NCBI RefSeq assembly: GCF_000003605.2
Contig: NW_003118930.1
Coordinates: 546,024-597,486 of the forward strand
Origin: Saccoglossus kowalevskii
Taxonomy: Eukaryota > Hemichordata > Enteropneusta > Harrimaniidae
DNA length: 51,463 nt
Reading direction: 5' to 3'
The notes beneath the pieces were generated by a model. The model had not been told where the DNA came from. It saw nothing but the letters and a program-made list of their open reading frames with translations, and made no database searches. Shown one piece after another: positions 1 to 51,463 of the stretch. How positions within the stretch are numbered: position 1 is the first letter of the stretch; the number at the start of each line of letters is the position of its first letter. The position numbers and the translations under genes are program-made.

Positions 1-346
1 AATACACTTGTCACTGCAGACATGCACGCCAGTACCCACTGTCACCAACCATAGACAGCATTTTAATAAATGCACTCTCACAGTAATGAGACAAACATGC
101 ATAAGCCCAATCTCAGACAAAATGTGAATATGTATTATTATGCTAACTCGGTGAACAGATACTCATTTTTGTTATTTTGACTTGATAGATTTTAAATATG
201 CTTTATGTAGTTTTGAAACATTTAGTTAGCTTTTGGTTATGCTAGTGTGAAGACACCTTGACATTCTCTCATTCATTTCTGTATCTAAAGCTTAAATGCA
301 GATTAAACAATGTATTTATTGCTATTGTGAATTGTCTTTTTGCCAG

Positions 347-460
347 GTGTTCTTTGGTGTTTTGATTGGAGCATTTTCCCTTGGTAATGCTGCCCCGGCT
401 ATTGGTGACATTGCCACAGCTAGAGGTGCTGCTTATACTATATGGAGCATAATAGATCAG
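347..460 (+). CDS. ABCB1: ABC transporter exon a: TM6 and start of NBD1 linker
   Basis: 38 codons, phase 0 at both ends, acceptor TTTTTGCCAG and donor GTAAAT. It encodes [17 protein letters not shown] followed by [14 protein letters not shown], the conserved TM6-to-NBD1 passage of ABCB1-type transporters. The start of the protein is upstream of the window, so this is an internal exon with no start codon of its own. Confidence 0.93.
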
Positions 461-3400
461 GTAAATGCCAGATTTGTTTCACGAATGAGCAATATTACAA
501 TATTGGTGCAGTGTTTATTGTGTCTATTTTGCATCAAGAAGGTTGAGGTTTTGGTCACTCCACCAACTGCTCATTCACATCCTCTATCGACTACCAAATT
601 AGTGTAGCTTCCCATCGAATGAGGGAAATGAAAAATGTGATCCATGAAATGAGTAAATAAATAATTGAATGTATGATTGATTGATTGATTGAATGAATAA
701 TTGATTGAATGAATGAATTTGTCCACGTTGTAGAATGACAAATTTATAGTTAATTGTTTGTTTTTTAACACTAACTGCCATTTACTGTAAATAACTTTAT
801 TTCCACTTAGAATTTATTTTCGCTGAAGGGCTGATTCAGTGAAAATAAAATCCAGCGAATATACCTTTTTTCCTATATTTCACATTCAACTCATCAAAAA
901 TCAAAAATCAGTGAAAATAAATTCCATACAAAAAATCCCAAAAGCCTTTTCAGTGAAAATTAATTCCAGGAAAAATAAAGTAGTTTACAGTACTGTGTCA
1001 ATCTGACTATTATATTTCAATAAAATTAGAACTGCTCAATAAAATGTATAGGGCTCTGGGTTAATCAACAATCTTGATTAGCTTAGGATTGAAATCTATG
1101 GATAGTATTAACGTAATTTGCTAACTTTCTGATATCTCAATAACCACATATAAGATTTAAATGAAACTTAGTACATAGGTTGTCTGGGATACTACACATG
1201 CTTGATTAGTATAGGGCTGACATTTATGCATACTAATTACTTGATTTGCATAAATCAGCATCAACATCTCCAGAATGAAACTTGGTACATAGGTGCTCTG
1301 GGTCAAACCACAATCTGCAAACTATTGATGTACAATCCAATTTATTCCTTTAACTTTAAATTAATATTTCTATTTTTGTTTGTATCACAAACGTCTTGTT
1401 TAATTCACTAATCTTACATATTTAATTAATTTTTCAATATGTTCTATTTCTTTTTCAAATGCCACTAACACTCTCAGCATTCAAGAGTTCATTATAATTG
1501 TGTTTTGGTTTTCAGGATCCCTCCATTGATAGCAGCAGTAAGGAAGGTGACAGACCCAAAATAGAAGGAAACGTTCAATTGGAGGATGTGGAGTTTCAAT
1601 ATCCATCAAGACCAGATATTCAGGTGCATTGAAACATCGACTTATATAATAGAATCCCCAAGTATGAATTTTGAACTATATGGGTTTCTATAGTGTCACA
1701 GAATGTTTGTAGGCCATATTCATTATGCGGTTTGGCCATTTTATTTATACTTAGTGTTAGGTACAGGTCTGGTGGTTTCACAAACAAATTATGACCATTA
1801 TGACTTAGCTGCTGTCAAATGTGACATTTTTGTTCAGTGCTACAAAATATTTGAATTTCCTCACATGATATTATAGTGGTTCACAGCATTTACTCCACTG
1901 TATGTGCAATTGAAACATATTACTGATTATCTGTCTTCAGTAGTCATCTGTTGTTACATTTGTGACCATATAGGAAAGTGTCTCGTAGTTGATTTCCCAT
2001 CAGTTGTTACTTTGGTGGTTGTATAATTTTGTATGGTGCATCTTATGATATACATTTGTATTATTTTCTGTTCTGTTCTAGGTTCTCAAAGGTATTAGTT
2101 TGACCATAGATGTTGGTCAAACGGTGGCATTGGTTGGGTCAAGTGGAAGTGGTAAAAGCACTGCAGTCCAATTAATACAGCGATTCTATGACGTCATGAA
2201 AGGATGTGTAAGTCTTTAATTATTGTTATTATATATTAATTATATTTTTTATGTTGAATTTGACATTAACACATTGATTAGGAATTGAAAATATTATATT
2301 ACAAAACTTCAAATGTACACAATTTTCACTTGAACCATGGTGCCACTGTAATTTCTCAAATCTGTATCATGTAATAATAATATCTAATACTAATGGTCTA
2401 TCTATTATGGCAATAATACAGCTGCACATGTATAACTGCAAATATAGTGGATGTATCTATGATTTTACTCATACGTTATTATGTGAATTTTCAATAATTT
2501 CTTTGAAAATCATGAGCCTAATTTCATGAGCCTTATCTCGCAAATTATGGAAACAATTGTGTAGATTGATTTGGTATTTAAATGTGAAGGAATAGGTGTT
2601 TGTATTATTCTAATACTGAACTATGCATTATTTGATCAGGTTAAAGTAGATGGAAAGAACATCAAAGATATGAATGTAACCTGGTTGCGTAATCATATTG
2701 GTGTTGTTAGTCAAGAACCTGTTCTCTTTGGAACCACAATTGCTGAAAACATTCGATATGGCCGAGAAGATGTAACTATGGAAGAAATTGAGAGAGCCTG
2801 TCAAGAAGCAAATGCATATGAGTTCATATGTAAATTACCTGATGTGAGGTTTACTATGTTATGTCAATGGCTTCAAATTATTACAAAAACTTCGCTATTC
2901 ACTTTCACAAGACTTATACTGTATGGAACTCTGTACATGTAGGATACACGATAACCAATTCTTATTTTCATTCACAGCGTTATGACACACTTGTTGGTGA
3001 AAGAGGAGCTGCTTTATCTGGTGGACAAAAACAGAGAATAGCTATTGCTAGGGCATTGGTCAGAGATCCTAAAATATTGTTATTAGATGAAGCGACTTCA
3101 GCACTTGATACAGAAAGTGAAGCAACTGTACAAGTTGCATTGGATAAGGTAATTCTAGCTTTTTTAAGCCAGTACAATATCTTTGTGATTGGCTATAGAT
3201 TATCTACTATACTGTATTATATTTTTGCCATGTGTAAGTGTGCCAATATAAAGGCAGCCACTTTAGGGATTGGTCATAGAATGTATATTATACTATATCA
3301 TGGAATTTTACTTTGTCTCTCACAGCAGACCAGTCTAAGAGAATCACTTTTGGAATAGGCAATAGAGTGTCTATTATACAACATAGTAAAATATTTTACC

Positions 3401-6400
3401 ACACTATATCAGTGTATAGAAAGCCACCTTGGCGATTGGCCACAGATTGATTACAATAAATACAGCAGTATGCATTATAATCTCATCATAGACCAGTGTA
3501 CAAAAAATCACATTGGCGATTGACCATGGAATGTCTAGCATAGAGCATCAAGCATTATATTTTTGCCATAGACCATTGTATGGAGAGCCTCCTTCATAAT
3601 TGGCCATAGAATATCTACCATACTTCATCATGTATTATATTTTCACTAAACGCTCGTGTAAGGAGAATTATTTTGGTGATTGTTCATGGGTTGTCTCTCA
3701 CCATAGGCCAGTGTAGGAAGAACTACTTTGGTGATTGCCCATAGATTGTCTACTATACGTAATGCTGACAAGATCTGTGCAATGCAAGATGGTATTATAG
3801 TGGAGGAAGGTACACACGATGAACTGATGGCAAAGCAGGGACTGTATTATGAGCTTGTTATGATGCAATCTAAAAAGAAAGATAATGAAGAAAATGTCAT
3901 TGATGATGGTAAGTTTCAATCACATAATTCCTAGATGCTAATATGGTTAATAGAACTCACATTACCAATGTTTACAATCTAGTCTTGTCTGTATATCCAG
4001 TCAATTTATCTCTCATATGAATCCGCATAAATACATGTCGAAAGTCCAGGTTTCTTTCAGCCCGGATACTGCCCCCTACACTACCTCCAAGCTCTTTAGA
4101 TACATTCTCTTACGACTGTATTAAAAATGTACAAATTGTCTTTGTGAACAGTTTTAAAGTTTGGATTTGTTTTTCCTATGTAAACCAAAATTTGTTATTA
4201 GCACTAATTAAGACAATGAGTGTTATATCACACAATACACTAATGTACTTTATTTTTTACTAAAACGTTTTGCACCTTTGAGTGATATTGTTAAATCGTG
4301 GTTCAGAAAGTATATGCAGATGAACCACAGAATAGCTATGGACTGGGTATCAATATGATAATGCTGCTATGTGACTAATAGAATTTTATATGTATCAAGG
4401 ATAATAATGAAGCTCATATCTGTCTTTATAGTTCTTCATTATTGCCTCATCTTCATATCATTTTAGTTCATACATATATTGGTACCATCAGCCATACTTT
4501 GCATTTCATACACCCAGGATATAAAATCTAGCCACAGCAACATGGTAAGTCAATCATTTTTTCATCTCGTAAGTAAGTCATTGATGGTCAAACTAAGCCT
4601 AAATCATGGACTTTTAATTTAACCTATGTGCGTGTCTGTCTGCACCTTTATCTCAGACGTGTCTGGATGAATAACATTCTAACCTCATGCATCTTGAGAT
4701 TGATACTTTCATTTGTGTCATGATCTGATTCAAGGTGTTCACCATTTCAGTGCAATAGATTCATCAAAAGCAAGCATTACTGTCTGACTGCAGTCGTGTT
4801 TTGGACATGGGACATTGACGACCATTTTACCATATCTCAGACCTTCCTTGACCGATGAGGTTCAAACTTATATATGCTTCATACATTATGTAAGCTAAAA
4901 ATGCATAGAAATCGGGCTTTCCTGCCAATCAATAAGCTGATTCGAAATGGCTGGCTGGTTCAGCTTGATTTACTTTTCCGACAGGGACTACATCATGTCA
5001 ATGACTTGTTATCAAATTTTCCTTTTCATCTCATTGTTTTGCTCTAAATACAAATACCAATGTTTTTTGACACTTTTCATTCAATACTTCAGTGCATCAA
5101 TGGTTTTACTTAGTAGATTATTTTCACATGTTACTTATTTCATTTATTGTTAACTCAATTAACATGCAACAACGTATTCACATGATACCTAAATTTTATG
5201 TCAGTATTTTATTTTTAAGATAAAGTTGGCACACCCTATTTCACTTGATTCCATACTTGTGTGTTTTTAATCATTAAGGTCTTATGAGTCAATGTCTTTA
5301 ATTATTAAGTATATTTCTTTCTAAGCTATTTTACACGATGCATGTATTCTGAATAAACCACAATGTGGTGAGTGAACAATCAGCATTGCATGGACAAACC
5401 ATCTATCTGTCAGTGTCATCATGATTATGAAAACAATTGTGTCTTATGATAATGTTATGTGATATTGTACTGTCACATCTTAAGTGGTAGCGTGTTGTGT
5501 ATGTTTTGTTGTTGGTATACATGTGTATGTCAAGCAGGTTTAGTGTTATGTATGTTTTGTTATTTTTTGTAACTCCAATGCATGGTTTAGACTTAGATAA
5601 TAAGATAATTAGATAATTTGAGGTTTATTTGTGTTTTTTGACTTATATATTATTGTATTATTCATGTATCAATATGTGCAAATTTCTCAAATGAAATGCA
5701 AGGTTACTGTGGCTTGCAGAAATTTGATTCACTGTTACTCACGTGTGTCGGAATCTGATAGAAAATTATCAAAAAGAAAAGCATCAAACATGCAGACATT
5801 ATTTATGATGTATTTCCTTCAATTCATACCAATTGTATGATGTACACACACACACACATATATATATTGCATTACGAACCAGGAATATTGCATCTCGATG
5901 TTTATATATAGATAAAAAAAACATATCAATAGCATGCACATGATATATGCATTTGATATGTCTTGAAATCCATATATCAATCCATACATTCAAAATAACT
6001 GAAATGCCAATGATTGTCATTCAGATCTTGAAGATGAGGCAATCATTCTAAAGAGTGGCAGTGGCTCGTTCAAACGATCCTTATCTGCCAGGGGATCCGA
6101 CAGAAAACTAAAGAGAGCATTATCATCCGCCTCCAAGAAGTCTGATGCTGAAGCTGATAACGAGGTTGGTTATGTACATTTAACCTCGCCAGTTTGATAG
6201 AACATATTAGATATTTCTTTATCGTTTTTATGAGAAAAAATATCTTTCCTTGAATGTCATAATCGTTTTTGACAAACGATTGAACAAATCATGCAGTTTT
6301 ATTTTGATGAAGTTCATTACTATAGTTTTATGAAGGGCTGCCGTCGTTTATTTGGGGGATTAAGAACAATGATAATTACCTACGGGAAAAAAAAGAGTTT

Positions 6401-9400
6401 GAATAATTCTGAATGACAGCCGATGTTACCTTTAGTGAAAGTGTTATTTACTCAGTGCTGCAACATATTTAGTTTACCCATACTAAATCATTTATTTGGC
6501 ACCATATTTCCTTGCATATTCCTCATTGTTTCAGCACATGTCACTAACTGTGATTGAGGAAGATCATAAACAACAAATGTCCTGAGTAGTTGTTTGTTTA
6601 TACGAATTGTTATGCATTCAAATTAGTTTAACTTAACGTTGATTCCTTGACAGGGAGACAGTGACCTTGATGAAGCTCCCGAAGTTAGCATGAAAAGAAT
6701 CATGAAAATGAATTCTCCTGAATGGCCATACATTTTATTTGGTACTATTGCGGCTGCGATCACCGGTGCGTGTCAGCCAGCATTTGCCATTGTGTTTGCT
6801 AAAGTCATAGTAGTAAGTGATTGTTTTATTTATTATATTAATTAGATATTTAAATAAATATTCTGCAGCATTTTAATGTTAATTGGCCTGGTTAATTTTA
6901 AAAACATTAGCTTGACTTGAATGTTTTGACGAATTAACATTTCTACCATGAGCATACCAACTTCTCAGTACAGTGTTTTGATGATTGATGCTTTTTGACT
7001 GTTGTGTCATAGATATACTAGATGTTTATAATAATTGCCTTTGCGTAGAAATTAAACAATACTGCTTGTCATTCTCCAGTGACATACGGCCAATAAAAAC
7101 ACTCCCTAACTCAGTCCGCTTTTCATTACTATCAATCTGAGTATATTCTTTTGCAGGTTTTCGCATTGCCTGAGGATGAAATCTTAGATGCAGCTGCTCC
7201 ACTGTGTGCTGCATTCGCTATTCTTGGTGTTATCCAATGCTTTAGTATGATAGCCGAGGTTAGTTGAGTGCCTTCATTAATATTTTTGTTAAAATGAACT
7301 GAAAACTATTTTTTATCTACCGGGAATCAGCTTCCTATTTTGCAAGTATCCTGAGATCTTTAATTTTCCCAATGATACACGTTAGTCAACTGGTGATATA
7401 TAAATGTGATTGATTGAATTTCAGTTTTCTCTGTTTGGTAAATCTGGCGAAGAGCTGACTTTAAGATTGAGATTTTTAGCATTTACTGCTATATTGAAAC
7501 AGGTACGAACGACAATCATTGTATTCACTGATTAAACATTATCTGATAAAAGATACAAAGAGACTATATAATTGAATCAAGAAAATTGTAAGAGATTTAG
7601 AAGCATTTGACTAACCACATGGTTAATATACTAAATTGCTCCTTTGTTATTACTTAAGGAAATAGGATGGTTTGATCAACAAAAAAATAGTACCGGTGCT
7701 CTCACTACAAAACTGGCTTCAGAAGCATCTGCAGTACAAGGGGTAGGTACAGATCAGTTTATGTTGGATTATAACGTAAAATTGCATTCACACTTTGAAT
7801 GACGTGTAGATAATATATTACTGACCCTGTAAGCATCTTAAGGAATATGGATTTTGTACTGTTCTTGGAAAAACCTATTCAACAGCCCCTGAGTTTGAAA
7901 TTAGAAGTCATTTAGATATACTGTCCTTGGGGGATTAGAACATTGATACGTATGAACACCGTGTCCTTCAGTTCATGCTAGGTTCATTATTCCAGTATTA
8001 CCCACATAGGTACAAGTTGTTCTGAAGTTGAGAATGACATATACACATGCACTTTTGGATTTTTATAGAACGATTGTTGATGAGACCAATGTGTGTTTTG
8101 ATAACAATTATATTGTTGAGATGACAAAAACAATTATTTTTCTACATTTGACAATTCATTGAGTACAGGATCATATGTTGACTTACAGTAGAACACTGGG
8201 AGAGTGTGTATCTAAATGTTCCATTTCATTTGGAGAAAAATATAATGATTTAAAAGTATCATTATTGAACTAAACAAATCAGCTTTTTATACTTTAAATT
8301 AAATCTATATTAATAATTTTGTTAATTTTCATAATTGCAGGCTGCTGGTAGAAATATAGCAATGGTTGTACAGGCATTCTTCAGTTTAGGTATTGGTATT
8401 TTCATTGCATTTTTCTTCGGTTGGCAAATGACGTTAGTGGTGTTGCTGTGTTGTCCACTGCTGGTTGTTGCTGGATTTTTACATGCAAGCGTCCTCAAAG
8501 GGTTTGCGAATAAAGACAAAGATTCACTACAAGGTGCAGGAAAGGTAAGGGGACCTCTAATAGAAGAAATAATTGTCAATCACTTAAATTTAATCAAATC
8601 ACATATTGATGAGGATCTTGCCAGCTTTTTTTAAAAAAAAATATGGCACCTAACATGTCATCGCCTATGCAGTTACATGTGCATGCTGTACTGATGTAAC
8701 GTGCCCTGGTTCAAGATGTGCCCTGGATGAAATATATGTTTCTCTAATTCTCACTCGTAGATTGCATCTGAAGCTGTTGAAAATATCCGAACAGTCGCAT
8801 CCCTTACAGTGGAAGGTAGATTCAGTAGAATATACGCAGATTTCCTATTTGCACCCTATGAAGGAGGTCTCAAGAATGCTCATATTTATGGTTTGACGTA
8901 TGGATTCTCACAAGGTGTTACATTTCTGGTGAATGCGGCTGCATTCCGATTTGGCGCTTTTATGATTGAGCAGGGAGAGATGACATTTGAAGATGTTTTT
9001 CTGTAAGTCCTAATTGATGAAAAACAAAATATTTTTTAATATTTATAAATAATTTTCTTTTTATGAAAATTTGGATTTTCAGCTTTATATGACAAAACAT
9101 AGGTAATGACATAGGGGATGACATGGAATGTTTGAAGTGTTTATTTCATTTGATTGTGTTTTCATTATTACATTTAATGCCATTGGAATATCAAAAAAGA
9201 AACAAAATGGGTTGTCAAGAATTAAATATGTAATTGAAAATGATAATTATGTTATTGTTTCTTCATAATACATTTTTTTCAGTGATATATCATCGAAGTT
9301 GAATTACAATATAGCATTCAGAAAAAAACATTGATTTTAGTTTTCATTATGATCATTCTAGTTTTGGATTATACACAATAAGAATATCTCGCCCATAATG

Positions 9401-12400
9401 AATTGTACGTATGTACCACAGCATGAATAAAATTAAACAACATTATGTAAACACCTTGTGATGTTAATACTCACAAATGTACACACCATTTATGACATTT
9501 TAATTTGTGGCTGTTATATTTATATATATATTATTTTAAAGTGAGTTTCTTTGTATTTTCAGGGTATTTGCGCTGATCACATTTGGCGCGATGGCTGTGG
9601 GCCAGGCTAGTTCCTTCGCACCTGATGCAGCAAAGGCAAAAGTTGCTGCCAATCAAATTTTCTTTTTACTGGATAGAGAATCAGAAATTGATACTAGTAG
9701 TACTGAGGGACTAAAGCCAGTAAGTTAATTAATAATAATTTTAAATTGTGAAGTTGCGCCCTCAAGGGATTAATTGTTTCAGTGACTTAAATGAATGACA
9801 CACAGCACCCAAGCACAAAACGGAAATCCAGAAGCTTTTAATAGAACTATTTAATATTTAGATATACAGATATATTGGTTTGATGATCCTATTAAAAATG
9901 GCCAAATGGTGGCCATTTTCATGCTAAAAAGCATAAAATATCAAGCATTTCTGGCATTTATTGATAGATTTCGTTCACACTTGGTACATAAATTAGACAT
10001 TACGGTTTCTGATGCACGTCATTTTATTATTTAGATTGGATTTAAAATGGCTGACTGTCGGCCATTTTGTTTTAATGAATGGGTTTCTAGAGCCATATCT
10101 CTGACATGCTTTGACTGATTATGTTCAAATTTTTAATATTCATTATACATAATGTCATAGATATACAGATATATTGGTTTGACGATCTTATTCAAAGTGG
10201 CCGAATGGTGGCCATTTTTGTGCTAAAAAGATCATCAAGCATTTCTGGCATTTATGGATGGATTTTGTCCAAACTTATAACATATATTAGACATTACAGG
10301 TTCCTGGTGCATCTAATTTTATTGTTCAGATTGGATTCGAAATGGCTGACTGGCGGCCATTTTGTTTTAATGAGTGGGCTTCTAGAGCAATATCTCTGAC
10401 ATGCTTTGACTGAATATGTTCAAATTTTATATATTCATTATACATCATGTTATAGATATATACATGTATTCAAAATGGCTGATTTTGTTTTAATTAATAC
10501 TGTTCCCGAGCAATATATCTCAATATTGACAAGTACTGGCTTGAAGATCAGATACCAAAGTCAATCATTTTAATGTTAAACAATCATCATAATCATATTC
10601 CTGACATGGTTATATTCCAGCTATATTACTATAAACAAAACTATATATCTTAAATTCGATAACTAACGGGGACTGTGCCACTTGGCTTGTTTATTGTACA
10701 GTTTGTACTTTTAATGTAGGATGAAACTAATATGAAAATTTCCTTCTCAAATTCGAGAACTGTCTGCAATACCATTTGAACCTTCTTATATTTTTTTAAT
10801 GAATAACGTATACATTAATTAAATATATATTGATACAATCTCAACTTAAAAACCTGCTTAATAGAGCTGTTTAATATGTCCGGGTAATTTATATTGATAT
10901 TGTTCGCTGTTTCAGGAGAAATGTATTTCGGAATTAGAACTACATGATGTTCGATTCCGGTACCCAACCAGACCAGACGTACCAGTGCTTAGAGGAGTCG
11001 ACCTTAAAGTAAACCCCGGACAACGTGTAGCATTGGTAGGTAGCAGCGGCTGTGGGAAAAGTACAATTGTGCAACTTACAGAAAGATTCTACGACACCAT
11101 TGCTGGCAGTGTGGTAAGTGATTTACCTAGGCCAGACTTTTTTATTCCTTGTTTCTCGAGTTTTTATAAGGCAATTTTTTTGAGGAGGGCGGAACAAAAA
11201 TAAAATTAGGAAATGAAATAAAATGTTATTCCATGTATAACCTTGTTTCTCATCTGCGCGAGACTTCATACTTTGATCATGATACTCCCATGAAAATGCA
11301 ACTTGGATTTGTTATGCGGCGGGCGGTAAAAAAATTAAGATAAAAATAATATTTTTTAGCATTTTTTTGCGCTTACAAGTCGGTGGGTGCGAGAAATTAC
11401 GCTGAAATAAAATTTTATTTTTATTTCATTTTCGGCTCCTGTTCATTCGGCGGGTTCGCGAAACAAATGATAATAAAAGTCTGGCCTTCCTATTTACATT
11501 ATCAAATATAACAGCAAAAATGTGCATACAAATAACAGGCTGTTGATCTATGTTGCAAAAGGATATTAATGGTTATTAGTACGACAACAAGTATTTTCTT
11601 TTTAATTAGTGAGCACATATTTGCAAAAGATCTCTGGCAAATTACTATCTTCATATTTGTCAAGGTTACAAAATAGTTTAACCAAATTTATGTATTATTG
11701 TATACACTAGCCAGTTACTGAAAAATGTGTGTACACAATTTGAGGTAAAAAATCACTAGTTCTGGAGATGAAGATCGTTTCAAAAATCGCTTGTTATTAG
11801 GGTATACTGTACTCATCAATATACACCAGTAGGTTATCTGCATTTTGAACAAAGGAAGGCGGAAATTAATATTAACAAAACCAATAAATCTAAGTATAGC
11901 CTGGCACACTATAACATCATATAATACATCCTCATCAACCAGGAAATAAATATGTATATTTAATACCATCAGCACACTGCCTTTGTTATCTTCAGGTGTG
12001 AGTGCCTAATTCTTCCTATTTAAAACGTAAATCTTTCTGCATATTGTGTAAAAAGTTGTGTGAATTAAAAATGTTAAACTTGACACAAGTACCCACATAA
12101 TAATTGAATGGTTGTATTAACAATCTTTTCCAGGCACTTGATGGTAATGATCTCAAAGATTTAAATATCCAGTCGTTGCGACAACAGTTAGGAATCGTTT
12201 CACAAGAACCAATATTGTTTGACCGTACAATTAAAGATAACATCGCGTATGGTGATAATTCCAGAGAAGTGCCCATGAATGAAATAATACAAGCTGCAAA
12301 AGATGCAAATATACATGGCTTTGTACAATCACTGCCATTGGTCAGTATTATATATTTGCGCTTGCATACATTTTAACAAACAAAATCGCAAACTACATTC

Positions 12401-14182
12401 TTTGCAAACAGGCATAATATACCATGATGGCTGGAAATTTCCCAACATCAGTACTTTGTATGACATCATCAACCTGTCTATGTTCCAGTGATTATTCCAA
12501 TGTTCGGTTAATGAAATTAGAAGTATAATTTTACAAGTAAATTTTAAACGTTGATTTTAGCTATTCTGAAATATTCAATAGTCATCAAGTTGATTTTAAA
12601 TAGGTTGGAAAAGCAAATACATGTATTGACACTAAAGCTTGGGCAAGTATTCCCTGATATATCTTATCATCTCATGACAATCTTTATTATTGTTTTATAA
12701 ATTACGTGGAAGCTAACACGAGTTGCTAATTAACTTTTTCAACAGTACGAGTCAACAATACATAAAAGGACGCTTGTAAACAAAATTTCACAAATGGAAT
12801 TTTGTTATTTATGTGATTCCTGATAATGTTGAAACGCTCTAACAGTTAACATTGTAATCATTATACGTGCTTTGGATTGTTTTTAGTTCATGGGAAATCC
12901 TTTTCAACAGAGTACTGAAATTAATTCAGAAGACGTTCCTAAAATAAATTAAAGTTGCCTTGAATAATCAGAACAATAATAGATTTGGTAATTAATCACA
13001 AAAAGTTACAGCCCAGATTAGCTTCAGTGCTCCAATATTTCTTGATTTGCCAAACTAATTTTTCGTGGCGATCACAATAATTAGTTAATTAATTAATCAG
13101 AAGGAGGTGTTCTGCATAATTACAAAGTGGAAATGTCACTTTAACAGCGTGCATATGCGTTATGTATGTGTAATATGAATTCGCCCTGAACTCTCTTTTA
13201 ACATCTTAGTATACATTTTTGATGTAGAAAAAAAATATATATGTACTAAATTAGAAATTATATGAAAACATTTAATATATCATACAATTTATTTGGTACA
13301 ATTCAGGGTTACGATACTAGAGTGGGTGAGAAGGGTACCCAGCTCTCTGGAGGTCAAAAACAGAGAGTAGCGATTGCAAGAGCTCTCGTAAGAAACCCAA
13401 AGATACTGTTATTAGATGAAGCTACATCTGCTCTGGATACTGAAAGCGAAAAGGTAAATTGGTGAATCTGTTGTACACATGATTTCAATTTAACTTGCCA
13501 CTCAAGTGCAAATGATTTGATTGTGTCGTTGATGTCAATGGCGGTCGCCATCAATTAAGCACAATTTGCTGGGTTATTTTAAAACATCAGACATTATAAT
13601 TACGTCATTGGGTCTGTGTTACTTCACTGGAGACTGATCTATGAATCATTTGTTTGTAAATTTGTGCTAGTGGAAATTTCCTTTACAAATTAGGGATTGG
13701 ATGTTTAATAATACTACTATACAACATATACATTGATTTGAGCTTTCGTTTTTAGCAGATGATAGCTATTAACTGCTTACATCATGTTCTATGTATTGAA
13801 CTTTATTTGGATTGAGTGTATGCGTCGCTCTGAGTAAAATAAAAGACATATCACATTCTTTAATTGTTTATTGATTGCTCAAAATACCCCTGTGCGAAGA
13901 CTCAAAGAATGCAGTTTATATATATTTTAATTCACAAATTAAATTTTCTTTGTATTGCACAAATAGATTGTACAAGATGCATTGGACAGAGCTAGTGAAG
14001 GAAGGACATGTATTGTAATTGCTCATCGTCTATCAACGATTCAAGAAGCGGATAAGATTGTGGTTATACAGAATGGAAAGATTGTAGAGGAAGGCAAACA
14101 TGGAGATTTATTGAACAGACAGGGAGTGTATTATCGTCTCAATAATGCCCAACTCGCAACTATGGATGAGGATAAATCATAG
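347..14182 (+). CDS. ABCB1: ABCB1/MDR-like P-glycoprotein (full ABC transporter), 18 exons, 5' end outside window
   Basis: An ATP-driven efflux pump of the plasma membrane. Family knowledge: ABCB1-type proteins export hydrophobic compounds using two NBDs and twelve TM helices. Exons: 347-460, 1516-1623, 2082-2207, 2640-2843, 2978-3148, 3707-3908, 6025-6164, 6654-6812, 7157-7258, 7425-7502, 7659-7742, 8341-8544, 8761-9002, 9563-9719, 10916-11113, 12134-12340, 13307-13453, 13967-14182. Together they give 952 residues and a TAG stop at 14180-14182. Order: TM6, NBD1 (Walker [21 protein letters not shown]), charged linker, TM7-TM12, NBD2 ([25 protein letters not shown]). The ~330 missing N-terminal residues match TM1-TM5 of the usual ~1280-residue family length. 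Both ATP sites look canonical. Most introns are phase 0; those after exon 6 and exon 13 are phase 1 and 2. Introns at 1624-2081, 2208-2639, 6165-6653, 6813-7156, 7743-8340, 9003-9562, 12341-13306 and 13454-13966 show nothing I can name. ABCB4 or ABCB11-like orthology cannot be excluded. Confidence 0.96.
671..718. repeat. Imperfect GATT/GAAT tetranucleotide tract
   Basis: Runs of GATTGATTGATTGAATGAAT type within an intron of the ABC transporter; simple-sequence repeat with no sign of function. Confidence 0.8.
783..992. mobile_element. MITE-like element with TACTGTAAA termini, intronic
   Basis: The left end reads TACTGTAAATAACTTTATTT; the right end, in reverse complement, reads TACTGTAAACTACTTTATTT. 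The interior also repeats CAGTGAAAATAAATTCCA-like blocks near 836, 910 and 952. A short element with inverted ends and no ORF fits a non-autonomous DNA transposon. A TA target duplication is possible but not clear. Confidence 0.65.
1050..1330. repeat. Degenerate direct repeats in intron
   Basis: Blocks around CTCTGGG (near 1053, 1183 and 1293) and GAAACTTAGTACATAGGT / GAAACTTGGTACATAGGT (near 1163 and 1278) recur with roughly 110-130 bp spacing. They look like a decayed tandem or dispersed repeat. No coding potential seen. Confidence 0.4.
1516..1623 (+). CDS. ABCB1: ABC transporter exon b: NBD1 A-loop
   Basis: 36 codons, phase 0, acceptor GGTTTTCAG, donor CAG|GTGCAT. It carries the segment before NBD1 ([20 protein letters not shown]) and the A-loop stretch [10 protein letters not shown], whose Tyr (residue 67 of the in-window protein) stacks on the ATP adenine in this family. 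Confidence 0.93.
2082..2207 (+). CDS. ABCB1: ABC transporter exon c: NBD1 Walker A
   Basis: 42 codons, phase 0, acceptor TTCTGTTCTAG, donor TGT|GTAAGT. It contains Walker [10 protein letters not shown] with the phosphate-binding Lys at in-window residue 99, then [10 protein letters not shown]. The exon ends just before VDG, the same place as the corresponding intron in NBD2. Confidence 0.95.
2640..2843 (+). CDS. ABCB1: ABC transporter exon d: NBD1 Q-loop and helical region
   Basis: 68 codons, phase 0, acceptor TTGATCAG, donor GAT|GTGAGG. It encodes [10 protein letters not shown], the Q-loop GVVSQEP (Gln at in-window residue 141), [12 protein letters not shown] and [13 protein letters not shown]. 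The Q-loop couples the NBD to the intracellular loops of the transmembrane domains. Confidence 0.95.
2978..3148 (+). CDS. ABCB1: ABC transporter exon e: NBD1 signature, Walker B, D-loop
   Basis: 57 codons, phase 0, acceptor TTCATTCACAG, donor AAG|GTAATT. It encodes [11 protein letters not shown], signature LSGGQKQR (in-window 197-204), Walker B ILLLDE with catalytic Glu 222, D-loop SALD and VQVALDK. If not spliced out, the following intron stays open in this frame to a TAG at 3356-3358. Confidence 0.96.
3168..3704 (+). repeat. Tandem array of decayed copies of the exon-6 (H-loop) start
   Basis: Seven degenerate units begin near 3168, 3242, 3329, 3409, 3493, 3573 and 3653, most about 80 bp apart, the last shortened to about 55 bp before the true exon at 3707. 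Each resembles the acceptor plus first ~60 bp of exon f, for example GGCGATTGGCCACAGATTG near 3431 against GGTGATTGCCCATAGATTG in the exon. Translations still show [21 protein letters not shown] and GHRISTI in different units. This is local duplication of an exon start followed by decay. Confidence 0.8.
3707..3908 (+). CDS. ABCB1: ABC transporter exon f: NBD1 H-loop and start of linker
   Basis: 67 codons plus 1 nt (phase 1 donor GTAAGT), acceptor ACCATAG. It encodes [20 protein letters not shown] with the switch His at in-window residue 253, then [20 protein letters not shown] and a charged tail [12 protein letters not shown]. The acceptor and first ~60 bp have decayed tandem copies just upstream in the intron. 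Confidence 0.95.
3909..6024 (+). other. Long intron between exon f and exon g
   Basis: 2.1 kb, AT-rich. Around 4640-4960 two blocks beginning TATCTCAGAC (about 4650 and 4832) look like parts of an old repeat. An AC/AT dinucleotide tract lies at 5842-5868. A short linker-like reading ([11 protein letters not shown]) at 5742-5795 is treated under findings. No exon with compatible splice phases was found. Confidence 0.6.
5842..5868. repeat. AC/AT dinucleotide microsatellite
   Basis: Tandem AC units followed by AT units in an intron; simple repeat. Confidence 0.85.
6025..6164 (+). CDS. ABCB1: ABC transporter exon g: regulatory linker
   Basis: 140 nt; the first 2 nt complete the split Asp codon, then 46 codons to a phase 0 donor GAG|GTTGGT. 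The peptide is rich in Ser, Lys and Arg ([20 protein letters not shown]) and acidic at both ends. It occupies the place of the poorly conserved, phosphorylatable linker between the two halves of P-glycoprotein. Phosphorylation here is inferred from the family. Confidence 0.88.
6654..6812 (+). CDS. ABCB1: ABC transporter exon h: linker end and TM7
   Basis: 53 codons, phase 0, acceptor CCTTGACAG, donor GTA|GTAAGT. It encodes [20 protein letters not shown], then the TM7 motif [20 protein letters not shown] and [11 protein letters not shown]. The WPY...QPAFAI pattern is typical of the second transmembrane domain of ABCB transporters. Confidence 0.94.
7157..7258 (+). CDS. ABCB1: ABC transporter exon i: extracellular loop and TM8
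   Basis: 34 codons, phase 0, acceptor TCTTTTGCAG, donor GAG|GTTAGT. It encodes [18 protein letters not shown], then the hydrophobic [15 protein letters not shown]. The loop between TM7 and TM8 appears a few residues shorter than in vertebrate ABCB1. Confidence 0.9.
7425..7502 (+). CDS. ABCB1: ABC transporter exon j: intracellular loop after TM8
   Basis: 26 codons, phase 0, acceptor TTGAATTTCAG, donor CAG|GTACGA. It encodes [20 protein letters not shown] followed by TAILKQ, matching the GKAGEILTKRLR-type coupling helix region of the family. Confidence 0.92.
7659..7742 (+). CDS. ABCB1: ABC transporter exon k: intracellular loop, WFD motif
   Basis: 28 codons, phase 0, acceptor TTACTTAAG, donor GGG|GTAGGT. 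It encodes [20 protein letters not shown] and SEASAVQG. The WFD...N-T-GAL-T motif is a family hallmark of the cytosolic extension between TM8 and TM9. Confidence 0.93.
8341..8544 (+). CDS. ABCB1: ABC transporter exon l: TM9 and TM10
   Basis: 68 codons, phase 0, acceptor ATAATTGCAG, donor AAG|GTAAGG. It encodes two hydrophobic helices ([20 protein letters not shown] and [16 protein letters not shown]) joined by the conserved GWQMTL turn, then [16 protein letters not shown] leading into the fourth intracellular loop. Confidence 0.94.
8761..9002 (+). CDS. ABCB1: ABC transporter exon m: intracellular loop 4, TM11 and start of TM12
   Basis: 80 codons plus 2 nt (phase 2 donor CT|GTAAGT), acceptor TCACTCGTAG. 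It encodes [20 protein letters not shown], the [15 protein letters not shown] coupling region, TM11, and the CFRFGA-like segment here read as [11 protein letters not shown], then MTFEDVF at the head of TM12. Confidence 0.95.
9563..9719 (+). CDS. ABCB1: ABC transporter exon n: TM12 and linker to NBD2
   Basis: 157 nt; the first base completes Leu, then 52 codons to a phase 0 donor CCA|GTAAGT. It encodes [38 protein letters not shown] and STEGLKP. TM12 and the AKAK...II-type helix before NBD2 match the family closely. Confidence 0.95.
9861..10692 (-). repeat. Dispersed repeat with ~300-bp internal units (intronic copy)
   Basis: Two units about 300 bp long (starting near 9861 and 10160) plus a shorter end. 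Each holds ATGG...GGCCATTTT palindromic cores, at about 9904, 10046, 10203 and 10342. The reverse complement matches 29948-30890 closely, including TGGCACAGTCCC, TATAGTTTTGTTTATAGTAA and GGAATATAACCATGTCAGGA. I call it minus relative to that second copy. No long ORF, so non-autonomous or structural repeat. AATAGAACTATTTAATAT (9840) and AATAGAGCTGTTTAATAT (10859) flank it and might be remnants of a duplication. Confidence 0.8.
10916..11113 (+). CDS. ABCB1: ABC transporter exon o: NBD2 A-loop and Walker A
   Basis: 66 codons, phase 0, acceptor CGCTGTTTCAG, donor GTG|GTAAGT. It contains A-loop [13 protein letters not shown] (Tyr 713 in-window) and Walker [10 protein letters not shown] (Lys 745). 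A 359-bp inverted-repeat element begins only 15 bp beyond the exon end. Confidence 0.95.
11129..11487. mobile_element. 359-bp MITE with AGGCCAGAC terminal inverted repeats
   Basis: The left end AGGCCAGACTTTTTTATT and the right end (reverse complement AGGCCAGACTTTTATTAT) form inverted repeats. Internal blocks such as GGCGGGCGG (near 11317), GGTGGGTGCG and GGCGGGTTCGCG recur. No ORF, so a non-autonomous DNA element. It starts 15 bp after the donor of exon o. A clear target-site duplication was not seen. Confidence 0.72.
12134..12340 (+). CDS. ABCB1: ABC transporter exon p: NBD2 Q-loop and helical region
   Basis: 69 codons, phase 0, acceptor TCTTTTCCAG, donor TTG|GTCAGT (C at +3 is a mild departure from consensus). 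It encodes [12 protein letters not shown]-loop [10 protein letters not shown] (Gln 787 in-window), [12 protein letters not shown] and [16 protein letters not shown]. Confidence 0.94.
13307..13453 (+). CDS. ABCB1: ABC transporter exon q: NBD2 signature, Walker B, D-loop
   Basis: 49 codons, phase 0, acceptor TACAATTCAG, donor AAG|GTAAAT. It encodes [40 protein letters not shown] and DTESEK. Signature (845-849), catalytic Glu 870 and D-loop are intact. Confidence 0.96.
13967..14182 (+). CDS. ABCB1: ABC transporter terminal exon r: NBD2 H-loop and C-terminus
   Basis: 71 codons plus TAG, acceptor GCACAAATAG. It encodes [20 protein letters not shown] (switch His 901), [32 protein letters not shown] and the short tail ATMDEDKS. 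The end position relative to the H-loop matches ABCB1-type proteins, so the C-terminus appears complete. Confidence 0.96.
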
Positions 14183-14239
14183 GATCTGTCAACCATCAAT
14201 TGTCCTATTTGATGTGTATGTACCACTGACAGTATTTAA

Positions 14240-14396
14240 AGCAAGAGAGTCGTCACCTGCGCACGCGCGGGAATTGAGTTCCAAGTGACAATAACAACAC
14301 ACGCTAAAAACGCAAAGGGTCATGGGTAGACGCATGTCTGTAAACAATGGCACGCTATAGCCGTCTGACGTATGCGCAGGTGACAACTTCCCCGCT
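14240..14396. mobile_element. TTAA-flanked MITE just after the stop codon
   Basis: TTAA lies at 14236-14239 and 14397-14400. The ends are inverted: GTCGTCACCTGCGCA on the left and TTGTCACCTGCGCA in the reverse complement of the right. The terminal AGC(G/A) plus TGCGCA pattern links it to the four other TTAA elements in this window. No ORF. Confidence 0.72.
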
Positions 14397-15248
14397 TTAA
14401 ATGCACCATTTCTCGAACAAAGTGGTGCAGTTACCAGGAAACCTATATTTATATGTATATAAAGTGATAATACAATACCCTTTGTCTTTTCAGCAACATA
14501 TAGGTGTACTGAACTATAATATACTATAATATACTATAATTGCGTGATACTGGTATATTTTTGTTATTGGTGTTTAATTATGTTTTCGAATACTTTCTGA
14601 CCCATCTTTTCGTTCTAAAGCACATTTTTTCTGTGATTTTATACTGGTTGAACATTTGCCTATTTTGTAAAAGGGAATAGTACAATTGCAACCACATTGT
14701 ATATAAAATATTTTTATTACAAGGCAGTCAATAATCAAGTGTAATCCTAACCTAATGGTTGTTCACAAAACACCGTAATTTTATAACGCAATGATCACTT
14801 GTGAAATTCCAACATTATATTAGCCTTATAATTGTACATGTTTCTGATGGACAATATTATTCCCGAGACGTGATACATTTTTTCGGCTTTCCATGAACGT
14901 ATGCTTGTTGCAGCGTTGTGTGTTGTGTGCAATTCACTGTTCAGGTGACCCCGACTGACTTTGCAGTTTTTTTTTTGTATGGAGGGTGTGCTTTATATCG
15001 TGCCCCACTAGGCTTGCCAGATTTGATTCGTTGGTTTGAATCATTTACCAAAAACATGTTTCTGTGTTTTTCCGTGTCTTGTTTTGTGTTCACTTTTGCC
15101 TCGTGTGAAGAATTGCGTTATATATTGAAATGATATATTATGATTACATTTTCGTAATTTTCTATATGATGTATGATAATTACTAATTTTCCAGTCAGAA
15201 AGGTTGTCAACAAGCTTCCATTATCTTATGATATTGAACAAAATAGAA

Positions 15249-15254
15249 AATAAA
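15249..15254 (+). terminator. Candidate poly(A) signal AATAAA
   Basis: AATAAA about 1.07 kb after the stop codon of the ABC transporter, the first canonical hexamer I find on this strand. Such hexamers are frequent in AT-rich DNA. Confidence 0.35.
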
Positions 15255-15458
15255 ATAATTGAATAGTACTCGAATCGTGTGGGCTATACATGGTTTTATT
15301 ATATCAATATATATGATAATATTAGATACATTTGTTAACGGAAGTCGCACAGTCAAGACACTGGTTGTATTTGTTTTATTTCATAAATATATATGTTAGC
15401 ATGTATTGTAATATGGAAATATTACTATAGTTTATTATTATGTAGTGTAACTTGTTGG

Positions 15459-15464
15459 AATAAA
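15459..15464 (+). terminator. Candidate poly(A) signal AATAAA with downstream GT-rich stretch
   Basis: AATAAA followed about 35-45 bp later by TTAGTGTGCTTGG, a plausible GU-rich downstream element, about 1.28 kb after the stop codon. It competes with the hexamer at 15249. Confidence 0.4.
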
Positions 15465-15500
15465 ATGTTGCCTAAATAATCCGAGTTACAATTCTTAGTG

Positions 15501-17460
15501 TGCTTGGCTCAGAGGAAATATCTATATTGCTTTTATACTTATAACAAAAGCAACTATATCTCAAAAAGTAAGTGATTTTATTTTAAAATTGGTTAACATT
15601 AACATATCTTCCATGATATATTACACGATATTTTTGAAGTTGGTAGATTTTTATGACCCGAATAGCGACCCAATTAAAAAAAATACGATATTATTATGCA
15701 ATTTAAAGCCTCATGCCTCAAGATCTGCCATGTCACGCTATTAAATGGTGTACGATTTTGAGGTTCATCCACTGGACTTGAATCATGTTAAATTTATCCT
15801 TATCGGTGATCAGATCTGGACATGTGTGTCCAGACTTTTAAGTAGAATGTAAACAAAGCCAAGGTCACTTGTAACTGCTTGCCCTTATCATTGCAAGACT
15901 CTGTTCTGCTGAAACAGCAGAGGTATTTCGAACCTTATAACACGTTTTTTGTTTATTACAAATCGCAAACAACATGATACTAACGATACAATTGTGGCAT
16001 TGATCGCCATATAAATGAAACTGCGATAGTTTCCCAACCAAGGACATTGATATGAATAAACGAATTGGCAGAACAATAGTGACCAAGGGTGGTTTACTTA
16101 TCTGCGTATGCATGTTGTAATCTCATATCTAACATATTATTGCATATGCATTATGAATATACCGTAGTTGCTATGGGAACACGCGTCATAAAGATTAGTT
16201 AGACTTGCGAGTATATCGTGTTATCACGCCGTACGAATGTCGTTGATAAATGGGGAAATACAAATATTACAAAGAAATTATCAGTCAAAAATGACACAAT
16301 CTAATACACGCAATCACATATGTATTTAAGTTAAAATATTTCAGCTCAAAGATATATTAGGAGACGTCTATACAAATCGCATATCTCATTTTTCATATGT
16401 GACAGTACATTTGGAAATATAGTAAATAATATTATTTGTTCTATATACAGGTATTATCAAATATTACAGTCCGTGTTACGTTTGCGTTTACTCATTGTTC
16501 CTTATTCTGTGAATCGCAACTTAACAGTGCGCGAACTACACCACGTCATTAGTTTAATACATTACCGATATAACTCGGTAATGAATTGGACAAGTCCAAT
16601 ACATATGTTTCTGTATGAATTCCATTTCAATAAAATGTCACTAAACACTCCATATCAAAATTATATAATATTGTCAGACAGTGAAGTTGCGATTCAACGG
16701 AAACAGCGCCATCTATTTATGACGGTTGTAATCATTTCGATAAAAAAACAAGCAAACTAAAGCAGGTTTTATAATAATTTCATATTGATAATATTATGTA
16801 AGAAAGTACCCGATGATATAAAAATAAACACGAATGTTGTAATTAAAAAAAAAATAATTACTCAAAAAAGAACTAGTGTCTAAGGTAATGGCAGATATCT
16901 TCATGAATTGGTTTATTATATTATATTTTAATGATGACGCAGCTGGGTTCCATTGTCGTGTCAGGTATCATTGAGAATAAATGATCGGTTATAGGTATTT
17001 ACTTAATAAAGTTTTGGGGTGAGCACTCACTAATACATCTATCGTGAACTTGGCTGTATCAGACTGCGCTCTGTTTCAAGTTGGGACTCGATGTTGTTTT
17101 GAGTACGTTAGCCAAGAAATAGAAATAGCTGTGTTAGGTTCTCAAAGTTTTGGTTTTACCAACTTTCACCTTCCAAGGGTGCTTTTTAAACACACTTGCT
17201 GAAATGTCGTGAATGGAGGTATTTTTCTTGTGATAAAAATAGAAATTAGGAGCAAAGTAATTACGAGACATGCACCTCAATATTTATACATGTTGACAAT
17301 AGTACCGTGGCTAGTGTGGCTAGAACCTGCGACATTACAAACTCAGTCAAACCCGCGCTTTATACGTTACATATCATAAAAATAACTAGCGAAGTCAATA
17401 CAGCGGTGATTATAGTTTAACTGCATTATTGCGTAGTTGTGGTGATCCGTCGACCATATC
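15501..17460. other. Intergenic spacer, nothing recognised
   Basis: AT-rich, no repeat pair within the window that I can see, no reading frame that resembles a protein family. Confidence 0.5.
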
Positions 17461-17471
17461 ACCGTCTGTAG

Positions 17472-17564
17472 TATAAATTTATCCGCTGACATTCAAACCA
17501 TCTCCCGTTTGTCAACCCGATCCTCTACGCCGCCCGTATAACACAATTCAGAGAAGCCTCCAAG
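17472..17564 (+). promoter_or_regulatory. Possible TATA promoter and first non-coding exon of an unknown gene
   Basis: TATAAAT at 17472-17478 is followed by a stretch less AT-rich than its surroundings. A strong donor follows, AAG|GTGAGT, with the exon ending at 17564. There is no ATG between the TATA box and the donor, so it would be 5' UTR. The downstream coding exons are not identifiable in the window. The alternative is a chance combination of motifs. Confidence 0.3.
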
Positions 17565-19544
17565 GTGAGTTGTTCATTTCACACCTTAATTAATTGCACG
17601 CGAGGGTAAATTAGTTACGCTGTCAGTCATGATTGCGACCCCGATGATATTTAAACGGTTCGTTGCTTCCAGGACCTCAGTTGCTGCCACTAACTGCTAA
17701 TGTATTCAACGTAAGGAGGACTTTTCGAAATGTGTAGTCACCCTTGTTCCTAGGTCTAAGGCATGTATGTCATATATACAAATATACAACCAAGAAACGA
17801 ACAAGGGAGACAATGTTAAACACTCGCCATTGAAGTATATACATACAAGTCATGACTTGGTTAATGTCATTAACTTGTGCTTCACTTGCAAATTCGCCTC
17901 ATTATTTAAGGTGTTAAATATTTTCATAAGCTACATCACTTGGCTTTAGAAAGTAGTTAGACTTCCCGTTGTATTGCTTGCTGTTAACTATTATCAGCAT
18001 GTGATATTTCCGAATAACCCTAAAGCAAACATGTACTACACCGAATTCGAAATACTATTACGAAATCAGTATATTAATGTTTTATTTGTGTCTCAATGTT
18101 TCATTTCCGTGTTACAGTATCACACGTGCGACTACAAATAAAAAAATTCTCGTGCTAGCCTGTTTGGCTTGTTGGCACGAAAACCCTTTCAATTTTGTCA
18201 ATATGAAATTGTCTCTGAAATTCCTATCCCAAGCGCATTCATATTTATATGACAGAACGTATTGAATCTTAAAAAAAAGATCTTTCCCTGAAAACATATT
18301 ACTATTGTGGGAATAACTCATCGATTAAGCAGAATGCTCGGAATGCCATAACACATATGTCACATATAGTATCATAAATCATCTCAAAATGAATTGCCTT
18401 TGTATGACATATTTATATTGATGATATTTTAATTTAGAAATACATGTATTTCCATGGCAACGATCAAAACAGGCGTTCATTTTATTTCAAGGGAATATAG
18501 GTGATTTAATTTGTAGACGACCTACATAATAATGAAGAAGAAGCAGAGCAAAATGTTTAGTTACTATTTTAAAAGAATTGCCCCGAGGATTCTCCGATAG
18601 CGTGTAGTTACTTTTTTCACGTTTTTTTTATAAATCACACATTTTCTTATATTTTACCCATAATACTCCGATCCGTGTGTATCCGTCCAACAATTCATTA
18701 ATAAAATATTTGTATGCGACTGACGTTGATAAATCGCATCGTCATCTGTCGATGTTTGTTTCATCTTAGGAGTGCAAATAGAAGATAAAATTCAATATGT
18801 GACTCAGACAAAGCACAGTGATTGTGGACAAAGCTATTTAACTGATCTGACAGAGACATACATTTCAAGATCATACAACAGACGAGTGTAAATGATGTTT
18901 AAGGGATAACAAATACATTTGATAGATTCATCCACGACACGTCACTATACCCAATTCTGTTGTGTGTAACCGTCAGAATAAATCTCAATCAGCGTATTCT
19001 ATTTTTTGTGTTTCATACAAAATGCCTTGGTTGGCAGTTTGTTCACAAATATCAACGATCTAGGGTCTCTGTGTAACGACCATCCTCAGCACTGATCGTC
19101 ACGAGTGTAAATATTTGTTGATTTCCGTACTAGATTGTACTACTACTATCTGTACTACTGTCTGCATATTTATGGGGATGAATACGGGAGGAAAATACGC
19201 AATGCAGAAATCTTCTTTTTTTTGCAACTTATGTTAATCATGGAAGTTACTAAGTATAATATGCAGTTATAGTAATGTTGGTACAGAAGACTCTCGGTAT
19301 GGTTGTGTGTACATTGTAACGCAGGAGAAAACGTTTCGTTAATTCAAACTGATTCCATGTATGTCTTTCAAGAAGACAGATAAGGGAATACTGACGCGGT
19401 GACAATTAGTTTCGCAATGTCTTTAATGTGGATGGATGAGAAACTGTGTATGCATCACCACACTTGAACTTTAACATGCGAGCCATGTTTTTGTGTATTC
19501 AGACAAAACGACGCATGGGGTCACTACAGGTTGGATTTCCTCTT
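17565..19544. other. Spacer (or large intron), nothing recognised
   Basis: AT-rich sequence with only short chance ORFs and no clear repeats. Confidence 0.5.
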
Positions 19545-19660
19545 CAAGGCACGTCGCGCCGTATTATACTCAGTGCCGTCAGTTGGCAGTAATAATGAGC
19601 TTAAAGTACGAAATGCTTTCCAGATACGCATCGCAGCACAAATGACATTGATGTATTACA
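19545..19660 (+). repeat. Dispersed repeat copy 1 (pairs with 23096-23223)
   Basis: AAGGCAC, CAGTGCCGTCAGTTGGCA, AATAATGAG, CGAAATGC, GATACGCATC and CAGCA occur in the same order as in 23096-23223 (CAGTCCCGTCAGTCGGCA and so on). Direct orientation, diverged, family unknown. Confidence 0.65.
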
Positions 19661-19760
19661 TGTTAATGTCATGAGATGATCGCGCACTTTTTGCGCATTC
19701 GTTATTACGTTTGTTGATTGATTGATTAGTCCATAGCGTGACGCGTGACTCAATTGTTAA

Positions 19761-19867
19761 AAGACGGTGGTCGTCGCGCAGCGCGTGTTCGAATTTCATG
19801 TACACGCTTTGTGTACGCCGCTATGAGTCCCATAACAAGAGGGCGTGGCCCGACGACCACCTCCCTT
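19761..19867. mobile_element. Short TTAA-flanked MITE, GGTGGTCGTCG inverted ends
   Basis: The left end AGACGGTGGTCGTCGCGC follows TTAA at 19757-19760. The right end CGACGACCACCTCCCTT is its inverted match, followed by a degenerate TTGA. Interior GAATTTCATGTA and CTATGAGTCCCATA are shared with 31793-31917, so both are copies of one short subfamily. No ORF. Confidence 0.72.
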
Positions 19868-21530
19868 GAAGTTTGATCGAGATTATCAGTATCGCACGCA
19901 AAAGGGGTTCATATCGTTTACATTTAAAGCATTCAATAAGAGTTATTTTACCCGACCTAACCAAGCTTCGAATCAAACGAAAATGTACATGACACTTAGT
20001 GTAGGGGACGGTGAGTTTAACATTACGGAAACAAGCTCTACGATAATCCTCTGTACAATACACATTGCCTAACAGGTTTTTTGATAAACTTTTATTGATA
20101 TTAAATCCCCCCAAATAGTATCGTTGTATTAATAAGGAGACGTTATTCAATAAATGTATTGACAGCCCTGGATGATGATACTATTAAATGTTCGTTAATG
20201 AGGGGGAGGGGGGTCAATTGATAATGAGATGTGTTTCAACCAATGTGAAAGAATTCAAGTAAAACTTATTCGAAAATGGATTTATAATTCTTTCTTAGAT
20301 TACAATTATTACGATTGTATTTCAGATTTGAAAGTATGTTAATTAATTGAAGATGCATCCAAATGTGATGTCGGCATACAATTTCCTGCACATAGACTAT
20401 GGCATCATGTCGATAGATCGACACACTTTAAGTATTTCCCACCCTGACTAAAAGCGAGAGACAATGTAATCTAGAAAATAGGTAATTCGTGGTACGCAAA
20501 AATATTAGTACTTCAGGGGTGTTTTTTCTCTGAACAGCCTCTGCGTTTTTTTACCACCACAACAAAAACACGAACGTAATATTTATTTAATTTACACAAC
20601 ATATTTGCTTGAACAACGAGGGTAAATCCCACTTTTAAAAAATTGGAAGATTGTGATTGAAAAGGTGTGTCCTTAATTTACAACATCGTACAAAAAAATA
20701 GTTTATAGAATTATAAAGAAAATATATATCAATCTTCGATGAATAAGTAAGTAATGTAGAAAATGTCTGTATATGATTCATGGAATTGAACAAAGTAATG
20801 GCGATGGCCATCATCACGTGTTATGTTGTGCACCACGTGTTATGTTATATTGCATTTGCATATTGCAGCCGGATAGCATAGTATTACTTTGGGGATGCTG
20901 TTTTTCATAATCGATATCGTTTTGGGAATAATGCTGCGATAATTGCTATGTTGCCCATAACAATAACCTAATCTCATAGTGGTATGGACTGTAGAGCGTG
21001 AAAGGGAAATATATTGTGTGACAGGTATGTGTCTCGTAAGGGAATACTGATTCAAATACACGGTCGTGTTTTACTGGGATTCTGAAGTATTTTCTGTGCG
21101 CTTTATTCTCTAGGCTGGTTGATAGAATCACCACTTTGATACCGACAAATGATATAACTTGGAGCATTTAAAAACAACAACATTGAATACAATCATTCCC
21201 ATGTTATGCTATTTATTATAAGTAATGCTGATTCAAGAAAAAAAAATCAGAACAAAATAACGAATAAGTGTGGAAATTCACCTTCAAATGTCATAAAAGC
21301 GTTATTGCATCTAACACACGTGTCTGATAATATACTAATGGCTTCTGTGTTATCTATACATGTAGTACGGAATCACATCTTTCTAGGATGTCGCGTGTAC
21401 GTTATGGCAGAATAGTAATAGACGCTGATAACTTTCATCGCATGTGGTCGACTTTAATCTGATAACAATGACGTGAATTACAATCAATTACTACAACACC
21501 CAAGGCAGTAACGTTAAAGGTCAATTTCCC
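19868..21530. other. Spacer, nothing recognised
   Basis: AT-rich with a poly-purine patch near 20202. CACGTGTTATGTT occurs twice, near 20815 and 20834 (E-box core CACGTG). No coding evidence. Confidence 0.45.
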
Positions 21531-22080
21531 TTTGATATTCTGACGTCCTTTACTCCCTAAGTGCCCAAACTCTCATTAACACGGGCGTTGATACCACGCT
21601 TCTCTGAATTATTGATGCGATGATTTAGTCAAGAACGTTCATACCACCGGCGTTTAGATAGACAGGATCGGTACACGTTTTGATATTTCACAGCACTTAA
21701 TTTAACAATGCCACTAATCAAAGTACTTCATGAACACAAAATTATCTATGACTCAGTGTTGACGTCTTCTACGGAGTAGCATTTACACGTATTATAACCA
21801 CCGGGTTGAAATACAACCGTGTTATGCCAGTTAACCTATCCCGTACGTTGCGCCCCCTAGCGACGAACCGCTTCCGTGACGTGAACGGCTAAACAGGAAG
21901 GCCGAACCATTGAAAGCGACGACATTCGTTCGATCTGTAGTCAATGAAAAATGTTCTTTTTTAAGCTTTGTTATATACAAACGACTATACAATCATGAAT
22001 ACTGCTCACACCGTCTACGTCACAGTGACGTCACAGTAACCCTTCATCGCGTGAGGGCGTGACTTTCAGGAAAGGTGTAT
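21530..22080. promoter_or_regulatory. CpG-richer island with CTCF-like and CRE-like motifs
   Basis: Less AT-rich than its surroundings, with many CG dinucleotides. GCGCCCCCTAGCG at 21850-21862 resembles the bilaterian CTCF core in reverse complement. TGACGTCA at 22026-22033, preceded by ACGTCACAGT, is a CRE-like palindrome. Regulatory function is inferred from motif likeness only. Confidence 0.25.
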
Positions 22081-23095
22081 TTCATGGAATTTATACATCA
22101 AATTATTTGTTTTAGTATAACTAAAAAGAAAGCGTAATTTTTCATTTTCACGGCATTTCAGACTTATGACCTACTCCAGACATAAATTATAGCCATTGTA
22201 CTAAATGAGGCGTAATAAATAACGGATGACGCGTTGCATGAAAAACTGGATTTTAAAGTCACCCAAGGACAATATGTGGAGAAAAGTGAATACACTACTC
22301 ACACTGATAGCACGCTTCAAAGAAGATGCTACAAAACACCTTTGAATCTGCTCAGACAATATCAATATTCTTTATTGAAAGTACATACAAGTATTATGAA
22401 ACAGCGGGATATCGGGCTTCCTGAGGCGGCTTTTTTTTCAAAAAAGTAATTTGCATTGCCAGAGTTAGATACAGACAGATGGTAGTTTTCCACGCTCACA
22501 TAACGCTGAGATGCCATCTTTACTTAGTTCCCGGTCATTTCATTTCATTTTGATTTGTAATATTGTTCGCGCACGTTCGAATGAACGCTATGCAGCAGTT
22601 GGGTAAACGAACTTTTTTTTTACTGAATTTACTTAAACACGTTTTTGCACTTCATTGTACGGAGGATGATGAGTGTTTAGCGACGTCGATTCGAATAGTT
22701 TAATCGAAGAATATTATCACTCAATGTGAAAGCCATGTATATATAATGTGTATTGTTAGTGATTTCACTTGTAATTTTGTTTGCGATTTGCAGGTGATAT
22801 ATATACATATATACGCCGATCGGTATTAGCATTAGCGACACCGCATTAATTTTATCAAATTACTCTGAATAATAATAATCATAGTTTAATCACGATACGT
22901 ATTATAAACTCATGAGGCGGCTACACACACACAATTGTTGAACTTCTCAATTCATCCACGGGGATATACACGTATTACACAACCCACAAGCCCGGCGTAC
23001 TCTCCTGCCATCTCGGAACTTGGCTTGTGACCAAATAGTCGCGTTAGTATTCACGCAACATGTCGCATGCTGCAAATGCTATCTGAGAACACCCT
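22081..23095. other. Spacer, nothing recognised
   Basis: No coding or repeat structure that I can support. Confidence 0.45.
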
Positions 23096-23223
23096 TAAGG
23101 CACATCATTTTACATTACATTCAGTCCCGTCAGTCGGCAATAATAATGAGTCTAATTCCACGAAATGCCTAGGTAATCTTTTCTGATACGCATCCCAGCA
23201 GGAAACGAGGCGATGTTATTACA
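23096..23223 (+). repeat. Dispersed repeat copy 2 (pairs with 19545-19660)
   Basis: Same ordered blocks as copy 1, with a short extra stretch between CGAAATGCC and GATACGCATCCCAGCA. It ends about 110 bp before the assembly gap. Confidence 0.65.
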
Positions 23224-23335
23224 TATTGATTTAAAGAATTGTATTCACGAGACATCACGACAGACCATTTGCGAAAAAGCTTGATATATGATATATCTAC
23301 GTATATAGTATAAAATCAACTCTAATCTAACAAAT

Positions 23336-24252
23336 NNNNNNNNNNNNNNNNNNNNNNNNNNNNNNNNNNNNNNNNNNNNNNNNNNNNNNNNNNNNNNNNN
23401 NNNNNNNNNNNNNNNNNNNNNNNNNNNNNNNNNNNNNNNNNNNNNNNNNNNNNNNNNNNNNNNNNNNNNNNNNNNNNNNNNNNNNNNNNNNNNNNNNNNN
23501 NNNNNNNNNNNNNNNNNNNNNNNNNNNNNNNNNNNNNNNNNNNNNNNNNNNNNNNNNNNNNNNNNNNNNNNNNNNNNNNNNNNNNNNNNNNNNNNNNNNN
23601 NNNNNNNNNNNNNNNNNNNNNNNNNNNNNNNNNNNNNNNNNNNNNNNNNNNNNNNNNNNNNNNNNNNNNNNNNNNNNNNNNNNNNNNNNNNNNNNNNNNN
23701 NNNNNNNNNNNNNNNNNNNNNNNNNNNNNNNNNNNNNNNNNNNNNNNNNNNNNNNNNNNNNNNNNNNNNNNNNNNNNNNNNNNNNNNNNNNNNNNNNNNN
23801 NNNNNNNNNNNNNNNNNNNNNNNNNNNNNNNNNNNNNNNNNNNNNNNNNNNNNNNNNNNNNNNNNNNNNNNNNNNNNNNNNNNNNNNNNNNNNNNNNNNN
23901 NNNNNNNNNNNNNNNNNNNNNNNNNNNNNNNNNNNNNNNNNNNNNNNNNNNNNNNNNNNNNNNNNNNNNNNNNNNNNNNNNNNNNNNNNNNNNNNNNNNN
24001 NNNNNNNNNNNNNNNNNNNNNNNNNNNNNNNNNNNNNNNNNNNNNNNNNNNNNNNNNNNNNNNNNNNNNNNNNNNNNNNNNNNNNNNNNNNNNNNNNNNN
24101 NNNNNNNNNNNNNNNNNNNNNNNNNNNNNNNNNNNNNNNNNNNNNNNNNNNNNNNNNNNNNNNNNNNNNNNNNNNNNNNNNNNNNNNNNNNNNNNNNNNN
24201 NNNNNNNNNNNNNNNNNNNNNNNNNNNNNNNNNNNNNNNNNNNNNNNNNNNN
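23336..24252. other. Assembly gap (917 N)
   Basis: Run of N; the true content and size are unknown. An exon or repeat could be hidden here. Confidence 0.99.
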
Positions 24253-26040
24253 CTGTTTTAAGAGTTTGTTGTAAATATATTAGTATGGCTTTTAGTATTC
24301 AAAATGTACAAGACGTTTGTCAAAGCAAGCGTTATACAATGCCGGAGAGCTCTTCTTTTACGAAAGAGCAGATATTGACAATGATGTTGAGATGCGATTA
24401 CATTTCTTAAATGCCGAATCTCAAAGGATGTGAATTTTGAGGAGGCGAGAGACATTTTAAAATGAATGGCGGGGTAACCAATGCACAAATAAAGATATAA
24501 AAAACGAACGATTTTATTTGGAGGATTGACAGGCCATACAAGAGACAACGGTATATTGGCATACTGAGGTGTCGTTGACAGATTAATCTTTTAGAAAATG
24601 AGAAATACCAATCTAAATCCGAGATAATGTTCAGATAGGACAGACTATTCTGCAAGTGACATCGGCTTAACTTTTTGATAACGAAGTATCATCTTAATAT
24701 GAGGTTTAAATCACACATATATAATATTTACTTGTATTCTGTGTATCATTTATATATGTTCATAAAACCAATCCTTTAAAGTTACACATAATTATGATAA
24801 TATAATTTTATCAACAATTAATTCCCAGCAGAAACGGATAAAATAACAAATATGGGAGTAAACAGTACGAACGAACGTGTCTAATGACAGTGTCGCACTT
24901 CAACAATATGCCTAGTCGCGCCAACGGTGTGATTGGGGAGAGAATTTGATTAAAGGGGATTCGTAATTATTAAGACTCCTTATCTTGTTAATATATGTAC
25001 ACTATGTCCTTCTATGTTGGCGTAAAAACCTAGATCACCAATTAAAACATGTTATATTATAATGTATAATAAATTTCATTTTGATATATATACAAGTATC
25101 TGTAAAATGATACCATAGACGTTGCAGAAAATTGTATAATTATATGATTGACAACACAGGTTAACGTAAATGAATCTTTCGTTTTTATAGTCTCAATGTA
25201 ACACAATCCCCAAATCACAATGGCCTGTCTATATATTCATTAGAATACCTAATAACGTCATTTTGCTCAAGGGGCTCGCCAGCAAAATAGGGGTTCGAAT
25301 AAACATTGTTAGTAGATAGCTGCATGCCAAGTAAAAAACACATGGTATTATGTAAAGAAAACAAAATGAAGAATTCTGAGCTTTTTGCTAGTGCAGTCTA
25401 CACTACAACTTTTTGTGAAATTCTTTCGTTTTTACGTAGAAAAATAAACATTTTACCAAATAAAATCACAAAGGTATTGTTCATACATGATTTGTTGTAC
25501 ACACTACATAGATTGTAATTTCATTCAACTTCTTTCAGTCATAATTCAAGGAAAATAAATTACAAAAAATTAGGAGAATATAGCGTTTTCTATAAAAATT
25601 CGTCTGTTATCGGTAATTATGAAAATTAGACTTGGTTTGCATATGGAATACACTTTATTATGAATTATTTTTAATACGTTTCAGATTTTTTTGCGTCAAA
25701 ATCAGTTGTTCACTGATTTCGAAAAAGTTGTCATCGTAGTGTGAGTCGCATGTTGGCTGAGCAAAACGTGTTCACCACTGGCAATCATCGCCTGTTAGTG
25801 AAAACAGTAATACAAGGGATGTGTCCCACATAAACGACAGCGCTGCGTAATTATATCTCCACATACACAAGCCACGCTGTTCAATCTATCTGTATCCAAA
25901 TTACCTAGTCGGGGGTCCTTTCAAGTGTTGAGATATACGAATTTTAAACTTTTAGAAATATGCGCAGTGTGGGTGTATATATAATTCATCAGAGCAGTGT
26001 AAAATACAGTTAAATACAGTTAAGTAAATATTTGTGGAAA
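24253..26040. other. Spacer, nothing recognised
   Basis: Very AT-rich, only short chance ORFs. The GGGGTTCGAAT near 25290 is not part of a tRNA fold. Confidence 0.45.
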
Positions 26041-26540
26041 TCACTGTGCACAGTAAGCGGCTGCAACGCACGTTTATTAATGTATTATTACACTACTCTT
26101 CAGGAATATATACTCTACAATAACATTTTGAATTCCAGCTCTCCAGTGAATAGTATTATTGTGGAAAAAAAACGAGCTATCCATTTAGTGTGCACAGTAA
26201 GCCGCATCTGTCACTCACGCCTGTGAATGCACCGTTATACTGATCGACTTCAAATGATCATCTAATACAATATATATGAAAAACACAGCTCTCAATTGAA
26301 ATAGAATTATTCTAGAAATAGAACGACCTATGATTTCCTTGTATCGGTAAGCTCATTTCACTGACGTCTGTAGATTCATCATTATACTGATGAGATGATG
26401 CAATAGACAAACTAATACAATCTTCGGAATGCAATCTCTCCAGTATTATTAAAAATATGGTCTCCTCTAGTGTCACAAACAGATCATTCAAATCAATGTA
26501 CCGCTGATGTCTGCGATTCAGTCGGTGACATTTCCGACCT
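26041..26540 (+). repeat. Decayed ~145-bp tandem repeat
   Basis: Units start near 26041, 26189 and 26340, with a weaker fourth near 26478. TGTGCACAGTAAG recurs at about 26045 and 26189, and CAGCTCTCCAGTGAATAG / CAGCTCTCAATTGAAATAG near 26138 and 26286. TGTATCGGTAAG and CAATCTCTCCAGTATTATT continue the pattern. Old satellite-like block, no ORF conserved. Confidence 0.6.
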
Positions 26541-29500
26541 AATAATGGGTATATTCAGTTTGGCTTAATGTTTTTATGATTTTATTGAAATGTGGAAAAG
26601 AAACGCCACATTCTGTTCGTGTGATAACTGTTTTTGGTTCGATTACCAAGGTACCGCTTGTACGTTGCATTTCGCGGACAAGTCTTCTATTTGGCTATAC
26701 TGATGGTATAGATGCTCAATGAACCTTATATACGATCCACTCTCTTGTTTCCATAATACCTCAATATGCTTCTTTCGGAAAAACATTGCATTACACAGCA
26801 TCGACATACTAGGCTCAATATTTAATGAGAGACGCAGTAACATTTTTCTCGACCGTAATATTTGGTGAATTCTGAATACAGCTTTATTATTCGCGCGTGT
26901 TTTGTTTCCATGTTCACAATATTCATATATAAGCAGTTTGTAAAGTAGATCCTGTTTAAACAGTATATATTGTCAATTCTTTCACTTAAACACTAATCAA
27001 TGAGATAGCAATGAGTGTAGCACGTGAAAAGCACAAAATTGTCTCGTCTCATGCATATGTAAATGTTTCAAACGCGATCGTCCATTGGTATCCCTGTGAT
27101 TTAATGTATTAATCATTATTAATATTCCATTCAACGTAGTCCTTTTTTTTGGAGATTCTTACCTTCACCTTGTATGTAGATCGTGACATCCAGCGATGTT
27201 TGTAGCACATTACAGTTAACATTAGGGATTTAATTGAAGTTCATTAGTTCATCAAACATGATAATGAAGAGGTGTAATTGTCGATTAAAAAATCTGAAAA
27301 TATGTTGTTAAATTATCACAATTTGACCAATTTCAAAGATAATAAAAAATAAAAAAAATACGCTGAAAAATATAACTGAACCTTTTGTTGAACACCTAGT
27401 ATACTGCTATGATGTCCGTTATTGCGTTGTTTTCAGTATTTCAAAATACAGATGTTTATAAATAGCGTATGAAGATCGAAACCAATTTGACGAGTGTCAA
27501 AATCCTGTCATACTATGCTATTTTCTCTACCAAACATATGGCATGAACATATTGACCATGCTCCTCCAGGAACCCAATGCGTTATTAATATGCGTATCTA
27601 ACCAAATATGAAACGTGCATTACAACAATTATTTAACGTACATTTTAAAGTTAAGGACAGGAATTGACATTAGCGTATCAAGCTACACTAATGTCCGGGA
27701 GCGGGGTCCGGGCTATTAGACAATTCTCCTAATAAGCGCGTCTATTGCATTGTTTTTTCCAAATGTTTTCCAATCTGCTTATTTCTTTTGTTGGTGGGAC
27801 ACGCCCGAAGAAAAGATTTTTTTCTTTTGTTTATAGTAACTAAGCAATATTTAGATATTATCTCACTATCAACGTGATATATCCATGCACAGAAAATAAT
27901 AATTACTATGAGCAGAATAAATGTAACCAATAAACACAAATATAAATTACACGAGTCAGTAAACAAGGCTCAGGATAAAATGTCCATATGTAAGTTGAAT
28001 TATGCATAATTTAAGACTGTAAAATCAATTGATATTTGAGTATAAAACAAGTCCATTCTTAGACGTTCGTTCGTAAATGGCCATCATCGTTAAACTTGAA
28101 TGCAAATATAACGTTGTTTTTCAACTTTGCGTCGAGTTTGAATGTCAGTAACACAATAGCATGTCTCTCACAATGCAAGAAATCATTAGCTTCAACGCGA
28201 TCGCTCATTGCCTACTCAATCATTTGACGACAGGGGACAGGCTAGTTCTCCATTTTGTCCCAAGTTTGTAATCACGTCCATTCTTTTCATCCACGTATAT
28301 TGTGCATCACCGCGATACTTTTCTTTCGCAGGTTTGAGCTCGTGTTGTCCATTTATAAACCCAAATACACGCCGTACGTATATGCTATTTTTAAACATTA
28401 TATTTGCGGGGTAACGTACATTTCATCACAAAAATTACGCCAGTCGAATCAATTTAAATAACGTTAGATCTAGGAACAGTTTTTGTAACATGCATTTATC
28501 GTATGCTATACAATGATCCATAATCAAATTATGACTTATATATTTATATATAATTTTAGTTCATGATCATAGTTTTAACGTATTTTATCAGCAGACGGTC
28601 TAAGTATATGATAACGTAAATTTCACTTAATCTTGGGACAGTGACATTTCTATTAATAAGATAAATGTATTTTATGATAACATAATAGATTGATCCATAA
28701 TTTATTCAATGTTATATGTTTATTTTTAATACCCTATTACTCAATCTGACCGATGTTTTCAGTGTGGCCATTCATTGTACATCCTTTGAGAGTTGTGATA
28801 TTGAGCAAGTATACGCTATACAAACAAGAACGCGTCGGGAAAGACACTCTGCCCAATGACCTACATGGAAATCGTTCACTGGCTACGTCGTGTTGGGAGT
28901 TCGATCATTTTGAGAAAAAGAAACTGCATGCCAAAAATTTAATTTGCAGATTCTATTAAAACGTCGATAAAAAACATATGGCGCCATGAATGTTATCGGC
29001 CTTTATTGGAAGTTTAGAACGAAATCCACGCGAGACTGTTTGACACACCTCTGAATCCCTTCAACAGTATAAGACCTAGATATGAATAGATGATTTGGGA
29101 GAAGCTGGGTATTCCACGTACTTCTAAACAAATGAAATCTCTGTCAGTATGGCATAACCTACTTTTGCAATTATATATGAGCATGCAGTTGAACACACCC
29201 TGTCATACAGTCGCTTCCTGGTTATAGATAGGCAGACACAGGAATTTCAGTACAGTCAGTGATTCAAAGCAGAACACGAATATTACTTTTAGGATTTCAA
29301 AAACAAATATTCATAATCAACACATTTTTGTCATGAGAACAGTATTTTTTATTGGCCAGAGTAATATGGACATTGTTCTTTATGGTCGATGAATTTCATA
29401 GATTTACGCATGTGTGCTGGTATTTTGGTACGTACAATAACAATCACTGCACATGCGTATTAGTGGTTTTGATTTTTCTCATCCAGCGAATATTGTGTGT

Positions 29501-29947
29501 CCTGCAAACGCGGGATTTTTAGTTAATGTTAACCCGATTTGGTCTACAGTATGAAGCATCGAACAACAATATTAAAACAAATATTTTCATCAATATTTAA
29601 CATAATGCTGAAAAATTTACCTAGCACCCATGAGTATTGCTTGCGTTAATTTTCAATAGAGTTGGTTATTTGTGTGTCGGATAGTGTTAGGTCAACTAAT
29701 TGACCTCTACATGGTCTTCTATCACATTTTACATCACACTGACGTCTATGCACGACCTAGAATGACCCGTCTCGATCGACCGACAATTGAAAACTTGAAG
29801 ACTGACAAGGGCATATATTTTGTTGGCTGTATATTATCATAAACATTTTACAATACATATTTCATAGATTTTAAATATTTTATAAGTTGATGTTCTTTCT
29901 AATCAGAATCGTTTCATATTTAATCAAACAATGCACATGTTTATAAT
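26541..29947. other. Spacer, nothing recognised
   Basis: AT-rich. A small hairpin (GACATTAGCGT paired with ACACTAATGTC) lies at about 27671-27702. No gene evidence. Confidence 0.45.
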
Positions 29948-30890
29948 AAACAAGCCATGCATGGCACAGTCCCAGTGCGTTATCAAATTTAAGATATATA
30001 GTTTTGTTTATAGTAAAATAGCTGGAATATAACCATGTCAGGAATACGAAAATGATAATTGTTTAACATTAAAAAGATTGACATTTGTATCTGATTGTAA
30101 AATGAGTATTGAAAGATATTGCTCTGGAACAGCATAAATTAAAACCAAATCAGCCATTTTGAATACATGTATATATCTATAACATGATGTACAACGAATA
30201 TATACAATTTGAACATAATCAGTCAAAGCATGTCAGAGATATTGCTCTAGAAGCCCATAAATTAAAACAAAATGGTCACCAGTCAGCCATTTTGAATCCG
30301 ATCTGAAAAAAATGACGTGCATCAGGAACCCGTTATGTCTAATTTATGTACTAAGTTTGAACAAAGTCCATCCATAAATGCCAGAAATGCTTGATATTTG
30401 ATGATTTTTTTAGACAAAAAATGGCCATCATTCGGCCACTTTGAATAGGATTGTCAAACCAATATATCTGTATATCTATGACATGATGTATAATGAATAT
30501 TACAAAGTTGAGCATAATCAGTCAAAGCAAGTCAGAGATATGGCACGAGAACCACATTCAACAAAACAAAATGGCCGCCAGTCGGCCATTTTGAATCTAA
30601 TCTGAAAAACAAAATTATTTGCATCAAGCTCCCATAATGTGTAACGTATATACCGAATTTGAACAAAATCCATCTGTAAACAGCCGAGAAATGCCTGATT
30701 TTGATGATCTTTTAGCGCAAAATGGCCGCTATTCGGCCATCTTGAATCAGATCGTGACAGAAATTGATGTACATATGTATAATGTCATGTATGATGTATG
30801 TGTGAAGTTTTATTTTGATTCACAGGGCCGGACGCACGCACGAACACACGGAAGACCAAGGGTTAAAACATAAGTCCCCGTTTTCGGACT
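29948..30890 (+). repeat. Dispersed repeat with ~300-bp internal units (second, inverted copy)
   Basis: Opposite orientation to 9861-10692 and highly similar to it. Paired cores such as AAATGGCCGCCAGTCGGCCA occur near 30268, 30420, 30569 and 30719, about 150 bp apart, alternating between two half-unit types so that the true period is about 300 bp. It ends in GGACGCACGCACGAACACAC and AAGTCCCCG, a right end that the intronic copy lacks. No transposase-like ORF. Confidence 0.82.
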
Positions 30891-31090
30891 ACGTCTCATT
30901 ATGCACCCGGTTTGATTAGTATTGACTGATAAATATATACCACGGTTCATGCCCACCTGGTTCATCCCGAAGGCTTCACTCAAATGAAATTGTTGTAGAA
31001 CTGTTTTCAGTTTCAATGTCATTATTTGTCTTAGTTGAGGTCGACTTTTTCATATAAAGCACCTATTTCCCATTCGCTGCACTGGCGATT

Positions 31091-31370
31091 GCATACTTTG
31101 AGGTATCCTCGTAATAGCCTTATTATTATACACCTTTTCCGTCCAAGGATACATCATGGGAATGCAAAAATCCAAAAAGTTTAGAACAGAATCAGCGAAC
31201 TTCTTTGTTTAGAGTCCGGTCAAACCTCGTGGCAGCCATGTTTGTTTTTATTACTTCCATATTTGTAATTAGCATTTCCTAATATGGTAGTATGAAAATA
31301 CCACGTAAAATACCGCAAAATTACGGCACGCTGTAACTTATGGCGTTACGGTGACAGATGTATAATAATA
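31091..31370 (-). repeat. Repeat family X copy A (end-truncated)
   Basis: In reverse complement it matches 34665-34933 and 43505-43740. Shared blocks include ACATCTGTCACCGTAACGCC, CTACCATATTAGGAAATGC, ATGGCTGCC and AGAACAGATTTAGC-like stretches. Only one arm of the terminal hairpin (CATACTTTGAGGTATCCTCG) is present. Confidence 0.72.
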
Positions 31371-31646
31371 ACTAGTATTATTATTAATTAGATTAAAATT
31401 GCTCGAGTGTAAAATAGAATAAAATTAATCGGGTATAAAATTATTGGAATGAATTGAGAACATCTAAAGTTATTTATGCGCTCGCCAGATAAAAATGTCA
31501 GCATGCCGTTGAAGTGACTGTAATGGCTTTCTCACGAACGTACCCCACCATCTTTCAGCACTCCCCGTCACTCATCTTCGAGCGTTCTCCGCGAGCATCT
31601 GCGTGGCACGCGTAGAACACTTACCATCATAACATAGAATGCGATA

Positions 31647-31669
31647 ACGACGACGACGACGACGACGTT
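31647..31669. repeat. ACG trinucleotide microsatellite
   Basis: About seven ACG units in tandem. Confidence 0.85.
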
Positions 31670-31792
31670 CAGTGGCGGCTTTACTGTACATTTTTGCTTG
31701 AAAGGAATATCCTAAACCTCGAAACGGCGTATCTTACTTAATACCTAGCTGACACATTATCTCTTTAATTTGGATGGCTAAAATTTCTTTAA

Positions 31793-31917
31793 AGCGCGGT
31801 GGTCATCGCGCATCGCGTATTCGAATTTCATGTAAATAAACAACGTATTTTGCAGGTGTTGTATGCGTCGCTATGAGTCCCATATCGAACAGAACGCGGC
31901 ACGGCGACTGCCGCCCT
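31793..31917. mobile_element. Short TTAA-flanked MITE (125 bp)
   Basis: TTAA at 31789-31792 and 31918-31921. The ends AGCGCGGTGGTCATCGCGC and (reverse complement) AGGGCGGCAGTCGCCG are inverted. Interior shared with 19761-19867. No ORF. Confidence 0.75.
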
Positions 31918-31921
31918 TTAA

Positions 31922-33306
31922 GTCCTTCAAGTTTGTAAGAGAAAGTGACAATGCAGTGAAGAGTGCAGGGTGTCTTCACTCTACTATCAGTCCCAGGCAA
32001 CAGTTACCGCAAGATGGCGCGTGACCCCTGTTACGCTGTGTCACGTGTCGCCTTACAAGCCGCTTGTTGCTAAAATAGCACTCAGTCGTCTTTTTAAACT
32101 AGTGTTTATACACGGAACTTTTTTTTAATTAAAGCGGCTTTTTAATCACATATTTTAGTGAAATATTGTTTAAGGAGTGAAATATTAATTTCATGCATAA
32201 TTGAAACTTTGGAACGACAGAAATTAACACTTAATAACAATAATAACATTTGTTTTTGAAATAGCTTGAAATAGATCGTCTTTGAACGCGATGAAATCAC
32301 GCGTAGAACGCCTTCCAAACCAGAAACTAGTAGCGTAAACTTATTGCAAATTTTGGGTCCAGTTTATTTCTACAATATTTCTAAGTTTCATTTTTCACGA
32401 TTTATACTGTGTATAACAAATCGTCGTTCACTGCACTGCCGTTGTCATGGCCACTATTACTTTTATAGCTAGATCAAACAAACTAGGTTCTCTCTAAAAT
32501 AAGGTATTCCAATTTCGATGTGTTTATACACAGTACAACTACGTACGGCGCACCGCACAGTAAAAGTGCGACAGTACATTCTGCATGGTGGGGGTTCTTT
32601 GAACACTCTAAGCTGATTTACGTGCAAAAGCAGAGGGGCGATGGGTACATTCGTGAAAATTGTTGGAATTTCGATCTTGCTAGCGGTGAAATGATCGATT
32701 TCTCAATTTATTTCAATAATGTTATATTTGATAACTGATACTTCTATAGTACACGCCGCTCAAAGCGGCTACTTGCATATCTTACCACATCTCATGATCA
32801 CTGATTTTACGAATGCTATGATTAGTTGAGACTCGATCACATGACACTAAATAAAAATGGATATTACATAGTATATTGCCCGCCAAGTGGATATTACATG
32901 GGTATATCGCATGGATGACGTCACTGAAACTACTGCGCAACGATACTGCGCATAACAAATTGTCATTAACTACGCCGGTGTTGCCCCTACCGCTGTTGCT
33001 TTCGGCGCTGCTTTTGAAGGTTTTGAAATAACTTAAGCTATCAGAAATATAAAGCGAAAATGACAGAATGGATATTAAGTAAGACACTCCGTTTTGATGT
33101 TTGGTCTGTGCAATTGACATCATGGCTAACGCAAAATAAACCAATAACCCAAGACACTGGTTGTTTTTTTCACAATGTTTCTCGAATTATTATTCGGGAT
33201 TATATTAATTCAAACATCCCCGGTAGTTTCCGATGTGAAATTGTGGGATCTCTTTTCAAATTCTCCCAACCTTAACTTCCTCGCGCATACATTTGTTAAA
33301 TATTTC
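31922..33306. other. Spacer with minor duplications
   Basis: TGGATATTACAT occurs twice about 29 bp apart (near 32858 and 32887). ATAACAAATCGTCGTTCACT (near 32412) resembles ATAACAAATTGTCATTAACT (near 32953). No gene recognised. Confidence 0.4.
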
Positions 33307-33310
33307 TTAA

Positions 33311-33591
33311 AGAGCGGTGGTCGTCGGCGCTGCGCATGTGCGACATTTGTGTTGATAAACATTGCTTTTCCCACAATTCAAATGGAAATCACAAGTACGA
33401 GTTATGATCTGGTTGCGACGTGCACTAATTGTCGACGATGACTCATTCGATACCTTCCAATCACCAAAGAAATTACCTAGTTAAAGCTTGGTAACGTCTC
33501 ACTTTGTACTCGTTGGTCTGCGCAACAGTCGCAATCTTTGTTCATATGACACCCATATCTCACGCATGCATCGCGCGAAGACCACCGCCCT
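33311..33591. mobile_element. 281-bp TTAA-flanked MITE, longer subfamily
   Basis: TTAA at 33307-33310 and 33592-33595. The ends AGAGCGGTGGTCGTCG and (reverse complement) AGGGCGGTGGTCTTCG match almost perfectly. The interior CATTTGTGTTGATAAACATT and CACAATTCAAATGGAAATCA stretch is shared with 34939-35053. No ORF of note. Confidence 0.8.
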
Positions 33592-33595
33592 TTAA

Positions 33596-34664
33596 TAGAA
33601 ATAGAACAGTGATCGGTGTGCACGCACAACGACTGGTTACGCAAATGAGCCAGGATGCTCGGCGATCTTGAATACGCGCCCACAATCTACGATAACCGAT
33701 AGAAAATGCAAAATGGCTATACGGAATAAATACGATATCACCTAAAAGATTTACTAAATCTTGCTCTCCAAAAATTCGGAATGAAAATTACTAAACTGAT
33801 ATCATCTATTCTAAACAATCACAGCATGCTTATTAACTCTAAGATGTGATAAACGTGAATGATGATCTTGACAATGAACCCTATTTATTAGCATGCATGT
33901 ACGGATATAATACCTACATCATCAAAGATACCAGGTAGCCGCTGATATCCTCACCCATAATGACCATGGAGGTCGCTTTATATGCAATATATGCGTTAGA
34001 AGAGAGAGTTAAAATCACCACTTTGGTTTGACTTTGAGATTGAATCCGCGATTTGCGTTCCGCTGTGATTAGTTGTAACGCCTTGAGGTATGTTCAACAA
34101 TCAGTTTCAGTTGCTTGCTGCTAAGTATGTACAAACACTGTGTTGTCCGTGAAGGACGGGGATCAGACTTGTTTTATTTGCTTCAACGAAGAATAGTATC
34201 GTACGTAGTCCTATCACGGCTCCAATCAGTTTATATTATAGTCCCAGCCAGAAATATATTTCCTTAATGGTGTCATTACTAGGGATTCAACAACAATCAT
34301 AACACACACACTCTCACCACCAATATGCCCAGTACTCAAACTACATTCAACGATCTGTACTAATCATGACTATTTCGAAAATCACACCGGAGGGTATTTC
34401 CTCATTCGTACATCCACGCCGACTTTATTTATAAATTATTTTAACTTTTTTTTAAAAGAAAAATGGTTATGTTTAAATGTATGCAGTATATAACACCTCA
34501 CTAAAATAAGCATTGTCGGTAAAAACGTGTTTTGACAATACAGTATAATTGTGTTTACAAGCGAGAATGAATGAACTTTTAGAAGCAAATGGCCGCCGAG
34601 AGCACGAAAGCCGTCGAACTTGTTTTTACCGTTCACAAGTTCTTCTAACATCATCGCACCCACT
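33596..34664. other. Spacer, nothing recognised
   Basis: No coding or repeat signal I can support. Confidence 0.4.
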
Positions 34665-34938
34665 GACATTATTATACGTACATCTGTCACCGTAACGCCA
34701 TAAGTTATAGCGTGCCGTAGTAATTTGCGGTATTGCACTAGGTATTTCCATTCTACCATATTAGGAAAGCGAATTCCAAATATGGAACGATTGCGCGCGT
34801 AAGCGTCTAATAATAAAAATAAACATGGCTGCCCCCAGGATCGACCGGAGCTCATACAAAAAAGTTCGCTAAATCTGTTCTAAACTTTTTGGATTTTGGC
34901 ATTCGCATGATGTATTCCTGGGAGGAAAAGATGTTTAA

Positions 34939-35106
34939 AGCGCGGTAGTCGTCGCGCTGCGCATGTGCCACATTTGTGTTGATAAACATTTATTTTCCCA
35001 CAATCCAATGCGCTCTTCGAATGGAAATCACAAGTATGAGGTTTGACCTGGGCNNNNNNNNNNNNNNNNNNNNNNNNNNNNNNNNNNNNNNNNNNNNNNN
35101 NNNGCT
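34939..35106. mobile_element. TTAA-flanked MITE nested in repeat X, interrupted by gap
   Basis: TTAA at 34935-34938 and 35107-35110. The left end AGCGCGGTAGTCGTCGCGC and subterminal TGCGCATGTG and CATTTGTGTTGATAAACATT match 33311-33591. Only the last few right-end bases are visible after the 50-N gap. Confidence 0.7.
35054..35103. other. Assembly gap (50 N)
   Basis: Run of N, probably a placeholder size, inside a repeat. Confidence 0.99.
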
Positions 35107-35245
35107 TTAATATTAAGATATCACGAGGATACTGCAAAGTATGCACTCAAACAGTACGCGGTCGCATTGACCTCTGCTGCGCGTCGGTCGATACTGCCGC
35201 TGTACTGTCTTCGTGCACACTTTGCAGTATCCTCGTAATAACCTC

Positions 35246-38200
35246 ACATTATGTTGTGGCGCTCTCGTTCTCTAGGCGGCTACTTGCGTCTAAGGTGTAT
35301 TTCACTTGGTTTATTTCCTGAATTTACTACAACGACATATTGTCGCTTTGCGCATACTGTTAAATTCTAGTGATATTTGATTAGTTGAGGTGAGAGTTAT
35401 ACTGCACTATTATATAGTTATTACCTAGCGAAGAAATCCATCACGAATTCATTGTTTCTTTTTATTAGTTTGTGTCATTTATTCATTCGTTATAATCGGA
35501 GTAGATTTGTTTAAATCAGAGATTTGTTTGCATCGCTCAATAGGTGATTTTCTGTTCAACTGCGAGAATTCGCGAGTTGCGTGGAAGACGCGCACCGAAC
35601 GTCGTCCAAAATAATCAAACGATTTGATTTTGAACTCGATTTTTGTTATTTCGTAGCTCACATCGAAAGGCCGATCTTTGACAGGAGAATATTGCGATTG
35701 AATACCTTCACTTCATCGAAATTGACCATCATCAAATGTGTACAGCACATTATTAAGCATGGAAATATCTCCAAAAATAGGCCACTATACGCTATGACCT
35801 TTGTTTGTCCTGTTTTTACCTTCGATTTCACGCATAACGCGTGATCTCGCAGTGAACGGAAAAAAAGGTCTATAGGTACAACACACACGTCAATGTACAA
35901 ACAGACATAAATTATAAGGTTCGTGAAAGGAAAGACACGTTCATCCAATCTCAAACATGCACTGATTAGATTAGTGACAAACAACGACACCTCGCTTGTT
36001 GGCATAAAATCCGGCGACCTGCCACACAAACAGCATGTGCTTTCTGTTTACGTCATTGTATTTAGATACTAGCACCATAAATCGTTTTATTTATTTTTTT
36101 CGCATAGAACGTTCATTTACCAGCGAAATGGCACTTAATGGGGTTATTAGAATATGATGCCATGTATAATCATATGTCATATTTCAATAAAGAATGAACA
36201 TATAAAAATATTAATAGCATCCGGTATTGGACAAACTGGAACAGATGATGCAGTCAGTATTATCTACGTCACTATACCCCGAGCAATAAACGTATTGTGT
36301 ATAGGTGTCTGTGTGTTTCATAACTTGCCAGTGGATATTAAATGGGGAATTTCAATTATTTCCTGTCAGAGCCAGCTGTCACTGGTCGAATGGAGTAATA
36401 GTTGAGTGATTAGCATCTCTGAAGCACACACAAAACCTCCTTCGCTCGCTTTCTAAAAAACCTTCGAGATAATACACACACACAGGGAACACAGCTGCCG
36501 AGACATCGATACGTTCTCCTGTCAGAAACATCGCATTAAAACCAAATGCGACGAAGCTCGTGACTGGAAGCAATATACAAATGGTACGTCAGATACGTGT
36601 TAACTGCTAAGTACCTTACGAAACATTCCCACTCTCCGATAACACTTTACTCTTTACGTGTCAACGTTAATGCAATGTGTGGTGTTTTTGCTAGATTCGT
36701 TATAAAGGTACATGTCGAATTCAAATAGTACAAGAATAAAGTGTTTTTAATGATGTTTCTATTTTATTTATAGAAATAGCAACATCAGCTAAGACTGAAT
36801 AGGGCTCATAATGAAATGTAAGAATCTGACCCCAGGCCTCGGGTTTTTGCGAGGTGTAGACATTCAAAATTATGAGCGGAACTGTACTCAAGCATTAACG
36901 TGTTACGTTTCACCCCTGAGCACGTACGAATGTAATGGAATTGGGCGATCTCGACGATTAAATAATCTGACATGCCTGATTGTACCTAGTCGTATTATTC
37001 TGCATTGCTTCATTTGATTACAGATATTTGTATTTCCAGTCTACATGAATCTGTGTTATTTACCTCATTGGGACAAATAAATAAAGAAATGGGGCAAATA
37101 AATAAATATTCATCGACACCCTGTAAGGAATGAACGATTATATATAGTGCATGTAGTTATTAATAAAAGGGAAATGACGTCATATCGTTAAGTAGATCTC
37201 CCTATTTCGCTAACAACACTGTCAAAGGAAGTATACCTGACGTTAGCTCTATGTTCCAGTAAAGATGACTAAATACCCCGGCACTCTGCTTTTTTGAAGA
37301 GAGGAATTAAATAGCTATTGACGTACAGAAGCCGTCCCCTGAGCGTTGACTGTCGAGGGAAGTAAATTGCCCATTTTAGGGCGTGGAATTTCACATTCAC
37401 AAGTATTGTATTTTCCCTTGTGGCAATAGAATACCAATTAGTGATTGTATACGACGGAAGCCCTGAAGTATGCAGCCAATTTAGATCTGTCCGCTGGTAC
37501 ACAGCGCTGTATATGTCATTCATCAATAGCAACGCTAATATACCGAGCATTCGTTAACCGTGTAATTCGATTGAGTACTTAGACCATGGGTCTTGGACTA
37601 CCATTGGACACTCAATGAAGCAATATAACAAATGGTTATTAATCATACTTCATTACATGAATAATATCAGCGTACTATTTTCAAATTATAAGTGAAACAA
37701 TTTTGATAATTTTTACTTTTGATAGTTACGTTATGCTCAAATCAGTATGAAATTACTTCACCGGAAACAAGCATCGGCAAAGGTTTAAATGACAAAAGTT
37801 GCCCAACATTTTCATCTGCGAACTTAATGGTGCAAATATTTGACGAATGATTTTATAAATTTTCAGAGACGCTACAATTAAAATTTTAATTCATTATGAA
37901 CTCACTCATGGTGTATGAAAATTGATCTGTATTCTATTATTAGAAACAGTCGGTATTTGATTGATCATTAACATTTGCCTCGAGGTTAGCTTTTCTACTT
38001 TTACCGTATTGTTTGTTAACTGAACCTTTAGGGGGTTCAGCACTTAAAGCAGATATATAAAAATTATATTAGTATTCGTGCATATTAAATTTCATGTGAA
38101 ACGACGAATCGTCTTTTGTTTGATTAACACTGTTTCAATAGGTACATTAGTTTAATAATGATTGCCCGTACACTGCCCAATCTAATAGCGCTTTAGTTAC

Positions 38201-40738
38201 TGTACCTTACCTTGTATGTGAAATGCGATCGTTTTTGTCCTCAAATTTTACATATCTATACCCGGAAACAGCTCACATCTGCACATTATGCGAAATAGTT
38301 TACTTATTTTTTCCAAGTAGGATTGTTTCGATTTAATACTTACTTGCCTATTCCTATAGGAGTTGCCTACGATTTGAACAAAGACAAACAGTCATAGTGT
38401 TTTAACTAAACTACCCAAGTAATCCAGTGTTGATTGCGTTTTCAGTTCATATAGATGATAATAATCAGTTCAGATATTACTATTCAGTATACGACAAATC
38501 CAAGATTTCAGAAATCATAATGCAAACAACACACAAATTTTGCTTTGCATCGCACACAATCCTATCAATTACAGCTGTACGATTGAAAAAGCTCTGGGCC
38601 TGATTAGGAATAAAATTTGCTTCAGTGCGACTCCACGCACATTTTATTTATAGTAGATGCATTTTTATTTGATTTCCCAAATGATTTGTTTTTGTTTTGG
38701 GGTTGTTGAGTAAAATAATTCATGAGTAATCATCTACAAGAACTCTATCATTACCTATTCTGAGTATGCCTTCGCACATAGCACATGTTATACACCAGAA
38801 AATTCAATCCAATGTGAGCGATGTTACAGTTCTATCGCAAAGCTCTTTCTCAATAAGGGTCAGAGCTTTATAGCCAGCCCACGTATACACGGATACTTAT
38901 ATTTCCAACTACTGTTTCAACATTTGCAACAAACTGATACATTGAGCGCCATTCTATAAATTTCAAACGTTTGCAAATATGACGAAGTTCACTAAATGCG
39001 ATCACACCAGCAAGTCATGCATAATTCGTGTTAGATACTGTATTCAGAGCAAACATATACTGTTGTCATACATCCGCGCGTAGCATTTAACTAATGAATG
39101 AACATTTGTGTATTGATTCCAGTCACGAAGATCAGTCCCATATCGTTATTTAAGGGCAGTCGACCTATTATATAAGGGCAAAATGTACTTTTTGCTAAGT
39201 GTTAGAAAATAATTGCTTGACACAAGACATCAAATGTCATTTTTACACAGTATACAATCATTTGGAAGATTATTATTAAATTATGGGAGAACAGATGTCG
39301 TAAAATATTGAATTGTTGGAACTATTTATAGGATTGTATGTTATTTTATGCTTTCATAAACAATAAGTAGTGTTTCTCAGAATTGTCAAACTTACATCTA
39401 AATATATTTTTTTGTCACAATATGTAACCGTCAAAAATGTAATATACACGTTTAAGACTATACCTTTTTACCATATAAACCAGTATTTAATGGCTCATTT
39501 CATTGATACTTGACTAATTTGTATTTGTACGAACATTAATTTGACTTCCATAGCTTTGTATCTGCATTATGCGTGCAATAGCATACAATAACACTCTGCT
39601 GTAAGATTCAAGTAAATTTGGAGACATGTTTACCTCAATGCCACCTCAACAGTTAATTTCTTAATGTGAGTTTTGTTAACGTACAATGCTAGTCAAAATA
39701 AGAACATTTTACTTAATCAGCCAAAGAACACTGCGTTATTCCGCTAGTTTGCACTACCTGGTCGATGTATTGTAGAGTGTATGTTTATTCAGTATGATAA
39801 TTAGTCAATAAACAGATAGTCGATAACAATCTTATTTAGCACAGCTGTAGTCATACGTTAACTGTTCATTTGTACGGAAACCCTCGAATCACGCTGAGGC
39901 GCATTAACGATCCCCACGAGCCGGTTATTATACCTTGATCATTGCGTCTGTGTCGAATAAAAAATGTCCATTTCGAACACAGACTTGTTAATCACCAGTT
40001 GTTGGGTCATTTAGATTCTGTTGAGGTTTGTTAATTTACTTTGAAGACAAATGTAAGAAGCATTTTCTGCAGAGGGGGCATGTGCCGTCGGCGTGGCTCA
40101 ATCGATATCACCTGCAGAGTAGAATTGACATTTCGTTAATGTACGTCAACTCTATAAAATGGTTGGTTTTTGCCAATCAAGATCATTATGCGTTCGATAG
40201 CATGTGACTTGCCACGAAATGAAGTGTCATGGTTATTGATTGTGAGACGTCACACTTATGCGACGAGACTGGTTATAGAGTGCATGTCCTGAATAATTTA
40301 AATATAATATCTTCACTGCAATGCTCTTCTTAGATTTTCTCAACCGTTATCTCTGACCTTTGACATTGCATTTCGACAGCGGCACTAACGGCACGTATTT
40401 GCATATCATGTCAATCATTCTACACAAAACGTCTTCTTTAGAAGCATTTAACAGTTTCCAAGTTCAAAGTTACTAAGTAGTTCGACCCTTTATTTTATTC
40501 ATACTATATATGTAAATAAATAGTAGCCACCGTTCCTTTTCGATTCTAATTTTCGATTCTTATCTCAACTTTTTTTTTAGTTTGATGTCTCTACGTCATT
40601 ATTTATGTTATTGTAGCATCCTCAATCGACAAAACATGAACGTTAAAACTATAGTGGAGCTGAGAGAAAAATAATTAGACGCTAATGTAAACTGTAATTT
40701 GCTTTTTAAAGAATAAATTAAAAAGTTGACCAGGACGT
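35246..40738. other. Spacer, nothing recognised
   Basis: About 5.5 kb of AT-rich DNA with only short chance ORFs on both strands. No splice-flanked coding segment, repeat pair or RNA gene found by eye. Confidence 0.45.
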
Positions 40739-40815
40739 ATTATTATTACAATATTGATCAGTAATATTACAATATCGATCAGTATTATTACAATATTGGT
40801 CAGTATTACTACAAT
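40739..40815. repeat. 21-bp minisatellite, locus 1
   Basis: Three to four units of the type ATTGATCAGTATTATTACAA, the same unit as at 43343-43505. Confidence 0.8.
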
Positions 40816-42372
40816 TAATGTGCAAGTTACAATATGTTTCTACGCGACTTGTGATTAAACTTTGAATACAGGAGCACCGACCCAGATTCATTGAGAGGAA
40901 ATCAAGCACACTGTGCTCATTACCCGACCTGGTGAAAGGCGATTTTGTTTTAAATAATTAAGATAAAGACTTCAACAGTTTCCAAGCGCATGTCGAACAA
41001 CTATCCTAATATCAACGATGTTTAAATGAGTTTATATATCATGCTGCACCTACGACTCGACAATAAATTGCTTGGACTCAATTTGCAAACAACGCCAGCG
41101 TATGTACATACTGAACACCTCGAGTATCCCTGGAGATATCCCTATATTTTATTCATAAACGTGCGTAAAGTTCTAATTAAAAATAATTATGGTTGTGTTG
41201 TGCTTTATAATGCGATCTCACTCAATACAGAATTAAAGTATTAAAATCCCCCCAAAAAACTTTATGGTATAACGAATATCCAATGTATAGCACTTGATGA
41301 TATGTAAATGAGGCAACTCAACATTTCCCACATTAGAATACAACATGATTCTCATCAAAGCAGTTCTATTAAATGAATCTGAAATTGTTTATATTAAAAT
41401 TTATTAAGTGACTCGAGGCCTTCTCAGCGTGACCCAAGTTAAACTCCCAACAAGCCCATGTGTAATTCACCTTTAACATTTCTATGTTTTTTTTTCATTA
41501 ATTGTTTTTTGTTGAAACGCTTTCCTAATGAAAACACACTCATGCTGATATAAATGTACTAATATTGGATTATGAACATTGCACTTTCATTGACAGTTAC
41601 GTTTGTAGAGGAATATAGTTCGCAAGCACGTTTTTTTAATTGACGTAAGTCATCATTATGTTGTCGTATAAATTATACATAATGTTCCTAATAGTAAACA
41701 CATTCCGGTTTATAGATTTTAGTCGGCGCACCCCACCTTTGAAATGGTTTCAACTTCCTGGTTTATGTTGTTTCGCTATAATTGACTATTGATCAAACAC
41801 GACTGAGTCGCTCCCTTATCGCTGGGAAACCGCCAGATTCATCAGCTCCGCAGATAAGCTGCATGTTGGATTTTCCCAAAGGCATGATTTTCATAGTAAT
41901 TGTCGCGTAGTTTACTAATGGGAAACTGATAAGCAAGCCTGGCTTTATTTACAACCGTGTAGTGAGTCATCTATTATTTTGCATTACGACAACGTCATTA
42001 ATATTGAAGGTCAACTCGGCGTGTGTTTAACATTGGACATCACATATAGTTTCAGAAAAAAGAGCGACACGTCCACTACTAGTCTTAGTATATTACGTAA
42101 AAGGTGTACAAAATATTACCATACCTAGTCTAATCAAATTCAATAACATTTCGCATTAATTGATTGAGTTGGCCGACATAGACATCGTATTACATGTATT
42201 ACTGACCAGTATCCATGATGATATACGATATTGCACTATCACGCACATCACTTCAAGTGTCGCATCGTGGATTGCCAGATACGCTGACCATGTATGCATC
42301 GCCTACGATGTGGATGGCATCGGTAAATGATGCAATTGTCACATCTCCCAATATACCATATTCGCAAATGGA
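40816..42372. other. Spacer, nothing recognised
   Basis: No supported feature. Confidence 0.4.
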
Positions 42373-42568
42373 CGCCGAAATCTCGTTGAGAACGAGAGAA
42401 AGCCTCGAGACTTGTATTTGCTTCTCAAGCAGTGTTCCAATCTCTCATAGTGTCACTCATCTATGTAAACATGGTACTTCGATCATTGGATATGAGAGGG
42501 AATAGAACAATATTTGAGGTGCAAACACAAGTCTCGTGGTTCTCGAACCTTTCAACGAGACCTCGGCG
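42373..42568. repeat. Inverted repeat, ~55-bp arms
   Basis: Left arm 42373-42425 (CGCCGAAATCTCGTTGAG, CGAGACTTGTATTTGC) pairs with right arm 42515-42568 (reverse complement CGCCGAGGTCTCGTTGAA, CGAGACTTGTGTTTGC). The loop is about 90 bp. It may be a foldback element. The 96-codon ORF across it has no family likeness. Confidence 0.65.
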
Positions 42569-43342
42569 GCCATTTTTAAATAAGGTATACTATTTGTTAA
42601 GCTTTGCAAGGGTGATTAGCATTGTTAACTGATGCGATTGTTTGAAGCGCTGTCAATCAATAAATGGTAATTTACAATGTGGAAGTGACGAGCGTAGTGT
42701 TCAAACAAAACATATACTTATCCCGAGATCGATCTTCATTGTATGAACCCTGTAAAGTACGAAACACCACGTGTTTTAATATCTGCATGCTGATCGCGAT
42801 TCGTCTTGATAGCCTGTTTAATTAATATTGTATGGTTAACCCATTAGTTTCGCGATCTTTGAACTTTGTGAGTGGCACCCTAGTCATAGGCAAACGTGAC
42901 ATCGCGAATGTGAATATTGAATGCATCACACCATCTCAATTTGACGTGTGCTTCGTATTTCCCAGCTTAATAAATAATTATCGTACCCATTGACACGTGC
43001 GAGGAAGATACACATCAAACCGATTTTAGTTCATACGTAGACTTCTGTTCCTAGCGATATATAATGTTTCAAATATGGTACACTCACATACATCATAAAT
43101 CCATCGTGTTGACGTAAACTTACTATTTATGAAAATTCAAATAATTCTTTGCAGGCTTTGCAACGTTGACAATGTAAGATTTCGAGAATATATACATATC
43201 AATGTCGATTAAAGTATGTAATGCATTAGATCCAGATAGTTGAATGAATATGTAAATTGGCTAATTATTATACTCAAATTAATATTAGCAATAAGTATTA
43301 TCTCGTAATAACACAAAACATTTATGCGTACTGGAGTTTAAT
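42569..43342. other. Spacer, nothing recognised
   Basis: No supported feature. Confidence 0.4.
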
Positions 43343-43505
43343 ATATTGGTCAATAATATTACATTATTGGTCAGAATTATTACAATATTGATCATTATTA
43401 TTACACTATTGGTCAGAATTATTACAATATTGATTAATATTATTACACTATTGGTCAGTATTATTAGAATATTGATCAGTATCATTACAATATTAATCAT
43501 TATTA
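43343..43505. repeat. 21-bp minisatellite, locus 2
   Basis: About seven 21-bp units alternating ATTGGTCAGAATTATTACAA and ATTGATCATTATTATTACAC types. It abuts the left end of repeat X copy C. Confidence 0.88.
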
Positions 43506-43870
43506 TACATCTGTTACCGTAACGCCATAACTTACAGCGTGTCATAATTTTGTGGTATTTTACGGGGGATTTTTATCCTACCATATTAGGAAATGCGTCC
43601 TCTAATAATAAAACAAATATGGCTGCCATTAGGGCTTGACCGAACTCCACACAAAGAAATTCGCTAATTCTGTTCTAAACATTTTGGATTTCGGCATCCA
43701 TATGTTGCCTCCCTGGAAAGAAAAGATGTATAATAATAAGGTTATTGCGAGGATAGCTCAAAGTATGCACTCAGACATTACACCGGCGCATCGACCTCCG
43801 CTGCGCGTCGGTCGATACTCCCGCTGTGCTGTCTTCGTGCATACTTTGAGGTATCCTCGTAATAAACTCA
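43505..43870 (+). repeat. Repeat family X copy C, uninterrupted, with terminal hairpin
   Basis: It runs from TACATCTGTTACCGTAACGC to a hairpin at about 43740-43866 with arms GCGAGGATAGCTCAAAGTAT and (reverse complement) ACGAGGATACCTCAAAGTAT. The hairpin tip ATCGACC...GGTCGAT is itself palindromic. It lacks the MITE found in copy B, giving an empty-site comparison. Confidence 0.75.
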
Positions 43871-46800
43871 TAGTATTATTACAAAAATGGTGAGTATTAT
43901 TATAATAATGTTTCTGCATTGAGTGTCGGTAAGTAACAATGCTTAAGCAGAATGTTCAGTGATTTAGCGGCATGAAGAACATCATAGTACCAATTACTGT
44001 ACACAATTGGACGTCATTTAACTATGAGCACCGGCTACCAGCAGTGTAGTGTCATTTAAAACACAGAAGTACACAATCTAAAATGGCCATTAAAAATGCA
44101 TTTTGCCGTCAAATACTCTCTCATCCCACCGTAGTCTGTTGTTATATCACGGTTACACGATAATAACACACGCGCAGAGCATCCTGAAGGAGATGTAATT
44201 ATCGAGGGAAATGAAATATCTCTCGTCTTCTCTTTGTACTTAACAGTAATAATTGACATTTCTGGTACGATAATGGATTCTTGAGAACATATTCACGTCA
44301 TGTCGTATTTTAGATCTTTCTTCCGTGAAAATTGGTATCATGTGATTCTGTAAAATAGCGACCGTTGCACGATAATAACCTCACTTCTAACTATTTAGAA
44401 AATGAGTAAAACTGCCGACATACATGTTTAGATGCGGATGATGGCGTAATCAAAGAAGCACTTCCATCTATGCATCGTAACATTTCCTAGTATGTAATGA
44501 AATGGAAGCGATGGTATAATTACTGTAATTGAATGAATTCTGTTCATCGTGGCGTTGTTGTAGATATAGTTGCTGTTAACAGTCATATGATTCTAATATT
44601 TTAAAGTAACTCTAATTAGGTTGTTTTCAAACTTTGGCAACATTTCTTTATTCCGCATATAAGTACGTGTATGTGTACAACCCCTGCATATGTTTAGTAA
44701 GGTTGTTGACCCCCAAAACTAAGACTAACTGTATAATTGGTTTTTGCTGAAATAGATATACAGTTATATCACATTCATAAATCTGATTGGTGCTGAGGTG
44801 CACCATTTGGCATTTTTTGTTATTAATTTGCATAGACTATAAATGACCACCACTGTACAAAGCAAAGGGCATTGTGGGTTTGCTTCAACACCTACCCTGT
44901 TTTTCTGTCTTTTTTTTTGGAAATTTACATTTTTGTTAATGTTTCAAAGATATCTTTCATTTGTCATTACTTTTAATGTGTATTGGAGTATGTCTGTAGA
45001 TTGCCTTTTATAAATATGATACATAACCATGTTATGTTGATTGGTTAGTACTAAACAGTCACTGTGTTTTTATTATTATAAGCACATTGTAGTGAATGAC
45101 ATTATATTATATTATATTAAATTCTAAATTACTGGATGTTTTGCAGATTCTGCTCAATGTCCTATTATTATATGAAAATGTTGTTTATAAATTATCAATT
45201 TCATTAACATATTTAAATTGACGGACAGTGTTGTTCAGACATGGGCTTGCAACAAAATAGTTATCACCATGTGCTTATTATCTGATCTGTTATCTGGCCT
45301 GTGCTTTGAACGACGGATCTGTTTAGTAGCTGGTTTCTTCCGAAAGTACTTTAACCTTTAACCAGTTGTTGTTGTTGTTGTTGTAATCCTGAATACATAT
45401 GAAGAATGTAGTCAACTAACATAATGTTTGGATTTAGTAGTGCACTATTTCAATAAAAATCACTGTACACTATAGTTCACGTGTCAGTTTTTTTCTAGGA
45501 CTGTTATGTCATCACATGTACGACCTTTATTCAAGGATCCATTGGTACGATATGTCCACTTTGGTTTGTAAATACACCCATCAGATCGATGAGGCAAAGC
45601 TCAAACACTTTTTGCTATGTTTAAAAATGGCAGTGAATACAAAAAAAGTTCACATTTCGTGAAACACACATATTCGCTTGGAAACCCTGGAATCGCAATA
45701 CAAAAAGGAACAGTTTCAATCATATATCAAGAAAGAGATCAAAAACCAATCAATCCTGCCTATAACGTAGTACGAAGAGGGGAATTTGTCTTCTGAATAG
45801 GCAGTGGTAAATCGCGCAGTAAATCAATCGATAGGCCTGTGCATCACACTAAGGAATTGACTGCATTCTAATGTGCATTAAAATTAATGTATAATAACGC
45901 AAATTGATTAGGCCCTTGGAGTAATGTATCTCGTCCATCAATATGTCTTGCAAACGCGAGAATCTTATTAACTGAAAAAATGAACTATTTGCTCCTTGCC
46001 AGGTCACATGATGTCTTCGCAGGTAACTATAGGGTAGATTACAGGGGCCGTGTGTAGGTAGAATTACCGTGACAGATAAACAGTACAACATTATTATATA
46101 TTAATTTTACTCGCCAACGTGGGTGTCTATAGCGACATCAAACTGTGACGGTTGAAAAGCAGTGCATGGAACAGGTATGTGTATTTGATAATTAAGTTAA
46201 GACGAATACGGCTTATCATGCAATAGTTGAGGTGAAAAAACAAACAAACCCAATGATGTGAAGAATTCAATTGACTAAGTGTATTAACGCAATATCGTAC
46301 ATTTGTAAAATTTGACGGCTCAGTATGCCAGAATACCGTAGGTAACATATGGGGTAGTTAGATTTTGCACATTATGTAGACACGAGTCAAATTTTAACTC
46401 TCTGTTGCAGTTTTATTATACATTTTTATATGTTTACATCATAAAATCGTTAATATGTGCATGTATGTGTCTTTATTTCGTCACGGGAAAATGTACTAGG
46501 AAAAATACAGACGCCTGCTTAGATAACATCTACCCGTTAAATGCACTCTCAAAATAAAACAAAACAAAAATCATGTTGTTTTTTTTTCAAAGTGGATACA
46601 GTTTTAATGGAAAGTGGAAACATTGTAAACCCCACAATCAATTATCATTCTATTTTGTATATCTCATATGCAGAAATATAGGATTTCACAAGCCTTTATG
46701 TAGACTGTGACCATTTATTTTAATTTTCAAAGACATCGTTGAAAATGAAACGATCGGTAAGAACCTCGATTCTTCTCATTAATCGTAAGCAGAGACACCA

Positions 46801-49800
46801 CGGGTGAATAGACCGACCATGATTTGTCTCTTCAAAACTCCCTGGAAGACATTGTATATTTACTAAAGTAAATCGAATTGGCAACTGGAATGGAACACTT
46901 AAATGCCGACATCGTCGTTTGCATTTTCAGATCTGTGAAATCATCGTGCATCCCACTTTATTGCGGTTACTGACACAAAATCAGTAGTCACATCACATTC
47001 GATATCAGTGATTTGCGCTAATGCGAAAGTGCATTTCCTCTCCTGTTATTTGTTTTGTTAAGATCACGCACAGGTTTGAAAAAACATATACAGGACATAA
47101 GGTAACCGTTTCCACGAATTAACATTAACAGTACATTGATCTGTGATATTTCATTAGTATTCATTAGTTTTATATTTCGTTCATATATTTCTGCCACTGG
47201 TAGGATAAAACATGTAAGTAAAAGAGAGAATAGGTAGGTACCACAACGCTAAGAAACCTAACGATTGTTAGTTACCTGGTGACTGCAATCAACCGACGGT
47301 ATGAAGTGCGTGACTTTCTGATTTGTGAAGGCAGAAATAAATTACGCTCAGTCATCAGTTGAAACCAACATAAGTGCCGTACCAAGATGACCCAAGCCAA
47401 TGTACCATAATGAGTAAACTACCTAAAGTCGATTCGTTGTGCTCAATTGATCACCACGGGAACACCATATACATGCCACTGAAGAAATCTTAAATAGTTT
47501 ATCATTACGATGATTGTTGCACAAAAATAAACTCTGACGTCATTAGATGCACTCGCGAACGAAATGTAACTTGTTGTTTTAGTTTTGAGGCGACTGTGAA
47601 CAAGAACGGGCAAAGTAATCTCTACAACATTTGGAGTTGATGGCAGTGATGCGGCTTCTTTTGAGCGTGGGATTACTTTTCAAGCGGAAATTATATCTCT
47701 GAAAAACAAATAATCTGGGATGTGGAATCTAGTAGGACACATGACATTTTAAATTCGCAAGCTCTTTTCTACTCAACGACGAGCATTGTTGAGGAAAGCA
47801 GACATTTGTACGCAGTTGGCCGCATTCATTTCTCACAACAAGTTTCTCGCATTGTGAGAAAGCGTTTCTCTCCCTCGTTGCTTTCCTTTACAATAGTGGT
47901 AGTCCTTTCCATAGAATAGCATGCGTGTATCGAATTAATGGATTTTTTGTTGATAAATCTTCATCTTGAATATCTTACCCATTTATGTGTCATTTCTCGT
48001 CTCGTCATTTATTAAATTGTCCCACATTACTACCTAAGCTTTACACTACATTTACCTACCTATCGAAGCTATAAATATTACATTCCTTATTTTATTGACG
48101 ATCTGTTTCAAATAAATAATTGTATGCGTATGTTCATCACCATGGTGATTTTTAATCCATATCACAAAAGTAGTTACTTCTAAAATGCCAACAGGCGAAA
48201 ACGTATTTATTGGAAACGCAAAATGAAAGCTTCCAACACCACGATAGTTGTGTAATTTGATTAGATTGTATTAGATTATTAATATTTCCGGGGCAATTAA
48301 TTTCAGTGTGCTTTTGTTGTTGTGTATTGTACATTTGAGTAATCACATTCAGACATGTCGACCTTTACTTTACTGTTTTATTTTTCATTTTTACTTCATT
48401 CTGAATTCCTCCGGGCACTACAGGAGTCGATGAAACGTGGATTGAATATTGAAAATCCTTGGCTAAGAAAGAATATATTGCTTCCTCGATATTATTAGTG
48501 CAATATAATTAAGCACAGTACGTGTCTGAATGATGAAGTACATATTGCCGCGATTGCACCGTTATGAAACAAAACTGGACTGTATGAACTCCATGTTTGC
48601 ATCCAATAAAAAGGGGACAAACCACGGAGAATTTGAAAAAATAATAATTAAAAAAAAAGGTTGAAGGTTGACCGAGAAATCTGCACTGTTGGCCAATGAA
48701 GAACATAATTTGTATGACAAAAATCGCGATAACGTACGATTTAATTCGCCCTCAACCTATGTAAATTAACAGCGTGAACACGTGGTAACAATCTAGCAAT
48801 TGTGACGTGTGACGCGTTCTGTAATCTATATGTTAAAAATTCATTAGAAATCGATGTAATCCGGCAGTACGCAGTCCATGCCTGTCGTCACCTATGTCTG
48901 TGCCATTAAGTAGTTATGCTGACGTGCATGTGATTTCTATTGTCAGGTTGCTGGGTTAGATTTCTCATTACGGAACCAGGAAAAGACTATTTTTTTTCAT
49001 CTTATTTTCCCCGGAAAGTCATACATGTAAATCATGATTTCCTCTCGAAACATACAATTGTGTTATTTAGTTGAGCCCATATATCACCAAGGAAATACAG
49101 ACCGACTACAGTTACACACAGTGTGTATATTTATTTAATATTTAGCATGTACGTTGTTTAAATACTTCATGTGCGCGTCTAAGTAATAACACAGTTTGTT
49201 TGATCTATTGAATAAGTGGATGATCAGGAATATTTTTCTTTTTGAAAAAAAGTGTTCGATATAAGATACCATAAATATGCTGGTGTTCGGACATGTCGAC
49301 TATAAGTCATCAGATCCACGCTATTTGGTATGAACGTTGTGTTAAGGATGTAGTAGACTTTCGTGGTGATTTGTTTTTCATTTTTCTTTTCTTTTATTAA
49401 ACGGTGACTTATACATATAGGCAGCCATACGACCTTGCTTTTTTTATTAAATCACGCTTTTATTACAAGAAAAAACGGCTTTTTAAAAAATAAAAAAAAA
49501 ATAATTTACAAGTTAACGGAAATCCCGGGAATGTGCACTTCGGCTAAGCCCCTCTGAGCCGAAACAATAACATTTGTAATTAGCATAATCCTGCAAATAA
49601 ACATCGCGGTATGAACGGTATAAACGCAAGGAATGAATGCATCCCGTCTTTTAACCGAACGCGTACACTCTGCTGATAGTTCATCGCATCCCTTTTCTCT
49701 ACTATATATTACTGTTCATTTATTTTGTATTGACCAAGTTTATTTTGAAAAATAGCACGTTAAAAAAAATCGGAAAAGAAGCGAGTTTCTGATTAGCAGA

Positions 49801-49837
49801 AAGCGTATTTTTTACTACGAAATACTGTCTCTCTAGG
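43871..49837. other. Spacer, nothing recognised
   Basis: About 6 kb, AT-rich, with a GTT microsatellite near 45365-45383. No gene, RNA or element that I can support. Confidence 0.45.
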
Positions 49838-49948
49838 AAACAAAGTCGGACGAGTCGACAACAGACAACTCGAGTGAAAACCCAAGTGACATCTGCTCCA
49901 CCACACCGAAGACACCACCGTAACCACCTGAATTATCGTAATGATAAC
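49838..49948 (+). CDS. Candidate isolated internal exon (111 nt), unknown gene
   Basis: Bounded by a pyrimidine-rich acceptor (CTGTCTCTCTAG) and a strong donor (AAC|GTGAGT). It is less AT-rich than its flanks and its length is a multiple of three. One frame is open throughout (ETKSDESTQTTRVKTQVTSA, then PPHRRHHRNHLNYRNDN). Another gives NKVGRVDTDNSSENPSDICS, then TTPKTPP and a TAA at 49921-49923, which would make it a last coding exon with a 3' UTR intron. I cannot choose between these, and a UTR exon or chance is also possible. No family recognised. Confidence 0.28.
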
Positions 49949-51264
49949 GTGAGTATCATGCTGTAGTAGAATCTCGATGTTTCAATTCAGACAACCGCTC
50001 ACGTACACTGTGAAATAAAGGCAATTGTAGATAAGAAAATGTGTTGTATATATTTTTCAAGAAGTGCAATCATGTACACATTTAAATGGTATTTTCAGTA
50101 TACAAACCGCTCATGATTTCGACAAACGAACCGGGTGTATTTATAGAGTTCGCTAATGAAGTCTCGGGGCTGTTACCCATATGAAGGCCAATCACCCTGA
50201 TTGTAAACGTCTACAACACAGCGTCTCTTATCAACACGTATCAAATATAACATTTCAGATAAATATTTGTCATTGTAATTTGTGAAAAAATAGGGATACC
50301 ATTTGTAAATTTCTAAAATTGCTGTTGGCCCGTAATCTGCACATGGTCAATTTCTTAAAATCAGTTTAATTTGTTGTTTTTTTCTTTGAAGCAAACGTGT
50401 GTAAATGCTATATACATACAGACAATTGCACTGGTGAAATGGATACGTTGAAAATGAAAATTTTACGCCACTACATTTTTAAGTGACTGGATTACTTGAA
50501 AAAATAAATAAATTCATAGAGAAAGCTTAAATGGAGCGAACTAATCAACAATAATTGCATGAGATAAGTATGACCTGAATCGAGCGACGACAGATAATAC
50601 CACATACTGCTTGTCGTATTGACTTCTAGAGTAGGCAATTATTTAATGATAGATGCGATATATTCAACGTTATTCACTTTAATTTATTACGTCATAGTTA
50701 ATATTTCAAACGTAATTAGCGTTTCGACTTATTTTTACATTCGCAAAATATAGACATATATTCGATAGAACCATATTCTTATGCTATGTCTACCTCCACA
50801 TAATATTAACAGTCATAGATCCTACAATAGATTGCAGGGTCTATGATCCATACATACCCCCATAACGCAATATCCCTATGTGACTAAACTCTGCTATAGG
50901 AGTTTGATCTATCAATTCAACAACTCTGTGAATAATGGCGACACTACTCACATTTGATTACATTTTTGTTATGGGTTTCCTCTCGACTTTCGATACGAAT
51001 TGATTCCAGGGTTTGCAGTATGAATGAGTCTTTACAAGAAAAGTTCGGAATGTGAATATTACAATAGTTATACTATTTCGAACGGGCAATCTTGAATTTA
51101 GAGGCAAACACAAGCTATAATACAACACAGAAAAAACGAAAAATACCAAAATACAAAACAATAAACTTCAACACATGATCATTGCGATACGACTTTGTCG
51201 AGCCCCTTCATATCTGACGTTTACCTCTTTGTTTATAAAGTATGCGTTTTTGTTGTTGTTCAGC
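49949..51264. other. Spacer, nothing recognised
   Basis: AT-rich, with a small hairpin (CATAGATCCT paired with AGGGTCTATG) near 50813-50845. No gene recognised. Confidence 0.4.
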
Positions 51265-51462
51265 GACATACAATTAGATTACATAAATGCAGTCAATGAC
51301 ATACAATTATATTACATAAATACAGTAAGTGACATACAATTAGATTACATAAATATAGTCAGTGACACACAATTAGATTACATAAATACAGTCAGTGACA
51401 TACAATTAGAATACATAAATACAGTCAGCGACATACAATTAGATTACATACATACAGTCATG
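51265..51462. repeat. 33-bp tandem repeat array, continues past window
   Basis: Six units starting at 51265, 51298, 51331, 51364, 51397 and 51430, each of the type GACATACAATTAGATTACAT followed by AAATACAGTCAGT. Units differ at only a few positions. The array is cut by the window edge. Confidence 0.93.
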
Positions 51463-51463
51463 A

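Follow-up and report, generated by a model that had tools for sequence, protein, structure and literature searches.

Why is an intron of a transporter gene filled almost from end to end with imperfect copies of the beginning of the exon that follows it? The question is raised by the 558-bp intron at 3149..3706 on the + strand of the window, by which we mean the whole 51,463-nt stretch of DNA that was analyzed. The intron separates the Walker B exon of the first NBD (NBD1) of an ABCB gene from the H-loop exon of the same domain, and the array of copies takes up nearly all of it.

The host gene and the layout of the array

The + strand of the window encodes much of an ABCB full transporter within its first 14.2 kb. 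The Walker A, Q-loop, signature, Walker B and H-loop motifs are present in two ordered sets, giving the two ABCB1-like NBDs with Walker A, signature, Walker B and H-loop that mark an ABCB full transporter. Spliced NBD1 matched ABCB1 chains over residues 2-260 of 270, and the Pfam domains ABC_tran and ABC_membrane were detected in the gene. The host is a P-glycoprotein-like ABCB gene of the drug-pump type. Rfam at gathering scores returned 0 matches. As a separate observation, the fourth match in the search for the Q-loop was L015.

The exon with the signature and Walker B of NBD1 (2978..3148, +), whose start at 2978 was placed by eye, ends with ...LDK in phase 0 at the donor AAG/GTAATT (the slash marks the junction). 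The H-loop exon of NBD1 (3707..3908, +) follows the acceptor CTCTCACCATAG/GCC and ends at the donor GATG/GTAAGT. The two exons join in phase 0, and the true H-loop exon has retained both its splice sites and its frame. Between them lie six units of ~80-86 bp and one shortened unit, all of which resemble the start of the H-loop exon. The resemblance covers the first 51-57 bp of the exon in the full units and somewhat less in unit 7. The exon-like parts, all on the + strand, are found at 3169..3216 (unit 1), 3242..3293 (unit 2), 3329..3379 (unit 3), 3409..3460 (unit 4), 3492..3542 (unit 5), 3572..3628 (unit 6) and 3652..3697 (unit 7, the short one). The spacing from core to core is 81, 86, 80, 84, 80 and 80 bp, and then 55 bp from unit 7 to the exon's own core. 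The last unit is thus shortened and adjoins the exon, as the sequence-only reading, an earlier note on this DNA, had described.

The units differ in what they have kept. Unit 1 has the AG at its junction (TTTTTTAAG/CC), a 7-8-bp gap relative to the exon and, with GYRLSTI, the core that matches that of the exon best (26/30). Unit 3 also has the AG (CTCTCACAGCAG/ACC) and shows a one-base gap against the exon. The AG is present in unit 6 as well, which is open for 25 codons with the core GHRISTI. Units 2, 4 and 7 lack the AG at the junction; unit 4 has the core GHRLITI, and unit 7 is ~25-30 bp shorter than the others. That several units can still be read as protein, as had been noticed, is borne out by the cores of units 1, 4 and 6. 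The unit from 3492 (unit 5), which had been singled out for keeping an AG and an open frame across the H-loop segment, does have the AG and 35 open codons, but it reads DHGMSSI. Identity is 59-69% between units and exon and 49-70% among units. Tandem Repeats Finder at its threshold did not report the array in the intron 3149-3706, because the units are too diverged.

The likeness of the intron to the exon start was measured against shuffled and control sequence. Alignment of the exon start (3707-3764) with the intron (3149-3642) gave six separate matches with scores of 42-52, and the top score among 1000 dinucleotide-shuffled introns was 34, below those of all six full units. Six matches with scores of at least 30 were found in the real intron, compared to a mean of 0.01 and a maximum of 1 in 200 shuffles. 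As controls, 182 stretches from position 4500 onward were taken on both strands, and the top score of these 364 segments was 36, in the two containing the NBD2 H-loop exon. The periodicity of the intron 3149-3706 was above that of all 1000 shuffles. When the flanks of the 18 mapped exons were scanned with 100 shuffles each, with approximate boundaries for the 12 exons that follow 3908, such an array was seen at 1 of 36 flanks, namely ahead of the H-loop exon (z 12.2). The degenerate ~80-bp units resembling the exon start are therefore real, and the array scores above shuffled sequence, the kind of comparison that the sequence-only reading had named as a test of its claim.

The source of the copies and the relations among the units

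The core of the exon part reads VIAHRLSTI, which is the H-loop segment of ABC proteins. Since this core is also present in NBD2 and in ABCB1 chains, the H-loop exon, with its first ~51-57 bp, is the source of the units and not their product. Units 1-6 have more bases in common that differ from the exon than expected, with 58 pairs, whereas 5000 permutations under the null gave 29.3 on average and at most 54. The clearest of these shared changes, each in 5 of the 6 units, are C to G in the Ala codon ahead of the histidine and T to C at position 17. Because these changes are common to units 1-6 and absent from the exon, the six units were amplified from one already changed copy and not repeatedly from the exon. 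The origin of the core and these derived changes bear out the earlier suggestion of a minisatellite seeded by coding DNA. The word "expanding", which had been part of that suggestion, is not supported for copies that are 30-50% diverged and go unreported by Tandem Repeats Finder.

Unit 7 stands apart in its exon part. A site in the exon part was considered diagnostic if at least 3 of units 1-6 share a base other than that of the exon, and unit 7 has the exon base at 6 of 8 such sites (0, 10, 15, 17, 20 and 39, but not 11 or 31). Its clustering with the exon is weak (bootstrap 61), as bootstraps in the unit tree are low throughout (22-61), and in the tail it agrees with the exon at only 3 of 9 diagnostic positions.

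These tails are the ~25 bp that the units carry on the intron side of the exon part. The AG at the junction is retained in four of the seven units (1, 3, 5 and 6), exact stretches of 16 nt and 13 nt are common to unit tails, and TTGTCTCTCAC is common to unit 3 and the true acceptor. A joint alignment of all tails was better than that of each of 500 shuffled-tail sets. The exon's own 25-nt tail beat shuffles when compared with units 3, 5, 6 and 7, but not with units 1, 2 and 4. Its mean score against the unit tails was 8.6, hardly above the 7.5 reached by five further acceptors from the gene. The sequence-only reading had likened the units to the acceptor plus the first ~60 bp of the exon. The exon part of that statement stands at about 51-57 bp, but the likeness to the acceptor is weaker. 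The descent of the tails from the present acceptor, with the acceptor inside the piece that was copied, is only partly shown by these comparisons.

Regulation, coding and outside origins as rival readings

Could the array be maintained because it acts on splicing, as a set of decoy acceptors or of repeated splicing-control elements ahead of a catalytic exon? We consider this very improbable. Between units 1-6 the exon-derived 30-bp core is conserved at 72% by column compared to 47% for the tail (permutation p 0.001), which together with the AG kept in four units speaks for a regulatory array. However, the contrast between the core and the 5′ exon part, where the core is only somewhat more conserved, is weak (p 0.085), the junction AG is missing from three of the seven units, and nothing comparable lies ahead of the NBD2 H-loop exons of the host gene and the paralogue, whose introns are at other places. 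The better-conserved core does not fit uniform neutral decay. Its possible causes are core-centred exchange before the array froze, an alignment anchored on the core, or weak constraint. A more specific proposal, that the array is maintained as a bank of decoys for the 3′ splice site, with a conserved core of 30 bp, and tunes the frequency at which the NBD1 H-loop exon is joined, strikes us as very improbable; if it were true, a transporter with one crippled ATPase site would be made under some conditions.

It is likewise very unlikely that the units are alternative H-loop exons, mutually exclusive or cassette, either still in use or as remains. Former alternative exons had been offered in the sequence-only reading. 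Units 5 and 6, with an AG and 35 and 25 open codons, and the surviving cores GHRISTI and GYRLSTI speak for such exons. In the core alone (ten codons only), identity among units by codon position is 0.77, 0.75 and then 0.63 at position 3, and this lower identity is in the direction expected from coding constraint. Over the whole exon part, the corresponding values are 0.66, 0.65 and 0.70. Differences between units and exon are about equal across codon positions (28/113, 33/115 and 31/115), with no excess at the third, and units 1 and 3 have gaps that break the frame relative to the exon. In every unit, the match is limited to roughly the first quarter of the exon (~51-57 of 202 bp). The intron contains 37 AG starts, and from none of them does an open frame reach 3707 in the frame of the exon. 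At least 15 codons are open after 21 of them, and the three that extend past 3707 are all out of frame. Clusters of mutually exclusive exons are recognized by full-length exon copies with both splice sites and by a reading frame kept under selection. Neither was found among the units, although the core-only figures lean the opposite way with respect to the frame. The suggestion of former alternative exons is therefore not sustained: judged from their sequence, the units look like dead coding DNA with little sign that they still code. A separate observation is that the Walker B exon can be read through its donor over 3149-3358, with 69 open codons in frame with GYRLSTI of unit 1. Since 158 of 10108 starts sampled from 14500 on (~1.6%) are equally open, no weight was placed on this read-through.

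It is highly unlikely that the intron took up a dispersed repeat, or a piece of some other ABC gene, which was then amplified there. The bases common to units 1-6 do differ from the present exon, which speaks for this reading, but the nearest coding match found is the neighbouring exon (42-52), and the NBD2 exon scores 36. Against the rest of the window, the units gave no match above the top one from 20 shuffled queries. The host's own genome (572 Mb, 4830 contigs), searched at the DNA level with 3160-3910 as query at E 0.001, returned only the locus itself, in a search that can miss diverged repeat copies. These searches agree with the sequence-only reading, which took the units to be local and not part of a dispersed repeat. 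A protein search of the genome with the H-loop exon found five places. Besides the locus itself, these are the NBD2 exons of the host gene and of an ABCB paralogue, and two exons that are more distant, which we take to be those of half-transporters. No array or upstream likeness was seen ahead of the other four, which are a weak control because none has an intron at the same codon in the printed context.

The paralogue (L004, contig C1168:490203-493364) is located on the opposite strand, ~54 kb ahead of the window. Its NBD2 H-loop exon is without an array and has its intron at another codon, and its NBD1 is expected inside a stretch of N. The stretches fetched between the paralogue and the window read N from 494751 to 533299 and at 536100-546023.

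Other local repeats occur in the window, none of them at mapped exon edges. The sequences at 9841-10480 and 30100-30900 form an inverted pair with 84% identity. Each is a copy of a ~600-bp block composed of units of ~295-300 bp. A short piece of this block at 4830-4891 points to a dispersed repeat family. Separate arrays at 40741-40815 and 43343-43506 have a similar 21-bp unit and are about 84-87% alike, and a 33-bp minisatellite of about six copies with 90% matches is found at the window's end (51260-51460). In an upstream ABCB intron, diverged ~114-128-bp repeats at 1050-1323 have no contact with a mapped exon.

Chance resemblance in an AT-rich intron, to which the low identity and the silence of Tandem Repeats Finder might point, was rejected as practically inconceivable by the shuffle tests of score and periodicity, since 0 of 1000 shuffles reached the weakest of the six matches (maximum 34 versus 42) and 0 of 1000 the observed periodicity.

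Proposed origin and known counterparts

Tandem duplications across intron/exon boundaries have been named mirages in the lancelet genes BflGb6, BflGb9 and Adh3 (PMC3087553). The array in the ABCB intron, whose tandem units likewise contain the edge of the adjacent exon, is very probably a decayed (fossil) minisatellite of this type. We propose that a segment with the start of the H-loop exon, probably together with the end of the preceding intron, was duplicated in tandem. The acceptor adjoining the complete exon would have stayed in use, so that the upstream copy turned into intron sequence open to mutation. This copy may have acquired changes such as GCC to GGC ahead of the H-loop histidine, and slippage or unequal exchange could then have turned it into six units, the origin from a single copy resting on the shared derived sites. 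Unit 7, next to the exon, would have remained nearer to it in the exon part and lost ~25-30 bp, for which a deletion between short repeats would suffice. Afterwards all units presumably decayed like ordinary intron, and the net effect would be an intron ~0.5 kb longer.

No present function of the array is inferred from its sequence, and the divergence of the units in this one assembly suggests that its length is no longer unstable. The array may show the late appearance of a boundary-spanning minisatellite long after its movement ended, that is, an intron made of worn exon starts. As such it supports the idea of intron growth through near-neutral duplication at a 3′ splice site. It also calls for caution, as gene finders could take the exon-like peptides of such introns for alternative exons. 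In a host other than a lancelet, the phenomenon would reach beyond the lancelet cases found in print.

The sequence-only reading knew of no such array in ABCB genes. Literature searches aimed at ABC genes listed no example, ABCB or other, but the kind of structure is already in print as the lancelet mirages, of which the decayed ABCB case is a further member. The 6-16/IFI6 gene reportedly also has a tandem repeat unit that contains a splice site, on the donor and not the acceptor side, and the title of that report is said to speak of sites provided for splicing.

The closest counterpart is BflGb6, described as having a minisatellite-like tandem array in which the 3′ end of an intron is copied together with the 5′ part of the next exon, with 6 and 3 units in two haplotypes and a boundary unit apart from the homogenized ones (PMC3087553). 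Since this arrangement of tandem boundary copies, with the boundary unit set apart, is the same as here, the ABCB array was filed as a decayed mirage. The two differ in that the BflGb6 units are 150-160 bp long, 81-100% identical and occur in length alleles, whereas the ABCB units are 80-86 bp long and 49-70% identical, and their intron side is less sure. According to the same report, length is unstable in both BflGb6 and Adh3, mirages seem not to interfere with regular splicing, as RT-PCR suggests for BflGb6, and a model of intron gain was built on them (PMC3087553). Mirages are also described in lancelet PGBD5, Adh and TnC, where the tandem copies contain splice sites and reportedly leave the mRNA undisturbed (PMC3902484). 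High identity was not taken to define a mirage because the PGBD5 copies are called imperfect (PMC3902484), like the ABCB units. The unit lengths are unlike those of the ABCB array, being 60 and 108 bp in PGBD5 (PMC3902484) and 10-72 bp in Adh3 (quoted in PMC3087553). A looser parallel is the earthworm metallothionein gene, with intronic minisatellites and duplications of exon 4 that are missing from the transcript (PMC12783039). Human tandem repeats at exon-intron boundaries, which may form new introns, are alike in that repeat variation at the boundary alters the extent of the intron; they are recent, lie in segmental duplications and are in some cases polymorphic (PMC2812944), whereas the ABCB array is old and decayed.
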